Source of the DNA: Paenibacillus sp. FSL K6-1096
GTDB lineage: Bacteria > Bacillota > Bacilli > Paenibacillales > Paenibacillaceae
DNA length: 64,000 bases
Assembly (NCBI RefSeq): GCF_037977055.1
Contig: NZ_CP150274.1
Span: 2,728,001 to 2,792,000 of the forward strand
Direction of reading: 5' to 3'
Part shown: piece after piece, positions 1-64,000 of the stretch
How the letters are laid out: the number at the start of each line of letters is the position of its first letter
How positions within the stretch are numbered: position 1 is the first letter of the stretch
Position numbers and translations under genes: made by a program
Notes under the pieces: generated by a model
Database searches by the model: none
Told to the model about the DNA's origin: nothing
The model's input: only the letters and a program-made list of their open reading frames with translations

Positions 1-53
1 CCGTGGAGCAGGGCCGGATAGAAATCGAGCAGGATAGAGAAGTCAATCGTCAT
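1..53 (-). CDS. Amino-acid ABC transporter permease, N-terminal fragment cut by window edge
   Basis: Only the first 17 codons are present; the gene continues beyond the left edge. The ATG at 53 overlaps the TGA of the upstream permease gene in an ATGA arrangement, the usual sign of translational coupling in His/Glu/Gln/cystine-type ABC operons with two permeases. The visible start (M-T-I-D-F-S-I-L-L-D-F-Y) resembles the other permease's N-terminus, which also ends in a L-L-H motif. The role as second membrane subunit of the cystine-type importer is inferred from context. Confidence 0.7.
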   Translation of the reverse strand, partial: MTIDFSILLDFYPALLH

Positions 54-727
54 GCCCGGTCACCTCCGCTTCTGCCGGTCCACACCGATTGTTTCCGGCG
101 GTACAGATTAATCAGGAACATCAGACCCAAATTAATGACCAGATAGATCGCTGCAACCATAATATAGATCTCTGTAGGCCTGTAGGTTGTCGTTATAATT
201 TGCTGTCCGGTCCGCAGCAGCTCCACGACGGAGATAATGGACACAATCGCCGAATTTTTCAGCACCAGAATGAATTCATTCGTCAGCGGCGGTACCAGCT
301 TGGCAAAGACGAGCGGCATTTTGATCCGCAGCAGAATCTGCAGCTTGCTCATATCCAGGGCGCGTGCAGCCTCGATATAGCCCGGCGGAATCGATTCCAG
401 CCCGGCGCGGAAATACTCGGATTGATAAGCCGCGGAGTTCATGGCCAGCGCCAGCATGCCGATGAGCCAGGTGGGCATGTCCACCCCGATCAGGGAGATG
501 CCGTAATAAATGACGAACAGCTGGATAATAAACGGCACACCCCGGATAAAGCTTACGTAGGCACGGACAGGAATCTGCAATACTTTCAGTCCGCTGACCC
601 GCATTTGCGAGAGCAGAATCCCTCCCAGAAAGGCGAGGACAATCGCCCCTGCCGATATTCCCGCCGTTAACAGGGCACCGTGCAGCAAATTCGGTAAATA
701 CTTCACAACCGTTTCAAATTCGAACAT
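50..727 (-). CDS. Polar amino acid (cystine-type) ABC transporter permease, TcyL-like
   Basis: A 225-residue inner-membrane subunit of the HAAT-type ABC importer family. About five hydrophobic segments are visible. The family motif F-I-R-G-V-P-F sits near residues 60-66, and the cytoplasmic EAA loop that docks on the ATPase is E-A-A-R-A-L-D near residues 119-125. It starts 24 bases after the lipoprotein gene, with a GAGGTG ribosome site, and overlaps the next permease by four bases. The LysR-lipoprotein-permease-permease order resembles the B. subtilis YtlI/YtmJKLM cystine system. Substrate is inferred; another polar amino acid is possible. Confidence 0.88.
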   Translation of the reverse strand: MFEFETVVKYLPNLLHGALLTAGISAGAIVLAFLGGILLSQMRVSGLKVLQIPVRAYVSFIRGVPFIIQLFVIYYGISLIGVDMPTWLIGMLALAMNSAAYQSEYFRAGLESIPPGYIEAARALDMSKLQILLRIKMPLVFAKLVPPLTNEFILVLKNSAIVSIISVVELLRTGQQIITTTYRPTEIYIMVAAIYLVINLGLMFLINLYRRKQSVWTGRSGGDRA

Positions 728-751
728 TCACACACCTCGCTTCACACATCC

Positions 752-1654
752 TTACTCTTGGATGCTGTACATTTCGTCAGGAACCTTCATCTCGAATCCG
801 AACCACTGCTTTTGCATTTCCGCCAGCTTGCCGTTCTCCTTCATCCCGATGATCACACGGTTGAGATACTGCTGCATATCCGTGTCCCCTTTGCGGACCA
901 TCCAGGCCAGATACGTCGGATCTCCTATCGTGCCTACGATCTCAAAAGTATCGGGCCGGCTTTTGACCAGCTGAGACATGGCCGGCAGAGCCTGAACCAC
1001 TGCATCCACCCGTTTGGCAGCCAAATCCTGATAGGCATCGGGATAGCTTACATATTCCTTCATTTCCTTGAAGCCGCCGCCGTCCGCTTTTAGCTTCTCG
1101 TTATATTTTTTCAGCGCATCCACCGGACCCGAATTGATCAGAACACCGACAATCTTGCCGTTCAGGTCGTCCACCGTCTGGATCGAATCATCCCCCTTAT
1201 GCTTCATCACCGCCGCCGTTCCTTCGGCAATGGGAACGGTAAAAAGGTAGTTCTCCTGTCTTTTCGGTGTAATGGTCATGGACGTAGCCACAATATCGAA
1301 CTTCCCGGCATCCAGCCCCGGCAGTATACCGGTAAAAGGTGTATCCGGCTGCTCCAGCTTCACTCCCAGCTCTTTCACCACTTCAGCCAGAATTTCCGCG
1401 CCGTAGCCTACAATTTTACCATCCTCAACAAATTCAAACGGTGCATAGGTTGCATCCGTACCGACCTTTATTTTGCCGTCCGCTTTAACCTTGTCCACCA
1501 GGCCCCCGCTTGCAGCGGTATTATTCCCCGGAGAAGGCGAACCCGCCGGATTGGCCGCAGAAGTGTTGTCCGCAGCATTGCCGCATCCCGCAAGCAGGGA
1601 AGTCAGGATTGTAATCACAGCCAGAGACTTGATGCCTTTAAGATGAAATACCAT
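752..1654 (-). CDS. Amino acid ABC transporter substrate-binding lipoprotein (SBP_bac_3)
   Basis: A 300-residue extracellular binding protein. The signal peptide ends in a lipobox L-L-A-G-C with the lipidated Cys at residue 24, followed by a Ser/Pro/Asn-rich linker to about residue 50. The mature domain opens with K-V-G-T-D-A-T-Y-A-P-F-E-F, the hallmark of family 3 solute-binding proteins, which bind polar amino acids including cystine. ATG 1654 is preceded by AAGGGGTG at good spacing. It is first in the operon before the two permeases. A long spacer upstream separates it from the LysR gene terminator. Cystine specificity is inferred from the LysR neighbour. Confidence 0.9.
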   Translation of the reverse strand: MVFHLKGIKSLAVITILTSLLAGCGNAADNTSAANPAGSPSPGNNTAASGGLVDKVKADGKIKVGTDATYAPFEFVEDGKIVGYGAEILAEVVKELGVKLEQPDTPFTGILPGLDAGKFDIVATSMTITPKRQENYLFTVPIAEGTAAVMKHKGDDSIQTVDDLNGKIVGVLINSGPVDALKKYNEKLKADGGGFKEMKEYVSYPDAYQDLAAKRVDAVVQALPAMSQLVKSRPDTFEIVGTIGDPTYLAWMVRKGDTDMQQYLNRVIIGMKENGKLAEMQKQWFGFEMKVPDEMYSIQE

Positions 1655-1770
1655 TTCAGAACACCCCTTCAGTCATTGTAGTTTGCGACGCCGTGGGATT
1701 GAGCCTTAAGTTAACTTTAATGACATCCCGGTGTCTTTATTGCTTGTTAACTACCTTAACATGAATTTTT
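1655..1770 (-). promoter_or_regulatory. Upstream region of the amino-acid ABC operon with two GTTAAC palindromes
   Basis: This gap holds two copies of the perfect palindrome GTTAAC, at 1710-1715 and 1746-1751, 36 bases apart. Each sits in a larger A/T-rich context (CTTAAGTTAACTTTAA at the first). LysR-type regulators bind partly palindromic A/T-rich sites upstream of their targets, so these are candidate operator half-sites for the adjacent regulator. No convincing sigma-A hexamer pair stood out. Confidence 0.3.
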
Positions 1771-1819
1771 AAATAAAAAAAATAGACATAATCTTATTTG
1801 TTATAAAGACTGTCTATTT
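1771..1819 (-). terminator. Intrinsic terminator of the LysR gene
   Basis: Read on the minus strand, AAATAGACA (1819-1811) pairs with TGTCTATTT (1788-1780), with a further inner TCTTTAT/ATAAGA pairing, and a run of T follows. It lies directly after the LysR stop codon, so the regulator and transporter are probably separate transcripts. Confidence 0.7.
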
Positions 1820-1836
1820 AGATATTACTTATTATG

Positions 1837-2733
1837 TTATTTCAATGTCATATTATCCCGGTATAATTCCTTGTTCGAGAAAAATTCCAGCACTGCGGTT
1901 TCATCCTTCTCCTTCAGATACATCAGCGAGACCTTGGCGTGGACATCCACCTCGGACTCAACCGGTATGCGGGCCAGGGTATTCTTAAGGATCTCACTTC
2001 TGGCCGAATACTCCGGCAAAAAGCACACGCCCCTGCCGATCTCCACCAGCCGCTTGGCGGTCTCCATGTTATCCACTTCAAAAATGATGTTGGGGCGCAT
2101 CTGCATCGATTCGAACATTTTGACCAGCAGCAGCCATTCCTCCGACAGATGATCATAAAAGATAATCTCATGGTCCAGCAGCTCGGATGTCTTGATGGTC
2201 TCCTTGCGCAGCGCAAGCGGATGATCCGGAGCAGCGTACAGGCCGATGGAGGTGGACAGCATCGTTTTGCTGATCATCCGGGGATGGGTCGTCGTGCGCA
2301 CCAGGCCGAAATCCACCTCTTCCTCCAGAATGCGGGTCATGATCTGCTCGGACGGATACGACAGGATTTTGACCCGGGTATCCGGGAACCTGGTCCTGAA
2401 GTTATTCAGCAGCCCGGGGAGCAGGTAATTGGAGATGGAAATGGAACATCCGATCCGCACCTCCTCCGGCAGGGCAATATGCTGGTTCATTTTGTAGGTG
2501 GCTTCACGGTAGGACTGGAGGATTTTCTCCGCATAGGGAATCAGCTTCTTGCCGCCCTCTGTTAATTGAATGTATCTGCCGTTGCGGTGGAACAGCTTCA
2601 CATTCATCTCGTTCTCCAGGGAACGGATGCGGGCCGTCACGGACGGCTGGCTCAAAAACAGGGCCTCCGCCGCTTTATTAAAGCTGCCCAAATGAACTAC
2701 AAACACAAACGCCTCCAGATTCTCGATGTTCAT
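1837..2733 (-). CDS. LysR-family transcriptional regulator
   Basis: A 298-residue LysR protein. The N-terminal winged helix-turn-helix spans about residues 1-60 (S-F-N-K-A-A-E-A-L-F-L-S-Q-P-S-V-T recognition region), followed by the linker helix and a periplasmic-binding-protein-like effector domain to about residue 295. ATG 2733 has an AGGGGG ribosome site. It lies upstream of, and in the same direction as, a polar amino-acid transporter, with a terminator between. In B. subtilis the LysR protein YtlI controls a cystine transporter operon of similar make-up; the same role here is inference. LysR proteins of the CysL/YtlI group respond to sulfur metabolites, so a role in sulfur-source control is plausible but not shown by the sequence. 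Confidence 0.88.
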   Translation of the reverse strand: MNIENLEAFVFVVHLGSFNKAAEALFLSQPSVTARIRSLENEMNVKLFHRNGRYIQLTEGGKKLIPYAEKILQSYREATYKMNQHIALPEEVRIGCSISISNYLLPGLLNNFRTRFPDTRVKILSYPSEQIMTRILEEEVDFGLVRTTTHPRMISKTMLSTSIGLYAAPDHPLALRKETIKTSELLDHEIIFYDHLSEEWLLLVKMFESMQMRPNIIFEVDNMETAKRLVEIGRGVCFLPEYSARSEILKNTLARIPVESEVDVHAKVSLMYLKEKDETAVLEFFSNKELYRDNMTLK

Positions 2734-2882
2734 AAGTCATCCCCCTGCTCGTTCTGCTTGATTTACAATGAGTCTAACGAGTAGGCGGGAGTTGTGCAAG
2801 TGTGGAGACTTGAATGGTTCGGGGTGAAGGAGTGCTGGTGCCTGCTCTCACAGGCCGCTTGTATGGGTATGGGGCAGCATAG

Positions 2883-3051
2883 TTGCACATTATGCAGGAT
2901 TTCGCTATGAAGGTTACTGGCTGGGGAGCAATGTTGCATAATTTGCAAAAATTCCGGCGCAGAGAGCAAGTTAGCGCTGACTTTGTTGCATTTGGTGCAG
3001 GATTTCGGCGTAGACTGCTTCGTATTGGGCAGTATTGCTGCATTTTGTGCA
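2883..3051 (+). repeat. Array 1: four TTGCA-N5-TGCA dyads at 51-52 bp spacing
   Basis: Four 14-bp hyphenated palindromes lie at 2883-2896, 2934-2947, 2986-2999 and 3038-3051, with centre-to-centre steps of 51, 52 and 52 bases. Three of the four run into GGATTT on the right. The linkers match those of the array at 30330-30498 unit by unit, for example AGCAAGTTAGCGCT before dyad three in both, so both derive from one ancestral element. The region has no credible gene. Arm length (4-5 bp) is too short for stable RNA hairpins. The step of about 52 bp equals five DNA turns. Confidence 0.85.
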
Positions 3052-3126
3052 GGATTTCTCTATGAAGGTTACTGGATGGGGAGCATGGGAGAGCATGTGG
3101 CTCCTCCCTCGACGCAGCAGTATCCC

Positions 3127-3193
3127 TTGTATTCGGTTTTTCGCATATATTGGGCCCATATTCTCCTCCGTTGCCGATTGTATTCGGTTTTTG
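3127..3193 (+). repeat. Tail module of array 1, with a partial second copy
   Basis: TTGTATTCGGTTTTT at 3127-3141 is followed by CGCATATATTGGGCCCA to 3157. A second, shorter copy ATTGTATTCGGTTTTT begins at 3177. The same module follows dyad arrays near 30563 and 47129, always in the same orientation relative to the array. It is a dispersed sequence of unknown role. Confidence 0.75.
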
Positions 3194-3314
3194 AATTACA
3201 TTCCGCCCCCACGCCGACGCCCCACCCGATTGAATTTACTTATCCCCAAAACTATACACATCTTATCCACAACAGAAGAAAATCATAATTTTCTACACAA
3301 CAACAGCAACGACA

Positions 3315-3341
3315 ACAAAAGAGAGTGGTTTCCCACTCTCC
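3315..3341 (-). terminator. Intrinsic terminator downstream of the GC-rich orphan gene
   Basis: GAGAGTGG at 3321-3328 pairs perfectly with CCACTCTC at 3333-3340. Read on the minus strand the stem is followed by TTTTGTTG. It lies about 120 bases after the stop of the minus-strand gene ending at 3464 and supports that gene's direction. Confidence 0.6.
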
Positions 3342-3463
3342 CAGTTACTCTAATTCAACTACTCCCTCTCCGTTAAAACGCGGACCTTCATGTGATTTCC
3401 CATGTTCCCGCTGCTAGCACCGGCTGAGCATGGCCGCTACTGCCGGTGCTGCCGGTGCCACCG

Positions 3464-4528
3464 CTACTGCCAGCCTCCGGCAGCGGCATCCGGGTGCTCC
3501 TGCCTCGCCATCCAGGTGAGGCAGGCCGCCCGCAGCAGCGCGTCGGTCCGCTGGGCCGCGCCGCAGAAGACCCCGCTCAGGCCGATCTCATACAGATCGG
3601 CCAGCGCGTACGCCGCCGGTGCCCCCGCGGCGAGCACTGCCGCCGCCGGCCGCACCCGGCGTACGGCGGCCAGCACCCCGGCCGCCGCCCGGGCGAAGCC
3701 CTCGGCGGCGTTCGCCCCCGGCGCGGCTTCGCCCGCCGCGCCGTCCAGCACGAGGAAATCGGCGATGCGCGCGATTTCCCCGGCGGCAGCCGGGCTCACA
3801 TCGGGGGCGAGCAGCGCCCCGATGCGGCAGGCTGCCGCATAAGCGTGGCCGAGGGTCTGCTCGGCCACGGCCTCAATGAATTCGCGCTGCGCAGCGAATT
3901 CGGCGGCGCCGGCGGGGTACGGCGCCAGCAGGTCTATGCGGCTGTCGCCGCCCAGCCGCTGGCTGTGCAGGACGGCGGCGAACAGCGCGCCGAGCTGCGC
4001 GTCCTGCAGCGCGGCCAGCCGGTCCGGGCGGGCGGCGAGCTTCGCCGTGTAAGGCAGAGTGACTGCGGCCCACACGCCGTCAGCCGACTCCACCAGGTCG
4101 GCTGTGGCTGCCCGCAGCCGGTAATAGATCCGCTGCAGGATACGCTCCGCCTGCGCAGGCTCCGCCTCCCCGCACGACATCCAGCGCGAATAGAGCGCCG
4201 AGAGTTCCGGCTCGCGCAGCCATTCCTCGGCGCGGATCAGACAGGGACCCGCAGGATAGACACCGGGCGGCTCACGGCGGGCAGCCCCATCCCCCCTGCC
4301 CTCGCGCAGCACCAGGAAGGTCTGGCGCTCCCCGGGACGGCGGGAATAACTGCGGCTTGAGCTAACGCTACTCTTGCGCGGGTCTCCCCCGGCAAGAAAT
4401 TCCGCTGCGGCGGAGGCTACAGATGCGGACTGGCTCATCTCCAGACCCGCCGCCCGGCCGCCGGGGTCAGACTGGAACGGATGCTCCTCATACTTTGGAC
4501 CCTCATTCTGCTGGCGTTCACCCTTCAT
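3464..4528 (-). CDS. Uncharacterised Ala-rich protein in a GC-rich island
   Basis: I do not recognise this gene with confidence. It would encode about 354 residues, very rich in Ala, Gly and Arg. The N-terminus is low-complexity and charged; from about residue 110 the sequence looks folded, with alternating helices and short strands. The segment R-I-A-D-F-L-V-L-D-G and the closing part resemble TIM-barrel proteins such as the C-terminal domain of PEP-utilising enzymes, but no catalytic motif is clear. The ATG at 4528 has AGGTGG upstream; a GTG at 4540 overlaps that site and is less likely. A terminator at 3315-3341 supports the minus strand. Base composition is far more GC-rich than the neighbours, so long reading frames in other frames are expected artefacts. 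Confidence 0.5.
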   Translation of the reverse strand: MKGERQQNEGPKYEEHPFQSDPGGRAAGLEMSQSASVASAAAEFLAGGDPRKSSVSSSRSYSRRPGERQTFLVLREGRGDGAARREPPGVYPAGPCLIRAEEWLREPELSALYSRWMSCGEAEPAQAERILQRIYYRLRAATADLVESADGVWAAVTLPYTAKLAARPDRLAALQDAQLGALFAAVLHSQRLGGDSRIDLLAPYPAGAAEFAAQREFIEAVAEQTLGHAYAAACRIGALLAPDVSPAAAGEIARIADFLVLDGAAGEAAPGANAAEGFARAAAGVLAAVRRVRPAAAVLAAGAPAAYALADLYEIGLSGVFCGAAQRTDALLRAACLTWMARQEHPDAAAGGWQ

Positions 4529-4699
4529 CCTCGCACCCACCTTTTCTCACTTGGATTACTGCCGTGTTGTTCCCCTCAAGGGCTGCTGCCAACACCTCAC
4601 ATGCTTCATTCTATAGATACTGGCAAAGGCGCAGAAATATGCAAACGGTATCAAATGAAAGCGGCAGCAGCATCTTCCCCAGATGGGTATGGAACAGGT

Positions 4700-4822
4700 G
4701 GTGGGGGCGAGTTGAGATGGAGCGGCGAACTAGAGTCCGTGGGTGAACTGAAGTGGTGAGTAAGCTAGAGTGAGTTGGGTGAGTTGGAGCGGGTGGGTGA
4801 ACTGGAGTGGGTAGGAAGTAAC
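4700..4822. repeat. G-rich degenerate repeat tract
   Basis: A purine/G-rich stretch built from loosely repeated words such as GGGTGAACTG, GAGTTGG and GTGGGTGA. The plus strand is almost free of C. It lies upstream of the orphan gene and has no credible gene of its own. It may be decayed tandem repeats. Confidence 0.5.
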
Positions 4823-4909
4823 GTTTACACATTTTGTTGTTAATCACTAACGGCTTTGAACTGGGTTGGGGCTCACCTTCGGGTTTCGGCATGACCCCTG
4901 GCTGTTCTA

Positions 4910-5087
4910 TTGTATTTACTACAGCAGATCTTCTCTTTAGCGGTTCTAAAAAGCAATCTGTTGCAGTTTGTACAGCAGATTTTTGTGGAAGGGGTGTTTT
5001 GGGGGAGTATGCTGGAAATCTATTGTATGGAATACATTAGAACAGATTTTAACGCCGGATATAGCCTAATCTATTGTACAAAATACA
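4910..5087 (+). repeat. Array 4: four TTGTA-N5-TACA dyads at 51, 62 and 51 bp spacing
   Basis: Dyads lie at 4910-4923, 4961-4974 (TTGCA left arm), 5023-5036 and 5074-5087. All keep a 5-base gap between arms, as in array 1, but with T/A in place of C/G at one symmetric position. Steps are 51, 62 and 51 bases, close to five, six and five helical turns. The first two units share the right flank TACAGCAGAT. It looks like a second subfamily of the same element; no tail module follows. Confidence 0.75.
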
Positions 5088-5097
5088 CTCGCCGGCC

Positions 5098-5335
5098 CAT
5101 TTCCTTGCGAATCAACTCCTCACAATCTGCTCTTCTCACGAACTGCTCCTCTTACGAACCACTTTTTTCACAAACCCATTTCCTCATTTCCTCGCGAACC
5201 AGTCTCCTCGCAAATCATTTCCTCACAATCCGCTCCTCTTACGAATCATTTCCCCACGAACCATTACCTTGCAAATCAATTCCTCACAAACCTCTCCTCT
5301 TACGAACCGCTTTCCCCGCACCCCCTCTTCCCATT
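5098..5335. repeat. C/T-rich degenerate direct repeats
   Basis: The words CTCCTCTTACGAA (three close copies, near 5146, 5233 and 5294) and TTCCTCACAA recur through this stretch, in strongly pyrimidine-rich DNA. Units vary in spacing, so this is a decayed repeat and not a clean tandem array. No gene with a ribosome site is present. It lies between dyad array 4 and the metY terminator. Confidence 0.6.
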
Positions 5336-5362
5336 ACTCCCCCCCCCCGGCCTCCTGCTCCC

Positions 5363-5415
5363 GCAAAAAAAGACCACCATCCAATGCAGAAATACTCTGC
5401 ATCAAACAGTGGTCT
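5363..5415 (-). terminator. Intrinsic terminator of metY
   Basis: AGACCAC (5371-5377) pairs with GTGGTCT (5409-5415), with an inner ATGCAGA/TCTGCAT stem (5384-5390, 5396-5402). On the minus strand the stem runs into seven T. It lies about 155 bases past the metY stop. Confidence 0.8.
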
Positions 5416-5570
5416 GTAATTCCTATGGCTGCAAGGAACTGTGCTTAATTGAAACCAGTTGGGAGGGGGGAGCACGCGGCTTCTGCTCACCTCTATCCAG
5501 CTACAACTCTCCGGCAGCTCAGGGGCTCAGCCTCTCACTCCCCAGCACAGTCTACTCCCGCTAAATCCGC

Positions 5571-6902
<1,332 letters not shown>

Positions 6903-7013
6903 TTAACTTTACCAAGATTGTACCTATTCTCTCACAAACCATGTCATTTGAAAAGATAAAATTCTTATTATTTCACTGTGTTTTATTAAGTTTAGCAAGC
7001 TCCCGGCAGAGCC

Positions 7014-8018
7014 TCAAGGCTGCTGCCCTATCTCCTTCATAAAGCTCATGAATTTCTCAGCAATTTCTGCAGGATGGGAACGGTATAAATAATGATTGGC
7101 ATCCAGCAGCTCCATCTCTGCATGTACGGAATGGCTGATTAGCTTCTCATGCTCCGGAATCCATTGATCCGTTGCCGGATGCTCCGCTTGAACAAAAAGC
7201 AGGACAGGGAGATTTGGCGGGAACGTTACCCCTCGCTGTTCAGCCCCTTTAAAGCTAGAGTACATGTTCTCCGCCTCATTTAACAGCGTTGTGTTGTACA
7301 TATTTTTCTGGATCAGCAGCTTCAATTGTTCTTTGGTGTGTTCATCATATGCCAGTCCCTCATAGGGGTCATCACTCAGCTTCAATTGCAGCCGGGCGAA
7401 GCCTAAGGTTCGGAACCATTTAACCATGGTTGTCTCTGAGGACTCAATCTTTTGCTCGCTCAGCGACGGTACACTGTTATCCAGTCCGACAAATGCACTG
7501 ACTTCATCCCGATATTTGTTCACATAATCCAGACTATAGATTCCTGAGATAGAATGGCCCATAAGGATGTAACGGTCAATATTGAGCTGCTGTAACGCTT
7601 CATGGATTTCACTTACGATATTCTCTGAGGTTCGTTCTTTCTTCGTTGCGTCGCTTAAGCCATAGCCGAAAGGCTCAACAACTACAACCTTATAATGTGG
7701 AGACAGCTCGTCAACGAGCAGCTTGAAATCAAGCGCCGGTGAAGCTGTTCCGAAGCCGGGAAGCAGCACGACCGTGTCCGGGCCATCGCCTTGAATGAAC
7801 ACATTCATCTTCTTGCCGTCTACGGATACTTGCTGGCCGTAAGGCTCTATCCTTTTGGCCTCCGCATTGCTGCTGATTACATTCGTGATATATACAATCC
7901 CCACAAAAAGCACAATAGCGAGCAGGATCGCTCCCAATACTCTAAGCAGAATCTTACGCACTTTCTTGAACCCCGTTTGCTTGCCCGTTGTCTTGTTCGC
8001 CGGTGGTCTCATGTTCAT
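7014..8018 (-). CDS. Membrane-anchored alpha/beta hydrolase
   Basis: A 334-residue protein with one N-terminal membrane helix (about residues 24-47) after a basic cytoplasmic tail, which should place the hydrolase domain outside the cell. The alpha/beta-hydrolase nucleophile elbow G-H-S-I-S-G gives the serine at residue 156. The oxyanion region (L-L-P-G-F-G) precedes it near 85-90, and a His in the D-A-N-H-Y-L-Y-R-S-H-P stretch near the C-terminus is the likely catalytic base. Substrate cannot be told from sequence; esterase, lipase or peptidase activity are all possible in this fold. It lies alone between metY and the GntR-controlled operon. AGGGGAAG precedes the start region. Confidence 0.8.
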   Translation of the reverse strand: MNMRPPANKTTGKQTGFKKVRKILLRVLGAILLAIVLFVGIVYITNVISSNAEAKRIEPYGQQVSVDGKKMNVFIQGDGPDTVVLLPGFGTASPALDFKLLVDELSPHYKVVVVEPFGYGLSDATKKERTSENIVSEIHEALQQLNIDRYILMGHSISGIYSLDYVNKYRDEVSAFVGLDNSVPSLSEQKIESSETTMVKWFRTLGFARLQLKLSDDPYEGLAYDEHTKEQLKLLIQKNMYNTTLLNEAENMYSSFKGAEQRGVTFPPNLPVLLFVQAEHPATDQWIPEHEKLISHSVHAEMELLDANHYLYRSHPAEIAEKFMSFMKEIGQQP

Positions 8019-8137
8019 CTTCCCCTGTCTGTTTGTAGGCTTGCTTCATGACCGTTACTGCAAGCTTACCGGACGAAGATGTCCTCTCTATGACGGCAAT
8101 ATGAACGGAATATGAACCGGATATGTACTATATACGC

Positions 8138-8183
8138 AAAAATGCCACGGTTACCAGCAAGCAAGCTTGTGTGCAACCGTAGC
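8138..8183 (-). terminator. Intrinsic terminator of the dga-like operon
   Basis: On the minus strand GCTACGGTT (8183-8175) pairs with AACCGTGGC (8152-8144, one mismatch), and the stem is followed by ATTTTTGCG. It lies just after the GntR gene, the last gene of the operon. Confidence 0.7.
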
Positions 8184-8195
8184 ATATGACGGGTC

Positions 8196-8942
8196 TCAGG
8201 CATCATAGCTGACCAGATAATGATGCAGCTCCGTGTTATAACAGCCGATGCTGTGCTCAATTAGCCTGCCTTCCGCATCATAGGAGTTGCGCAGGCGTTT
8301 GAGTACATAGGCGCCGGGCGGGAGCTTCAGCAGCTCACACACCTCGGGCGGCGCAGGCTCAGCGAAGAAGCGGTCCCTGAAGCTCTCCAGCACAATGTCC
8401 TTCTCCTCCAGCGAATCGTACAGAGACTGGAAGTCTGCCTTCATCTCCGCCGCACTTCCCCCGGGCAGAGCGGCTGCCGCGAGAAAATGGATCAGATGGA
8501 TATAGGGCTGTCCGTCCAGGATATACAGCCGTTCAATCCGCTGGCAATACGGCCCGTAGCGGCTGTATTCCTCCGTCCCGGCATCATTGGTGACCAGGCT
8601 TGTGCTCAGCAGCTTCTTTTCCAGCTTATGACCGGCCTCGACCAACAGCTCCGTGAACCGCTTGCCCTTGGAGAGCTTCTGGTAGGCGGTATTGCGCATG
8701 ACAATCGTTCCGACACCGCTCTTCTTCTGGACGTAGCCCTCCTGGGCCAGCTCCTGGACCGCGCCGCGGACCGTCATTTTACTGACACCGAACTCTTTCT
8801 CCAGCTGCGGCTCAGAGGGGATGATACTCCCCAGCGGGTAGACGCCGTGCAGAATCCGGTCCTTAAGAATCTTCTGGATCTGCTGGTATAAGGGGCCTTG
8901 CTTGCGTTTCAGAGACACGCTCTGCTCACTACCTTTCAACAT
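8196..8942 (-). CDS. GntR-family regulator with UTRA effector domain
   Basis: A 248-residue regulator of the GntR/HutC subfamily. The winged helix-turn-helix spans about residues 12-80 (P-S-E-P-Q-L-E-K-E-F-G-V-S-K-M-T-V-R recognition region) and the UTRA ligand-binding domain about 95-240. Proteins of this class usually repress sugar or amino-sugar catabolic operons until a phosphorylated sugar binds. It is the last gene of the operon and overlaps the kinase gene by 14 bases, so it most likely controls its own operon. A tandem TTATAATG repeat upstream of the first gene is a candidate operator. Confidence 0.9.
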   Translation of the reverse strand: MLKGSEQSVSLKRKQGPLYQQIQKILKDRILHGVYPLGSIIPSEPQLEKEFGVSKMTVRGAVQELAQEGYVQKKSGVGTIVMRNTAYQKLSKGKRFTELLVEAGHKLEKKLLSTSLVTNDAGTEEYSRYGPYCQRIERLYILDGQPYIHLIHFLAAAALPGGSAAEMKADFQSLYDSLEEKDIVLESFRDRFFAEPAPPEVCELLKLPPGAYVLKRLRNSYDAEGRLIEHSIGCYNTELHHYLVSYDA

Positions 8943-9942
8943 CTAACGTATGGTCTGACAGCGCCCGGAGCACCTCGCTCTCGGTAAACAGCGCGGTGTC
9001 GCCCGGGACGGTATGGGCCAGCATCGCTGCGGCCGCTGCCATATCGACCGTCTGCTGCTGGGGATACTGCCGGAGCCCGCCATGGATGATGGCACTGGCG
9101 TAGGCATCCCCGGCACCGATCCGGTCATGTACCGGGAAGGTCAGCTTGCGGGAGAACGCGAACATACCTTGACGGTACATATATCCGGTCAGGGAATGCG
9201 TATTGTCCGCATTAATCTCACGGTGGGTTCCCGCAACCGTTCCGATCCCGAACTGCTCCGCCACGGCAGGAATCACCTGCTTCAACTGTGTTATTCTATC
9301 ATAATCACCGGCACTCATGCCAAGAATGTACAGCGCATCCTTCTCATTCATCAGTACCAGATCGGCCAGCGTAAGCAGTTCCTCGTAATGCGGGCGGGCC
9401 TTGGCGTAGCCGTCCTCGCCCCATAACGCGGGACGGTAGTTGCAGTCGAATACCACCTGGCCTCCGGCCCGCTTCACTTCGGCAGCAAGCTGCTTCATCT
9501 GCCGGCGTACACTATCATTCATAGCGAGTGTTATCCCGCATAGATGAAGGACATCCACCCGGGAAGCCAGCGCCGCCATGTCATACTGATCAGCGCCGGC
9601 GGTATTGAAGCTGCTGCCCAGCCGGTCTGTATAGGTGACTCTTCCGGGGCGGGCGCCGAACCCGTTCTCCAGGAAGTACATTCCGAGATGCTTGCCGCCC
9701 CGGCGGATCAGTGACGTATCGACCCCAAGCTTGCGCAGATAAGCGATTGCCGCATCCCCAACCGGAGTATCAGGCAGAGTAGTGATGAGTGCGCCATTAT
9801 GGCCGTATCTGGACAGCGCCGCCGTTACATTCACCCCGCTGCCCGAAAAAGAGTACTCCAGCCTGCTGCTCTGGGCCAGCGTCTCCAATCCCGGAACCTG
9901 CAGCCGCATCATCACCTCGCCAAATGCAGCGATTCTAGGCAT
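8929..9942 (-). CDS. kdgK: PfkB-family sugar kinase, 2-keto-3-deoxygluconate kinase-like
   Basis: A 337-residue ribokinase-family enzyme. The PfkB ATP-site signature is D-R-I-G-A-G-D-A-Y-A-S-A near residue 270, with the catalytic Asp in G-A-G-D. The N-terminal G-E-V-M-M-R-L and the F-S-G-S-G-V-N-V-T-A-A-L substrate strand match 2-dehydro-3-deoxygluconate kinases, which make KDG 6-phosphate from KDG. Next to it lies a probable KDG-6-phosphate aldolase, so the pair would send KDG to pyruvate and glyceraldehyde 3-phosphate. It overlaps the aldolase gene by eight bases and the GntR gene by 14. Exact substrate is inferred. Confidence 0.85.
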   Translation of the reverse strand: MPRIAAFGEVMMRLQVPGLETLAQSSRLEYSFSGSGVNVTAALSRYGHNGALITTLPDTPVGDAAIAYLRKLGVDTSLIRRGGKHLGMYFLENGFGARPGRVTYTDRLGSSFNTAGADQYDMAALASRVDVLHLCGITLAMNDSVRRQMKQLAAEVKRAGGQVVFDCNYRPALWGEDGYAKARPHYEELLTLADLVLMNEKDALYILGMSAGDYDRITQLKQVIPAVAEQFGIGTVAGTHREINADNTHSLTGYMYRQGMFAFSRKLTFPVHDRIGAGDAYASAIIHGGLRQYPQQQTVDMAAAAAMLAHTVPGDTALFTESEVLRALSDHTLDVER

Positions 9943-10690
9943 ACCGGTCCACCAGCGATTTCATCGTACCAAGCAGCGTGCGGACATCCTGCACCCTCGT
10001 GCTTCCCGTCTCGGGATCAATGATCGAGGAATAGACATGCGGGATCACTTGCGGCACACCCGCCTGAAGGGCAATCTCCAGAATAGGTGCGAAGTTGTCC
10101 AGATCGATTCCGCCCGTAGGCTCCAGGGCAAATCCGGCCTCTCCGCAGGCTTTTGCCACCGCACGGTACTCTTCTTCCAGCTCCAGCCCCTTCATCGGAT
10201 AATATTTAAGCGCATTGCCGCCCATATCCCGGACGAGGGCAATGGCGGCTTCCACCGGAACGATGGCCTGCGCGGCATTTCCTGAGCTGACCGGACCGGT
10301 GGAGATGTTGACATACCCCGGCTGTCCGCAGGGCGAGACCAGACTGTTAATCCAGCTGTCCTCCGCTCCCAGATTGGCCCGGGTCGCGCCTACAGCCGGA
10401 AATACCTGATTGATATGGCTGCCAGCATAGCTTGAAGCGATCTCTGCGACCACCGCCGCCTGGCGGTTGTCCCCGGCACCAAGCCCGATGGAGACGGCAT
10501 CCTGGATCGCCTGTCCATACTCTGTCATAGCGGCGGACGCTTCGCGGGCGTTGGCGTAATTTTTGGAGAGCACGCCTACCAGTACATGCCCTTCGGCCGC
10601 CTCGTAGATGTCCTTGGCATTCCCGATACTGCCGGCCAATACATTCAGTGCCGCTCTGTTCTTATAGAAACGCTGCTGAATCTTGCTCAT
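9935..10690 (-). CDS. dgaF: KDGP aldolase family protein, DgaF-like
   Basis: A 251-residue protein of the EF_0839/DgaF family, recalled as the KDG-6-phosphate aldolase of the Salmonella D-glucosaminate pathway. Such enzymes split 2-keto-3-deoxy-6-phosphogluconate into pyruvate and glyceraldehyde 3-phosphate. The candidate Schiff-base lysine lies in A-L-K-Y-Y-P-M-K-G-L, and E-P-T-G-G-I-D follows it, as in class I aldolase barrels. It starts with ATG 10690, sharing one base with the stop of the DgaE-like gene (TAATG). The same order (amidohydrolase, PLP lyase, aldolase) is known in Enterococcus and Aeromonas clusters. Confidence 0.82.
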   Translation of the reverse strand: MSKIQQRFYKNRAALNVLAGSIGNAKDIYEAAEGHVLVGVLSKNYANAREASAAMTEYGQAIQDAVSIGLGAGDNRQAAVVAEIASSYAGSHINQVFPAVGATRANLGAEDSWINSLVSPCGQPGYVNISTGPVSSGNAAQAIVPVEAAIALVRDMGGNALKYYPMKGLELEEEYRAVAKACGEAGFALEPTGGIDLDNFAPILEIALQAGVPQVIPHVYSSIIDPETGSTRVQDVRTLLGTMKSLVDRYA

Positions 10691-11796
10691 TATGATCTGC
10701 CCCCTATAATTTCTTGAATTCTGCTGACAATGACCTGCAGATCGTCTCCCTGGAGCGGCCTTGGATCAATATCAAAATACCCCTGCTTCACTCCATAATC
10801 ACGTGTATACACGGCAATATCCCCTTCGCGCAGACGGTCATTGACCTCACGGGCATCCACGCCCGCAGCAGCGGCATCAATCTGGATGCGTCCCCGGTAA
10901 ATCGCCCGCCCGGCTTCATCCTGCACGGTGCGGACCGACACTCCGGGAAGGGCGGCCAGCGGCTGAAGCGCCTCCAGCGCCTGCTTCTCCTGCTGGCTGT
11001 TGTCCGCCTTGTTCTGGTATTCATCCAACGCCTGAAGCAGTCCGAAGGTAGTCTCCTTGCCGACCTTCATGCTGCGGCCGATCCCGTGCAGCTGTACCTT
11101 TAGCCAGCCGATGTATTGCTTCTTCCCGGCTACAATGCCTGAAGTAGGACCTTCAACCGCCTTCGACCCGCTGTAGATGGCCAGATCGGAATACTGGACA
11201 TATTTGCGCAGGTCCTCCTCCGCTGCCGCATCGACAATCATCGGCACGCCCCTGCGCTGTGCAACCTCCCAGGCTTCTTCCACCGAGATCATATTCTTCT
11301 GGACGGCGTGGTGGGATTTCACATAGAGAATCGCTGCGGTACGTTCACCGATGGCTTGTTCAATATGCTCTGCGCGGCCTTCGTTGGCATATCCAACCTC
11401 GACCACCCGGCCGCCGCCGAGGAAGACCATCGTCTCCACAGGCGCACCATACTGCACATTATGGCCCTTCAGCATAATGATCTCATTCTTCAGCACCGGC
11501 TCCTGGTGCAGGCGCAGGCTGAGCCGCGGATCACCGCCGGTCACGACCGCCGCCACGGACAGCGCAATGCCGCTGGAGGCAGAGTTCACAACAACGGCTG
11601 CTTCCGAGCCGAGCAGACGGGCGATGTAATCTCCCGATTTGTCCACCAGATCCGCGATCTCCACATACTGCTGGCCGCCCTGCTTCATCGCCTCCATCAC
11701 CGAATCGGTGGGCGCGGATACACCCAGGATGCTCATTCTTCCGCTGGCATTAATCACCCGCTTCAATCCATATTTAGCTCGTAATGAATGATCCAT
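10690..11796 (-). CDS. dgaE: SelA-like PLP enzyme, DgaE-like D-glucosaminate-6-phosphate ammonia-lyase
   Basis: A 368-residue fold-type I PLP enzyme related to L-seryl-tRNA(Sec) selenium transferase. The PLP lysine is K212 in Y-S-G-S-K-A-V-E-G-P-T-S-G; the cofactor-binding Asp is in M-I-V-D-A-A-A. The DgaE/EF_0838 branch removes ammonia from 2-amino-2-deoxy-gluconate 6-phosphate to give KDG 6-phosphate. ATG 11796 has AAAGGAG nine bases upstream; it overlaps the end of the amidohydrolase gene by 23 bases. An earlier in-frame start at 11820 lacks a ribosome site. There is no PTS nearby, so the true substrate may not be D-glucosaminate. Confidence 0.8.
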   Translation of the reverse strand: MDHSLRAKYGLKRVINASGRMSILGVSAPTDSVMEAMKQGGQQYVEIADLVDKSGDYIARLLGSEAAVVVNSASSGIALSVAAVVTGGDPRLSLRLHQEPVLKNEIIMLKGHNVQYGAPVETMVFLGGGRVVEVGYANEGRAEHIEQAIGERTAAILYVKSHHAVQKNMISVEEAWEVAQRRGVPMIVDAAAEEDLRKYVQYSDLAIYSGSKAVEGPTSGIVAGKKQYIGWLKVQLHGIGRSMKVGKETTFGLLQALDEYQNKADNSQQEKQALEALQPLAALPGVSVRTVQDEAGRAIYRGRIQIDAAAAGVDAREVNDRLREGDIAVYTRDYGVKQGYFDIDPRPLQGDDLQVIVSRIQEIIGGRS

Positions 11797-12874
11797 TGAT
11801 AAAGACTCCTTTTGCTTCAATATAGTGATTCGCGGTCCGGACCTCGCCTTCCGAGTCCTTCAGCTGCTTCTCTCCTGCTTCCACAGCGAACAAGGTCAGG
11901 TTGGCCGGCTCCCCTACCCGGATCTGTCCCAGCTCCGGCTTGCCAAGCCACGCGGCAGCGCTGCTGGTCACGGCCCGGATGACCTCTTCCAGGCTGTAGC
12001 CCAGATGCAGGAACTTCGTCAGCACATCCGCCATGCTGTACACCGGACCGTTCAGCCGGTTGCCCCGGTAGATATCTGTACTGATTGTATTCAGCCCGAT
12101 ACCAGCCGCCTTCGCCTGCTCCGCCACCCGGAAGGAGAAGCTTGCCGTGCCATGCCCTACATCCAGCTGTACGCCTCTGGCGGCGGCATCCAGCAGCTCT
12201 TGCAGCGGCGTGCCGTCCGCATGGAACAGATTATTGGCTTTGCCGTTCAGATAATGGGTAATGACATCACCCGGCTGCAGCAGCTTCAGCACCTCGGTTA
12301 CTGCAGGCGGGGCTGAGCCGATGTGCACCATAAGCGGAAGCTTCAATTCTTCCGACAGCGCGCGTGCCAGCTTCAGCGGCTCAATGCCGCTGTCCTTGAC
12401 GACACTTTGGCTGATGCGGGCCTTCAGGCCGACGATAAATTCCGGGTAGGCTGCCGCCGCCTCCACCGCCCTGGCCCGGTCAATCCACTCCAGCTGCGAG
12501 AGCTCATCGGTCCGCGCAAGGCCGATTCTAGAGATATTGAGCAGAGCGAACACCCGTGTATCGGCCTCAAGACTTGCGCGGTAAAAGGCTCCGATCCGGT
12601 CTGCACCGCAGCTCCCGGCATCCACCAGTGTCGTTACCCCCTGCTTCACCCCGATCTCGTCGATCTCATCGCCGTAGGGGTCAAGCTCCGGCACAGCATG
12701 TACATGCAGATCAATCCATCCGCTGGAGCCATATAACCCGGCGCAGTCCAGCAGGGTCCCGCCCTCCGCCTGGCCCGGCGGGGTAATCGCGGTGATCATG
12801 CCGTCCCGGATCGAAATATCCACCGTCCGGCCGTCCACCAGCCGCAAATTGCGCAGCACGTTCTCTGTGCCCAC
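11774..12874 (-). CDS. Amidohydrolase/deacetylase family metallohydrolase (EF_0837-like)
   Basis: About 366 residues, amidohydrolase superfamily. The metal-binding H-x-H is in W-I-D-L-H-V-H near residues 53-59, and further His and Asp ligands are visible in P-L-M-V-H-I-G and in D-V-G-H-G. The EF_0837/AHA_3915 branch travels with the DgaE- and DgaF-like genes, as here, and may deacylate or ring-open the amino-sugar substrate first; its reaction is not established to my knowledge. I prefer GTG 12874 (AAGGAG nine bases upstream). GTG 12895 is possible but its upstream site is weak. It is the first gene of the five-gene operon. Confidence 0.8.
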   Translation of the reverse strand: MGTENVLRNLRLVDGRTVDISIRDGMITAITPPGQAEGGTLLDCAGLYGSSGWIDLHVHAVPELDPYGDEIDEIGVKQGVTTLVDAGSCGADRIGAFYRASLEADTRVFALLNISRIGLARTDELSQLEWIDRARAVEAAAAYPEFIVGLKARISQSVVKDSGIEPLKLARALSEELKLPLMVHIGSAPPAVTEVLKLLQPGDVITHYLNGKANNLFHADGTPLQELLDAAARGVQLDVGHGTASFSFRVAEQAKAAGIGLNTISTDIYRGNRLNGPVYSMADVLTKFLHLGYSLEEVIRAVTSSAAAWLGKPELGQIRVGEPANLTLFAVEAGEKQLKDSEGEVRTANHYIEAKGVFINGSFITS

Positions 12875-13140
12875 TTGTCCCATCTCCTTCTTCACCCCCG
12901 GTCTGCAGGGGATTACAAAAAATGATTAATGACATGAACTCCATACATCCTTATGCTTAACAATAAGCAACGCCTTTGCCGTCCTGTCATTAAAATAAAA
13001 GCTGCTTCACTCTAAAGATTATAATGTTATAATGTTTATAGTAGCACAAGTGTCATCCGGATGAGAACTGTGATTTTTAATCCAACAGCTTCCATCCAGG
13101 ATTTCTGGTCCGAATATCTTAACACTGGAGGTACTGCTTC
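12875..13140. promoter_or_regulatory. Divergent control region between dga-like operon and AraC regulator
   Basis: The gap separates divergent genes. It holds a perfect 8-bp tandem repeat TTATAATGTTATAATG at 13019-13034, followed by TTTATAG. The repeat resembles -10 elements on both strands and could be overlapping promoters or an operator for the GntR protein. GGAGG at about 13125-13130 serves the AraC gene. Confidence 0.4.
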
Positions 13141-15477
13141 ATGGCCCAGCCCGTACACCCGCTATCCCTGCTCAACCGTTTCCGGCTTACCTGGAATCAT
13201 TTCAAATCCAAGCTGCTGCTCAAATACGCATTCTCCTATATCCTTATGTTCCTCATCCCGCTGACCGGCGTTACCTTCTTCGTCTATGAAAACGCCGTCA
13301 AAGGCCTGAGGGTCGAAATTGAACAATCCAATGTCAACCAGCTCAATCAGGTGAAGAGCACCATTGACGGCCGGATGAACGAGCTCCAGGAAATCGCAGG
13401 CAGAATCGCCTATGACAAGCATCTGACCCCTTATATGGTCCGTCATCCGTACTACAGTCTGGAGGCTGTGCAGGCACTGGCGAATTACAAGGCCAGCAGC
13501 AGCATCGCCGAGGATCTGTTTCTCTATTTCCATGGCGATGCCAATATTTATTCTTACCGCGGCCTGGCCGATCTTCATGTTACGTTCAATACGCTCTACC
13601 AGTTCGAGCACTGGACTTCGGATGAGCTGCGCCGTGACTTGAATGAGACCCGCCAGCCGCTTGTGCGTCCCGCCGAGAATGTAACCGTCAATTCCCGTGT
13701 CGAGCCGATGCTCGCCATGCTGATCCCCGTGAAGCCCAATGACCCGTTCCCCTACGGAACGGTTGTCTACCTGATGAAGGAATCGAATCTTACCGGCGTG
13801 ATGGATACGATTCTGAACGATTTCGCGGGCAGCAGCTATATCTTCGGTCCCTCCGGCGAGGTGCTGACTGCGAACAGCCATGGCGTCAGTCTCCCCCAGG
13901 ACGAGCTGAAGCAGATCTCTGCCCTTCAGCCGGGTATTCACAACCTGGAGCTGGACGGGGAGCAATATTCCGTGGTGTCTGTGAAGTCTGAAGAGAACGG
14001 CTGGACCTACGTCACCACGATGCCCAGCTTCCAGTTCTTCAGCCGGGTGGCCCATGTCCAGACGCTGATTCTGATTGTCTTCTGCATCACAGTTGTCACA
14101 GGCATAGCGGCCGCACTGCTGCTGGCCAAGCGGCAATATCACCCGATCCGGGACCTGATGGAATTCGCCAAGCCGAGAGGCAGCGGCAGCGAGACGTACA
14201 GAGTCCGCAATGAATGGGACTCGATCCGCCAGACGCTGCATGATTACAGCGCCAGAATTGATCTTCAGGAGCCTTTTGTCCGCAACCAGTGTATGCTGCT
14301 GCTGCTCAAGCACGGCAAGCCGGATGATCCCGAGATTGAGCAGATGCTGCTCAGCACAGGCTTCCGCTATCCGCAGGGACAAGGCCTCTACTTCTCGGCG
14401 ATCCTGTCCTGGGATGATCCGGCGTCCGGCGGCCAGTCCTGGCAGGAACGCCATCTGCTGCAGGAGATGCTGACCAATACCCGCCTGCCCGGGCCGGATG
14501 CGCAGATCTTCGGGATTGAATTCTCGGTCAAGGACCAGTTCGCGCTGATTGTCTCCCTTCCCGGCGAAGGGGAGCTTCCGGTCCAGAGCCGGATGGAGCA
14601 GGTGATTACAGCCGTCCAGGCTGTGATCCGGGAACACTCGCAGCTTGAGCTGAGCATCGGTGTCGGCATGGCCTACCGCGACCTGGCCCGGCTGAACCAG
14701 TCCTTCATTGAAGCCTCGGCGGCACTGGAGCACCGGATGATCCGGCGCAGCGGCCAGGTCACCTACTTCGAGCAGCTGGCTGAGCTAAGCCCGTCCGCTG
14801 CCGGTAGCTTCTGGATTCCGCGCAAATCGATGCTCAAGCTGGAGCAGAGTCTGAAGCAGGGCAACGAATCGGTAGCGGCCCAGATGATTGCCGACACCAT
14901 CGATACGATGAAGGATGAGCCGCTCCAGGTGCATCTGCTGCGCTGTATCTGCTTCGATCTGCTGAACGCTTTTCTGCGCACCGCCTCGGAGCTGGGCATG
15001 GATGAGGTGTTCACCAATATGCCGGAGCTGACCTCCTTCGAGACGCTGGAGGAGCTGGAGAGCCGGCTGCTCTCACTGGCTGCCGCCATCTGCGCCCAGG
15101 TCGAACGGAATACAGAGACGAGCGAGTCTTCGCTGATGGATGACATTCTGGAATATGTCGACCAGCAGTTTGCCGATTACACGCTCAGCCTGGAGCATGT
15201 GGCGTTGAAGTTCGCCATCTCGACCTCTTATTTAAGCCGCAGCTTCAAGGAGAAGACCGGCAGCAATTTCTCCCAGTATATCTGGCAGCGGCGTGTGGAC
15301 GAGGTGATCCGTCTGCTGGAGAACACCAGTGCGCCGCTCAAGGAAATCATCGAGCAGGTCGGTTATCTGGATGCGCCCAACTTCATCCGCAAGTTCAAAA
15401 AAGAAACCGGTCTGACGCCGGGACAGTACCGCAAGGAACATGCCTTGAAGGGAGCTGCTGCGAAAAGACCGGTTTAA
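13141..15477 (+). CDS. AraC-family regulator with extracellular sensor (YesN/YtdP type)
   Basis: A 778-residue membrane one-component regulator. TM1 is at about residues 26-48, an extracellular Cache-like sensor at about 50-300, TM2 at about 305-330, and a long cytoplasmic linker leads to the C-terminal AraC helix-turn-helix pair (about 675-770; F-A-I-S-T-S-Y-L-S-R-S-F-K-E-K-T-G and V-G-Y-L-D-A-P-N-F-I-R-K-F-K). Such proteins usually sense a sugar or a sugar-binding protein and switch on a nearby polysaccharide locus. It sits beside the alpha-mannoside operon, running towards it, so that operon is its likely target. ATG follows GGAGG with nine bases. A weak hairpin follows the stop. Confidence 0.88.
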   Translation: MAQPVHPLSLLNRFRLTWNHFKSKLLLKYAFSYILMFLIPLTGVTFFVYENAVKGLRVEIEQSNVNQLNQVKSTIDGRMNELQEIAGRIAYDKHLTPYMVRHPYYSLEAVQALANYKASSSIAEDLFLYFHGDANIYSYRGLADLHVTFNTLYQFEHWTSDELRRDLNETRQPLVRPAENVTVNSRVEPMLAMLIPVKPNDPFPYGTVVYLMKESNLTGVMDTILNDFAGSSYIFGPSGEVLTANSHGVSLPQDELKQISALQPGIHNLELDGEQYSVVSVKSEENGWTYVTTMPSFQFFSRVAHVQTLILIVFCITVVTGIAAALLLAKRQYHPIRDLMEFAKPRGSGSETYRVRNEWDSIRQTLHDYSARIDLQEPFVRNQCMLLLLKHGKPDDPEIEQMLLSTGFRYPQGQGLYFSAILSWDDPASGGQSWQERHLLQEMLTNTRLPGPDAQIFGIEFSVKDQFALIVSLPGEGELPVQSRMEQVITAVQAVIREHSQLELSIGVGMAYRDLARLNQSFIEASAALEHRMIRRSGQVTYFEQLAELSPSAAGSFWIPRKSMLKLEQSLKQGNESVAAQMIADTIDTMKDEPLQVHLLRCICFDLLNAFLRTASELGMDEVFTNMPELTSFETLEELESRLLSLAAAICAQVERNTETSESSLMDDILEYVDQQFADYTLSLEHVALKFAISTSYLSRSFKEKTGSNFSQYIWQRRVDEVIRLLENTSAPLKEIIEQVGYLDAPNFIRKFKKETGLTPGQYRKEHALKGAAAKRPV

Positions 15478-15478
15478 T

Positions 15479-15505
15479 AGGGCGGAGACTCGCCCTGGGT
15501 TTTGA
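15479..15505 (+). terminator. Weak terminator-like hairpin after the AraC gene
   Basis: AGGGCG (15479-15484) pairs with CGCCCT (15491-15496), followed by GGGTTTTG. The stem is short and the T run brief, so strength is uncertain. Confidence 0.45.
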
Positions 15506-15519
15506 CTTACAATCAATCC

Positions 15520-15688
15520 TGCACATATTGCAACATTTCGCTCATCCTGTTGCCCCGAACGCGTAATTGTTGCACAAAAGGCAGGATTCCATCTCGTCCG
15601 GGCAGTGTGGCAGGATTATTCCTGCATTCTATGCAACATTCCTCCCGTAAAGCTGGCTATCTGTGAACCCAAGCTGCAAAATATGCAA
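15520..15688 (-). repeat. Array 3: four TGCA-type dyads at 50-53 bp spacing, mostly minus orientation
   Basis: Dyads lie at 15520-15533, 15570-15583, 15623-15636 and 15675-15688 with centre steps of 50, 53 and 52 bases. Units one, three and four read TTGCA-N5-TGCA on the minus strand; units one and three run into GGAWT flanks. Unit two is in plus orientation with one arm mutated (GGCA). The array fills the space between convergent genes (AraC regulator and GH130) and shows the same architecture as arrays 1 and 2 in the opposite orientation, without a tail module. Confidence 0.8.
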
Positions 15689-15828
15689 CATTTATGTCAC
15701 CAGCATCTGTACAGGAGATTCGCCACTTCGCCATTTGCGGGACGAACCCGGCTGCCTGCCCCGCGAGTGCTTGGGTTACTTTGCTTCGGGGGCAATGGTC
15801 TGGTACTCCTCTTGGCGGCGGCTTCCGG

Positions 15829-16845
15829 CTACTCTGCTTCCTTCAGAATATGCTCCACCAGTTCATCCAGAGGCACCGTAGCCAGCGCAATGGCTGTATC
15901 GGTTACGCCGTAGTAGATATAGAGCAGGCCGTCCTTGACCACATTGCCGGTCGGGAAGATGACATTCGGAATCTGGAAGCCGAATTTCTCGTAATAGGTC
16001 TCCGGCTCCATAATGAAATTACGGGTCCGGGCAATGATCTTCTCCGGCTGCTCCAGATCCAGCAGCATCGCTCCCACACGGTAGACAACCTCTTCATCTA
16101 CGCCGTGATAGAGCACCAGCCAGCCTTTGTCTGTCCGGATTGGAGGTGTTGAGCCGCCGATCTTCCGCGCTTCCCACGGCAGGTCCCCGGCAGAGGCGAG
16201 CAGCTTGGGCTCTTCCCAATGCACCAGATCCTCGGAGTAGGTAATCCACATAGCGGCTTTTTCCGTGCCGTAGGCCTCGCCCACGTATTCTTCGGGGCGG
16301 CGAAGCAGCACGAATTTGCCGTTGATTTTCTCAGGAAACAGGATGTTGTCCCGGTCGTTGATCTCCAGCGGCGTCGTGTCCGCCACGAACTCCCAGTCCA
16401 GCAGATTGGTTGACTTCAGAATCGAGGAGCGGGTCAGCCAGTGGCCCTCCTCTTCTCCCCAGCCGTCCGGGTAGGTCGGAATGGAGCGCTCAGGGACGCC
16501 GCGCCCGGTAGGATAATAGCTCATGGCACAAGGGCGCAGGGCGTAGTTCAGGTAGAACGTGCCGTCGATCTTCACAATGCGCGGGTCCTGCACACTGCCG
16601 TACGGGAAGCCCAGCATATCCGGTGTGACAATCGGCTCATCCTTCACATGGGTGAAGTTCACGCCGTCCTCGCTCTCCAGCAGGCCCAGATAGTTCTTGC
16701 ACGGGGTCAGGGAACCGGCGGTACGCTCAATCATATAGAACTTGCCGTTATCGATGATAACGGCCGGGTTAAATACGGTAACCTTACGCCATTCATAGCC
16801 GCCCGGGACGACAATCGGATTATTTGGATGTCTTGTAATTTGCAT
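15829..16845 (-). CDS. Glycoside hydrolase family 130 beta-mannoside phosphorylase
   Basis: A 338-residue five-bladed propeller enzyme of GH130. Family members use phosphate to split beta-1,4-mannosyl bonds (mannosyl-GlcNAc, mannobiose or longer), releasing mannose 1-phosphate. Typical blade motifs are visible: F-N-P-A-V-I-I-D near residue 27, V-Q-D-P-R-I near 95, and G-S-T-P-P-I-R-T and V-L-Y-H-G-V-D in the second half. It is last in the operon after GH38 and GH3 and starts two bases past the GH38 stop, with a GGAGGAA site. With alpha-mannosidases nearby, action on the mannosyl-GlcNAc core of N-glycans is attractive, but the sub-family is not settled by sight. No signal peptide, so cytoplasmic. 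Confidence 0.87.
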   Translation of the reverse strand: MQITRHPNNPIVVPGGYEWRKVTVFNPAVIIDNGKFYMIERTAGSLTPCKNYLGLLESEDGVNFTHVKDEPIVTPDMLGFPYGSVQDPRIVKIDGTFYLNYALRPCAMSYYPTGRGVPERSIPTYPDGWGEEEGHWLTRSSILKSTNLLDWEFVADTTPLEINDRDNILFPEKINGKFVLLRRPEEYVGEAYGTEKAAMWITYSEDLVHWEEPKLLASAGDLPWEARKIGGSTPPIRTDKGWLVLYHGVDEEVVYRVGAMLLDLEQPEKIIARTRNFIMEPETYYEKFGFQIPNVIFPTGNVVKDGLLYIYYGVTDTAIALATVPLDELVEHILKEAE

Positions 16846-16847
16846 GT

Positions 16848-19800
16848 CTATTCCTCCTGCGAATGATGTTCGTGATATAGCTTGAGCGTCTGGACCTCAT
16901 AGGGCCGGAAGGACAGCGGAATGACGCCGCCGGTGGTCTCCAGGGACCCGGTGTTGCTCTCCAGCAGATTGACCCGGCAGGCGCTGATCTCCTCGTCCTG
17001 CCAGTCCAGCGTAGCTGTCTCTCTGCTGCCTGCCGCTTCATACAGCCGGACAATCGTGCCGCTGCCGTCCTCGGCCGGCTTGATCGTATCAAGCATAACG
17101 TGGCTGCTCTGGAAGTTCAGCCAGGCGTGGGTGCTTGGATAGCGGCCGGAATGTGCGGCTTCGCTGACCGCCAGCAACGGCTCATTCAGCTCCGCCGCTT
17201 CGCGTACCACATCGGCCTGCCGCCAATCTCCGCTGTGCGGATACAGCGAGTACGTGAATTCATGCTCCCCCTGGTCGGCATTGCGGTCCGGCCAGCGCGG
17301 GGCGCGCAGCAGCGAGAGGCGGAGCACGCCGTCATGGATGTCATAGCCGTATTTGCAGTCGTTCAGCAGGCTGACGCCATAGCCGCCCTCGGACAGATCG
17401 GCCCAGCGGTGTCCGCAGACCTCGAACTGCGCCTGCTCCCAGCTGGTGTTGCGGTGGGTCGGGCGCTCCAGCGCGCCGAACGGAATCTCATACGTAGCCT
17501 TAGTGGCCACAATATCCACCGGAAAAGCAACCTTCAGCAGCTTATGCTGCTCTCTCCAGCTTACGCGGGTGCGGAAATCCACTCTGCGGCTGTTCCGGGG
17601 CAGGACGATCTCCTGCCCGATCAGCGATTCACCAAGCTGCCAGCGGAACCTCAGCACGGACTGTACAGGCCCGCTGCTGACCACCCGGCGCTCCAGCAGC
17701 TTCGTCTTGCCCGCAGGCTGCTGTTCATAACGCGGGTCTATATCCCAGGCATCCCACAGCGGCGGGGTGTCATGATAGAACTGCAGCTGGTTGCCGGTCC
17801 GGCCGGGCTGGAGCAGCTCGCGGTCCGCACTTTTGTCATACCAGCGGCTAATCTCGCCGTCTTCATTAAATGTGAGAATATAATGGTCCGTCTCCCATTG
17901 CTCCGGGAAGCTCTCACCGGCGGCGGGAACAGCCTGCTGCTGAATAGGAAGCTTAGCCTCCCGCAGCCAGATCGTCCGGCAGCCGAAGGCCGGAACCTTG
18001 CGGACCCGCACAGCCAGCGTATAGCTGCCTGCCCCTGTGTTCCAGCATTCGCTCTCAAGCGGGCCGTCCTCATCATACGCCTGTATTGCAGCCAGCTCAG
18101 GACCGCCCTCCAGCCGGATGAACTCCGTCCGCTCCCAGCCCAGGCTGTTGAAGATTACATAGGGACGGCCCTCGCCCGCCGAAGTATTCACCTGGCTAGC
18201 CAGAGTGTGCAGGGCGGTGTCCAGCACCTGCCCGCCCAGACGGAAAATCTCAGCGTATTCCTCCCGCGAGGTCGTGTACACCTCCGGGATAGAGGTGCCG
18301 GGGATGATGTCATGGAACTGGTTAAGCAGCAGCAGCTTCCAGCCTTCGGCCAGTTCCCCGGCAGGCAGCAGACGCTGCACATCCGGCTGCTCCGGCTGAT
18401 CCGGCTCCAGAGTACCGTCCTTCTGCGCCAGCACGCTCCAAATCTCCGCCTGCCGGTACAGAATCTCCGCCTTGCGGTTGCTGCGCTTGTTGAAGGCATG
18501 GGTCGTGAAGGTGCCGCGGTGCAGCTCCAGATAGAGATCGCCATGCCATGCCGGAAGCTCCGGCTGGCGCGCACCGATCTCCGAGAAGAACGCTTCCGCC
18601 GTAGAGAATCTGCTGACCGGCTGGCCTGGAGCGAGACCGGTGCGGGCCACATATTCCAGCATCTCATGGGTGACTCCGCCTCCGCCGTCGCCATGGCCGT
18701 AGAGCAGCATCAGCTCATCATGCTCTTCCTTCTGGGCATAAGCTTGCCAGTGCTCCTGCACATCCTTCGGATGCGTATGCTCGTTGACGCCATGGTTCTG
18801 ATAGGCCACAATCTTCGTCCCGTCAATGCCGACCCAATGAAATAAGGTATGCGGGAAGGGATTGGTGTCATTCCAGCCCAGCTTGGTGGTCATGAAATAA
18901 TCAATCCCCGCCTGCTTCAGCAGCTGCGGCAGAGAGGCGCAGTACCCAAAGGTATCCGGCAGCCATTCAATCGCGGAATGCTTGCCGAATTCCTTCATAT
19001 AGAAGCCCTGGCCGTACAGCATCTGCCGCACCAGCGACTCCCCGCCGGGAATATTGAGATCCGGCTCCACCCACATGCCGCCGACCAGCTCCCACCGGCC
19101 TTCGGCAATCCGCTCCTTGATCCGCCCGTACAGCTCGGGATAATGCTCCTTGGCGAAGGCATAGAGCTGGGGCTGGCTCTGCGAGTACCGGAAGTCCGGG
19201 TACTTGTCCATCAGGGTGCAGACCGTGGAGAAGGTCCGGCTCACCTTGCGCACCGTCTCCCGGACCGGCCACAGCCAGGCCACATCAATATGCGACTGGC
19301 CGACCATATGCATCGTCCCCGGGTTCAGCCCCGCAGGCCGTTCCACCGAAGCGGCCGTCCGCAGCAGTTGTTCCGCCGCAGTTACGGCCTCGCCATCCAG
19401 CAGCAGCCCCTCCTTCATATAGAGCGTGTCCATCACCCGCTCCAGTGCCTTCAGGCTGCGGAGGCGGCGCATATCGCCCTCCGGCAGCAGAAGAGCCGCT
19501 TCATGCACGATGTTCACGGTATGCAGCAGGCTGTATACCGGACGGTTCACACGCACAAGCGTGATTTCAATGCCGGTCAGCGGCGGCTTAATCACCGCCT
19601 GACGGTTCAGCGGGTCCTCCGGCTCGGGCACCGGATCATACAGCTCGATGTCCAGCTCCAGGCGTTCACCCGGAGCAGAAGACGGCAGCGGAATGAACCA
19701 GTGATTGCTGTCCAGGCCATGGTATGGCGCTCCGTCCAGCCTCAGCAGACCTTCCCCGCGCCCCAGATAGAGCAGCGCCGCCTCTTCACGCGCCCACTCT

Positions 19801-20012
19801 CCCGGAACCGTGATCTCCCGCTGAAGGAAATACGTAGTGCCATAACCGCCATCCAGCTGGGAAACATTGTATTTCTGATGCAGCTCCGCCTCATGCTCAT
19901 AGCTGCCGGGAGTGAGGTAACGGGACCTCCGCAGAGTCCATTCCGCAAGCTCTATCTTCTCCGCCCACTGCCGCTTGGCCAGCCACCGGGTGAAGCGGTT
20001 CATGCGCTTCAT
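16848..20012 (-). CDS. Alpha-mannosidase, glycoside hydrolase family 38 (long form)
   Basis: A 1054-residue GH38 enzyme that removes terminal alpha-mannose. The catalytic domain begins near residue 235: the zinc ligands include H241 and D243 in G-Q-S-H-I-D-V-A-W-L-W-P, and the nucleophile is D353 in W-L-P-D-T-F-G-Y. The middle and C-terminal beta domains follow to the end. An N-terminal domain of about 230 residues precedes the catalytic part, as in eukaryote-like GH38. No signal peptide; it should act on imported oligosaccharides. It starts just past the GH3 stop with GGAGGGC overlapping that stop, indicating tight coupling. Its paralog at 26203-28962 is from a different GH38 branch. Confidence 0.92.
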   Translation of the reverse strand: MKRMNRFTRWLAKRQWAEKIELAEWTLRRSRYLTPGSYEHEAELHQKYNVSQLDGGYGTTYFLQREITVPGEWAREEAALLYLGRGEGLLRLDGAPYHGLDSNHWFIPLPSSAPGERLELDIELYDPVPEPEDPLNRQAVIKPPLTGIEITLVRVNRPVYSLLHTVNIVHEAALLLPEGDMRRLRSLKALERVMDTLYMKEGLLLDGEAVTAAEQLLRTAASVERPAGLNPGTMHMVGQSHIDVAWLWPVRETVRKVSRTFSTVCTLMDKYPDFRYSQSQPQLYAFAKEHYPELYGRIKERIAEGRWELVGGMWVEPDLNIPGGESLVRQMLYGQGFYMKEFGKHSAIEWLPDTFGYCASLPQLLKQAGIDYFMTTKLGWNDTNPFPHTLFHWVGIDGTKIVAYQNHGVNEHTHPKDVQEHWQAYAQKEEHDELMLLYGHGDGGGGVTHEMLEYVARTGLAPGQPVSRFSTAEAFFSEIGARQPELPAWHGDLYLELHRGTFTTHAFNKRSNRKAEILYRQAEIWSVLAQKDGTLEPDQPEQPDVQRLLPAGELAEGWKLLLLNQFHDIIPGTSIPEVYTTSREEYAEIFRLGGQVLDTALHTLASQVNTSAGEGRPYVIFNSLGWERTEFIRLEGGPELAAIQAYDEDGPLESECWNTGAGSYTLAVRVRKVPAFGCRTIWLREAKLPIQQQAVPAAGESFPEQWETDHYILTFNEDGEISRWYDKSADRELLQPGRTGNQLQFYHDTPPLWDAWDIDPRYEQQPAGKTKLLERRVVSSGPVQSVLRFRWQLGESLIGQEIVLPRNSRRVDFRTRVSWREQHKLLKVAFPVDIVATKATYEIPFGALERPTHRNTSWEQAQFEVCGHRWADLSEGGYGVSLLNDCKYGYDIHDGVLRLSLLRAPRWPDRNADQGEHEFTYSLYPHSGDWRQADVVREAAELNEPLLAVSEAAHSGRYPSTHAWLNFQSSHVMLDTIKPAEDGSGTIVRLYEAAGSRETATLDWQDEEISACRVNLLESNTGSLETTGGVIPLSFRPYEVQTLKLYHEHHSQEE

Positions 20013-20015
20013 GGC

Positions 20016-22319
20016 TTAGCCCTCCTCTCTGACCTGGAGCGGTGCGCTCAGGTACTCGGCGGAGTTCGGACCGGCCATCACCGTGAATTCTCCCGGCTCG
20101 ACGATCCGCGTCAGATCCGCCGATACATATTCCAGCTCCTCCCGGCCGACACGGAACGTTACCGTCTGCGTGTCTCCCGGCTGGAGGCTGATTTTGCGGA
20201 AGCCCTTCAGCTGCTTCTCGGGCCGGGTAATGGACGAGGCCAGATCGGAGATGTAGAGCTGTACTACCTCGCTGCCTGCCCGGTCACCCTTATTAGTTAC
20301 ATCCACGGAGACAAGTGCTTCTCCATCCGCAGAAATGACAGCAGGCTCCACCTTCAGGTTGCTGTACCCGAATTCACTGAAGCTGAGACCGTAGCCGAAG
20401 GGATATTCAGCGTGAAAATCCGTCTCCAGATACCGCTTCCCTCTCGTCCGCCGCTTGTAGTAATACACGGGAAGCTGGCCGACATGCTTCGGAATGCTGA
20501 TCGTCAGCCGCCCGGAAGGATTCACCTTCCCGAACAGGATATCGGCAATCGCATGTCCGCCCTCCTGCCCCGGATACCAGGCCTCCAGAATGGCGTCGGC
20601 ATGTTCTACAATCCAAGGCTCGGCAATCGGGCGGCCGTTGATATAGACCACAACCAGCGGCTTGCCCAGCTTGTGAAGCTCCTGCGCCAGCTCCAGCTGC
20701 ACGCCCATCAGATTCAGCGTGGAGCGGTCGATGCCTTCCCCGCATTCCATGTCGCTCCAGGAATGCTCCGTCACGACCGAAGCGCCGGTGAGCAGATCAA
20801 TCGTCCCCTCACCGAAATCTCTGGCGCTGGAGCCGCCGACCGCCAGCACGATCGCATCGGCTTCCGCCGCACAGGCCAGGGCATGGGCGAAGCCTTCCCG
20901 GGAATCCCCCTTGATCCGGCAGCCGGGGGCATACTCTACCCGGTCCGCTCCGCCGCCCAGGGCTTGCCGGATGCCTTCCAGCACCGTAACAATCGCGCCT
21001 TTGGGCTGGGGCGAGGTATAATCGCCAAGCTGGTTATACGGCGCATCCGCATTGGGCCCGATCACCGCAAGCTTGCGGATCTCCTTGCTGAGCGGCAACG
21101 TCCCATTGCCGTTCTTCAGCATAATAATGCTCTCACCGGCAATCCGCCGGGCCAGCTCCTTGTGCTCCGGCTTGCCTATAACCTGCTCTGCCTGCTCAGG
21201 ATCGGCATAAGGACGGTCGAACAGCCCCAGCCTGAACTTCAGCTCCAGAATCCGGGCTGCCGCGCGGTCCAGATCCGCCTCCTGCAGCCGCCCCCGCCGG
21301 ACCGCAGACGCCAGATGCTGCTCGAACATCTCGCCTGACATCTCCATATCGATGCCGGCCAGCAGCGCCTGGACGACCGCGGTCTCCCCGCTCTCTGCGG
21401 TGTTATGACCATTCGTCAACATGCCCAGCGCGCCGCAGTCCGTGATGATGAATCCCTCGAAGCCCCATTGCTCCCGCAGCACATCCTGCAGAAGATAACG
21501 GTTGGTTGTACACGGCACGCCGTCAATCTCGTTATAGGCTGTCATAATCGACAGCGCTCCGGCCTCCACCGCCTTGCGGAAGGGCAGCAGATCGACCTCA
21601 TGCAGCTCGCGCAGCCCCATATGCACGGGTGCAGAATTGCGCCCGCCCTCGGAGCTGCCGTAGGCGGCGAAGTGCTTCAGGGTCGCCAGTACGGAATCCT
21701 CCGCATCCAGCCGCTCCCCCTGCAGGCCCTTCACGGCCTCGACACCCATCGCCGCAATCAGGTACGGGTCTTCGCCGAAGGTCTCCTCCGTCCGGCCCCA
21801 ACGCGGATCACGCACCACATCCAGCACCGGGGAATAGGTAGCCGCTCCGCCCTGGCTGCGGGTCTCCAGCGCTACCGCCCGGCACATCTCGCGGTACAGC
21901 TCCGGGTTCCACATGCTGCCCAGCGCAAGCGGAACAGGGAACACTGTAGCGCCTATCGCCATATGCCCGTGCGAGCACTCCTCCCCGAACAGAATGGGAA
22001 TCCCGAGCCGGCTCTCCTTCATGGCATACGCCTGAATCGTATTGACCGTCTCCGCCCCCTCCTTCGGGGACAGGCCGGTCTCCAGCGTAACCCCGGTCCA
22101 CGGGTCGGCGCGCAGCGTTCCGTACAGGGAGCCGACACCGCCGGCAGCAATCCGGCGCTTGAAGGCTTCAGTGATCCCGGCCGTCCCGTCCGGGCGCTTC
22201 TCATAGCACTGCCAGCCGAAAGGCTGGACTAATTGTCCAGCCTTCTCTCCAAGCGTCATGCGCTGCAGCAGATCCTGTACCCGGTCTGCTACAGGCCGTG
22301 TTTTATCCTTATAGATCAT
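20016..22319 (-). CDS. Glycoside hydrolase family 3, beta-glucosidase-type
   Basis: A 767-residue GH3 enzyme with the usual order: (beta/alpha)8 barrel, alpha/beta sandwich, then fibronectin III-like C-terminal domain (from about residue 650). Substrate-binding K-H-F is at 215-217 and the catalytic nucleophile is D294 in F-I-I-T-D-C-G-A-L-G. The sandwich domain shows V-V-Y-I-N-G-R-P-I. GH3 members hydrolyse terminal beta-glucosides, xylosides or N-acetylglucosaminides; the layout here is of the beta-glucosidase/xylosidase (BglX-like) type and not the NagZ type. In this locus it may trim beta-linked glucose or other residues. No signal peptide, so cytoplasmic. Second hydrolase of the operon. 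Confidence 0.92.
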   Translation of the reverse strand: MIYKDKTRPVADRVQDLLQRMTLGEKAGQLVQPFGWQCYEKRPDGTAGITEAFKRRIAAGGVGSLYGTLRADPWTGVTLETGLSPKEGAETVNTIQAYAMKESRLGIPILFGEECSHGHMAIGATVFPVPLALGSMWNPELYREMCRAVALETRSQGGAATYSPVLDVVRDPRWGRTEETFGEDPYLIAAMGVEAVKGLQGERLDAEDSVLATLKHFAAYGSSEGGRNSAPVHMGLRELHEVDLLPFRKAVEAGALSIMTAYNEIDGVPCTTNRYLLQDVLREQWGFEGFIITDCGALGMLTNGHNTAESGETAVVQALLAGIDMEMSGEMFEQHLASAVRRGRLQEADLDRAAARILELKFRLGLFDRPYADPEQAEQVIGKPEHKELARRIAGESIIMLKNGNGTLPLSKEIRKLAVIGPNADAPYNQLGDYTSPQPKGAIVTVLEGIRQALGGGADRVEYAPGCRIKGDSREGFAHALACAAEADAIVLAVGGSSARDFGEGTIDLLTGASVVTEHSWSDMECGEGIDRSTLNLMGVQLELAQELHKLGKPLVVVYINGRPIAEPWIVEHADAILEAWYPGQEGGHAIADILFGKVNPSGRLTISIPKHVGQLPVYYYKRRTRGKRYLETDFHAEYPFGYGLSFSEFGYSNLKVEPAVISADGEALVSVDVTNKGDRAGSEVVQLYISDLASSITRPEKQLKGFRKISLQPGDTQTVTFRVGREELEYVSADLTRIVEPGEFTVMAGPNSAEYLSAPLQVREEG

Positions 22320-22349
22320 TGATTACAGCACCCTTCCACCGAGCCTGGT

Positions 22350-23966
22350 TTAGTTGGTCTTCCAGCGGTCATACGCAGCCTGGTTGATCTCAGCTACACG
22401 CTCTCCGCCCATCTTCTTGACAGTCGCGACATAGTTGTCCCAGCCGGTCAGCGGCTCAGCGCCGGTGATGAACTTCGCTTCCATCTGCTTCACATAGGTG
22501 CTCAGATCCGAATTCAGACTGCTGATTTCCGTCTGCTCTTCCACCGTCAGGAACAGGGCCGGGAATGGAATCCGTGCGCCTTTATCCAGCAGCTTCTGCT
22601 TGGTCTCCTGCTCCACCCACAGGTCAAAGTCCGTCTTCAGCCCCTTGTTGATATCATCCATGGACAGGGTTGGGGCAGGAATCCCGTAGTTCGGCGTCAA
22701 GGTGGCCCGGTAATCCTCCATCTCTTTGCCGTCCGGCACGGGCAGGTATTGCTTCATCCGGCTGTCTTTGTCGGTGTACTCCCAGAGCACGCCCTCCGGC
22801 CCTTTATTGAAGAACAGGGCGCCTTCATAGGAATAGAGGTAATCCACCCAGCGGAGCGAGGCTTCCGGCGCCGGATTGCTGCTTGTGATGGCGAATGCGC
22901 CGGTGGTAATCCCTCTGTTCTTGGCAATTGCCGGAGCGGCAACGGATTCACTGCGCACAGGCGCGAACATCGGATCTGCCGTGGACGGCTCTCCGCCCTT
23001 AGTCATATAGGCGTGCCAGTCGGAAAAGAGTGCAACGCGGTTATTCTGCGCCTTGGCCTTCTTCTGCTCCGCCGTCTGCGAGAAGCTCTCATGATCCAGC
23101 AGCTCCTCGGACCACAGGCGGTTCATATACGTCAGATACTCCTTATAGCCCTCTTCCAGCGGCGTATAGTGGACCTTGTCCGCATCGTCTACATAGATTT
23201 CTTCCTCATAGATGCCGAAGGCGCCCAGCAGCCAGGTGCGGATATCGCGGAGGTTCGCAGCGGCGGTCGTCACTGAGGAAATCGGAATCTCATCAGCGAT
23301 GCCGTTGCCGTTCGGATCTTCCTCCTTCACGCGCTTCAGGTAGGTGTACAGCTCCTCGGTCGTTTCCGGCAGCTTGTCGATGTTCAGCGCCTTCAGGAAG
23401 TCGCCGTTATACCACATCGGGTTGCGGTACCAGTGCTGGCTCATTTCCACCACCGGCAGGGAGTAGATATGGCCGTCCGGGGCGGTAATCGATTTGCGCA
23501 CATCCGGGTTCTCCTCAAGCAAAGCCTTGAAGTTCGGCGCATACTCTTCGATCAGATCCTCCAGCGGAATCAGAATTCCCTGCTCACCGTAATTCATCTG
23601 CTCGGCAGTCGTCAGACCGGCCGCATAGAAAATATCCGGGTAATCGCCGCTGGCGAACACCAGATTCTTTTTGGTCTCGAAGCTGTCCTTCGGCGCGTTT
23701 TTATATTCCAGGGTGATGCCGGTCTTCTCCTTCATCTGCTGAAGCACCGGCATGTTCTCCCAGTTCTGAATGCCCACATCCGGCGCCATCATGGACAGGG
23801 TGATCGGTTCATTTACAATCGGGAAGCCTTCCTTGTTCACTGTAGCCTCTCCGGTACTCTTGCCTGCATTGCCTTCATCTGCCCCAGAGCTCCCGCAGCC
23901 TGCCAGCAGTCCGACAATCACAGCCGAAGACAGCAGAACCTTCCATGGTTTACGTGTGATCTGCAT
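22350..23966 (-). CDS. Oligosaccharide ABC transporter substrate-binding lipoprotein (LplA-like)
   Basis: A 538-residue family 1 extracellular binding protein. The lipobox L-L-A-G-C puts the lipidated Cys at residue 24. The mature protein has the typical opening P-I-V-N-E-P-I-T-L-S-M-M-A-P and the large size of the LplA/YtcQ group, which serves with LplB and LplC permeases and a shared ATPase encoded elsewhere. ATG 23966 has GGGAGG nine bases upstream; an earlier in-frame ATG at 23990 lacks one. It follows the LplC-type permease by 37 bases. The ligand is likely a mannose-containing oligosaccharide, inferred from the hydrolases downstream. Confidence 0.9.
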   Translation of the reverse strand: MQITRKPWKVLLSSAVIVGLLAGCGSSGADEGNAGKSTGEATVNKEGFPIVNEPITLSMMAPDVGIQNWENMPVLQQMKEKTGITLEYKNAPKDSFETKKNLVFASGDYPDIFYAAGLTTAEQMNYGEQGILIPLEDLIEEYAPNFKALLEENPDVRKSITAPDGHIYSLPVVEMSQHWYRNPMWYNGDFLKALNIDKLPETTEELYTYLKRVKEEDPNGNGIADEIPISSVTTAAANLRDIRTWLLGAFGIYEEEIYVDDADKVHYTPLEEGYKEYLTYMNRLWSEELLDHESFSQTAEQKKAKAQNNRVALFSDWHAYMTKGGEPSTADPMFAPVRSESVAAPAIAKNRGITTGAFAITSSNPAPEASLRWVDYLYSYEGALFFNKGPEGVLWEYTDKDSRMKQYLPVPDGKEMEDYRATLTPNYGIPAPTLSMDDINKGLKTDFDLWVEQETKQKLLDKGARIPFPALFLTVEEQTEISSLNSDLSTYVKQMEAKFITGAEPLTGWDNYVATVKKMGGERVAEINQAAYDRWKTN

Positions 23967-24003
23967 TGATAATTCCTCCCTTAGGTTCATTACATTTTAA
24001 CCT

Positions 24004-24915
24004 TTAGCCTTTCACAGAGCCAATCATGACCCCTTGGACAAAATAACGCTGCAGGAACGGATAGACCGCCACAATCGGCAGCGTAGAGACAACAATCACC
24101 CCGTATTTAATCAGCGAGGCGGTCTCCGCCTTGTTGTTCATCGCGACCGCCACCTCGCCGCTGATCGCAGCGCCTGTGGTCTCGGCCGACATCTCCTGAA
24201 GCACCAGAATCTGGCGCAGCACCATCTGCAGCGGATATTTGGCCTCATCGTTCAGATAGATCAGGGACGGGAAATAGCTGTTCCAGTGGCTCACCCCGTA
24301 GAACAGGGCCATTACAGCGATAATCGGTGCCGACAGCGGCAGAATAATGCGGATGAACAGCTTGAGATTCGTACAGCCGTCGATATGCGCCGCTTCCTGA
24401 AGCTCCTTGGGAATGGTGGTCTGGAAGAACGTGCGGGCCACAACGATATTCCACACCGAAGCGGCTACGGGCAGGATTAAGGCCCCCATGCTGTTCATCA
24501 GGCCCAGGTTCTTCACCAGCAGATACGTCGGCACCAGTCCCCCGCTGAAGAACATCGTGAACAGAATGAGTCCCATGAATAACTGGCGTCCGGCAAAATC
24601 AGACCGGCTGAGCGCATACGCAGCAGGCAGCGTAACGGCCAGATTCAGCAGCGTGCCTGCCACTGTGTAAATGATGGTATTCAGATACCCGTTCCAGATC
24701 TTCGGATTCTCGAACACCAGCTTATAGCCGTCCAGGGTCACATTCTTCGGAAACAGCCACATGGCCCCCGAATTGACATCCTGCGGCGAGCTGATGGACG
24801 CGCTGAGGATATAGATCAGCGGATAGAGGACAACCACCAGCGCAAGGCACAGATAAATGTAGGTGCTGATCAGGAACAGCTTATCTCCCCTGGATTCTTT
24901 TATCGCAGTAACCAA
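24004..24915 (-). CDS. Carbohydrate ABC transporter permease, LplC/YtcP-like
   Basis: About 303 residues with six membrane segments. The EAA loop is E-L-Q-E-A-A-H-I-D-G-C-T-N, and the C-terminus ends in the family-typical Q-G-V-M-I-G-S-V-K-G. I place the start at TTG 24915: AAAGGAG lies nine bases upstream, and this start clears the stop of the LplB gene by 16 bases, whereas an upstream ATG at 24966 would overlap it by 35 with no ribosome site. It partners with the permease at 24932-25846. No ATPase gene is in the cluster, as is usual for LplABC-type systems that share an MsmX-like ATPase. Confidence 0.88.
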   Translation of the reverse strand: MVTAIKESRGDKLFLISTYIYLCLALVVVLYPLIYILSASISSPQDVNSGAMWLFPKNVTLDGYKLVFENPKIWNGYLNTIIYTVAGTLLNLAVTLPAAYALSRSDFAGRQLFMGLILFTMFFSGGLVPTYLLVKNLGLMNSMGALILPVAASVWNIVVARTFFQTTIPKELQEAAHIDGCTNLKLFIRIILPLSAPIIAVMALFYGVSHWNSYFPSLIYLNDEAKYPLQMVLRQILVLQEMSAETTGAAISGEVAVAMNNKAETASLIKYGVIVVSTLPIVAVYPFLQRYFVQGVMIGSVKG

Positions 24916-24931
24916 AGACTTCAACTCCTTT

Positions 24932-25846
24932 CTACCAGAGGCTGTTCTCACTGGTCTTTTTGGCAATCCGGTTCACGGTAACCAGCAGAATTACGTTGAC
25001 CACCGAGTTGAACAGGCCGACCGCCGTGGAGAAGCTGTATTGTGCATTCACCAGACCGGCCCGGTACACATAGGTGGATATGACATCGGAGGCTTCCATG
25101 TTGAGCGAATTCTGCAGCAGCAGGATTTTCTCGAAGCCGAGACCCAGAATGTTCCCCATATTCAGGATCAGCATGATCGTAATGGTGGGGATGATCGTCG
25201 GCAGATTGATATGCAGCACCCGCTTCATCCGGCTGGCCCCATCCATTATGGCCGCTTCGTGCAGCTGGGGATCTACGCCCGACAGCGCCGCAAGGTAGAT
25301 AATCGTCCCCCATCCGGTGCTCTGCCACACGCCCGAGAAGACATACACGGTCTTGAACCAGGCCGGATCGGTCAGAAATTGCGCCGGCTGGAAGCCCAGG
25401 AATTCAATCAGCCGGACAATCATTCCGCTGGAGGGTGACAGGAAGGTAATAATCATACCCGCCATGACCACCACCGAGATGAAATGCGGCGCATAGGTTA
25501 CAGTCTGGACCGATTTCTTAAAGGGGCCGTTGCGGACCTCATTGAAGGCCAGGGCCAGAATAATCGGCAGCGGGAATCCGATCGCCAGCTCGTAGAAGCT
25601 GATGCTGAACGTATTCCACAGCAGATCCCAGAAGAAATAGGAATTGAAGAACCGTTCAAAATGATCGAAGCCCACCCAGTCACTGCCCATAATTCCTTTG
25701 GATGGTACGAAATTCTTGAAGGCAATCTGAATCCCGTACATCGGACCATAATGGAAGATGAGGAAATACAGTAATGCGGGTAGCATGAACAGATAGAGCT
25801 CCCAGTTCTGCCGGATTCTTTTACCCAGGGATTGGTTCCCCTTCAT
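24932..25846 (-). CDS. Carbohydrate ABC transporter permease, LplB-like
   Basis: About 304 residues with six membrane helices. The N-terminus is W-E-L-Y-L-F-M-L-P-A-L-L-Y-F and the EAA loop is L-H-E-A-A-I-M-D-G-A-S-R, both typical of LplB/YtcP-group permeases. ATG 25846 is preceded by GAGGAG at seven bases; an upstream ATG at 25876 is less likely. It is the first gene of the six-gene operon (two permeases, lipoprotein, GH3, GH38, GH130) and lies 87 bases downstream of a catabolite-control (cre) site. Confidence 0.88.
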   Translation of the reverse strand: MKGNQSLGKRIRQNWELYLFMLPALLYFLIFHYGPMYGIQIAFKNFVPSKGIMGSDWVGFDHFERFFNSYFFWDLLWNTFSISFYELAIGFPLPIILALAFNEVRNGPFKKSVQTVTYAPHFISVVVMAGMIITFLSPSSGMIVRLIEFLGFQPAQFLTDPAWFKTVYVFSGVWQSTGWGTIIYLAALSGVDPQLHEAAIMDGASRMKRVLHINLPTIIPTITIMLILNMGNILGLGFEKILLLQNSLNMEASDVISTYVYRAGLVNAQYSFSTAVGLFNSVVNVILLVTVNRIAKKTSENSLW

Positions 25847-26202
25847 TCTCCCACTCCTCTCTATGTTAGTTTTCATTACAGCAAATCTTGTATCCGCTTC
25901 GCATTCTTGTGAAGGCCCCTCCTGCTAACGCTTACATCCAAAAGTGTAGTGAAACTAAGCTGACACCGTAAATATGTAGGTTGTGCATTGTCATGTTAAC
26001 CGAGTGTAAAACCGCGCCGCTGCGGGGCTTACGGGCTGAATAGCTTGAACAGGCTGCTGCGGGCCGGTTGCCGTAAATGTGTGAATTATGAACCCTTCTG
26101 CCCGCTGCAAAAGTTACATATTGTGATCCCCGCACAGGTATGCAAACATTTGCTACGAATGCCAACGCTACAACAAACGACTGTCAACTAGGAGGTTACG
26201 TC
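25847..26202. promoter_or_regulatory. Divergent control region of the mannoside locus
   Basis: This 356-base gap separates the transporter operon from the GH38-GH125 pair. It contains a near-consensus cre site (25924-25937) and three copies of an AATRTGT word: CCGTAAATATGTAGGTT at 25967-25983, CCGTAAATGTGTGAATT at 26071-26087, and an inverted GTTACATATT at 26113-26122. Repeated words of this kind suit an AraC-type activator, but binding is inferred. GGAGG at 26191 serves the GH38 gene. Confidence 0.45.
25924..25937. promoter_or_regulatory. Probable CcpA cre site
   Basis: TGCTAACGCTTACA reads TGTAAGCGTTAGCA on the minus strand and fits 13 of 14 positions of the cre consensus TGWAANCGNTNWCA. 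It lies 78-91 bases upstream of the first transporter gene. Glucose repression of the mannoside operon through CcpA is the expected effect. Confidence 0.7.
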
Positions 26203-28962
26203 ATGACCCGCACTACCGCCCACCTGATCTCACACACCCACTGGGACCGGGAATGGTACATGCCTTATGAGCGTCATCATGTGCTGCTGGCGAAGCTGAT
26301 GAACGAGCTGCTGGACACGCTGGAGAAGGATGAGCGCTACCGCTCCTTCCACCTGGACGGGCAGACCATTATAATCGAAGACTATCTTCAGATTCACCCT
26401 GAGAAAAAAGAGCAGCTGGAGCAGTTCATCCGCGAAGGCCGGATTATCATCGGTCCCTGGTATGTGCTCCAGGATGAATTCCTGACCAGCTCCGAGGCCA
26501 ATGTGCGTAATCTGCTGACCGGCCATCAGGACGCGGCGAAGTATGGTGTGATCTCGAAGCTCGGCTACTTCCCCGACTCCTTCGGCAATATGGGCCAAGC
26601 CCCTCAGCTGCTCCGGCAGGCTGACATTGAGACTGCGGTGTTCGGCCGCGGCGTGAAGCCGACGGGCTTCGATAATATGGTCGGCGAGCTGAACAGCGCC
26701 AGCTATGAATCGCCTTATTCCGAGATGTACTGGCAGTCCCCTGACGGGTCTAAGGTGCTGGGCCTGCTCTTCGCGAACTGGTACAGCAACGGCAATGAGG
26801 TGCCAGCAGATGCAGAGGAGGCCAAGGTCTTCTGGGACAAAAAGTTGGCCGATGCCGGCAAGTACGCCTCCACCCCCGAGCTGCTGTTCATGAACGGCTG
26901 TGACCACCAGCCGGTGCAGCGCGATCTCGCCGATGCGCTGGAGACGGCCCGGGCGCTGTACCCGGATACCGATTTCGTCCACTCCAGCTTCGAGGAGTAT
27001 CTGAAGGCGCTTGCGCCTTCGCTGCCGGAGGATCTGGTCACGGTGAACGGCGAGCTGCGCAGCCAGCATACAGACGGCTGGGGCACGCTGGTGAATACCG
27101 CCTCTGCCCGGGTCTATCTGAAGCAGATGAACCAGCGGGGGCAGACGCTGCTGGAGAAGGGCGCCGAGCCGCTGGCGGCACTCGCTTATCTGGTCAGCGG
27201 GCAGGCTTACCCCCATGCGCTGCTGACCTATGCCTGGAAGACGCTGATGCAGAACCATCCGCATGACAGCATCTGCGGCTGCAGTGTAGACGAGGTCCAC
27301 CGCGAGATGATCAGCCGCTTCGACAAGAGCCGCCATGCCGGTGAGGCTATTATTGAAGACAGCCTGAAAGCGGTCTCCGCACAGATTGGCACCTGGAAGG
27401 TGGCGGCCTGGGGTGACTCTGCGCTGCCGGTGACGGTGTTCAATACTACCGGCTGGGAGCGCAGCGGAACGGTCAGCGTGGAGGTGATCTTCGCGAAGCG
27501 GTACTTCAAGGAAGGCCCGAATCCGGCGGCGATTGCCGAAGCTCTGGATCAGCTTCCGCTTGACTTAGAGAACGGCCGGCTGCTCGATTCGGAAGGGCAG
27601 ACTGTGGCTTGCCGGGCGGAGGATCTGGGCACCCGGTTCGGCTATGAGCTGCCGGACGACCAGTTCCGCAAGCCTTATATGGCCCGGATGGTCCGGCTGA
27701 CCTTCGAGGCTGCGCAGGTGCCGCCGCTTGGGTACAGCACCTACGCCTGGGTAAAAGTGTCGGCGGGTCAATCTGCCGGGGCTGTTACTGAGGGTCCGCT
27801 TAAGCTGCTGGAGCAGGGTATGGAGAATGACTTTCTTGCGGTCCGCATCCGCGAGGATGGCTCTTATGATGTAGCCGACAAGCGCACCGGCACCATCTTT
27901 GGAGCGCTCGGTGTCTATGAGAACTGCGGCGATATCGGCAATGAATACGTGTTCCGCCAGCCGGACGAAGATGTCGCATTGACGACCAAGGGCCTCGCCG
28001 CCCACATCACGCTGGCTGAGCATGAGCCTTACCGCATCACGTATGAAATCGTGCATGAATGGTCCATTCCAGCCTCCGCAGATGCTTCGTTCGAGGATGA
28101 GAAGCGCAGAATGGTGCCGTTCCGGCAGCGCAAGGCCGGACGCTCTACGGAGCTGGCTCCGCTGCGGATCGTGACCCGGCTCAGCCTGGAGGCGAACGGA
28201 ACCGGCGTTCAGGTGTCGGCGGCGTTCAATAATCAGGCCAAGGACCACCGGCTGCGCGTCCTGTTCCCTGCCGGGCTGGCCGCCTCGACGCTGCGGGCTG
28301 ACTCCATCTTCGAGGCTGCCGAACGCGAGATTGAGCCGGCTGCGGACTGGATTAACCCGAGCAACGCCCAGCATCAGCAGGCTTATGTCAGCGTATCGGA
28401 CGGCCATGCCGGACTGCTGGCGGCCAACAAGGGGCTGAACGAATATGAGGTGCTGCGTGACGGCAGCAATACCATTGCTGTCACCCTGCTGCGCAGCGTA
28501 TCGGAGCTGGGCGACTGGGGCGTGTTCCCTACACCGGAGGCCCAGTGCCTGGGCGAGCAGACCGTGGAATTCGCGGTCCGTCCTTTTGCCGGGGATACGG
28601 ACTGGACAGAGGCCTGTGCCTGGGCGTATCAGTACCAGGCGCCCTGGTTCACGGTCCAGACCGGCTGGCAGGAGGGCCATCTCCCTGCCGTCTATCAGCC
28701 GCTGGAATGGCAGGGCCGCACTCTGGCCCTGTCCGCCTTCAAAATGTCCGCAGACCATGAAGACATCATTCTGCGCTGGTTCAATCTTGCCGGCGCCGAG
28801 CAGGAGCTCGCGCTGACGCCGCATTTTCCCGTGGAGGCTGTATATGCCAGTGATATTCTGGAACGGCGGAAGCACCGGGAGGCTATGGATGAGGGCACGC
28901 TCCGCAGTTCCATTGGTCCAGCCCGGATTGTCACCTGCGCCCTGCAAACTGTACCACGCTAA
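26203..28962 (+). CDS. Alpha-mannosidase, glycoside hydrolase family 38 (MngB-like)
   Basis: A 919-residue GH38 enzyme whose catalytic domain starts at the N-terminus. Zinc ligands H13 and D15 lie in H-T-H-W-D-R-E-W-Y, and the nucleophile is D125 in Y-F-P-D-S-F-G-N-M-G. The H-D-S-I-C-G-C-S-V-D-E-V-H motif near residue 355 supplies another ligand. This layout matches the MngB (mannosylglycerate hydrolase) group and not the long form at 16848-20012. ATG 26203 follows GGAGG by seven bases. No signal peptide. It is followed after 27 bases by the GH125 gene, so both are probably one transcript. Confidence 0.92.
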   Translation: MTRTTAHLISHTHWDREWYMPYERHHVLLAKLMNELLDTLEKDERYRSFHLDGQTIIIEDYLQIHPEKKEQLEQFIREGRIIIGPWYVLQDEFLTSSEANVRNLLTGHQDAAKYGVISKLGYFPDSFGNMGQAPQLLRQADIETAVFGRGVKPTGFDNMVGELNSASYESPYSEMYWQSPDGSKVLGLLFANWYSNGNEVPADAEEAKVFWDKKLADAGKYASTPELLFMNGCDHQPVQRDLADALETARALYPDTDFVHSSFEEYLKALAPSLPEDLVTVNGELRSQHTDGWGTLVNTASARVYLKQMNQRGQTLLEKGAEPLAALAYLVSGQAYPHALLTYAWKTLMQNHPHDSICGCSVDEVHREMISRFDKSRHAGEAIIEDSLKAVSAQIGTWKVAAWGDSALPVTVFNTTGWERSGTVSVEVIFAKRYFKEGPNPAAIAEALDQLPLDLENGRLLDSEGQTVACRAEDLGTRFGYELPDDQFRKPYMARMVRLTFEAAQVPPLGYSTYAWVKVSAGQSAGAVTEGPLKLLEQGMENDFLAVRIREDGSYDVADKRTGTIFGALGVYENCGDIGNEYVFRQPDEDVALTTKGLAAHITLAEHEPYRITYEIVHEWSIPASADASFEDEKRRMVPFRQRKAGRSTELAPLRIVTRLSLEANGTGVQVSAAFNNQAKDHRLRVLFPAGLAASTLRADSIFEAAEREIEPAADWINPSNAQHQQAYVSVSDGHAGLLAANKGLNEYEVLRDGSNTIAVTLLRSVSELGDWGVFPTPEAQCLGEQTVEFAVRPFAGDTDWTEACAWAYQYQAPWFTVQTGWQEGHLPAVYQPLEWQGRTLALSAFKMSADHEDIILRWFNLAGAEQELALTPHFPVEAVYASDILERRKHREAMDEGTLRSSIGPARIVTCALQTVPR

Positions 28963-28989
28963 ATTCACTATGCCAGGAGGAGTTACACG

Positions 28990-30270
28990 ATGAACCTGCC
29001 AGCTTCCATTACCGCTTATCTGAACGAGGCCGACGAACGGCTTGCGCACCACCCGAAACTCCAGCAGTTGTTCCACAACTGCTTCCCGAACACACTGGAG
29101 ACCACAACCAAGCTGCTGGAGGACGGCACGACCTTCGTATTCACCGGCGATATCCCGGCCATGTGGCTGCGGGACTCGACGGAGCAGGTGCGGCACTATA
29201 TTCCTTTTGCCAAGCATGACCCTGAATTACAGCGGATTCTCCGCGGCCTGATTGCCCGCCAGATGTTCTATGTGAATATTGATCCTTACACCAATGCCTT
29301 CAATGAAACGGCAAGCGGCCAGCATTACCGGGATACGGATGACTGCAACCTGAACCCGTGGATGTGGGAGCGCAAATATGAGCTGGATTCCCTGTGCTTC
29401 GTTGTGCAGCTGGCTTATATGTACTGGAAGGAAGCGGAGCAGACCGACATCTTCGATGCCGCCTGCTACCAGGCGCTGACCTCCATTGTAAATACTATAG
29501 AGACCGAGCAGCGCCATGGAGAGAAGTCTCCCTACCACTTCATCCGCCAGACGCTGAAGGATACAGAGACGTTGCAGAATGACGGCCGGGGAATGCCGGT
29601 TAACTATACCGGGATGAGCTGGTCGGGCTTCCGCCCGAGCGATGACAGCTGCGAATTCGGCTACAATATTCCTTCCAACATGTTCGCTGTAGTGATTCTG
29701 GGTTATATCCGCGAGATGGCCAGTGAGGTCTATCAGGATGAGCTGCTGGCGTCCCGGGCCGCGAAGCTGCGCAAGGAGATCGACTTCGGCATCCGCACCT
29801 ACGGCATCGTGAACCATCCGAAGTACGGCAGAATTTACGCCTATGAGACGGACGGCTACGGCAATTACTCCTTGATGGACGATGCCGGAACCCCGGGACT
29901 GTTGTCCATTCCTTATATTGGTTATGTGGGCGTGGAGGATGAGATCTATCAGAATACCCGCCGGTTCGCGCTCAGCTTCGACAACCCCTTCTACTTCGAG
30001 GGCAAGTTCGCCAAGGGCATCGGCAGTCCGCATACACCGGGCGGTTATGTGTGGCATATGGCGCTGTCCATGCAGGCGCTGACGGCGGATAATGATGCGG
30101 AGATGAAGGAGCTGATCGATATGCTGATCCGCACCGATGCCGATACCGGCTACATGCATGAGGGCTTCCACCCCGATAACCCGGCCGACTTCTCGCGCGA
30201 ATGGTTCGCCTGGTCCAACAGTCTGTTCGCCACGCTGATCGGCAAGGCGATGGATAAGGGGCTGGTTTAG
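28990..30270 (+). CDS. Exo-alpha-1,6-mannosidase, glycoside hydrolase family 125
   Basis: A 426-residue metal-independent alpha-mannosidase of GH125, an inverting (alpha/alpha)6 barrel enzyme that removes terminal alpha-1,6-mannose. Recognisable family segments are P-A-M-W-L-R-D-S-T-E-Q near residue 55, D-P-Y-T-N-A-F-N-E near 98, W-S-G-F-R-P-S-D-D near 212, and G-G-Y-V-W-H-M-A-L near 350. The partner GH38 removes other alpha links, so the two should strip mannose from N-glycan or mannan fragments together. GGAGG is present nine to ten bases before ATG. No signal peptide, so it is cytoplasmic. A dyad array and terminator follow the gene. Confidence 0.93.
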   Translation: MNLPASITAYLNEADERLAHHPKLQQLFHNCFPNTLETTTKLLEDGTTFVFTGDIPAMWLRDSTEQVRHYIPFAKHDPELQRILRGLIARQMFYVNIDPYTNAFNETASGQHYRDTDDCNLNPWMWERKYELDSLCFVVQLAYMYWKEAEQTDIFDAACYQALTSIVNTIETEQRHGEKSPYHFIRQTLKDTETLQNDGRGMPVNYTGMSWSGFRPSDDSCEFGYNIPSNMFAVVILGYIREMASEVYQDELLASRAAKLRKEIDFGIRTYGIVNHPKYGRIYAYETDGYGNYSLMDDAGTPGLLSIPYIGYVGVEDEIYQNTRRFALSFDNPFYFEGKFAKGIGSPHTPGGYVWHMALSMQALTADNDAEMKELIDMLIRTDADTGYMHEGFHPDNPADFSREWFAWSNSLFATLIGKAMDKGLV

Positions 30271-30329
30271 GGGGCTCGCGGCCTATCCAGTTATTTCTCT
30301 CTCACCGACCAGTTGTATAGGGAGCATTG

Positions 30330-30498
30330 TTGCATATTTTGCAGGATTCTTCTAAAACTGTTACTGATTTGTGGTAGAATGTTGCATTATTTGCACAAAT
30401 TCCATTGCAGGGAGCAAGTTAGCGCTTACTTTGTTGCATTTCGTGCAGGATTTCGGCACAAACCGCTTTTATTGAGCAGTATTGTTGCACCTTTTGCA
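30330..30498 (+). repeat. Array 2: four TTGCA-N5-TGCA dyads at 51-52 bp spacing
   Basis: Dyads lie at 30330-30343, 30382-30395, 30434-30447 and 30485-30498, with centre steps of 52, 52 and 51. Each corresponds in order and flanks to a dyad of array 1 (2883-3051): dyads one, three and four run into GGATT, while dyad two runs into MAAATTCC in both arrays. Linker three to four ends in GAGCAGTATTG here and GGGCAGTATTG there. It begins 60 bases after the GH125 stop. Confidence 0.85.
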
Positions 30499-30562
30499 GG
30501 ATTTCTCTAAAATGGTCCTGGCTGGGGAGCATGGGGCCTATACTTCATCTCTGCGGCACCTC

Positions 30563-30594
30563 TTGTATTCTTTTTTTCGCATATATTTGGCCCA
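30563..30594 (+). repeat. Tail module of array 2
   Basis: TTGTATTCTTTTTTT followed by CGCATATATTTGGCCCA matches the tail of array 1 with two changes in the first half. It lies 64 bases after the last dyad and just before an intrinsic terminator. Confidence 0.75.
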
Positions 30595-30599
30595 CGTAT

Positions 30600-30648
30600 A
30601 ATAAAAAACAAGGACCTGGATAAAACTCACAGTGTCCTTGTTTTTTCA
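30600..30648. terminator. Bidirectional intrinsic terminator
   Basis: ACAAGGAC (30608-30615) pairs with GTCCTTGT (30634-30641). Runs of A before and T after the stem allow termination in both directions. It ends the GH38-GH125 transcript. Confidence 0.8.
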
Positions 30649-30807
30649 TATTGTCAAAGGCCTGTTGATCTTAGCCAAGGTTACATCTTTTATTCCCTGG
30701 AAATCAGTCTTCAATAATGCTTGCTTACAGCCTTCCCCCTCAACCATAGATCACTCATAAAATTGTCCGCCTAAAATATATATGGAAATGGAGTGAGGGG
30801 GCTAATT

Positions 30808-31212
30808 ATGCTAAAGCTGAATAATATCAGTTGTATGTATGCTTTATTATTATTCATTGAATTGCAATTAATGGGGAATGTAAATAGACTGAGTAGGACA
30901 ACTGGTTTAGATTTCGTTTTTACAAATAGATTGGTCTCAATTTTTAATATAATATTTTTTATATTAGGCACGACTTTCTTCGTTTTTTATACCAACAAAC
31001 ATTTTAAAGAATCTAAATTAAATTATTTCACGGCAATTTTGTGGCTGCCATACTTCGCCATTTTCGTATTTGTTTTTACCACAATATGGCCAAATGTGAA
31101 TCCTGCTGAAATGGTTCCTCCAGTGCATGGGCTCCTTGCTATGGGTGCTATGGTTATATATCCTTTTTATATAACTTTTATTAATTTGTTAAGTACTCTT
31201 AAATACAATTAA
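30808..31212 (+). CDS. Small AT-rich integral membrane protein of unknown function
   Basis: I do not recognise this 134-residue protein. Three to four hydrophobic segments are visible (about residues 5-22, 45-62, 72-95 and 107-128); the third ends in W-P-N-V-N-P before the last helix. ATG 30808 has GAGGGGG six to seven bases upstream. The DNA is much richer in A and T than any neighbour, including codon third positions, which suggests recent acquisition. It stands alone between two terminators, with no partner gene to hint at its role. Confidence 0.65.
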   Translation: MLKLNNISCMYALLLFIELQLMGNVNRLSRTTGLDFVFTNRLVSIFNIIFFILGTTFFVFYTNKHFKESKLNYFTAILWLPYFAIFVFVFTTIWPNVNPAEMVPPVHGLLAMGAMVIYPFYITFINLLSTLKYN

Positions 31213-31290
31213 TTTATATAGTGGAACGGCAGCACTCATATGTTCTTTAATAGTTGGAGTAAATCCACCTCCCTTACTTCCTCTAAACAC

Positions 31291-31346
31291 AAAACGGCTG
31301 CGGCTCCCTTGAAGGTTGAACTCAAGGAGGCCGCAGCCGTTTCTTA
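31291..31346 (-). terminator. Strong intrinsic terminator of deoC
   Basis: AAACGGCTGCGG (31292-31303) pairs with CCGCAGCCGTTT (31331-31342), extended by an inner CTCCCTTGA/TCAAGGAG stem with one bulge. On the minus strand GTTTTGTGTTT follows. It also faces the small membrane-protein gene and may serve both directions. Confidence 0.85.
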
Positions 31347-31363
31347 ATCTGGCTTGATTCTGC

Positions 31364-32041
31364 TTAGTAACCGCTCTGGCTCTGCTCGCCCTTCGCGATG
31401 GCTACGCCGCCGCTGGTGCCGATCCGGCTTGCGCCTGCGCCGATCATTACCATCGCATCCTCAGCACTGCGGACACCGCCGGAGGCCTTCACGCCGATCT
31501 CCGGTCCGACCGTTGCCCGCATCAGGGCGATATCTTCCTTCGTCGCACCGCCGGTAGAGAATCCGGTAGAGGTCTTCACGAAGTCTGCGCCCGCTTCGAC
31601 AGCAAGCTTGCAGGCACGGACCTTCTCCTCTTCGGTCAGCAGGCAGGTCTCGATGATCACCTTGGTCAGCGCCTTGCCGCGTGCCGCCTCAACTACAGCC
31701 GCAATATCCCGCTTCACCAGCTCATTGTCCCCGTCCTTCAGCGCGCCGATGTTGATGACCATGTCCACTTCGCCGGCACCGTTGCCAATCGCATCCGCTG
31801 TCTCAAAAGCCTTCGTCTCCGGCGTAGAAGCTCCCAGCGGGAACCCGATCACCGTACACACCTTAACCTCCGGTGTATCCTTCAACACGGCATGGGCGGT
31901 GGAGACCCAGGCCGGATTCACGCAGACCGAGGCGAACTTATAGGCTTTGGCTTCTTCGGCAAGCTTGATAATATCGTCTTTCCGGGCATCTGCCTTCAGC
32001 AGCGTATGGTCGATCATCCCGGATATTGTCGTGTCACTCAT
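31364..32041 (-). CDS. deoC: Deoxyribose-phosphate aldolase
   Basis: A 225-residue class I aldolase barrel that splits 2-deoxyribose 5-phosphate into acetaldehyde and glyceraldehyde 3-phosphate. The Schiff-base lysine is in [10 protein letters not shown] near residue 155, a second essential lysine is in [10 protein letters not shown] near 184, and I-D-H-T-L-L-K opens the protein. Length and motifs match bacterial DeoC. Of two adjacent ATG codons the one at 32041 has the better distance (eight bases) to GGAGG; the frame extends upstream to 32056 but that start lacks a site. No deoxynucleoside genes are adjacent. It is transcribed after the chemotaxis receptor gene, separated by about 95 bases. 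Confidence 0.95.
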
Positions 32042-32136
32042 CATTAATTCCTCCATCTAATCGGTAATGGATTCAGCATCCCTTGTAATCATACCAATAG
32101 TGGGACGCTTTGGAAAGCTGGCGGCCGGAACAGCCC

Positions 32137-33894
32137 CTATACATTCACCTGACGGATGGCCTCCCGCAGCTCGCCGGTACTGGTGCTGATCGTCTGCGAA
32201 GCCTCGTAGACTTCTTGGATTCTCGCCAATTGCAGACGGGTCAGCTCACGGATCTCCCGGGTCTGCTCGGCGGCCTCCCCGGCGATATCCGCCATGCTGC
32301 CCACCGCCGCGGCAACCTCCTCAGAACCGGCGGACAGCTGCTCAGCAGTTGCTGACACATCGATGATCTGTCCGGCTACCTCACGGAAGGCAGTGGCCGC
32401 CTCCATAAGAGAGGCCTCCGCTTCAGCGGACATCCGCACCCCTTCCTGCACCTCAGCAGATGCTCCTGACATCTGCACCCCGATGCTTGCCGAAGCCTGG
32501 CTGATCTGCTGCAGCAGCCCGGTCACCTGCTCGGCGGCTGCTGCGGAGCCTTCCGCCAGCTTGCGCACTTCACCGGCTACGACCGTGAAGCCTCTGCCAT
32601 GCTCGCCTGCACGCGCCGCCTCAATGGAGGCGTTCAGCGCAAGCAGCTTCGTCTGGTCTGCAGACTGCCGGATCGCAGCCAGCGCGCCTTCAATCTCATC
32701 CGTATAGCCTTGCAGCAGCAGCACAGTATCCAGGGTCTCCCCGGTGGATACCGAGATCGACTGCATCTGCTGATTCGTATGGTTCATCGCGGTCTGGGAG
32801 GACAGGACAATGTCCAGCGCCCGGGCTGCGGATTCCGAGACCGCCGCCGAGGACTCCGAGATCCGCGAGATACCCAGCGCCATCTCATTCATGGCGATCG
32901 CACTGCTCTGCGCCCCTTCGGTCTGCGAGTGAGCACCGGCATCAATATCGCTGATTCTGCCGCTGACCGTCTCGCTCATCTGCAGCACATCACCGGCATT
33001 CCTGGTGAAGGTCGCGGAGGAGCTGTAGAGACTGTCGGACGCGGTGGACACCCCGGACACCATTCCCCGCACTCTGGCATTCAGGTCTCCCGACATCTGG
33101 AGCATCGCCTGATAAGCCCTGCCAATCTCATCCCGGGAGGTGACCGGACGGGTACCCAGAATACGGGCAGCCCCGGCAAGGTCCCCTCCGGCCATAGCGC
33201 CTGCGCTCTGCGTAATTGTCTTCAGCGGACGCAGCGACCTGGAGACGAACCAGGCCAGCACCGCGAGCGCACCCAGCGACAAGGCCAGAATAATACTGTA
33301 GAGCGGCAGGCTCTGAATCAGGACATCCCGGGTCAGCGTACTCAGGACCGCAACATCGGTATCAATCCCCAGCGCCCCGACCAGCTTGCCGCCAGTGTCC
33401 TTCATAGGAACAAATGCCGAGATATAATCCCCGTATTCAGGATTCCGGATCAGCGGCGTACTGGCATTCTCACCGGCAAGCACCGACTGCACCGCAGCAG
33501 CGGGCATATCCGTAGCTTCATTGATCCCCGAGGCCAGCGGGTCCCCCTGCGGTCTGCCGTCAATCATCAGCAGCGGCTGGCGGGCTTCATCAATCCGGAC
33601 AAAATACACATAGCGCGCCCCAATCGACTTACGGAACTGGTCCAGCTCATCGCGGAGCGCCCAGTACAGGTCCGACTCCTGCGGATCGGCCAGGAACTGC
33701 TTATAGCGGCCAGGATCTATCTGTGTCACATAGTGGCTGGCGATGCTCATGTTGTAGCTGCTGATCGTGTCTTTGACCGCTGAGCCGGTATTCGCCCATT
33801 GAATGGCGGCGTTGCCCGCTGTAATACATAGAATTACTGCGGTCATAACACAGAGAATACGGGCAATCAATCGGGTCCTGATAAAAGAAAACAT
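32137..33894 (-). CDS. Methyl-accepting chemotaxis protein
   Basis: A 585-residue chemoreceptor. TM1 is at about residues 8-33, an extracellular sensor at about 35-190, TM2 at about 192-215, and a HAMP domain at about 215-270. The cytoplasmic coiled-coil signalling domain follows, with the conserved hairpin tip [16 protein letters not shown] that contacts CheA and CheW. The extracellular part has a single-Cache-like look (Y-V-Y-F-V-R-I-D-E near 95 and P-M-K-D-T-G-G-K near 163). The attractant is unknown and the neighbours give no clue. Confidence 0.92.
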
Positions 33895-34044
33895 GGAGGC
33901 CTTCCCTTTCGCGCATTACAATTGCGTGGTTATAGTAGGGCCATCCGAATAAGCAATGACAAATGTCCCTCTCCCGGAAAATTTCGACAAACTTTTTGAA
34001 AATCCTTTTCCAAAGAGGAATTGAATGGTTTAAATTTATATATT

Positions 34045-34088
34045 TAAAAAAGGCTGCTTCTGAAGCCCAATCGCTCCAAAAACAGCCT
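34045..34088 (-). terminator. Intrinsic terminator of aroA
   Basis: On the minus strand AGGCTG (34088-34083) pairs with CAGCCT (34056-34051), with an inner GGAGC/GCTTC stem, and TTTTTT follows. It lies 37 bases past the aroA stop. Confidence 0.75.
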
Positions 34089-34124
34089 ACTGCCAACTGA
34101 ATACAGCTTCTCCCTATTTCCGGT

Positions 34125-35201
34125 CTAACGATACAGGCCCGATGCCTTCACTTCATTGAAGAAGGTGTTGAACTCCTCGATGTTGAGCTGCTGGGCGGCA
34201 TCGGACAAGGCAGTGGCCGGGTCAGGATGCACCTCCACCATAATCCCGTCAGCTCCGGCGGCCAGGGCGGCCTTGGCGCACGGAATCAGAATATCCTTGC
34301 GGCCGGTGGAATGGGTAACATCCACCAGCACCGGCAGATGGCATTCCTGCTTGAGAATCGGCACTGCGGAGATATCCAGCGTATTGCGCGTCGATTTCTC
34401 GTAGGTGCGGATGCCGCGTTCAATCAGCATAATCTCCATATTGCCGCGCGACATAATATATTCGGCCGCATGGACGAATTCATCCAGCGTAGCAGAGAGT
34501 CCGCGCTTCAGCAGCACCGGCTTGTTCACTTCCCCTACCGCCTTGAGCAGCTCGAAGTTATGCATATTCCGCGCGCCGACCTGAATCACATCCACATAAT
34601 CCAGCGCCTCTTCAATATGGCGGGGGTCGACAATCTCGCTGATGGTCAGCAGCCCGTATTCATCCGCCGCTTCACGGAGAATTCTCAGTCCGTCCATCCC
34701 CAGACCCTGGAAATCATACGGGGAGGTACGGGGCTTGAAGGCTCCGCCGCGCATCACCTTCACGCCTGCCTTCTGCAGGGCGGCCGCCACGGTGCGGGTC
34801 TGCAGCTCGCTCTCTACCGAGCACGGCCCGGCCACCATCAGCGACGACAAGCCGCCGACAGTGACTCCCCCCGGAAGGGAGATAACGGTATCCTCGGTAT
34901 GGTTCTTGCGCGCAACCAGCAGGGACTTCTTGTGCTCCGTACTCTGCAGGTCCAGTGAAGCAGAGAAAATCTGCTTGAACAGCGTGCGGATCGTTCCGCT
35001 GGTGAACGGCCCCTTGTTGCTCGCCACCAGCTTCTCCAGCATCGCCTTCTCCCGTTCAGGATCGAACTTCGGCACCCCCTGCTTCTCTTTGAGAACACCA
35101 ATCTCCTGCACAACTCCGGCACGCTCCGAGATCAGCTCCAGCAGCTGGGCGTTAATCTCGTCCAATCTTGTTCTCAGATCCTCTAGCTCCATATTGCTCA
35201 T
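34125..35201 (-). CDS. aroA: Bifunctional chorismate mutase / DAHP synthase
   Basis: A 358-residue fusion. Residues 1 to about 85 form an AroQ-type chorismate mutase ([16 protein letters not shown] at the front). The rest is a type I-beta DAHP synthase barrel, with G-P-C-S-V-E-S near residue 128, [12 protein letters not shown] near 155 and D-V-T-H-S-T-G near 290. It condenses PEP and erythrose 4-phosphate, the entry to aromatic amino acid synthesis; the mutase part serves as regulatory domain in the B. subtilis homolog. ATG 35201 has GGGAG eight bases upstream. A T-box leader lies directly before it. Confidence 0.95.
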
Positions 35202-35248
35202 TCTTGACACTCCCTTGTGTAATTAATGATTAACCCTATAAACGAACG

Positions 35249-35539
35249 CAAAAAGGCCCCCCGCCGCAAGGGACGAGGAGCCGTGGTACCACCCTTATTC
35301 AGAAATGAATCCTGCTGAGATTGCAGCTACAGGCGGCGCACTTATATATGCCTGGGATTCATTCTATCTTCAACCCGTTAACGCAGGGGGCGGGCCGCCC
35401 TACCCATACCTGCTGCAGCAGGATACTTCAGGGGCCGACTCGGAAGTGAACTTCGGCACGCGCGGTTCATGAGGGTGCTCTCAGTCTCCGGCACACCTTC
35501 CCTGTTAAGATCCGCTATACAGTGCTTACTCTCTTCGTC
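35249..35539 (-). promoter_or_regulatory. T-box leader of aroA with Phe (TTC) specifier
   Basis: Read on the minus strand, stem I begins with GACGAAG at 35539 and contains the AGTAA loop. The opposite side reads GTGC-C-GAAG-TTC-A-CTTC, which fits the specifier-loop pattern C-GAA-N-codon-A of known T-boxes, making TTC (35450-35448) the specifier, thus tRNA-Phe. The T-box core AAGGGTGGTACCACGG lies at 35296-35281. A GC-rich terminator ending in five T (to 35250) follows and competes with the antiterminator. Uncharged tRNA-Phe would allow aroA expression. Confidence 0.92.
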
Positions 35540-35690
35540 ATTGTCATTTCATGGTATATCGGTGTATTTCATACACGAGTTTCTGCTATCTTAATCAAAA
35601 AAACGGCCACATGCAAGACCTTACAGCGATGCATTGCAGCATTAATGCGTAATTGTGTTAAATTGGTGAACAGCTTCCTGTTCGCAGGCT

Positions 35691-37952
35691 TCAGAAAAAT
35701 TTAGCCAGCATATTCCCGACAGCTTCACTTCTCAGCGGCTTGCTGATGTACTCGTCCATCCCCGCCTGCAGGCATAGCTCCCGGTCGCCCTTGAGCGCAT
35801 TGGCTGTCACGGCAATGATGACCGGACGGCGGTCCTCCGCTTCGCTCTCCCTGATCTTCGCTGTCGCCTCCAGGCCGTTCAGGCCCGGCATCTGGACATC
35901 CATGAAGATCAGATCATAGCTCTGCTGCGCAGCCATCGCTACGGCCTGCAGCCCGTCCTCCGCTAAGTCAACGGCGCATCCGCGCTTCTCCAGCATGGTG
36001 CGCAGCACGGTCTGGTTAATGGCATTGTCCTCCGCCACCAGAATGCGCAGCCCTCGGCTGGCCGGCTGTACCTCAGGTGCGGCCGCGTCTGTGCTGTCAG
36101 CAGGCTCCGCCTCTGCTTGAAGCGCCACGGTAAACACAAACGTAGCCCCTTCAGTGGCCGTGGTATCCAGATAGATGCGGCCGCCCATCCGCTCCACAAG
36201 CTGCTTGCTGATCGCCAGCCCCAGGCCTGTCCCTTCCGCCCGGCGGCTCATGAGATGATCCGGCTGGTAGAACGGCTCAAACAAGCGGCCGCGGGCCTCC
36301 TCCTTAATGCCGATTCCCGTATCCGCCACAGTGAATTGCAGCGTTAAGCCTGCCGGGCCTCCGTCCAGACGCCGGACGCTGACCCGGATACTGCCTGTGC
36401 AGGTGAACTTCACGGCGTTGCCGGCCAGATTAACCAGGACCTGCTTCAGCCGCTCCCCGTCACCTATCAGATGCTGCGGCACCTCCGGGTCCACCTCAAC
36501 CCGGAGGGCCAGCCCCTTGCTCTCCGCCTTCAGCTTAAGCGGCTCCAGGGCGGAATCCAGGCAGTGCTGCAGCACGAACGGCTCGGACTGCAGTGAGATT
36601 TTGCCCGCCTCAATCTTGGAGAGATCCAGAATATCGTTAATGATATTAAGCAGGGATTCTCCGCTCTGCCGGATCAGCTCCAGATACTCCCGCTGCTGGG
36701 AGCCCGGCTCACTCTGCTCCAGCAGCAGATCGGTCATGCCGATGACCCCGTTCATCGGGGTGCGGATCTCATGACTCATCATGGCCAGGAATTCGCTCTT
36801 GGCCCGGTTCGTATTCTCGGCGGTCTCCTTGGCGATCAGCAGTTTCTTCTGCTCGGTAATGTCCTTAACGATAATATAGAAGCCCACGGTGGACTCGTTG
36901 ATAATAATAGGCGCCAGAGTGGTGAGCACCTCGACCGAGTGCCCGTCCTTATGCCAGATCAGATCAATATCCTGCTCCATGGACCCGCTCTTCTGGCTGG
37001 TGCCGGTCACACTCTGCAGATGCTGTTCGCCGATAATCCGCCCGACATTCATCCCCACCAGCTCAGGAATCGTATACCCGGTCAGCAGCACGGCTTTTTC
37101 ATTCCCGTTAATAATCCGCCCCTCCAGGTCCAGGGAGATGATGGCATCGTGGTTATACTTCTTCAGCGAGGTGTACCGTTCAATGGTTTCCTGCAGCTTC
37201 TGCTCGACCGCCTTGCGCCCGGTCACATCACGGCCCACGGCCAGCACGCCGCTCTCCCCGCCCCCGTCTTCCACAATCCTGAGGGTGAATTCGATCCAGA
37301 GGTAGTGTCCGTCCGCATGAAGAATCCGCAGCTGGACGCTGGGCTCTTCCAGAGCCTCCGGCGTACTGATCCATTCCATATCCTCGGGATGGACCAGGGT
37401 GCTGAGGTCACGCCCTACTAATTCCTCCGGCCTGTACCCCAGAATCTCCTGGACAGACGGCGAGCAGTACCGGCAGACTGTGCCCGGCGCAGCATAATAG
37501 ATAATGTCCCGGATGTTGTCGGCAATCAGCCGGGACAGCCCCTCAGGCGGGGCGGCAGACTTCCCTCCGGATTCGGCAGCCGTACGTTCGCCCAGATGAA
37601 CAACGTAATACAGCCCCTCTCCCGTCGAAGGCTCGCTGATCCGTGTCACATGCAGCAGCACCGGAACTGCAGAGCCGTCCGCATGGACCATCCTAATTTC
37701 AAATACACAAAAAGGGGCTTCCCCTGACCGCAGAATCCCCATTCTGTTCTTATATAATTGAAGGGAGCTCTCCTCCACTAATTCTGTGAAGCCGCGTCCC
37801 AGCAACTGTTCTTCCGTATACCCGAGCAAGAGGGATACCGCCGGATTCACACTTGTCCATTCTTCAGTAATGGAGAGAAAGGCTGCTCCGGCAGTTCCTG
37901 TCCTAAATGCCTGTTCCCATGGAGAAGACATTTCCGTACGCTGTTCTAGCAT
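35691..37952 (-). CDS. PAS-domain hybrid histidine kinase with receiver domain
   Basis: About 753 residues and no membrane segments. Three PAS domains follow one another (about residues 15-125, 140-255 and 260-375). The HisKA domain has the phospho-accepting His in M-M-S-H-E-I-R-T-P-M-N-G near residue 395, and the HATPase domain has D-T-G-I-G-I-K and G-T-G-L-G-L-A-I. A C-terminal receiver has its Asp in D-L-I-F-M-D-V-Q-M-P-G. It is thus a cytosolic sensor of redox, ligand or light type that cannot be assigned further. ATG 37952 follows GGTGAG. The single-domain receiver gene upstream (38139-38528) is in the same direction and may be a partner. Confidence 0.9.
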   Translation of the reverse strand: MLEQRTEMSSPWEQAFRTGTAGAAFLSITEEWTSVNPAVSLLLGYTEEQLLGRGFTELVEESSLQLYKNRMGILRSGEAPFCVFEIRMVHADGSAVPVLLHVTRISEPSTGEGLYYVVHLGERTAAESGGKSAAPPEGLSRLIADNIRDIIYYAAPGTVCRYCSPSVQEILGYRPEELVGRDLSTLVHPEDMEWISTPEALEEPSVQLRILHADGHYLWIEFTLRIVEDGGGESGVLAVGRDVTGRKAVEQKLQETIERYTSLKKYNHDAIISLDLEGRIINGNEKAVLLTGYTIPELVGMNVGRIIGEQHLQSVTGTSQKSGSMEQDIDLIWHKDGHSVEVLTTLAPIIINESTVGFYIIVKDITEQKKLLIAKETAENTNRAKSEFLAMMSHEIRTPMNGVIGMTDLLLEQSEPGSQQREYLELIRQSGESLLNIINDILDLSKIEAGKISLQSEPFVLQHCLDSALEPLKLKAESKGLALRVEVDPEVPQHLIGDGERLKQVLVNLAGNAVKFTCTGSIRVSVRRLDGGPAGLTLQFTVADTGIGIKEEARGRLFEPFYQPDHLMSRRAEGTGLGLAISKQLVERMGGRIYLDTTATEGATFVFTVALQAEAEPADSTDAAAPEVQPASRGLRILVAEDNAINQTVLRTMLEKRGCAVDLAEDGLQAVAMAAQQSYDLIFMDVQMPGLNGLEATAKIRESEAEDRRPVIIAVTANALKGDRELCLQAGMDEYISKPLRSEAVGNMLAKFF

Positions 37953-38138
37953 AAGACTCACCGCCCGTTCGTGAAGTGATTACTGCAATAAATTTATATT
38001 AAATCTGCAATATAAATATCTTGTATAATCGGGCGAATGTCAAATCATTGTCACAAATTGGTGAACCACCTGCCAGACAGAGCTCTCCCCAGTTCCCCGT
38101 CTTTGATGATTCCCTGTTGCAGTAAGCACAGATGTGCT

Positions 38139-38528
38139 TCAGTCTTCGCTGTTCAGCAGCCTTTTCACAGTGTCGGTGAACGCTTTAACCTGAAAAGGCT
38201 TCGTGATGTAAGCGGCAAAGCCTTTCTTGCGTGCCCTCTCAATATCCGAGGCCTGGGCAAACGCACTGGTCGCAAGCACCGGGATATGGCATGTCGTCTC
38301 ATCCTGCTGCAATATTTCCAGCGCTTCATATCCGTTAAGGCCGGGAAGCCCGATATCCAGGATGATCAGATCCGGCAGAGCTTCCCGGGCCAGGCCCAAA
38401 CCAAGCTCCGCCGTTTCAGCTTTCAGCAGCAATACGGAGGGCAGGTTTCTTTTGAAGATATGGTATACCAAAGCCATGTTAAGCTGATTATCTTCCACAT
38501 ACAGGACTGTCCGCTTATATTCCTCCAT
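38139..38528 (-). CDS. Single-domain response regulator (CheY-like receiver)
   Basis: A 129-residue receiver domain with no output domain. The acidic pair is E12-D13, the phosphorylation site D58 in L-I-I-L-D-I-G-L-P-G, and the conserved lysine is in Y-I-T-K-P-F near residue 108. ATG 38528 has AGGAGG nine bases upstream, and the earlier in-frame start at 38552 has none. It lies 186 bases upstream of the hybrid kinase in the same direction. Single receivers of this kind often act as phospho-relay partners or as protein-binding switches; which applies here is not visible. Confidence 0.88.
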   Translation of the reverse strand: MEEYKRTVLYVEDNQLNMALVYHIFKRNLPSVLLLKAETAELGLGLAREALPDLIILDIGLPGLNGYEALEILQQDETTCHIPVLATSAFAQASDIERARKKGFAAYITKPFQVKAFTDTVKRLLNSED

Positions 38529-38583
38529 CCGGCTTATCCTCCTAAAAGTCACAGCACCACCTGCCGCGGATAGACAGAAAATA

Positions 38584-38620
38584 AAAAAACCGAAGAAAGG
38601 GACTCATCCCCCTTCTTCGG
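38584..38620 (-). terminator. Intrinsic terminator of the DUF2294 gene
   Basis: CCGAAGAAAGGG (38590-38601) pairs with CCCCTTCTTCGG (38609-38620, one mismatch), and on the minus strand seven T follow. It lies between the DUF2294 gene and the receiver gene. Confidence 0.85.
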
Positions 38621-38674
38621 CTCATGTCCGGCTCATTCGCATGTCCGGCTCATTTCCGCCTCATATATGGTTAT

Positions 38675-39349
38675 TCATAGAAAAGTATACGCTATTACAC
38701 TGGTGTCCTTGTCAAAGTCCCAATCCACATAGATATCCGACAGCTCCTTGCCGAGCATCGGGGCGATGGTGGTGGTATCCTCCAGATACCGCTTCTCCAT
38801 CTTGCGCTTGGTGGTCTTGAGTGTATTCTCATAGCCAAGGCTGATCAGTTCCTTCTCCAGCGGGATCAGAATGCCCTCACGCTTAATGATCAGAATGCGG
38901 GGGCCCACCCACCAGGAGTCGGTATAGACCGGTTCCTTCTGCACTTTCCTGCTTACTTCGTTAATCTGGGCATGGACCTCTTCACGCCCGGCATAGTTGT
39001 CGATGAGCGTATCGTCATTCTTGATTAGTGCAACGATCATTCCCGATGCGTTATGTATGCCCCAATCATAGAACAGCTCTCCGACCTCAATAGCCAACTT
39101 CTCCTTCAGGTAAGCCGCAAGCTCGGGAAGCAGGGACTTCATCAGAAGCTCCCTAGTGTAACGGAATGCCTGTTCCTCTTCCTTATTTAACAAAAACCTC
39201 TCCACAGGTCCGATAAAATTACGGATATGCAGCGCGATACATTGCTCGCCAATGGATGCGTGTATCGACTCAGGTCCCTTCCCGAAGCGTTCCCGCAGCA
39301 GCCTTCCTGTATAACTGGAAAGTTGGCTAGTAAGTTCTGTAGTGCTCAT
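38675..39349 (-). CDS. DUF2294 domain-containing protein (two tandem copies)
   Basis: A 224-residue soluble protein with two related halves (about residues 8-108 and 125-222). Each half has an R-x-x-x-G-P/P-x-x-I-H-type opening, a helix of mixed charge, and a closing W-G-I-H/W-D-F-D strand followed by V-I/V-A (D-W-G-I-H-N-A-S-G-M-I-V-A-L and D-W-D-F-D-K-D-T-S-V-I-A-Y-T). This fits the DUF2294 family of Bacillales proteins, whose function I do not know. It is monocistronic with a clear terminator. The family name is recalled from sequence feel and should be treated as probable. Confidence 0.75.
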   Translation of the reverse strand: MSTTELTSQLSSYTGRLLRERFGKGPESIHASIGEQCIALHIRNFIGPVERFLLNKEEEQAFRYTRELLMKSLLPELAAYLKEKLAIEVGELFYDWGIHNASGMIVALIKNDDTLIDNYAGREEVHAQINEVSRKVQKEPVYTDSWWVGPRILIIKREGILIPLEKELISLGYENTLKTTKRKMEKRYLEDTTTIAPMLGKELSDIYVDWDFDKDTSVIAYTFL

Positions 39350-39611
39350 TCAAGTTCCTCCAGCATTATATTCTAGTGTCTATGTGTGTAGGTCTGGGGA
39401 GAAGCTCATGTCTGCTGAAGAAATGGTCGTTCACTTAAGTATAATCTCAACCGGGGGGCTTCGTATATATTTATATTTTTCTGCAGCAGCTTGGCCTGCT
39501 CCTGTATGTATCGGCGTGGTCCTAGTATTGCCCTAATTATTTCATATTACTTAGGCACGGCCGATGCGTATAAGAACATGCACCCGTCAGTCAGAGGCGA
39601 TTGTATACAAA
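39350..39611. other. Gene-free spacer before the sulfonate-type operon terminator
   Basis: About 260 bases hold no reading frame with a ribosome site. The upstream promoter of the DUF2294 gene should lie at the left end, but I saw no clear hexamer pair. The plus-strand frames here have no start context and are rejected. Confidence 0.5.
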
Positions 39612-39643
39612 AAATGTTCCGCGGCCGGCAAGAGCTGCGGAAC
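39612..39643 (-). terminator. Intrinsic terminator of the sulfonate-type ABC operon
   Basis: GTTCCGC (39616-39622) pairs with GCGGAAC (39637-39643). On the minus strand the stem is followed by ATTTTTTG. It lies about 80 bases beyond the last gene of the operon. Confidence 0.8.
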
Positions 39644-39720
39644 ACCTGTGGACATGCTTGCCTATCTCTTGCTACTTGCCGCGGCAAGCTTCGGTGAAGA
39701 CCTCGAAGAACGGTGTCAAA

Positions 39721-40785
39721 TTACTTGAGCTGCCAATCGCTGATATTGAAATCCTTCTTGGCCAGCTTCTCATCGACGAGGAAGTTCTTGGTGCCCTCCA
39801 GCAACTTGATGCCGTCATCCGTGAAGGCTGTATCCTTGATATCACTGATCGGAGTGACCTGCTTCGCGATTTCCGGGGTGGTATCTCCGATCTCGGCCAG
39901 GAATTCATAATATTCATCTTCATGCTGCTTCAGGTCGGCCAGTGCCTTCTCCCGGGCCGCATTCCAGACCTTGGGGAAATCCGGGAATTTCGCAAGATAC
40001 TCCTCCGACACTACGGTAGCGCTGCTTCCAAGCAAATCCGGATGTTTCGAAGCATCATCCAAATGGGTGTACCCCTGCTCAATCTGCTTAAGCGCCGCCA
40101 CACCGTTATTGGTGATCGCATCTACATCGCCGCGGGCCAGTGCTGCGCTTGCATCGGGAATCAGCATATGAACCAGCTTATAATCAGTTACGCCCTCCTG
40201 CTTCAGCAAGCCGACTACGTAACGGTGCATAAACGAGCCTTTTTGGATCGCGATCGTCTTGCCCTTCAGGTCCTGCACCGTCTTCGCCCCGTCCTTCTTG
40301 CCGATCAGATAACCGACCGTATGCGCTGAAGTCTGGGCGATCAGCCGGGTCTTGGCTCCTGAGGCGTAGGCGATAATCGCTGGGGTATCCCCGAGGCTGC
40401 CGAAATCAAGTCTTCCGCTGATTAAGGATTCCGTCTGATCCGGCCCGTTCGGGAAGCCTGTCAGCTTGACCTCGGTAATTCCGTATTGTTTCAGCTCTTC
40501 CTGAATAATGCCTTTGTAAAGGCCCCAGCCTTCCGCGCCTCCCGGCAGATTCAGCTTATTGGAGCCAATGAATCCGTAATTCAGCACGGCCGGAACATTG
40601 CTTGCAGCCTTACCGCCAGCCGCTTCAGCGGTATTGGTACCCCCACTGCCTGCTGCGGAGCTGCTGCTCCCCGTATTATTGCCGCAAGCCTGCAGGACCA
40701 GCATGATCATCACCACAGCTGTAATCAGCGTGAGGCGTCCCCTTTTGCTCCATACACCTGTAATCTCTCTGTACAATCTGCTCAT
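39721..40785 (-). CDS. Sulfonate/nitrate/taurine-type ABC substrate-binding lipoprotein
   Basis: A 354-residue binding protein of the NMT1/SsuA-type family. The signal peptide ends in L-Q-A-C-G-N, so it should be lipidated. The mature part shows Y-G-F-I-G-S-N-K-L-N near residue 70, a recurrent G-R-L-D-F-G-S-L-G-D-T-P segment near 135, and K-G-K-T-I-A-I-Q-K-G-S near 178, all typical of aliphatic sulfonate or taurine binding proteins. It is the last gene of the operon. GGGGAGA precedes ATG. The actual ligand is not evident; organosulfur compounds are likely from family and neighbours. Confidence 0.9.
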   Translation of the reverse strand: MSRLYREITGVWSKRGRLTLITAVVMIMLVLQACGNNTGSSSSAAGSGGTNTAEAAGGKAASNVPAVLNYGFIGSNKLNLPGGAEGWGLYKGIIQEELKQYGITEVKLTGFPNGPDQTESLISGRLDFGSLGDTPAIIAYASGAKTRLIAQTSAHTVGYLIGKKDGAKTVQDLKGKTIAIQKGSFMHRYVVGLLKQEGVTDYKLVHMLIPDASAALARGDVDAITNNGVAALKQIEQGYTHLDDASKHPDLLGSSATVVSEEYLAKFPDFPKVWNAAREKALADLKQHEDEYYEFLAEIGDTTPEIAKQVTPISDIKDTAFTDDGIKLLEGTKNFLVDEKLAKKDFNISDWQLK

Positions 40786-40838
40786 TGCTGTATTCTCCCC
40801 TCAGTCGTCTACTGGATGTTGTTAATGCCTATCAGAAA

Positions 40839-41171
40839 TCAGAATCCTGCCCGGGCCGCCAGCTTCACCATGAAGTCATGACTAGCTACCGGCTGCCTGC
40901 CCTTGCCCCAGCCTACCTTCTCGCGGTAGCCGCCAAGCAGACCTTGCTGCTCCAGCTCCGCCTCTGTAATTCCGGTAATCCCCTCAGAATCCGGAGCGAC
41001 ATACAGCGCGTCCACCGGACAATATAACTCACACATGAAGCAGGTCTGGCAGTCGCTCTGCCGGGCGATCACGGGAATTCCGTTCTCTACCCGGTCGAAT
41101 ACATTGGTCGGACAGACGGATACGCATTGGTTGCATTCTACGCACCGCTCGGCGCTGATGACTTCAATCAC
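40839..41171 (-). CDS. Two-cluster 4Fe-4S ferredoxin, AprB-like
   Basis: A 110-residue iron-sulfur protein. Two full Cys sets, C-V-E-C-N-Q-C-V-S-V-C-P and C-Q-T-C-F-M-C-E-L-Y-C-P, indicate two [4Fe-4S] clusters. The GTG start at 41171 overlaps the TGA of the flavoprotein gene (GTGA), and GGAG lies eleven bases upstream, so translation is coupled and the two proteins probably form a complex. The pair recalls the AprB and AprA subunits of APS reductase, but here they sit inside an importer operon. Its role as electron carrier to the flavoprotein is inference. Confidence 0.88.
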   Translation of the reverse strand: MIEVISAERCVECNQCVSVCPTNVFDRVENGIPVIARQSDCQTCFMCELYCPVDALYVAPDSEGITGITEAELEQQGLLGGYREKVGWGKGRQPVASHDFMVKLAARAGF

Positions 41172-42775
41172 AACAATACACTCTCCTTCGCTACCTCTTC
41201 TGTCTTCACCCATACCTGATCCAGTCCGCCGCTGATCAAGCGGTGATGCTGGCTGTCATCGCTTGCCTTGAAGTCCTCCCGTTTATGCATTCCCCGGGTT
41301 TCGGTGCGGGCCAGTGCGGAGCTGTACATCCAGCGTGCCGTTGCCGTCATCGCTTCAGCTTCACGCGCCTTCACGCCTCCCGGCGTACGCTGGATTTCCC
41401 GGCTGCGCTGCTCCTTCCATAGTCCGTCCAGACGTTCCAGCGAAGAAGCCAGCCCCTGCTCTGTACGGAACAGATTAATGTCGTACGGTTTGACTTCTGC
41501 CTGCACAGCCTCCACATATTCTGCGGTTCTGGCCGCCGCTCCCGCCTTCACTTCCTGGTGAACCAGCGGTGAAGAGGATAACCCGGCGGGTGCGCGGTGC
41601 TGCGAATGCCGGCCGAGTCCGGCTGCATAGGCTGCCGCTCCTTCTCCGGCGAAGGAGCCGGAAGACATGGCCCAGGCGGCATTGTGGCTGCCGCCTCCGG
41701 TGAACCCGCCGCAGATCAGCTCGCGGGTAGCGGCATCCCCTGCTGCGTACAGGCCAGGAACGCCTGTACCGCACTGCTCATCCGTGATTCTGATGCCGCC
41801 TGTCCCCCGGACGGTCCCCTCCAGCCGCAGAGTTACCGGGAAAAGATCCTTGAAGGGATTGATTCCCCGCCGGTCAAACGGCAGGAAGAAGTTGGTCTGC
41901 GCCACCCGCAGCAGCGGCTGCAGCTCTTCGTCAGCTCCGTCAAGCTTCGCGAACACCTGGCGGCCCGCCAGCAGATTCCTGGCAATGACCGAGCGGCCCT
42001 TCTTGGAGCCCGCTCCTTCCACCACACTGCCGTCCTCATAATAGAAGCTGGCATAGCTGTAGTACGCGGTCTTCGTCACAGAGGAGAAGGTCGGGCAGAT
42101 CGCATAGGCGTTGGAGAACTCCATGCCGGACAAGCTCGCCCCTGCTTCAGCAGCGAATAAGTAACCATCACCCGTCAGGACGTTGCAGCCCAGCGCCTTA
42201 CTGAGGAAGGCGCAGCCCCCGGTAGCGATAACTACCGCCCCGGCGTGCACACTCCAGGCTGCTCCGTTCTGGGTCTGCACTCCGGCCGCTCCGGCTACCC
42301 CGTGCTCATCGGCGAGCAGCTCCAGCACGGGACTGTGATCCAGAATCTTCACCCCTGCCTTCTTCACCAGCTTGCGCATCAGACGCATATATTCAGGTCC
42401 CTGCAGGCCCCGCCGGTATGGATTGCCTTCCTCATCTAACGGGAACGGATAGCCGCTGACACCCAGTCTGTTCATGTTCTCATAAGTACGGTCCAGCACC
42501 CGGTCCATCCAGCGCTGCTCAGCCAGCTTGCCGCCCATCGCGTAGCGGCTGGCCTTCGCTGCCTCACGCAGCTCCGTCTCCGGCTTCACGTACCACACTC
42601 CAGTGCCCGACGGGGCAGTCGCACCGCTGGAGCCGCAGTAGCCCTTATCGGCCAGGATCACCTTCACTCCCTTGGCTGCGGCTGTAAGTGCCGCCCATGT
42701 TCCTGCCGGACCTCCGCCGATTACCAGTACATCTGCCGTCAGTTTCAATGTTTCCTTCAGTGCCTGTTGGTTCAT
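41168..42775 (-). CDS. FAD-binding oxidoreductase, AprA/fumarate-reductase flavoprotein family
   Basis: A 535-residue flavoprotein. The FAD dinucleotide fold is at the start (V-L-V-I-G-G-G-P-A-G-T-W-A-A near residues 16-30), followed by the G-S-S-G-A-T-A-P-S-G loop, and a second FAD contact G-L-Y-A-A-G-D-A-A near 345. The overall layout is that of succinate dehydrogenase/fumarate reductase/APS reductase flavoprotein subunits, with a capping domain and a helical C-terminal part. It is coupled to a two-cluster ferredoxin gene and lies amid a sulfonate-type importer operon, so it may reduce or oxidise the imported organosulfur compound. The substrate is unknown and APS reductase itself is only one option. 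Confidence 0.87.
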   Translation of the reverse strand: MNQQALKETLKLTADVLVIGGGPAGTWAALTAAAKGVKVILADKGYCGSSGATAPSGTGVWYVKPETELREAAKASRYAMGGKLAEQRWMDRVLDRTYENMNRLGVSGYPFPLDEEGNPYRRGLQGPEYMRLMRKLVKKAGVKILDHSPVLELLADEHGVAGAAGVQTQNGAAWSVHAGAVVIATGGCAFLSKALGCNVLTGDGYLFAAEAGASLSGMEFSNAYAICPTFSSVTKTAYYSYASFYYEDGSVVEGAGSKKGRSVIARNLLAGRQVFAKLDGADEELQPLLRVAQTNFFLPFDRRGINPFKDLFPVTLRLEGTVRGTGGIRITDEQCGTGVPGLYAAGDAATRELICGGFTGGGSHNAAWAMSSGSFAGEGAAAYAAGLGRHSQHRAPAGLSSSPLVHQEVKAGAAARTAEYVEAVQAEVKPYDINLFRTEQGLASSLERLDGLWKEQRSREIQRTPGGVKAREAEAMTATARWMYSSALARTETRGMHKREDFKASDDSQHHRLISGGLDQVWVKTEEVAKESVLL

Positions 42776-42839
42776 GTTGTTGCCCCCTTGGTTTCATTAG
42801 CTTTAGCGTTTCATTAGTTTCATTATCATTAGTCCGTCT

Positions 42840-43727
42840 TCAGCCTTGATAGCTGTCACGCCAGTACAGGAATTTGCGTTCAATGACGCGGAATAGCGAA
42901 TCGATTAGCTTGCCGACCACGGCGAAAATAAGTATTCCGACAAAAATCACTGCCGTATTGGAATTCTGCTTCGCTTCATTAATGAGAAATCCAACCCCGG
43001 ACTGCGATCCGATCAGTTCAGCAACCACCAGACCGATCCAGGCCACAGCCATCGACAGGCGCAGGCCCAGGAGAATGCTGGGCAGCGCAGCCGGCAGGAT
43101 CAGCCGCCGCAGCTTCTGCAGCGGACTGAAGCCGAGCACCCGGGCCACCTCGAAGAGCTTATTGTCCACTCCCCGGATGCCCATGAAGGTATTAATATAG
43201 AGCGGGAAGAAGGAGCCGCTCATGATAATAACCACCTTGGAAATCTCCCCGAAGCCAAACCACAGAATAATCATCGGGGCAATCGCCAGATGCGGAACCA
43301 GCCGCAGAATCTGAACACTCGGGTCCAGCAGATAGGCAGCGCTGCGGAACAGGCCGGTCAACGTCCCCAGCAGCAGGCCGAGAATTCCTCCAATCAGGAA
43401 CCCGGTGCCCGCCCGCCCGATGCTGACGCCCAGATGATGGACAAGCTCTCCCTTAACGGCCAGATCCGCAAATGCGGAGAGGATCGTCAGCGGTGCCGGA
43501 AGAAATTCCGGCGAGATCCAGCCTGCGCTCCCGCCAAGCTGCCATACGGCCAGCACCGCTACGGGAATCACTGCCCCGGTGCCCCAGTTGGACAAAAGGG
43601 CCTTCCAGGAAGACAAGGTTAACCTTCTCTTGTTGTTATGCGTAGTTATTGGAGCAGTTCCGCTATAATCACGGGCTTCCCTTACCCCCTTGGCTGTCTT
43701 GATTATGGCTTCTATCCCTTCACTCAT
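42840..43727 (-). CDS. Sulfonate-type ABC transporter permease (SsuC-like), second copy
   Basis: A 295-residue permease with six membrane segments from about residue 50. The EAA-type loop is E-V-A-R-V-L-G-F-S-P-L-Q-K-L-R-R-L-I-L-P near residue 205, as in SsuC/TauC. A basic N-terminal extension of about 45 residues precedes the first helix. It is 45-50% alike by eye to the permease at 43743-44564, including the shared G-I-R-G-V/T-D-N-K-L-F-E-V-A-R-V-L-G-F-S stretch, so the pair arose by duplication and probably forms a heterodimer. It lies between the other permease and the flavoprotein. Confidence 0.9.
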   Translation of the reverse strand: MSEGIEAIIKTAKGVREARDYSGTAPITTHNNKRRLTLSSWKALLSNWGTGAVIPVAVLAVWQLGGSAGWISPEFLPAPLTILSAFADLAVKGELVHHLGVSIGRAGTGFLIGGILGLLLGTLTGLFRSAAYLLDPSVQILRLVPHLAIAPMIILWFGFGEISKVVIIMSGSFFPLYINTFMGIRGVDNKLFEVARVLGFSPLQKLRRLILPAALPSILLGLRLSMAVAWIGLVVAELIGSQSGVGFLINEAKQNSNTAVIFVGILIFAVVGKLIDSLFRVIERKFLYWRDSYQG

Positions 43728-43742
43728 GCTGTTCTTCCCCTC

Positions 43743-44564
43743 CTATCCCTGATAACTGTCCCGCCACCGGAGCAGACGCTGTTCGATCAGGCGGACAATC
43801 GTGTCACTCAGCAGTCCGACAGCGGCAAATACAATAATTCCGACAAATACAACAGGCGTATCGGCAAACTGGCGGGCATCCGACATCATGTAGCCGATCC
43901 CCGAGGTAGAAGCGATAAGCTCCGCGACCACCAGCCCCAGCCAGGAGAGTCCCAGCGACAAGCGTACCCCGAGCATAATATTCGGCACCGCCGCAGGCAG
44001 CACCAGCCGCACAATCTGCTTCCCTCTGCTGAAGCCAAGCACTCTGGCTACCTCAAACAGCTTGTTATCCGTCCCGCGTATCCCCATAAAGGTATTGATA
44101 TAGACCGGGAAAAACGCCCCTTTGGCAATCAGCAGCACCTTGGATTCTTCGCCGATGCCGAACCAGAGTATGAACAGCGGCACTACGGCAAGGCTCGGAA
44201 TCATCCGGATCATTTGCAGCGAGGGGTCCAGCAGCCTCTCTGACCGGCGGAATAATCCGACCAGTATGCCAAAGAACAGGCCGAGCCCGCCGCCAAGCAG
44301 AAATCCAGACAATGCCCGTACAACACTGATTCTCAGGTTACTCCATAAATCCCCGGTAGACGCCAGCGTAATGAACGACTGGACAATCGTATATGGTGTG
44401 GGGAACAGCAACTCCGAGATCACTCCGTAATGGCCCAGAATCTGCCACAGGATCAGCACCCCTGCCGGAAGCAGCAGCCCCAGGCCGGCAATGACCGCTT
44501 TTCCAGGTCCATTAGACCGTCCGGTTCTTCCGGCATTTCCTGCCGCTACAGTCCGCTCTGCCAT
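43743..44564 (-). CDS. Sulfonate-type ABC transporter permease (SsuC-like), first copy
   Basis: A 273-residue permease with six predicted helices. It shares with its paralog the segment G-I-R-G-T-D-N-K-L-F-E-V-A-R-V-L-G-F-S, the EAA loop contacting the ATPase, and the closing R-W-R-D-S-Y-Q-G. ATG 44564 has GGAGG nine bases upstream; the frame extends to 44624 but no site supports it. It follows the ATPase gene by about 100 bases. Two different permeases in one SsuABC-type operon are uncommon, since most such systems use a homodimer. Confidence 0.9.
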   Translation of the reverse strand: MAERTVAAGNAGRTGRSNGPGKAVIAGLGLLLPAGVLILWQILGHYGVISELLFPTPYTIVQSFITLASTGDLWSNLRISVVRALSGFLLGGGLGLFFGILVGLFRRSERLLDPSLQMIRMIPSLAVVPLFILWFGIGEESKVLLIAKGAFFPVYINTFMGIRGTDNKLFEVARVLGFSRGKQIVRLVLPAAVPNIMLGVRLSLGLSWLGLVVAELIASTSGIGYMMSDARQFADTPVVFVGIIVFAAVGLLSDTIVRLIEQRLLRWRDSYQG

Positions 44565-44662
44565 GGCTGTCCCTCCTTCTAAATTAATATATTCGCATGA
44601 ATTAAGTCGGATATGGAGCAGCACTTACCCTCACTTTTCCATAATAAGCAACTGGAGTTACT

Positions 44663-45439
44663 TTATATCCCGGCCCCGTCCTTCAGCTCAAGCTCATCCA
44701 CCTTCTCGAAGTAATTCAATACCTTGAGCCGCAGCTCTTGAAAGGAGGTTGTTGTTTTCTTGCGCGGATAAGGAAGATCAATGGGAACGATTTTGCGGAT
44801 CCGGCCGGGGCGGGGCTCCAGAATGACCACCCGGTTCCCCAGGAACACGGCTTCATCAATATCATGGGTCACAAAAATCATTGTCGTCCGGTTCCGCCGC
44901 CAAATGTCGAGCAGCACCGCCTGCATATGCGCCCGGGTAAAAGCATCCAGCGCGCCAAAGGGCTCATCCAGCAGCAGAACCTTGGGACTGCGCAGCAGTG
45001 CCCGGGCAATCGCTACCCGTTGGGCCATCCCTCCCGACAGCTCGCGGGGATAGGACTTCTCGAAGCCGCCGAGCTTCACCAGCTCAATCAGCTCATCTAC
45101 CCGCTGCCGGATATCCGGCCTGCCCAGCGGCAGATCCGAGGCAATATTCTTCTCTACTGTAAGCCAGGGAAACAAGCGGTGCTCCTGAAAAATAAACCCC
45201 TTATCAATTCCCGGCCCGCTGATCGCCGCTCCCTCCAGGGTAACACTGCCGGTATAGCCGGTATCCAGACCGGCAATGATGCGCAGCAGGGTGCTTTTGC
45301 CGCAGCCGCTGGGTCCAATCACCGTGATGAACTCGCCCTCCTGTACCTGCAGGTCCACATCCTCCAGCGCCTGCACCTGGCCTCCAGCGGTATCAAAGTG
45401 CTTATTCAGTTCTGTAATAGACAACAAAGCCTCTCCCAT
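44663..45439 (-). CDS. Sulfonate/nitrate-type ABC transporter ATPase (SsuB/TauB-like)
   Basis: A 258-residue ATPase. Walker A is G-P-S-G-C-G-K-S-T near residue 43, the Q-loop F-Q-E-H-R-L-F near 85, the signature L-S-G-G-M-A-Q-R near 138, Walker [11 protein letters not shown] near 157, and the switch His is in F-V-T-H-D-I-D-E-A. The family powers import of aliphatic sulfonates, taurine, nitrate or thiamine precursors. It is the first gene of the six-gene operon. GGAGG precedes ATG. A hairpin with a T tract stands between the promoter and this gene. Confidence 0.92.
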
Positions 45440-45474
45440 ATCTGCTCCTCCTCCTGGCTGAATTCTATTAGTAA

Positions 45475-45520
45475 CAAAAAACAGAGGGACCTCGCGCTAC
45501 AATCACGCAGGCACCTCTGT
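45475..45520 (-). terminator. Leader terminator/attenuator before the sulfonate-type operon
   Basis: On the minus strand ACAGAGG (45520-45514) pairs with CCTCTGT (45487-45481), with a further imperfect GCCTGCG/CGCGAGG inner stem, and six T follow. It lies about 55 bases downstream of the likely start of transcription and 35 bases before the ATPase gene. A terminator inside the leader suggests attenuation, but no known riboswitch or T-box signature is visible upstream of it. Confidence 0.6.
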
Positions 45521-45574
45521 ATGTACAGTCGGCAAGTTATAATCCAAAGTAATTTGATTGGAATTTGTAAATTT

Positions 45575-45603
45575 AAAATATCATCCCTCAGTTGATCTGT
45601 CAA
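45575..45603 (-). promoter_or_regulatory. Sigma-A promoter of the sulfonate-type operon
   Basis: TTGACA (45603-45598) and TATTTT (45580-45575) are separated by 17 bases on the minus strand. The predicted transcript begins near 45567 and runs through the leader hairpin into the ATPase gene. Confidence 0.75.
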
Positions 45604-45723
45604 TAAAAATACACAATATCCGAGCGGATTAATTTTATTTGATGCTGACATTCTTCTGAAACTATGAATCAACAACGGCGATGCAGCCAATGTTAAATGT
45701 TATTTGCAAACTTCCACTCATAT

Positions 45724-45754
45724 ACTTACATTTAGTAAGTGTTTGTGATATACT
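45724..45754 (+). promoter_or_regulatory. Promoter of the luciferase-like gene with overlapping palindrome
   Basis: TTACAT (45726-45731) and TATACT (45749-45754) are 17 bases apart. The perfect inverted repeat ACTTAC-N5-GTAAGT (45724-45740) covers the -35 element. An operator in this place usually means repression. The repressor is not identifiable here. Confidence 0.6.
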
Positions 45755-45831
45755 GGGCTATATCCTTGCACTAACGGACAAGCTTAAGCTATGCAGTTAT
45801 CTAATATTCTGGATTATAAGGAGTCAGTACC

Positions 45832-46968
45832 ATGAATAACCAAGGGAATACACAAGCGAATGCGCAAGCAAATACGCAAGCAAAAGAAACAAGCCTGCCG
45901 GAGTTCGAATTCGGCATCTATACACTGGGGGATATCGTCACCGACTGCCATACCGGGCAGCGGATCAGCCCGCGCCAGCGCCTGCATGAAGTGATTGCCG
46001 CCGCCAAGCTTGCCGATGAGGCCGGACTGGATGTATTCGGCGTCGGCGAGCATCACCGGCTGGACTTCGTGATCTCTTCTGTACCGGTCGTGCTGGCTGC
46101 TATCGCCCAGGCAACCCAGCGGATTAAGCTTACCAGTGCCACCACTGTGCTAAGCACTATTGATCCGGTCCGCGTGTTCGAGGATTTCGCCACACTGGAC
46201 CTGCTGTCGGACGGCCGGGCGGAGATTATTGCCGGGCGGGGCGCTTTCCTGGAATCCTTCCCGCTGTTCGGCTATGAGCTGGAGGATTACCAGCAGCTGT
46301 TCAGCGAGAATCTCGATCTGCTGCTCACCCTGAACCAGCATGAGGTCATGAACTGGGAGGGCCGATTCCGCTCCCCGCTGCATAATGCCGAGATTGCCCC
46401 GCGCCCGCTCCAGCCGAAGCTGCCGCTCTGGGTCGGCATCGGCGGGTCGGCCGAGAGCGCAGCGAAGGCCGGAACGCTTGGAACCGGCATGGCTATTGCG
46501 ATTCTGAACGGCAGCCCGGAGCCGTTCCGGCAGCTGGCCGAGTCGTACCGCAATGCAGGTGCCGCCGCCGGCCACCGGCCGGAGGACCTGAAGATTGCCA
46601 TCACCAGCCACGGCTATATCGCCAAGACTACGCAGCAGGCATTGGATGAGTATTACCCTTATTACTACAGCTACCGCAATTCGATCAGCCCGCAGCCCGG
46701 CCAGGAATACCGCGTCTCGCGCAGCGAATTCAGCCAGTTCACCTCGCCGGACAATACGCTCGCTGTGGGCAGCCCGCAGCAGATTATCGAGAAAATTCTC
46801 TACCAGCATGAGCTGTTCGGCCACCACCGCTTCATGACCCAGCTCGATATCGGCGGCCTGCCCTACGCCAAGGTAGCCGCAGCCATCGAGCTGCTCGCCA
46901 CCGAGGTCGCCCCGGTGGTCCGCCGGGAGCTTGCGAAGAAGCGGAGCGGCCTCTCCTCCGCGCAATAA
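45832..46968 (+). CDS. LLM-class flavin-dependent monooxygenase (CE1758-like)
   Basis: A 378-residue bacterial-luciferase-like protein. The N-terminus is E-F-G-I-Y-T-L-G-D, and G-V-G-E-H-H near residue 78 is the active-site strand typical of luciferase-like flavin monooxygenases; G-R-A-E-I-I-A-G-R-G near 127 and the C-terminal G-S-P-Q-Q-I-I-E-K-I also fit. The E-F-G-I-Y-T-L-G start and length resemble the CE1758 branch of the LLM group and not SsuD itself. It is divergent from the sulfonate-type operon, but the promoter carries a distinct palindrome, so co-regulation is not assured. The substrate is unknown. A ribosome site AAGGAG is present. Confidence 0.88.
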   Translation: MNNQGNTQANAQANTQAKETSLPEFEFGIYTLGDIVTDCHTGQRISPRQRLHEVIAAAKLADEAGLDVFGVGEHHRLDFVISSVPVVLAAIAQATQRIKLTSATTVLSTIDPVRVFEDFATLDLLSDGRAEIIAGRGAFLESFPLFGYELEDYQQLFSENLDLLLTLNQHEVMNWEGRFRSPLHNAEIAPRPLQPKLPLWVGIGGSAESAAKAGTLGTGMAIAILNGSPEPFRQLAESYRNAGAAAGHRPEDLKIAITSHGYIAKTTQQALDEYYPYYYSYRNSISPQPGQEYRVSRSEFSQFTSPDNTLAVGSPQQIIEKILYQHELFGHHRFMTQLDIGGLPYAKVAAAIELLATEVAPVVRRELAKKRSGLSSAQ

Positions 46969-46984
46969 CATATGTTTGGATACT

Positions 46985-47020
46985 GATGCCGCCCGGTGGA
47001 TGGGCGGCATCTCTTGTTTT
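46985..47020 (+). terminator. Intrinsic terminator of the luciferase-like gene
   Basis: GATGCCGCCC (46985-46994) pairs perfectly with GGGCGGCATC (47002-47011), followed by TCTTGTTTT. It is 17 bases past the stop. Confidence 0.85.
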
Positions 47021-47028
47021 GGCGGGTT

Positions 47029-47099
47029 CAGGTGCATTAGTGCACCTGATTTCAGCCCACCGCCCACTTTCGCCGGAACCAGGTGCACTAGTGCTCTTC
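47029..47099 (+). repeat. Array 5: two GTGCA-N4-TGCA dyads 51 bp apart
   Basis: CAGGTGCATTAGTGCACCTG at 47029-47048 is an 8-bp perfect palindrome around a 4-base centre. Its partner CAGGTGCACTAGTGCTC begins at 47080, with the second arm partly lost. Centres are 51 bases apart. It differs from arrays 1-3 in arm and gap but keeps the spacing and is followed by the same tail module. Confidence 0.75.
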
Positions 47100-47128
47100 A
47101 TTCGGCCTGCGCACCATGCCATCTGCCC

Positions 47129-47161
47129 ATTGTATTCGGTTTTTCACACACATTTGGCCCA
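47129..47161 (+). repeat. Tail module of array 5
   Basis: ATTGTATTCGGTTTTT followed by CACACACATTTGGCCCA matches the tails near 3127 and 30563 (CGCATATAT becomes CACACACAT). It lies about 34 bases after the last dyad. Confidence 0.75.
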
Positions 47162-47274
47162 CTTCCCACCAAAAGACAAACAGCCCCCCGGCATCCGCCG
47201 GAGAGCTGCGTAAAAACATAAAATCGTATTGTACCTGCTGGAAGCCTCATGAAGATGTTACTTAGCAACTCTTC

Positions 47275-47336
47275 AATGCTATCCAGTGACTTTTAATGTT
47301 ATCCAGTGACTTATGATCTAATGATTCCAGTAACTT
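47275..47336. repeat. Short degenerate repeat, AATGYTATCCAGTGACTT
   Basis: Copies start at 47275 and 47295 (one base different, 20-base step), and a weaker copy AATGATTCCAGTAACTT starts at 47320. It lies just beyond the 3-prime end of the 77-residue gene on the minus strand. Confidence 0.7.
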
Positions 47337-47351
47337 GCTTCTTTAACTTAA

Positions 47352-47585
47352 CTACGCAAATGAAGGCTTGCTGTTATCTACCTTCCCGCTGACCAGCTTC
47401 TTGTACTCATCGTCTCCGCCTTCCAGCGAAGGTGCAAGATATACACCTGGCACCGAAGGTGTAAGCTTGGTGCCGGATTTGCGTCTGGGACGGCCCTTGC
47501 TGCCCGTGCCTGGGCTGTTGCCGTCACCGCTTGCAGACCGGCGGGCACTACTGGATATACTAACGGCATTCTTCATATTCTTCAT
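47352..47585 (-). CDS. Small basic protein of unknown function, downstream of the TIR-like gene
   Basis: A 77-residue protein that I do not recognise. It is rich in Ser, Gly, Lys and Arg in its first half (G-R-P-R-R-K-S-G-T-K) and more acidic afterwards (S-L-E-G-G-D-D-E-Y-K-K-L), with no membrane segment. ATG 47585 has GGGAGG eleven to twelve bases upstream, and it begins only four bases past the stop of the TIR-like gene. The site and spacing argue that it is translated with that gene. Low sequence complexity means it could still be a chance frame. Confidence 0.55.
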   Translation of the reverse strand: MKNMKNAVSISSSARRSASGDGNSPGTGSKGRPRRKSGTKLTPSVPGVYLAPSLEGGDDEYKKLVSGKVDNSKPSFA

Positions 47586-47589
47586 CCTG

Positions 47590-48591
47590 TTAGTCCCCTC
47601 CCACTAAATGATTGACGGTACGGAACAAATCCCGGTTGTAGGCCACAACTGCGGTGAGATCCTCTGCCGACAATCCCTGATTGCCAGAGAAATGCACCGA
47701 CAGAACATGCTTCTCACCTAAAGGATAGCACAGGATATATACCTCCGCAACTTCCGTTCGCTGTAAAAACGTCCATTCTTTCGCCAAAAAAGCATCCAGC
47801 ACACCCGGCTTGCCGCCCGGCTCACCGGAGGCCGAGAACGGATACACATGCCCGCGTCCCACGTTCCCGCCCACTTGCTTCAGTCCCTCGCCTTCTTCGG
47901 CCCGCCACATGGCGGCACCGATCACCCGGCAATCCTCCGGGGCGACGAAGGAATTGCGGACCGCTTCACTGAGCGCCTGATACTTCTCCCCCGCCTGAGG
48001 GGGCGATACATTATTATTATATTGCCAAAAGAAGTGAAGGATACTTTCTTTTCGCCTAAGCTCTGAACGAAGCTGCTGCAGCTCCACGGCCGGGTCATGG
48101 TACTTGCCCTGTGCCTGAATGATATCGATAATCTTGCCGCAGCTGACATCCACCGCCGCTGTGGCATTCTCATGCTGTGCTTCATATTCCAGCGGCGTCA
48201 GCCCGGACAGATCGGACAACAGATGATACGCTTCCACATTCTCGCCCGGGATCAGATCGCTGCGGGCGGGAACCTGGTCCGGCAACAGGCAGAAAACGCG
48301 GCCGCGCCGCAGTCTGGACCAGAACAGGCCCATCTCAAACTGGGTGTTATCCCGGGTCACATAATAGTATTGTCCCCTAATCTGCGCCACATCATCCGGC
48401 GAGAAGACAAATACGGCAAAATCGCTCATATCCAGATTCCGCTCCAGCGACTCCATTGTGTATTCATTCGGCCGGAACGCGGCAGCATACCAGGGATGAA
48501 CCTCGGCGCTGCGCTTGAGCTGTTCATGAATCGCCCGGGCATAGCGGATGGATTCTCTCGAAGAACCAATGAATAATCTAGGTCTGATCAC
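47590..48591 (-). CDS. TIR-like nucleotide-binding domain protein with C-terminal sensor-like domain
   Basis: A 333-residue protein. Residues 1 to about 150 match the TIR-like (PF10137, Cap12-type) family: R-L-F-I-G-S-S-R-E-S at 5-14, D-F-A-V-F-V-F-S-P-D-D at 57-67, and R-D-N-T-Q-F-E-M-G-L-F-W at 80-91 with E86 as the likely catalytic Glu of the NADase group. After a short coiled helix (about 175-195) the C-terminal 140 residues look like a GAF-type ligand domain (D-C-R-V-I-G-A-A-M-W and V-L-S-V-H-F-S-G). The start is GTG 48591 with AAAGGAG. Possible antiphage or stress effector; the sensor end is inferred. Confidence 0.78.
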   Translation of the reverse strand: MIRPRLFIGSSRESIRYARAIHEQLKRSAEVHPWYAAAFRPNEYTMESLERNLDMSDFAVFVFSPDDVAQIRGQYYYVTRDNTQFEMGLFWSRLRRGRVFCLLPDQVPARSDLIPGENVEAYHLLSDLSGLTPLEYEAQHENATAAVDVSCGKIIDIIQAQGKYHDPAVELQQLRSELRRKESILHFFWQYNNNVSPPQAGEKYQALSEAVRNSFVAPEDCRVIGAAMWRAEEGEGLKQVGGNVGRGHVYPFSASGEPGGKPGVLDAFLAKEWTFLQRTEVAEVYILCYPLGEKHVLSVHFSGNQGLSAEDLTAVVAYNRDLFRTVNHLVGGD

Positions 48592-48816
48592 GGCGGCACT
48601 CCTTTGTGTTTCCCAATATGTAATAATTATACAGAAGTTTCCCGGCGGGGAATAGAGTTTACAATAATATTAAGGGGCTTAACAGAAATGCTTCCATCCT
48701 CGTTGTTATCCGAATCATTAACATTTTTGTAGATTTAAATTTAAATAATAAGTGTTCTCCAGCCGATGAAACGGGTAATAGCGGTATATCTATCCGGGAA
48801 ATGAGGCTTTTTGGTT
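48592..48816. promoter_or_regulatory. Divergent spacer between TIR-like gene and amidase gene
   Basis: This 225-base A/T-rich gap should carry both promoters. TATAAT is present on the minus strand at 48631-48626 without a good -35 partner. I saw nothing else that stands out. Confidence 0.4.
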
Positions 48817-49983
48817 ATGAAAAAAATACATACCGCACTCCTGGCAGCCTGTCTGCTCACTACTTCTGTGCTGCCTGTATTACCGTCTTCTACAGCCTAT
48901 GCGTTCTCCGCTTACAGCGCCAAAGTATATGCAAGCTCCCTGAATGTCCGCAGCGAGCCTGCGGCGGGTGCCGTTGTCACCGGCAATCTGGCGGGCGGCG
49001 CGGTCGTTACCGTCACCGATGAGCAGCACGGCTGGCTCAAGGTCCGGGCCGGGTCCGTCTCCGGCTGGGTCGCCGGATACTACCTGAAGCGCACCAGCGG
49101 AGCGGCAGCTTCATCCGCCGGAAGCTCATCCGGCTCCGGCAGCGTGAAAGCGCCGGTCAAGACCTCTGCGGCTTCCAGCGGGACAGCCTCCGTTACCGCC
49201 TCCTCGCTGCGCATCCGGGGCGGACCGGGAACCTCCCATGAAGTGGTCGGCTCTCTTCAGTCCGGCGACAAGGTAACCATTCTGCTCCGCCAGGGGGAAT
49301 GGGCGCGGGTCCGCACCGCCGGAGGAATGGTCGGCTGGGTAGCCGGCGAATACCTGTCAGGCGGGGGCATCCGCAATGTAAGCACAAGCACGGCTGGCTC
49401 CGGTAGTACAAGCCGGAGTGTTGTACGGAAGTCCGGCAGTATCCGCGGCAAGCTGATTGTAGTCGACCCCGGCCACGGCGGCAGCGACCCCGGGATGCTC
49501 GGCACCACCTATGACACGATGGAGAAGGATCTGACCCTGCAGACCTCACTATACCTGCGGGATTATCTCACCGCCAAGGGGGCCAGAGTCGAATTGACCC
49601 GCACCCGCGGGGACCAGAAGCCGGCCCTGTCCCAGCGGGTGCAGCTCGGGCTGCGGCTCGGTGCGGACGCTTTTGTCAGCATCCACTATAATTCCTCGCC
49701 GAAGAATGTCTCCGGCACGCTGACGTTCTTCTATTCCGAGCAGAATGATCTGCGGCTGGCAAGGGCCATTGAGACCCGGCTCGGCCAGGGCATCGGTCTG
49801 CGCAGCAACGGCCTGTCCTTCGGGAATTATCATATTCTGCGGGAGAATCCGCTGCCGTCAACCCTTGTGGAGCTGGGCTTCCTCAGCAATCCGTACGATG
49901 AATCGGTGGTGCGCAAGGCATCCTACCAGCGGAAGGCAGCCCAGGCTGTCGCCGAAGGGGTCGCAGACTATTTCAGCAATTAA
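48817..49983 (+). CDS. Secreted N-acetylmuramoyl-L-alanine amidase with SH3b domains
   Basis: A 388-residue exported cell-wall hydrolase. A signal peptide (about residues 1-27) is followed by two bacterial SH3 domains (about 30-85, 120-175; V-Y-A-S-S-L-N-V-R-S-E-P and V-T-A-S-S-L-R-I-R-G-G-P), linked by Ser/Gly-rich tracts, then an Amidase_3 domain (about 208-388). Zinc ligands are in D-P-G-H-G-G, the M-E-K-D Glu, and the His of S-I-H-Y-N-S-S. It cleaves the bond between muramic acid and the peptide. ATG 48817 has GAGG at ten bases; an in-frame TTG at 48811 is less likely. A convergent regulator gene follows. Confidence 0.92.
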   Translation: MKKIHTALLAACLLTTSVLPVLPSSTAYAFSAYSAKVYASSLNVRSEPAAGAVVTGNLAGGAVVTVTDEQHGWLKVRAGSVSGWVAGYYLKRTSGAAASSAGSSSGSGSVKAPVKTSAASSGTASVTASSLRIRGGPGTSHEVVGSLQSGDKVTILLRQGEWARVRTAGGMVGWVAGEYLSGGGIRNVSTSTAGSGSTSRSVVRKSGSIRGKLIVVDPGHGGSDPGMLGTTYDTMEKDLTLQTSLYLRDYLTAKGARVELTRTRGDQKPALSQRVQLGLRLGADAFVSIHYNSSPKNVSGTLTFFYSEQNDLRLARAIETRLGQGIGLRSNGLSFGNYHILRENPLPSTLVELGFLSNPYDESVVRKASYQRKAAQAVAEGVADYFSN

Positions 49984-49986
49984 CCC

Positions 49987-50012
49987 TTAACCCCACAAAG
50001 CGGGGCTTTAGC
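49987..50012. terminator. Short hairpin between convergent genes
   Basis: CCCC and GGGG flank ACAAAGC (about 49991-50006), with AAC before and CTTT after. A short, possibly bidirectional terminator between the amidase and YesN-type genes. Confidence 0.5.
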
Positions 50013-50027
50013 TTCGATGATGACTCT

Positions 50028-51605
50028 CTATTCAGATACCGAATTGCGGTACTCTCTCGGCGTGACTCCGGCAGTCTTTTTGAAGACACGGCTGAAATAC
50101 TTCTCATCCTCATAGCCCACCAGCTCCGCGATCTGCGCCAGGCGCAGGTTCGTGTTCTGCAGGAGGGCTTTTGCCTTGTCCACCCGCAGGCCGGTAAGAT
50201 AGTCGGACAGGTTCTCGCCGGTAATCTGCTTGAACTTGCGCGATACATTCTCCCTGCTGATGAAGAAGCGTTCGGCAATATGCTGCAGCGTCATCTCCCG
50301 GGCATAGTTCTGATTCAGATATTCTCTGATCTCCTGGACAAGCCGGGTGTCCGGGGCCTGTACGCTGCCCTTGGACAGCCGGTGCAGCAGCGCCTTTAGC
50401 CGGCTCTGCCAGCTCTCCGCCGAGAACAGCCCGCTGGCATCATAACAGGTCTCCAGGCTGATCTCCTCCTCCGGCCGCCAGCGCTTCAGCACGGACGCAA
50501 TCTCCGCCTGCTGGCGCAGGAGGCCGCTCTCTGTAAGCAGACTCTGGCCCGCCAGATGGTCCGCCCACTCCTCCACTACCCGGTCCATCCGCTCCAGATC
50601 ACCGGACAATACTGCCATTCTAAGCTTCTCCAGCTGCTCCTCCAGAGCGTAGTCTTCCAGAGGCCTACTTCCGTCTGCCTGTTCCCTGAACAGATGGATA
50701 CGGCCTTCCCGCTGCAGGAGATTCCGCTCCTTAAGCCCCTGGCGTGCCTGCTCAAAAGCCTGCCGCAGTCCCTCCGGCAACGGCTGCTGCGGACTAAGTC
50801 CGATATCCATCTGGACGCCGAACGCCTGGCAGATCGCATCGTTCATACCGAGCAGCACCTTCTCCGCCTCCGCCGGCGCGTTCCATAGCAGGACGACAAG
50901 CTCGCCGCCGCCCTTCCAGCTGCGGAAGGCGTAGCCGCTCTGGTCAGCGGCCATCACCTCATTGCAGACATTGGCCAGCACGAACGCGGTCAAGGCCACA
51001 TCGCCGTGGAACCGCTGCAACAGACCGCAGTCTGCGCCTTGCAGCGAGATGACGGCCACCCGACAGCCGGAGGCGCCGATCGGCATCCCCAGCTCCGCAC
51101 AGAGCGCCAGCTTCTGCTCATGGAAGGAGGCCTCACCGCACACCAGATCGGACAGCAGCTTCTCCCAGTAGAGCGGACGCAGCGCATTGAGCTGCATGAG
51201 CTGCTGCTGCCGCCGCTTCCGCTCCGCCTCCTCCTCCATCCACAGCTTGAAGGCATGCTCCGCAGAGGCGATGAGCTGCTTGCTGTTCAACGGCTTCAGC
51301 AGATAATCCGTCCCGCCGTAGACAATCGCCGGCTTCACGTAATTGAAATCCTGATAGCCACTGATGACAATCGTCTTCGTATGCGGATAGTGGCGATGCA
51401 GCCATTCCAGCAGCTCTGCCCCGTCCATCAGCGGCATCCGCATATCCGTGAACACCACCGCCGGCTGGTGCTCCTGCATGATCCGGGTCGCTTCCTGGCC
51501 GTTCACGGCCTCATAAATAGCGGTGATATTATATTTATCCCACGGTACAAAGTAACGGATGGCCTCCCGCACATGCTTCTCATCATCTACAATCAGCACC
51601 TTCAT
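50028..51605 (-). CDS. Response regulator with AraC output domain (YesN-like)
   Basis: A 525-residue regulator. The receiver domain (about residues 1-120) has acidic residues in V-D-D-E at its start and the phosphorylation site D54 in V-V-F-T-D-M-R-M-P. A long middle region of about 290 residues links to the AraC helix-turn-helix pair (about 425-520; H-I-A-E-R-F-F-I-S-R-E-N-V-S-R-K-F-K). ATG 51605 has AAGGAG eight to nine bases upstream. It follows the YesM-type kinase gene by 26 bases and is its probable partner. The divergent sugar ABC transporter operon is the likely target. Confidence 0.93.
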   Translation of the reverse strand: MKVLIVDDEKHVREAIRYFVPWDKYNITAIYEAVNGQEATRIMQEHQPAVVFTDMRMPLMDGAELLEWLHRHYPHTKTIVISGYQDFNYVKPAIVYGGTDYLLKPLNSKQLIASAEHAFKLWMEEEAERKRRQQQLMQLNALRPLYWEKLLSDLVCGEASFHEQKLALCAELGMPIGASGCRVAVISLQGADCGLLQRFHGDVALTAFVLANVCNEVMAADQSGYAFRSWKGGGELVVLLWNAPAEAEKVLLGMNDAICQAFGVQMDIGLSPQQPLPEGLRQAFEQARQGLKERNLLQREGRIHLFREQADGSRPLEDYALEEQLEKLRMAVLSGDLERMDRVVEEWADHLAGQSLLTESGLLRQQAEIASVLKRWRPEEEISLETCYDASGLFSAESWQSRLKALLHRLSKGSVQAPDTRLVQEIREYLNQNYAREMTLQHIAERFFISRENVSRKFKQITGENLSDYLTGLRVDKAKALLQNTNLRLAQIAELVGYEDEKYFSRVFKKTAGVTPREYRNSVSE

Positions 51606-51631
51606 AGCAGCTGCTCCTTCATCCCAAAATG

Positions 51632-53461
51632 TCACTCCTGCCCGGCTTCAAGGGGAATAATCAAGGTGACCGTAACCCCTTGCCCCTCCTGATTATTCTC
51701 AAGCGTCATACCGGCTCCGCTGCCGAATTGCAGCCGCAGACGCGCCAGCACATTATACAGCCCGATCTGCTCATCCTCCGGCCGGCCGCTGCTGCGGAGT
51801 CCGGCGGTAATCTCCCCGAGCCGCTCAGGGCTCATGCCCTTGCCGTTATCCTTAACCGAAAGCACCAGCCGCGACTCACCCTCAAGCTTACAGGTGATGC
51901 CGATCTCCGCCTGGTGGATGCCATCCGTGAAGCCGTGCTTGAAGATGTTCTCGACCAGCGGCTGGAGAATCATTTTGGGCAGAACCGTCTCCAGCGCCTC
52001 TTCCGTGGCCTCGGTCACCAGCTGCAGATTCTCTTCACCGAAGCGCTCCTTCATAAGTATCACATAATTCCCGACATGCTCGATTTCATCCCGTAGCGGT
52101 ACCTGAGTCCGTTCTGTATTCATCGAGTAGCGCATCATGCTGCCGAGCGAATAGATGAGCTCATACACCTGCGGTGCGTTGTAGCGCAAGGACAGGCTGG
52201 CGATGGACTGGAGGGCATTATAGAGAAAATGCGGATTCACCTGGGCCTGCAGCGCCTTCAGCTGATTCGTTGTATTCGCCAGCTCCAGCCGGTACTCCTT
52301 CACGATCAGATCGTTGATGGTGCGGGTCATGCCGGTGATTTTGCGGGTCAGCAGCCCGAATTCATCCTCCCGCTCCACATCCATCTGGGCATCGAGCTGT
52401 CCGGTCTGCACCTTCTGCGTGAACTGGATCAGCTTCTTGATCGGCCGGGTGAAGCCGACCGAGATCAGCACGGCGGTGATTCCGCCAATCAGCAGGAACA
52501 AGAGGCCAATGCCCATATTGAACCGGGTGATTACCCTGGCATCGCCGTACAAGTCCTCATAAGGCACCAGCTTGATAATGCTCCCCCGGAACAGCGGGTC
52601 CTTGATGTGCCTGTACATGACAATTCCCTTGAACCCGTCCTTCTTCCAGGTAAAATGGCCGCTCTCGCCGCCCGGAAGCCGGCTCCAGCCCGTCTCAATC
52701 CGCTTGCCCACCCAGTCCGGGTCGGAGGCGAATAAGGCTTGTCCCTGTTCGTTCAGCACATACAGCCGCTCCGTACCGGAATTGTACATCGACTGGACGA
52801 TGCCCTCCAGCTCATCCAGCCTGTAATCGACCGACAGGTCGGCCAGCACGCTGTCACTGGGTGTCTTGTAGAGGGGAAAATGCGCAGTGAACACCGGAAC
52901 GGTCCCGGGCTTCAGATTAGGGTTGGGGGAGCCGGATTTCACACCGTACTGGTGGTTCATATGGGTGACCTCAATATAAGGGCGGTAAGTCTCTCCGGGA
53001 AGCTCTGCTCCGGTGTATTCCACGTTCTCTTCCCGGCGGAACAGCCCGCCCAGCAGCAGGTTGGACTGCCTCGCCGCTCTTACATACAAATGGATCTGGA
53101 AGGTATTGCGGTCCGAGAGGAACAGATTATAGAGCTGGGTGGAGATGACCGCGCGGTTATCCGGCAGAATGACGCCGGGGGGCGCCTGTGCAGGGCTTTT
53201 GGCGGTAAGCAGCAGGGTGTAGAACGAGCTTGGCACATTGATTCCGCTGTAGAGGGACATCGCCCGCTGGTTCATGCCGCTGAAATAATTGCTCAGATTC
53301 GCCTCCCCCAGCGTCAGCAGCTTCGTATTCTGCTTCACCGACTGCTCGGTAACGGACTGCCGGGTATAGAGGTAGGAGAAGGTGATGGAGATGCCGGACG
53401 GAATTACGGAAGCCAGCAGCACCAGTGCCATCAGCCGTGTCCGTATGCTGTTTCTGAACAT
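51632..53461 (-). CDS. Sensor histidine kinase (YesM/LytS-type)
   Basis: A 609-residue membrane kinase. TM1 is at about residues 8-30, a large extracellular Cache-like sensor at about 32-290, and TM2 at about 300-322. The HAMP domain follows (about 322-375), then a His_kinase domain with the phospho-His in V-N-P-H-F-L-Y-N-A-L near residue 400 and a HATPase with D-N-G-K-G-M near 535. ATG 53461 has AGGAGG six bases upstream. The pair with the YesN-type regulator usually senses a sugar or oligosaccharide and activates its importer, here the divergent transporter. Confidence 0.93.
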   Translation of the reverse strand: MFRNSIRTRLMALVLLASVIPSGISITFSYLYTRQSVTEQSVKQNTKLLTLGEANLSNYFSGMNQRAMSLYSGINVPSSFYTLLLTAKSPAQAPPGVILPDNRAVISTQLYNLFLSDRNTFQIHLYVRAARQSNLLLGGLFRREENVEYTGAELPGETYRPYIEVTHMNHQYGVKSGSPNPNLKPGTVPVFTAHFPLYKTPSDSVLADLSVDYRLDELEGIVQSMYNSGTERLYVLNEQGQALFASDPDWVGKRIETGWSRLPGGESGHFTWKKDGFKGIVMYRHIKDPLFRGSIIKLVPYEDLYGDARVITRFNMGIGLLFLLIGGITAVLISVGFTRPIKKLIQFTQKVQTGQLDAQMDVEREDEFGLLTRKITGMTRTINDLIVKEYRLELANTTNQLKALQAQVNPHFLYNALQSIASLSLRYNAPQVYELIYSLGSMMRYSMNTERTQVPLRDEIEHVGNYVILMKERFGEENLQLVTEATEEALETVLPKMILQPLVENIFKHGFTDGIHQAEIGITCKLEGESRLVLSVKDNGKGMSPERLGEITAGLRSSGRPEDEQIGLYNVLARLRLQFGSGAGMTLENNQEGQGVTVTLIIPLEAGQE

Positions 53462-53670
53462 GGGGACCCTCCTGAACATAGTCTGGGTGCAGTATCACCC
53501 TGCCTTAAGCCTACGCCTATTCTTGCAGATCATCCGCCCCTCGCGCAACCCCTGCGCCGGCTGCAATATAATCCACTTTTATCATCATGAAATTGAGTGT
53601 CGGGGCTTCCCGGGTCTCCCTATAATGGAGCTGTGAACCAAGCAGAAATATGAACCAAAGGAGATTCCTT

Positions 53671-54561
53671 ATGCGAAAAGCCCATTCCCTGCACAGAGGC
53701 TGGGGACAGCAAATTGTCTTTCTCGGACCCTGCCTGCTCTTTTTCCTGACCATTGTGGTGACCCCATTCCTGCTCGGCTTCTACTACTCCTCCACCGACT
53801 GGAACGGGCTGGATCTGGACAAAGCGGTCTGGACCGGCGCGGCCAACTGGAAGCGGATCTTCCTGAATGACGACAAGTTCTGGGAATCCCTGCTCTTTAC
53901 GCTCCGCTTCACTGTAATCTCCGTAGTCGCCGCCAACCTGCTGGCGCTGCTGCTCGCCTTCATGCTAATGACCACGCTGAAGACGAAGAAGCTGCTGCGT
54001 ACTGTATTTTTCATGCCCAATGTGATCGGCGGTATTCTGCTTGGCTACATCTGGCAGTTCATCTTCACCAAGGGCTTCGCCACGATCGGCGAGCTGACCG
54101 GGATCTCCTTCTTCAAGCTTCCCTGGCTGGGAACGCCCGGCACGGGCTTCTGGGGGCTGGTCATTGTGTTCGTCTGGCAGACCGCCGGGTACATGATGGT
54201 CATCTATATCGCCGCACTGGCCGGGATTCCGAAGGATCTGACTGAAGCAGCCCGGATTGACGGCGCGCGTGCGCCGCAGCTTTTCAAAAGTGTGTATGTG
54301 CCCCTGATTATGCCGGCGATCACGATCTGCCTGTTCCTGACCACCTCGAATGCGTTCAAAATGTTCGATCTCAACCTGTCCCTGACCAAAGGCGGACCGG
54401 GCACCTCGACCCAGTCGCTGGCCTATAACATCTACGCCGAAGCATTGATCAACAACCGGTACGGCCTGGGTACAGCCAAAGCGCTGCTTTTCTTCGCCGC
54501 CGTCTCCCTGATTACGGTCACGCAGGTGTGGCTTACTAAGCGAAAAGAGGTGTCCGCCTAA
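53671..54561 (+). CDS. Sugar ABC transporter permease (MsmF/UgpA-type)
   Basis: A 296-residue permease with six membrane helices. The opening Q-I-V-F-L-G-P-C-L-L-F-F-L and the EAA loop L-T-E-A-A-R-I-D-G-A-R-A-P-Q-L-F are typical of the MalF/UgpA group. ATG 53671 has AAAGGAG at seven bases. It is the first gene of a three-gene operon and shares one base with the next gene (TAATG). The transporter probably relies on an ATPase encoded elsewhere. The divergent YesMN-type pair is the likely regulator. Confidence 0.92.
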   Translation: MRKAHSLHRGWGQQIVFLGPCLLFFLTIVVTPFLLGFYYSSTDWNGLDLDKAVWTGAANWKRIFLNDDKFWESLLFTLRFTVISVVAANLLALLLAFMLMTTLKTKKLLRTVFFMPNVIGGILLGYIWQFIFTKGFATIGELTGISFFKLPWLGTPGTGFWGLVIVFVWQTAGYMMVIYIAALAGIPKDLTEAARIDGARAPQLFKSVYVPLIMPAITICLFLTTSNAFKMFDLNLSLTKGGPGTSTQSLAYNIYAEALINNRYGLGTAKALLFFAAVSLITVTQVWLTKRKEVSA

Positions 54562-55397
54562 TGAACAGCAGCAGATACCGTCCCCGGAACTTCATGCTGG
54601 AGATTATCGCTATTCTTATGGCGCTGGTGTTCCTGTCTCCCTTCTATCTGGTGCTGAGCAATTCGGTCAAGGGGCTGAAGGACATTCTGATCGACGCGGC
54701 TTCGCTGCCGCAGGTGTTCCACTGGGATAATTATACGAAGGTGTGGGAGGCGATCGACTTCCCGCAGGCTTTTCTGAACTCCCTGCTATTTACGGTGCTG
54801 AGTGTGATCTTCATTGTCCTGTTCAGCTCGATGGCCGCTTATCAGATTGTACGGAAGCCGACTCGCTTCAACTCCTTCGTCTTCCTGCTGCTGGTCTCGG
54901 CGATGATTATCCCGTTCCAGTCACTCATGCTGCAATTGGTCCGGGTGACCAGTATGCTGGAGCTGCGCGGAGAATTGTACGGCATTATTGCCTGCTATCT
55001 CGGCTTCGGGATGCCGCTGTCGGTGTTCCTGTTCCACGGATTCATTAAGACGGTCCCTCTGGAGCTGGAGGAAGCGGCGCGGGTGGACGGCTCCAACCCG
55101 TACGGCGTGTTCTTCCGGATCGTGTTCCCGCTCTTGATGCCGATTATTGTCACCGTCATTATTCTGAATACGCTCTGGATCTGGAATGACTACCTGCTGC
55201 CGGTGCTTGTGATCGGAGGCAACAAGGATCTGACCACCCTGCCGGTGGCGGTGACCAAGTTCTTCGGGCAATACACCAAGAAGTGGGACCTGGCGCTGGC
55301 CGGTCTGGTGATGGCCGTAACGCCGATCCTCTTGTTCTTCCTGTCCCTGCAGCGTTATATTGTGGAAGGTGTTACGACAGGCTCCATTAAGGGCTAA
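54561..55397 (+). CDS. Sugar ABC transporter permease (MsmG/UgpE-type)
   Basis: A 278-residue permease, MalG/UgpE group, with six helices. The EAA loop is E-L-E-E-A-A-R-V-D-G-S-N-P-Y-G-V-F-F, and the C-terminus ends in Y-I-V-E-G-V-T-T-G-S-I-K-G, which is the usual family ending. Its ATG overlaps the previous gene's stop by one base, so translation is coupled. It is followed after about 100 bases by the binding-protein gene. Confidence 0.92.
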   Translation: MNSSRYRPRNFMLEIIAILMALVFLSPFYLVLSNSVKGLKDILIDAASLPQVFHWDNYTKVWEAIDFPQAFLNSLLFTVLSVIFIVLFSSMAAYQIVRKPTRFNSFVFLLLVSAMIIPFQSLMLQLVRVTSMLELRGELYGIIACYLGFGMPLSVFLFHGFIKTVPLELEEAARVDGSNPYGVFFRIVFPLLMPIIVTVIILNTLWIWNDYLLPVLVIGGNKDLTTLPVAVTKFFGQYTKKWDLALAGLVMAVTPILLFFLSLQRYIVEGVTTGSIKG

Positions 55398-55503
55398 GCC
55401 CTTGCAACAATATCCACCTTTTCGAGCAACATATGAAGTGTAAGACCGCGCTCTATTCATTTACGATTGAATTGCAGGAACCACAGACCAGGGAGGTTAT
55501 TCT

Positions 55504-56820
55504 ATGAAAAGAAAGTTCGCGTTCATTATCGCGACCGTATGCACTTTGCTTGTTGCAGGCTGCGGGAATAGCGGCAATTCGGGTTCTGGAAACAACGGAA
55601 ATGCTGCGGGAACTCCCGGCGCATCTACCGGGACCGCCGCACCGGAGGCCAGCGCAGCGCCTGCCAAGGATGTTACAATCAAGATGTTCCAGTTCAAGGT
55701 TGAGATTGCCGAGCAGCTCAATGCGCTCGCTGAGGAATATGAGAAGGAGACTGGTGTGAAGGTCGAGGTCGAGACGCATGGCGGCGGCGAGGATTACGGC
55801 GCGCTGCTCAAAGCGGAGATTGCCTCCGGCTCGGAGCCTGAGATTTTCAATAACGGCGGGTATACTGCTCTTGTCCCTTATATGGACCGCGCCACCGATC
55901 TCAGCAATGAGCCTTGGGCCGCTAATCTGATTCCGACCGCCAAGACGCCGGCAACAGTGGATGGCAAGCTCTATGGCATGCCGATGAATGTCGAAGGCTA
56001 TGGCCTGATCTACAATAAGGATCTGTTCGCCAAAGCGGGGATTACGGAAGAGCCGAAGACGCTCCCGCAGCTCAAGGACGCCGCCGCCAAGCTGAAGGCC
56101 GCCGGAATCACCCCGTTTGAAGCGACCAATGAATGGTGGTCGATGGGGATTCACCTCGTCAACGTAGGTCTGGCTCACCAGCCCGATCCGAAGCAGTTCA
56201 TTGAAGACGTCAAGGCCGGGAAGCAGACGATCAAGGGCAATGCTGTATTCAAGCAATGGCTGGATCTGGTCGATGTAATCTTCGGCAACGCCCAGGATAA
56301 CAAGATGACTACCGATTATGCTACCCAGGTGGCCGAATTTGCCTCCGGCAAGGCCGCGATGATGCTGCAGGGCAACTGGACCCAGGGCGACATCGACAAA
56401 ATCGACCCTAACCTCAATCTGGGCATCCTCCCGCTGCCGATTAGCGATCAGGAGGGCACCATTCTGGTCGGCGTGCCTAACAACTACATCGTGAACAGCA
56501 AGTCCGCTCACCCGGAAGAAGCCAAAGCCTTCCTGAACTGGCTCGTCTCCTCCGAGACTGGACAGAAGTACCTGACTAAGGAATTCAAATTCATTCCGGC
56601 AGAGACCAACATCACCGCAGATCCGGCGGATATCGGCCAGGTGGCCGTTGCCGTGCAGGAGAAGTCCGCCACCGCCCTCGGCTGGAACTGGGATATGTTC
56701 CCGGACGGTGTGACCCAGGGCTTCGGGGCAGCGATGCAGGAGTACCTCGGCGGCCAGCTGAACCACGATCAGCTGCTGGAGAAGCTGGATAAGGCTGTAC
56801 AGGATATTGTGAAGCAATAG
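55504..56820 (+). CDS. Sugar ABC transporter substrate-binding lipoprotein (family 1)
   Basis: A 438-residue extracellular binding protein. The lipobox L-V-A-G-C puts the lipidated Cys near residue 19, followed by a long Asn/Gly/Ala linker. The mature fold has K-M-F-Q-F-K-V-E-I-A-E-Q-L near residue 60 and G-K-A-A-M-M-L-Q-G-N-W near 280, a family 1 motif. GGGAGG precedes ATG. It is the last gene of the importer operon, after both permeases, which is an unusual order. The sugar is not evident. Confidence 0.92.
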   Translation: MKRKFAFIIATVCTLLVAGCGNSGNSGSGNNGNAAGTPGASTGTAAPEASAAPAKDVTIKMFQFKVEIAEQLNALAEEYEKETGVKVEVETHGGGEDYGALLKAEIASGSEPEIFNNGGYTALVPYMDRATDLSNEPWAANLIPTAKTPATVDGKLYGMPMNVEGYGLIYNKDLFAKAGITEEPKTLPQLKDAAAKLKAAGITPFEATNEWWSMGIHLVNVGLAHQPDPKQFIEDVKAGKQTIKGNAVFKQWLDLVDVIFGNAQDNKMTTDYATQVAEFASGKAAMMLQGNWTQGDIDKIDPNLNLGILPLPISDQEGTILVGVPNNYIVNSKSAHPEEAKAFLNWLVSSETGQKYLTKEFKFIPAETNITADPADIGQVAVAVQEKSATALGWNWDMFPDGVTQGFGAAMQEYLGGQLNHDQLLEKLDKAVQDIVKQ

Positions 56821-56892
56821 CTTATAGCTTTTATGAAGAATCAGACTAAGAAGCGGCAGAATGCGTTAGAATAATAGCTATCCTCCAACATG

Positions 56893-56965
56893 CAGCTATA
56901 GAGCGTGAACTTGAGAATGAGAATTTCATTTTCAGGTTCATTCTTGTATAGCTGTATTTTACATT
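56893..56965 (+). terminator. Long wobble-paired hairpin after the sugar importer operon
   Basis: CAGCTATA (56893-56900) pairs with TATAGCTG (56948-56955). Between them GAACTTGAGAATGA pairs with TCATTTTCAGGTTC, with two positions as G-U in RNA. A T-rich stretch follows. It may terminate the operon. Confidence 0.6.
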
Positions 56966-56986
56966 TAAAAATTTTTTCGTGCAGAT

Positions 56987-57016
56987 ATAACATTTCGCCG
57001 GGGTAGTCCATCTAAT
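56987..57016 (+). promoter_or_regulatory. Probable ECF-sigma autoregulated promoter
   Basis: TATAAC (56987-56992) with a following ATTT, and CATCTAA (57010-57016) about 17 bases later, resemble the AAC/CGTC elements of ECF promoters. It lies 35 bases before the sigma gene, where an autoregulated promoter is expected. One base of the -10 differs from consensus. Confidence 0.5.
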
Positions 57017-57050
57017 CTTACAGAGGGCCCTCAAAAAGGAGATGAAATTC

Positions 57051-57596
57051 TTGAAGAACATGGAACAGGAAGTCAGGCTGGCGCAGCAGGGAGATCGTGA
57101 AGCTTTTATCCGGCTGTTTCGCAAGCTTGAACCTGAACTATACAGCTTAGCCAGAACCATTGTCAGACGGGATGAAGATTGTGCAGACGTGTTTCAGGAG
57201 ACGACACTGAAGGTGTATCAATCGCTGCATACCCTTCGCAAGCCGCAATATTTCAAAACCTGGGTGATCCGGATTCTGATTAACGAATGCAATCAGCTGC
57301 TGCGCAGCCGTTCCCGGACCGTTGCCATGCCGGAGGTGCCGGAGAGAGACTCCGGCGACCACTATTACGAGAACAGCAGCAAGCTGGATTTAGCCGAGGC
57401 GGTGAACCAGCTCGACGAATCGCTGCGGATTGTGGTTCATTTGTTTTATTTTCAAGACCTGTCAGTGAAGCAGATCGCAGACGTACTGGATATCTCAGGA
57501 GGTTCGGTTCGGGCACGTCTGCACCGCGCACGCGGGATACTGGCCGAAACCATCAAAACGACAAGAGGGGGAAAGCTCATTTATGACAACATTTAA
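57051..57596 (+). CDS. ECF-type RNA polymerase sigma factor (SigV-like)
   Basis: A 181-residue sigma factor with region 2 (about residues 20-85; D-C-A-D-V-F-Q-E-T-T-L-K-V-Y in the core-binding part) and region 4 (about 115-170; S-V-K-Q-I-A-D-V-L-D-I-S-G-G-S-V-R-A-R). The start is TTG 57051, nine bases after AAAGGAG; an ATG inside that site is too close. The next gene overlaps it by 14 bases and is a membrane protein with a DUF4179-type N-terminal part, the usual partner of such sigma factors. The inducing signal is probably envelope stress. Confidence 0.9.
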   Translation: MKNMEQEVRLAQQGDREAFIRLFRKLEPELYSLARTIVRRDEDCADVFQETTLKVYQSLHTLRKPQYFKTWVIRILINECNQLLRSRSRTVAMPEVPERDSGDHYYENSSKLDLAEAVNQLDESLRIVVHLFYFQDLSVKQIADVLDISGGSVRARLHRARGILAETIKTTRGGKLIYDNI

Positions 57597-58794
57597 ATGG
57601 GAACAAGAGCTTAGACAAGAAGGACAAGCCCGGCTGCAGCCAGTGCCGGAGCTCATCCGGACACGCCAGGATGGCGTTTACGCTTCACTGGCCGATTTAC
57701 CTGCACCCGGAGCCGGCCCAAGACGCAGACAGACCCGTAAGGCTATCGCCCGTACGGCCGGCGCTGCCGCTGCAGCCGCTATTATCGGCCTGATGGGCAG
57801 CGCCTATGTATCGCCGGTTATGGCGAAGTCGCTGAAAGAATGGCCAGTGGCCGGAAGTATTTTCAAAATGGCTGGTGACCTGGGGCTGCAGACCGCCGAT
57901 GTGCGGGGGCTCGTTGCCGATCCGGGAGTTAAGGTTACACATGACGGGATTACGCTGGGCATTCCGCAGGTGATGTATGACGGAATACGGCTGTCGCTGG
58001 CCGTCCAGCGGGAAGGACGGGAGCTGCCGGGCGGCTTGTCTGAATTCAAGCATACCGGCGAAGGCGAAGACGCCAAGCTGGTTTATCCGGTGGGCTCTAT
58101 TAAGGATTTCGAGATGTTCATCAATGGCACTCCTCTGAGAGAAATGGAACCCGAGCAAAGGCCTTCCATGGTTGGAAAGTCCTCCTCCGATCCCAATTCG
58201 ATGCTGTTTGAGCTGACCAGCTTCTCCAACCAGAACGCTGAGGCCTGGATGCCGGACCGGTTCAACCTTACGGCCAAGTTCACCATGGAGGGCGTAGCGG
58301 AGCCGTTTGTGCTGGAGCTGCCCGTAGAGAAAAATGCAGCCCGGCTGATTCTCCCCGCTACGGAGGAACGGACGGCTGACGGTGTAAAGCTCACGCTGGA
58401 GCAGCTAAAATTCACACCAGTTTCAACCGCCGTAATGGTCCGGATCGAACAGGCAGGCTCCTCCGGGAAGCTGGATCCCGGTAACCTCATGCAGGAGCTG
58501 TGGGATGATCAGGGCCGTCCGGTCCAGTTCGTTTCGGGACTGGGGCTATACGAGGCTGACGGCAGCAATCCGACCGAGCTGATCTTTGACCGGCTGGAGG
58601 ATGTGCCGAAGGAGCTCATCTTGAAAACCTTTGTTCCGGAGTTCAAGGATAAGGACAAAGGATCTGGCTTGTTTGCCTTGGACAGCCAAGGAAATGTAAT
58701 CAAGCACGAGATTGAGGCGCTGCGGATTACCGTTCCGGTTGACTATGACGGACTGAAGAAGCTCTATGAAGGGGACAGTCTAAAGACACCTTAA
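57583..58794 (+). CDS. Anti-sigma factor with DUF4179-type domain
   Basis: A 403-residue membrane protein. The cytoplasmic N-terminal part (about residues 1-50) probably binds the sigma factor; a membrane helix is at about 56-76 (A-A-A-A-A-I-I-G-L-M-G-S-A). The rest is extracytoplasmic, with K-S-L-K-E-W-P-V-A-G-S-I-F-K (residues 82-95) close to the DUF4179 signature, and continues with a beta-rich C-terminal part to residue 403. It overlaps the sigma gene by 14 bases. The function as anti-sigma factor is inferred from this coupling and the domain order. A secreted paralog of its outer part is encoded next. Confidence 0.87.
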   Translation: MTTFKWEQELRQEGQARLQPVPELIRTRQDGVYASLADLPAPGAGPRRRQTRKAIARTAGAAAAAAIIGLMGSAYVSPVMAKSLKEWPVAGSIFKMAGDLGLQTADVRGLVADPGVKVTHDGITLGIPQVMYDGIRLSLAVQREGRELPGGLSEFKHTGEGEDAKLVYPVGSIKDFEMFINGTPLREMEPEQRPSMVGKSSSDPNSMLFELTSFSNQNAEAWMPDRFNLTAKFTMEGVAEPFVLELPVEKNAARLILPATEERTADGVKLTLEQLKFTPVSTAVMVRIEQAGSSGKLDPGNLMQELWDDQGRPVQFVSGLGLYEADGSNPTELIFDRLEDVPKELILKTFVPEFKDKDKGSGLFALDSQGNVIKHEIEALRITVPVDYDGLKKLYEGDSLKTP

Positions 58795-58820
58795 ATGAAT
58801 ATACATGGGAGGAACAAATC

Positions 58821-59774
58821 TTGAACCAATGGATTAGAATCACCGGGATTGCCGGACTGACCTTATCATTACTGGGAGCAGGCTTTGCGGATAATCATCG
58901 TGCAGGCGCTGCCCCTGCCATAGGAGCGGCCGTTCAGAAGGCTGCTCCGGCAGCAAGCACCGTTACGCAGGACGGTATTTCATTAAGCCTGGGCAAGTCT
59001 TTTTACGATGGAAATATGATTGAAATCAACCTCAAGCGCAGCGGCAAAAACCTCTCAGGAGGCATAACGGAGAGCCGGTGGGATGCAGCTTCAGAGAGTC
59101 TGGTGCTGAAAAAGGGGGCGATTCAGAACGTTGAGGTGCTGCTGAACGGCAAAACCATCCGCGCAAGCAGCGGGGCCCCGCTGGCCACTCAGCCTTCAGC
59201 GCTCTTAAGCCCCGGGGCAAACGGTGATACTGCCGTTCTCCGCCTGTCGGACGCTTCCTGGCTGGGACCTAACCTGGCGGCTCTGCCGGATACGGTCCGA
59301 GTAACCTTGAAGGTCAGCCTGGAAGGAATTCAGAAGCCTTATACGCTGGAGGCTTCGCTCCAGAAACAGCCCAAAAACCAAACCGTTCTAAAGCCTAACC
59401 TCTCCAAACGTGACGGGGCGCTTACGGTTACTGCCGCCAAGGTGAACCGGACGGCCACCTCGGTCCGGCTGCAGCTGATCATGAAGCAGGTCAAGCCGGA
59501 GTCCATGCCGCTCTTCGAGGTGTATGATGATAAGGGAAAGCTGGTAGAGACCCTGATGAGCCGGGGAACCGATGACAACAGCAAAAATGGTGACTACTAT
59601 TATGATATCCATCTTCAACCGCTTGATCCCGGCGTCAAAAGCATCACGCTTAAGCCCTTCTATCCTGAGTTTAAGGAGCCTGGTGCAACCTCAGGCCCGT
59701 ACAAGCTGGACGGGAACGGCAAGCTCGTTAAAAAAGCGGTCAAAGCGCTGGAGATGAACATCCCGGTGAAATAG
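58821..59774 (+). CDS. Secreted protein related to the anti-sigma ectodomain
   Basis: A 317-residue protein with a signal peptide (about residues 1-28) and no further membrane segment. From about residue 50 (V-T-Q-D-G-I-S-L-S-L-G-K-S-F-Y-D-G) it parallels the outer part of the preceding anti-sigma protein (V-T-H-D-G-I-T-L-G-I-P-Q-V-M-Y-D-G), and both close with the pattern V-K-A-L-E-M/I-E-A-L-R followed by I/V-P-V. The start is TTG 58821 with GGGAGG eight to nine bases upstream. It lacks the sigma-binding and membrane parts, so it may compete for or present the signal sensed by the anti-sigma protein; this is inference. Confidence 0.82.
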   Translation: MNQWIRITGIAGLTLSLLGAGFADNHRAGAAPAIGAAVQKAAPAASTVTQDGISLSLGKSFYDGNMIEINLKRSGKNLSGGITESRWDAASESLVLKKGAIQNVEVLLNGKTIRASSGAPLATQPSALLSPGANGDTAVLRLSDASWLGPNLAALPDTVRVTLKVSLEGIQKPYTLEASLQKQPKNQTVLKPNLSKRDGALTVTAAKVNRTATSVRLQLIMKQVKPESMPLFEVYDDKGKLVETLMSRGTDDNSKNGDYYYDIHLQPLDPGVKSITLKPFYPEFKEPGATSGPYKLDGNGKLVKKAVKALEMNIPVK

Positions 59775-59805
59775 CCGCACTCTTTATAGACCTCTAAGTT
59801 AGACA

Positions 59806-59847
59806 AAACGGCCGGTTAAAGGACTTATCCTTTGACCGGCCGCTTTG
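59806..59847. terminator. Bidirectional terminator between the sigma operon and mntH
   Basis: CGGCCGGTTAAAGGA (59809-59823) pairs with TCCTTTGACCGGCCG (59828-59842), one mismatch. A-rich bases precede and CTTTGCG follows, so it can serve both converging transcripts. Confidence 0.85.
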
Positions 59848-59866
59848 CGTATTTTGTGATGACTTG

Positions 59867-61165
59867 TTACACGAACATCTCTGCTACCAGGAACAGGTTC
59901 AGCGCTACGACCAGCCCGGAGATCATCCAGCCCAGGATTGTGGTCCACCGGCGGTTGACCAGCCCCTTCATGATCTCGCGGTTGCTGGTGAAGATGACCA
60001 GCGGAATCAGCGCGAAGGCAATCCCGAAGGACAGCACCACCTGGCTCATCACCAGGGCGCTGGTCGCATTGATGCCGAAGGCGATAATGGCCAGCGGCGG
60101 AATAATTGTAATCGCGCGCCGGAGATAAAGATTGATTTTCTTGTTAATGAAGCCCTGCATCACGACATCCCCGGCCATCGTGCCGACCGACGAGCTGGAC
60201 AGTCCGGCAATCAGCAGTCCAAGACCGAAGGAGACCGCAGTGACAGGTCCGGCCAGATTGCGGAACTGGGCGAAGGCGACATCCAGATCCTCGACGACCA
60301 GCCCGTTCTTGAAGAACAGTGCAGCCGCAACGATCACCATCGCCATATTCACCGCTCCGGCAATCAGCATGGCAATCAGTATATCGATGAATTCCAGCCG
60401 GAAAATCTGCTTCTTCTCCCGCTCATCCGCCCCGACAATCCGGCTCTGGGTCAGCGAGGAGTGCAGATAAATTGCATGGGGCATTACAGTAGCCCCGAGA
60501 ATCCCTGCTGCCAGCAGGATGCTGTCCACGCCCTCGAACTTAGGGGTGAACATCCCGGTTATAACACTGCCTGCATCCGGCTTCGCCACAATAACCTGGA
60601 ACGCAAAAGCGAGTACGACGATCATCACCATCCCGGCAATCCCGGCCTCCAGGGTACGGTAGCCGCGCCGCTGCAGCTCCAGAATGGCGAATGACCCTAC
60701 TGCGGTAATCAATGCCGCCGGCAGCATCGGAATGCCGAACAGCAGATAGAGTCCGAGCGCTGCGCCGATGAATTCCGCCAGATCGGTAGCGATAATGACC
60801 AGCTCACTCTGAATCCACAGGAAGACCGACACGCCCTTCGGGAACCGCTCCCGCGCCACCTCCGGCAGATTCTTGCCGGTGGCAATGCCAAGCTTGGCGG
60901 ATAAGGATTGTATCAGTACAGCCATCAGATTCGAGGCAAAAATAACCCATAACAGCAGATACCCGTATTTCGAGCCTGCGGTAATATTGGTGGCGAAATT
61001 GCCGGGGTCCAGGTAAGCTACGGAAGCGATGAAGGCCGGGCCCAGAAAAGGAAGAAGCCGCTTCAGCCCCTTCACATCCCCGTTCAGCACCGATTGTGCC
61101 GAATGGTGATTGGTATGGCCTTTAAATATAGGAGATGATTCTACTGCTGTGTTCTGCTCCATCAT
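59867..61165 (-). CDS. mntH: Mn(2+)/H+ symporter of the Nramp family
   Basis: A 432-residue polytopic transporter, about eleven membrane helices. Signature residues for metal binding are D-P-G-N in helix 1 (Y-L-D-P-G-N-F-A-T-N) and M-P-H in helix 6 (V-M-P-H-A-I-Y-L-H). Nramp proteins of Bacilli import manganese driven by protons. ATG 61165 has GGAGG eight bases upstream; the longer frame to 61204 lacks support. An MntR-type box overlaps the transcription start, in keeping with manganese repression. Monocistronic, sharing a terminator with the sigma operon. Confidence 0.95.
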   Translation of the reverse strand: MMEQNTAVESSPIFKGHTNHHSAQSVLNGDVKGLKRLLPFLGPAFIASVAYLDPGNFATNITAGSKYGYLLLWVIFASNLMAVLIQSLSAKLGIATGKNLPEVARERFPKGVSVFLWIQSELVIIATDLAEFIGAALGLYLLFGIPMLPAALITAVGSFAILELQRRGYRTLEAGIAGMVMIVVLAFAFQVIVAKPDAGSVITGMFTPKFEGVDSILLAAGILGATVMPHAIYLHSSLTQSRIVGADEREKKQIFRLEFIDILIAMLIAGAVNMAMVIVAAALFFKNGLVVEDLDVAFAQFRNLAGPVTAVSFGLGLLIAGLSSSSVGTMAGDVVMQGFINKKINLYLRRAITIIPPLAIIAFGINATSALVMSQVVLSFGIAFALIPLVIFTSNREIMKGLVNRRWTTILGWMISGLVVALNLFLVAEMFV

Positions 61166-61211
61166 GTTCTGTCCCTCCTTTTGCCCGGAAAAAGTTGTCT
61201 TCACACACGAA

Positions 61212-61229
61212 AGTTTCCCGGGTGCAACA
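61212..61229 (-). promoter_or_regulatory. Candidate MntR operator of mntH
   Basis: On the minus strand GTTGCACCCGGGAAAC (61228-61213) keeps the TTGC...GGAAAC pattern of the MntR box recalled from B. subtilis mntH (TTTGCCTTAAGGAAAC). It lies just downstream of the predicted start site, where repressor binding blocks transcription. Confidence 0.6.
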
Positions 61230-61243
61230 TTTGATCTGGTCTT

Positions 61244-61272
61244 ATTATAATCCTCTGCATGAGAATTGTAAA
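61244..61272 (-). promoter_or_regulatory. Sigma-A promoter of mntH
   Basis: TTTACA (61272-61267) and TATAAT (61249-61244) are separated by 17 bases on the minus strand, a near-perfect sigma-A promoter about 80 bases before the mntH start. Confidence 0.8.
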
Positions 61273-61448
61273 TGGCTTTTCATTGATTTTTCATGCGCCG
61301 CCTCAACCCATATTATGTAAGGCTGCTCGGTTGAGTGAGGCTCTTGCCTTGTGTTATTACCCGCACTGCCTCCATCCGTCAACTTCCCTTAGACCTCCTG
61401 CCATGTTATATATGTACTTAGCTGAACAAGATAAGGAGAGCCTTAATA

Positions 61449-62153
61449 ATGTCGAGAATTCTGATCGTGGAAGATGATCCGAAGATTGCAGATCTGCTGC
61501 TGTCAGCGATAGAGAAGTATGGTTATGAGGGGGTTAGGACCAGGGACTTCCGGCTGGTGCTGCAGGAATTCGAACAGGTGCGGCCGGATCTGGTGCTGCT
61601 GGATGTGAATCTGCCCAGCTATGACGGTTATTATTGGTGCCGGCAGATCCGCAATGTGTCTACTTGCCCTGTGTTGTTCATATCAGCGCGGGACGGAGAG
61701 ATGGACCAGATTAGGGCGCTGGAGAACGGCGGGGATGATTATATTACGAAGCCCTTCCACTCCGGAATTGTACTGGCCAAAATCCATAGTCATCTCCGCC
61801 GGGCTTACGGGGAGTATGCCGCCAAACGCGGGGAGCTGATGCTGGAGAAGGCAGGACTCACGCTGTACCTGGAACGGCTTGAATTGCAGTATGGACAAGC
61901 AGCCGTAAGCCTTACCCGCAAGGAAGCGGATCTCACCGAGAGCCTGATGGAGCGTTATCCGCGGGTGGCCAGCCGCGAAGCGCTGCTGGAGAAGCTGTGG
62001 GACCCGGAGGCTTTTGTGGATGAGAACACGCTGAATGTGAATATTGCCCGGGTGCGGAAGAAATTTCAGGAGCTCGGGCTGGAGGATGCCGTGCTTACGA
62101 TCAGAGGCTCAGGCTACCGGCTGAATCCAAGCTGGACTGAGGCTAAGCCATGA
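61449..62153 (+). CDS. OmpR-family response regulator (BceR-like)
   Basis: A 234-residue regulator with a receiver domain (residues 1-115; phospho-site D52 in L-V-L-L-D-V-N-L-P) and a winged-helix DNA-binding domain (about 135-230; L-T-R-K-E-A-D-L and V-R-K-K-F-Q-E-L-G closing with I-R-G-S-G-Y-R-L). It overlaps the sensor kinase gene by four bases (ATGA). With the following short-sensor kinase and ABC ATPase it matches Bce-type modules, which detect and export or detach cell-wall antibiotics such as bacitracin. The exact drug is not evident. AAGGAG precedes ATG. Confidence 0.92.
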   Translation: MSRILIVEDDPKIADLLLSAIEKYGYEGVRTRDFRLVLQEFEQVRPDLVLLDVNLPSYDGYYWCRQIRNVSTCPVLFISARDGEMDQIRALENGGDDYITKPFHSGIVLAKIHSHLRRAYGEYAAKRGELMLEKAGLTLYLERLELQYGQAAVSLTRKEADLTESLMERYPRVASREALLEKLWDPEAFVDENTLNVNIARVRKKFQELGLEDAVLTIRGSGYRLNPSWTEAKP

Positions 62154-63151
62154 GGCTGTTTATCCGTGAACATGCTCTATTGTTGGCGGTTCAGCTGATG
62201 CAATTCGCTGCGATACTGTCTATTTACTGGCTCGACGGCTACCGTGATCTGCCGACTGCGCTGTATGCAGTCTTCATCGGCAGCTTCTTTCTCGGCTGCT
62301 ATCTAATCTATCAATATTTCAGCAGGCGGCGTTATTATGACCGTCTTAGCCGGCCGCTGGAGACGCTGGACGAATCCTTCCAGACGCTGGAGGACAAGCC
62401 TGTCTCCAAGGCGCTGGAGCAGCTGCTGCACTCCCAGTACCGCCACTATCAGCAGCAGCTCACTGCGGTGAAGCTCCAGCAGGAGCAGCACTTAACCTTC
62501 ATCGACCAATGGGTGCATCAGATGAAAACACCGTTGTCTGTCATTGAGCTGACGGTCCAGAACATAGACGAGCCGGAGTCCGCCAGCATCCGTGAGGAGC
62601 TGGAGCTTATGCGCCGCGGGCTGCACACCGTGCTGTACATGGCCCGGCTGCGGGCGTTTGAACAGGATTTTCACATTAAGCCTGTGCTCCTGCCGAAGCT
62701 GGTCAGCGAGACCGTCCATGATCACAAGCGGCTATTCATCCGCAACTCTATCTTTCCCGAGGTGAAGGTCTCCTCCCCCGGCATTACCGCCCAGAGCGAT
62801 GAGAAATGGCTGTTCTTCATGCTGTCCCAACTGATCAGCAACGCCATTAAGTATTCCGCAGCAGCGGACAAGACGGGCAGCGGACAGAAGGTTACGATAT
62901 CCTGCTATACCCGGGGAAGGGATGCAGTGATTGAAGTCAAGGATCAGGGCATCGGCATTCCGAAGTCTGACCACAAGCGGGTGTTCGCCCCCTTCTTCAC
63001 TGGTGACAACGGGCGGGGACTGCGGGAGTCTACGGGAATGGGGCTGTATTTGACAAAGGAGGCGGCCGACCGCCTCGGGCACCGGCTGGAGCTGGAATCG
63101 GCGGTGGGTGAGGGTACGGTAATCAGGATTATTTTGACGGCCCAGCCTTAG
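62150..63151 (+). CDS. Intramembrane-sensing histidine kinase (BceS-like)
   Basis: A 333-residue kinase with two close membrane helices (about residues 10-28 and 37-57) and almost no extracellular loop, the hallmark of BceS-type kinases that sense through their ABC transporter partner. The phospho-His is H123 in W-V-H-Q-M-K-T-P-L-S. The ATP site shows N-A-I-K-Y-S, D-Q-G-I-G-I-P and G-M-G-L-Y-L. It overlaps the regulator gene by four bases. An ABC transporter ATPase gene follows after 112 bases. Confidence 0.93.
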   Translation: MRLFIREHALLLAVQLMQFAAILSIYWLDGYRDLPTALYAVFIGSFFLGCYLIYQYFSRRRYYDRLSRPLETLDESFQTLEDKPVSKALEQLLHSQYRHYQQQLTAVKLQQEQHLTFIDQWVHQMKTPLSVIELTVQNIDEPESASIREELELMRRGLHTVLYMARLRAFEQDFHIKPVLLPKLVSETVHDHKRLFIRNSIFPEVKVSSPGITAQSDEKWLFFMLSQLISNAIKYSAAADKTGSGQKVTISCYTRGRDAVIEVKDQGIGIPKSDHKRVFAPFFTGDNGRGLRESTGMGLYLTKEAADRLGHRLELESAVGEGTVIRIILTAQP

Positions 63152-63190
63152 CTTACAGACGTGTAATAAAAGTGAAATCTGAATCGATAG

Positions 63191-63217
63191 TTGCACGGCT
63201 GGCGTCTCCGGTATAGT
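63191..63217 (+). promoter_or_regulatory. Possible promoter of the Bce-type ABC gene
   Basis: TTGCAC (63191-63196) and TATAGT (63212-63217) are 15 bases apart, shorter than the ideal 17. An activator-dependent promoter can be poor in this way, as expected for a BceR target. Confidence 0.35.
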
Positions 63218-63263
63218 GGTCCTATAACAATATTAGAGCTTATACAGAGAAGGAGAGAGCCCT

Positions 63264-64000
63264 ATGCTGGAGGTACAACAGGTCAGTAAAATATATGAAG
63301 GAAACGTAGCCTACCGTGCGTTGACCAACATTGAACTAACAATAGAATCCGGGGAATTCGTAGGTATTATGGGGCCTTCGGGAAGCGGCAAAACCACGCT
63401 GCTGAATCTGATTGCCACCGTTGACGCTCCGACCACAGGAAGCATCCGGATTGGCGGCAAGGACACCGGCACGCTGGACAAAAATGAACTGGCGGTATTC
63501 CGCCGCCGTGAGCTGGGCTTTGTCTTTCAGGACTTCAATCTGCTGAACACCCTGACGGTAGAAGAGAATATCGTTCTCCCGCTTACACTGGATGGAACCA
63601 GGGTGCGTGAGATGAAGCAGAAGGCGCAGGCGATTGCCAGGAAGCTGGGCATTGAGGCCATTATGAAGAAGCGCACCTATGAGATCTCCGGCGGACAAGC
63701 CCAGCGGACAGCGGTTGCCAGAGCCATGATTCATTCCCCGAAGCTGCTGCTGGCGGATGAGCCTACCGGCAATCTCGATTCGGGTGCAGCCAGGGATGTA
63801 ATGAATCTGCTGGAGACGATCAACGAACAGCAGGGAACGACCATGATGCTGGTAACGCATGACGCTGTTGCGGCCAGCTATTGCCACCGTGTGGTCTTCA
63901 TTAAGGATGGCCGATTCTATACAGAGATCCACCGCGGCGACAACCGCCAGAGCTTTTTCCAGAAAATCATTGATACACTTTCGCTGTTAGGGGGGTACAG
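63264..64000 (+). CDS. ABC transporter ATPase (BceA-like), truncated by window edge
   Basis: About 245 codons are present and the frame runs off the right edge, probably only a few residues short of the end. Walker A is G-P-S-G-S-G-K-T-T at residues 37-45, the Q-loop F-Q-D-F-N-L-L near 92, the signature I-S-G-G-Q-A-Q-R near 143, and Walker B L-L-L-A-D-E-P-T-G-N near 163. The N-L-L-N-T-L-T segment and F-F-Q-K-I-I-D near the C-terminus are typical of BceA/MacB-type exporters of peptide antibiotics. AAGGAGAG precedes ATG. A large BceB permease gene is expected next, outside this window. Confidence 0.9.
   Translation, partial: MLEVQQVSKIYEGNVAYRALTNIELTIESGEFVGIMGPSGSGKTTLLNLIATVDAPTTGSIRIGGKDTGTLDKNELAVFRRRELGFVFQDFNLLNTLTVEENIVLPLTLDGTRVREMKQKAQAIARKLGIEAIMKKRTYEISGGQAQRTAVARAMIHSPKLLLADEPTGNLDSGAARDVMNLLETINEQQGTTMMLVTHDAVAASYCHRVVFIKDGRFYTEIHRGDNRQSFFQKIIDTLSLLGGY

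Follow-up and report, generated by a model that had tools for sequence, protein, structure and literature searches.

Helically phased four-dyad arrays are dispersed through many Paenibacillaceae genomes, with dyads and phasing under selection

The genomes of many Paenibacillaceae carry dispersed intergenic arrays of a short palindromic dyad, TGYA-N5-TRCA, almost always four dyads to an array and set five or six helical turns apart. Selection acts in place on the dyads as well as on their phasing, while the letters between them are free. We think it probable (about 0.62) that the arrays are binding platforms for a sequence-specific protein, probably a chromosome-structural one, which were spread by copying and then kept by selection.

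The starting point was a single stretch of DNA, hereafter the window, which covers 64 kb (positions 2728001-2792000) of the 7,194,942-bp (7.19 Mb) chromosome of Paenibacillus sp. FSL K6-1096. An earlier sequence-only reading of the window had described two loci with phased dyads, conserved linkers and a fixed tail. Direct reading of the dyad positions confirmed both loci, here called arrays A and B. A search with the symmetric core TGYA-N5-TRCA revealed two more arrays that the reading had passed over, so that the window holds four, each with four dyads at steps of 51-53 bp or of 51-62-51 bp (Table 1). The tail is indeed present at both of the original loci, but it is not fixed: at array B it is a variant, and elsewhere it is optional and carried by only part of the copies. 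Arrays A and B belong to one subfamily, class I; the linkers of the class III and class II arrays are unrelated to those of class I. The window contains 11 copies of the string TTGCAN5TGCA where 0.78 would be expected, and none of 100 shuffles reached 11. In the class II array the dyad at 15571 has GGCA in place of TRCA (one mismatch).

Table 1. Arrays and their parts in the window (positions are those of the window; position 1 is its first letter)
Feature	Coordinates	Strand	Basis or detail
Class I array A, dyad 1 (TGCACATTATGCA)	2884..2896	+	direct reading and core search
Class I array A, dyad 2	2935..2947	+	direct reading and core search
Class I array A, dyad 3	2987..2999	+	direct reading and core search
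Class I array A, dyad 4	3039..3051	+	array A steps 51, 52, 52
Class I element A, approximate extent, optional tail excluded	2846..3085	+	homology across 30 aligned copies
Optional tail of array A: two TTGTATTCGGTTTTT..GGCCC copies 51 bp apart	3127..3208	+	first copy (TTGTATTCGGTTTTT...GGCCC) 3127-3157, second 3178-3208
Class III array, dyads 4911, 4962, 5024, 5075 (51-62-51)	4911..5087	.	
Class II array, dyads 15520, 15571, 15623, 15675 (51-52-52)	15520..15687	.	
Class I array B, dyads 30331, 30383, 30435, 30486 (52, 52, 51)	30331..30498	+	
Optional tail of array B (TTGTATTCTTTTTTTCGCATATATTTGGCCCA), variant of array A tail	30563..30594	+	

As to their surroundings, the class III array sits past the 3' end of a gene for a Cys/Met PLP enzyme (5571-6899, minus strand), the class II array lies in the convergent gap between an AraC-type gene (13141-15477, plus strand) and a GH130 gene (15829-16845, minus strand), and a GH125 gene (28990-30270, plus strand) lies upstream of array B. 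Degenerate short repeats resembling CTCCTCACGAACC were seen at 5090-5340, immediately beside the class III array. The motif ACAGAAGAAAATCATAATTT, at 3270-3300, recurs beside several class I copies (flanks of loci L024 and L026).

The arrays are abundant genome-wide. When two mismatches at most were allowed, TTGCAN5TGCARRATTYC gave 249 matches compared to 6 for the reversed control. Pairs of the form TGYAN5TRCA-N{24,54}-TGYAN5TRCA, which admit spacings of 37-67 bp and take in all classes, were found 332 times, compared to 0 for the reversed pattern. A genome-wide excess of phased pairs, as proposed from the window alone, is thus present, and such spacings are far commoner than chance. The proposed range of 50-53 or 60-63 bp also agrees with the genome: the first 100 listed pairs are spaced by 51 (56 pairs), 52 (21), 53 (1), 62 (21) or 63 bp (1) only. 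These pairs group into 39 arrays, 25 of which contain exactly four perfect sites and 21 of which include a 62-bp step. Two congeners, genomes G008 and G059, yielded 521 pairs (1 in the control) and 219 pairs (0 in the control), respectively. From the pair counts we estimate ~100-170 arrays in each of these three genomes.

The spacing rule is strict. Among 200 spacings listed from two species, within the range of 37-67 bp that the search admits, 199 were 51-53 or 61-63 bp, that is, five or six helical turns. Five-turn steps average 51.4 bp and six-turn steps 61.9 bp, equal to 10.29-10.31 bp per turn; the two means differ by 10.45 bp, or one turn. A position matrix applied to 800 kb of contiguous, unselected G008 sequence found 24 arrays, and 0 in the reversed sequence; 19 of the 24 had exactly four detected sites. 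Distances of up to 180 bp between perfect dyads in these 800 kb fell at 51-53, 62-63, 103-105, 113-114, 154-156 and 164-165 bp, with the single exception of one pair at 9 bp.

The arrays form several subfamilies, between which linkers are unrelated while dyads and phasing are the same. Class I has 41 strong copies across the chromosome, plus weaker ones, and the copies are ~80% alike. A single recent duplication, which had been considered as the origin of the two loci in the window, is excluded by this number. Within one genome, class I copies differ at 1.7% of core positions and at 15.8% of linker positions. The linkers within one array are not copies of each other (classes I-III). Since subfamilies with homologous linkers exist in tens of copies, copying is real, and the spread of the arrays by copying is clear from the subfamilies; the earlier suggestion of an element copied with its phasing kept is supported to this extent. 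Subfamilies of other species and families, whose linkers are unrelated, keep the five- or six-turn spacing, and the phasing is therefore not merely inherited with the copies.

Alignment of 30 class I copies revealed the tail in only part of them, and further tail copies occur elsewhere in the genome. A 51-bp minisatellite (TTGTATTCGGTTTTTCGCATACATTTGGCCC...) of up to about nine copies begins with the class I tail; it was seen at window positions 3127-3208 and at G000:C1:4335069-4335545 and 623525-623712. Its period equals that of the dyads, and its sequence is different. At loci L070, L141, L143, L145 and L148 of genomes G098 and G097 the dyad unit itself has turned into a genuine tandem repeat of 51/52 bp, and each locus has many near-identical units.

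Change at orthologous loci was measured in one species pair, on 13 G008 arrays alignable with their G059 orthologs. Core TGYA/TRCA letters had changed at 1.3% of positions (4/308) compared to 15.9% for linkers (192/1204; p=1e-15). Because the arrays had been detected in G008 alone, at most half of this difference could be due to ascertainment; even when compared with half of the linker rate, the core remains significantly conserved (p=2e-7). In the same arrays the Y/R letters changed at 4.9%, all five changes being motif-keeping transitions, and the rates were 11.0% in N5, 6.3% in the five flanking bases and 13.2% in outside sequence. Linker length was kept within 1 bp in 37 of 39 linkers, compared to 37 of 61 flanking 52-bp windows; shifts of more than 1 bp thus affected 2/39 and 24/61, respectively (p=1e-4). 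The core is conserved and linker lengths are kept while linker letters diverge. We conclude that selection acts on dyads and phasing in place. Some arrays were lost or replaced between G008 and G059, which indicates that single arrays are dispensable.

A sample of 298 genomes from the order showed phased pairs (one or more) in 36 of 49 genera. Many genomes gave hundreds of pairs, compared to 0-5 in the control. Counts are patchy, from 0 to more than 300 pairs per genome, with more than 100 in many Paenibacillus and zero in many near relatives. Genome G151, which looks like the youngest expansion, has 267 pairs, its copies having been read among the matches listed, and its congeners have essentially none. 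The 5-6-5 layout appears again in distant families, there with other central letters, for example TGTAAAACCTACA in G169 and G295. A three-dyad pattern run over 84,980 species genomes matched overwhelmingly in Paenibacillus and other Paenibacillaceae. On plasmids and phages no class I match was found, and matches of the three-dyad pattern in viral contigs were mostly low-complexity or coding repeats.

Several related layouts were noticed in these searches. Contig IMGVR_UViG_2879483077_000001 (L281), classed as viral, carries at 58-440, near the contig end, eight phased dyads resembling TGTACTTTGTGCA, with five spacings of 51, then 62, then 51; this run may mark the boundary of a prophage within the genome of a member of the Paenibacillaceae. 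In Candidatus Fermentithermobacillaceae (L311, L354, L294), GGTGCA-N5-TGCACC dyads recur at 53-bp steps and the linkers between them differ for the most part; L311 has at least ten such dyads in a row. These arrays may represent an independent relative of the same layout. In Rossellomorea, three contigs (L296, L358, L372) contain dyads resembling TGTACCTGGTACA in short arrays whose period is 25 bp.

The arrays avoid promoters. With genes called by a simple in-house caller, 11 of the 24 G008 arrays lie in convergent gaps, 13 in tandem gaps and none in divergent gaps, compared to 29, 103 and 38 background gaps (0/24 divergent for arrays, 38/170 for the background). The gene on the tail side of class I ends toward the element in 39 of 44 cases. 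Two G008 arrays lie inside the purine operon, in the order purC-array-purS...purF-array-purM, where the gene names are those we presume from the protein sequences.

Class I arrays are also oriented with respect to replication. The dnaA gene is at 3,688,481; GC skew changes sign at this gene and again at 0.32-0.40 Mb, where the terminus is placed. With this terminus the mixed strands near position 0 are no counter-examples to the orientation. The TTGCA...GGATTTC strand of class I points toward the origin (lagging orientation) in 40 of 45 copies in the own genome. Taken alone this polarity is modest (p=0.02), given a gene strand bias of 645:212 (~75% leading). That it is a mere by-product of this bias is countered by two observations. 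Gene direction says nothing in convergent or divergent gaps, and there 18 of 20 class I copies follow the polarity (p=4e-4); in six relatives, with the terminus assumed antipodal, it is obeyed in 99 of 110; ten of the eleven exceptions fall in the last 13% before the assumed terminus. Class II orientation in G008 is about even by eye, so the polarity belongs to class I and not to arrays in general. The layout of class III is symmetric and its polarity is not definable.

These properties could in part be those of a non-autonomous mobile element (MITE- or REP-like), with the dyads as binding sites of the mobilising enzyme. Homologous subfamilies in tens of copies, intergenic placement away from promoters and a patchy spread, abundant in one species and absent from its congeners, would all be expected of such an element. 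The strong replication polarity of class I would be as well: IS200/IS605-type elements insert into lagging-strand single-stranded DNA, and the polarity would stem from insertion of this kind. We nevertheless consider a mobile element unlikely. Dyads and spacing are kept at orthologous loci, unlike those of a dead insertion, and neutral decay after insertion is contradicted by the low core rate next to the linker rate and by the conserved lengths. The same dyads sit on unrelated linkers across subfamilies. Constant ends or terminal inverted repeats were not found, the ends being variable in 30 aligned class I copies, and no target-site duplications of arrays were found. No clean empty site was seen either; the one clear absence (G008 718827) has a shorter allele with half of dyad 1, and the presence/absence reads as a deletion. 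Between three pairs of neighbouring G008 arrays there is no transposase or autonomous element, only ordinary genes.

One array has itself been the target of an insertion. At G059 345396-347058 (L237) a 1.66-kb IS1182-like insertion sequence, with DUF772 and DDE transposase domains, lies exactly at the centre of array dyad 2, and its 5-bp duplication, GGAAA, is the N5 of the dyad. Members of the IS1182 family have been reported to target palindromes (PMC4923244).

The near-complete polarity of class I in seven genomes, including the neutral gaps, might suggest polar guides for a DNA translocase or the replication machinery (KOPS/FtsK- or SRS/SpoIIIE-like), or fork-related sites. However, classes II and III are as numerous and have no demonstrated polarity, class III being symmetric, and known guides are single 8-mers and not phased four-site arrays. 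We therefore find this explanation quite improbable.

At the Y/R positions of 80 dyads the combinations were T-G 27, T-A 26, C-A 23 and C-G 4. No base-pair covariation was detected in this set: the mismatching combinations C-A/T-G outnumber the others, and C-G falls below its expected count. The lack of pairing covariation makes a duplex-binding protein a better fit than RNA or a single-stranded DNA hairpin, and the site pattern fits a dimeric protein that would read duplex DNA. For classes I/II its half-site would be approximately TRCA-NN-A-WTT; for class III it would be TRCA-RYTA-WA or TRCA-NYAGAA. Action as RNA, by tandem hairpins in 3' UTRs that affect termination or stability, would suit the position of arrays next to gene 3' ends and inside the G008 pur operon, and perfect dyads could form short hairpins. 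Yet, besides the missing covariation, RNA fold z-scores of the two strands (-1.56 and -0.46) are unremarkable, no Rfam 15 match was found in the window above the gathering score, the orientation of dyads flips freely between arrays, and spacing by helical turns is meaningless for RNA, all of which makes this highly improbable. A coding function was rejected, as steps of 51, 52 and 62 bp and single-base linker indels break any frame. Functionless minisatellite dynamics with a ~51-bp unit, which the long tandem 51-bp arrays of G097 and G098 and the minisatellite nature of the tail might bring to mind, deserve hardly any credence, being contradicted by unrelated linkers that are not mutual copies within an array (classes I-III), by the alternation of 62 with 51 bp, by a site number that is almost always four and by selection in place.

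We thus favour binding of a protein. Each array would serve as a platform on which a single sequence-specific DNA-binding protein assembles as four dimers or as an oligomer equivalent to them. Its core site TGYA-N5-TRCA would span ~25 bp when the outer flanks are counted. The four sites would be kept on one face of the helix by their spacings of 5-5-5 or 5-6-5 turns, and a defined higher-order complex (wrapped, looped or bridging) may form only with all four sites. The observations ask for a factor that would read each dyad as a unit, require four of them, be sensitive to rotational phase and disregard linker letters, as would a protein assembling four dimers on one face. A protein lined up on one face was also one of the two options offered by the sequence-only reading, and phasing kept both across unrelated linkers and in place supports it; the binding itself, the oligomeric state and the structural role are what we infer. 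About 100 such platforms per genome would stand in non-promoter intergenic DNA, mostly near gene 3' ends, in many Paenibacillaceae. The non-promoter placement suggests a structural rather than a classical regulatory role, and the likeliest would be in chromosome structure, through anchoring or bridging by a lineage-specific nucleoid protein. Copying within the genome would make the subfamilies, and selection on dyads and phasing would then keep the arrays. The orientation of class I may reflect replication-coupled copying or a fork-related function. The helical repeat of ~10.3 bp, which is slightly short, would suit DNA curved around protein.

Several points count against binding platforms. 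Away from promoters a classical regulator would have no obvious target, and the patchy spread exemplified by G151 resembles that of an invading element more than it suits an essential function of the chromosome. Single arrays are dispensable, and selection in place was measured on 13 arrays of a single species pair. It is possible, and we propose it only tentatively, that the arrays belong to an undescribed chromosome-structuring system, in which a lineage-specific protein would build a fixed four-dimer phased complex on at least 100 platforms spread by copying, one subfamily of them oriented with replication.

Should the arrays prove to be protein platforms, a strict rule is already spelled out in their sequence (four sites at five- or six-turn steps, with the linkers irrelevant), of a kind rarely so clear in bacterial DNA, and nucleoid architecture becomes testable in a large genus. 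If they are mobile, they would be elements whose copies stay selected once inserted and are oriented along the replication fork. This, too, bears on how non-coding repeats acquire host function. Either way they are a major and apparently undescribed component of Paenibacillaceae genomes.

No description of phased four-site arrays was found in the open-licence literature, in line with the earlier reading, which could name no repeat family of this layout; one published in a subscription journal may have escaped notice. We regard the arrays as a new kind, their defining layout being in no described family that we found. The broad classes of dispersed intergenic repeats and of distributed chromosome-organising sites are already old. 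The REP/BIME elements of E. coli are stem-loops. Like them, the arrays are dispersed, intergenic and of high copy number, avoid divergent gaps and lie near gene 3' ends or in operons, and insertion sequences can hit the centres of the palindromes (here in one case, L237). Unlike them, the arrays have no stable hairpin or pairing covariation and consist of four short dyads at fixed helical phase with free linkers. With MITEs, the bcr repeats of Bacillus cereus and the BOX/RUP elements of pneumococcus they share short multi-copy non-coding sequence, subfamilies and patchy spread among species. However, the arrays showed neither terminal inverted repeats nor target duplications, their dyads are conserved in place, and one site layout is carried by unrelated linkers. 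KOPS and SRS are 8-bp unphased motifs; their orientation follows replication, as does that of class I only, whereas the arrays are phased and four-site and the other classes have no shown polarity. Noc-binding sites (NBS), matS sites of MatP, SlmA sites and parS are single sites. Like these, the arrays offer tens to hundreds of palindromic sites outside promoters, in their case putatively bound by protein; in contrast to these, the unit of an array is almost always four phased sites, and arrays are patchily present and not confined to one chromosome domain. With distributed organising sites they have in common many conserved copies that are selected and lie outside promoters.
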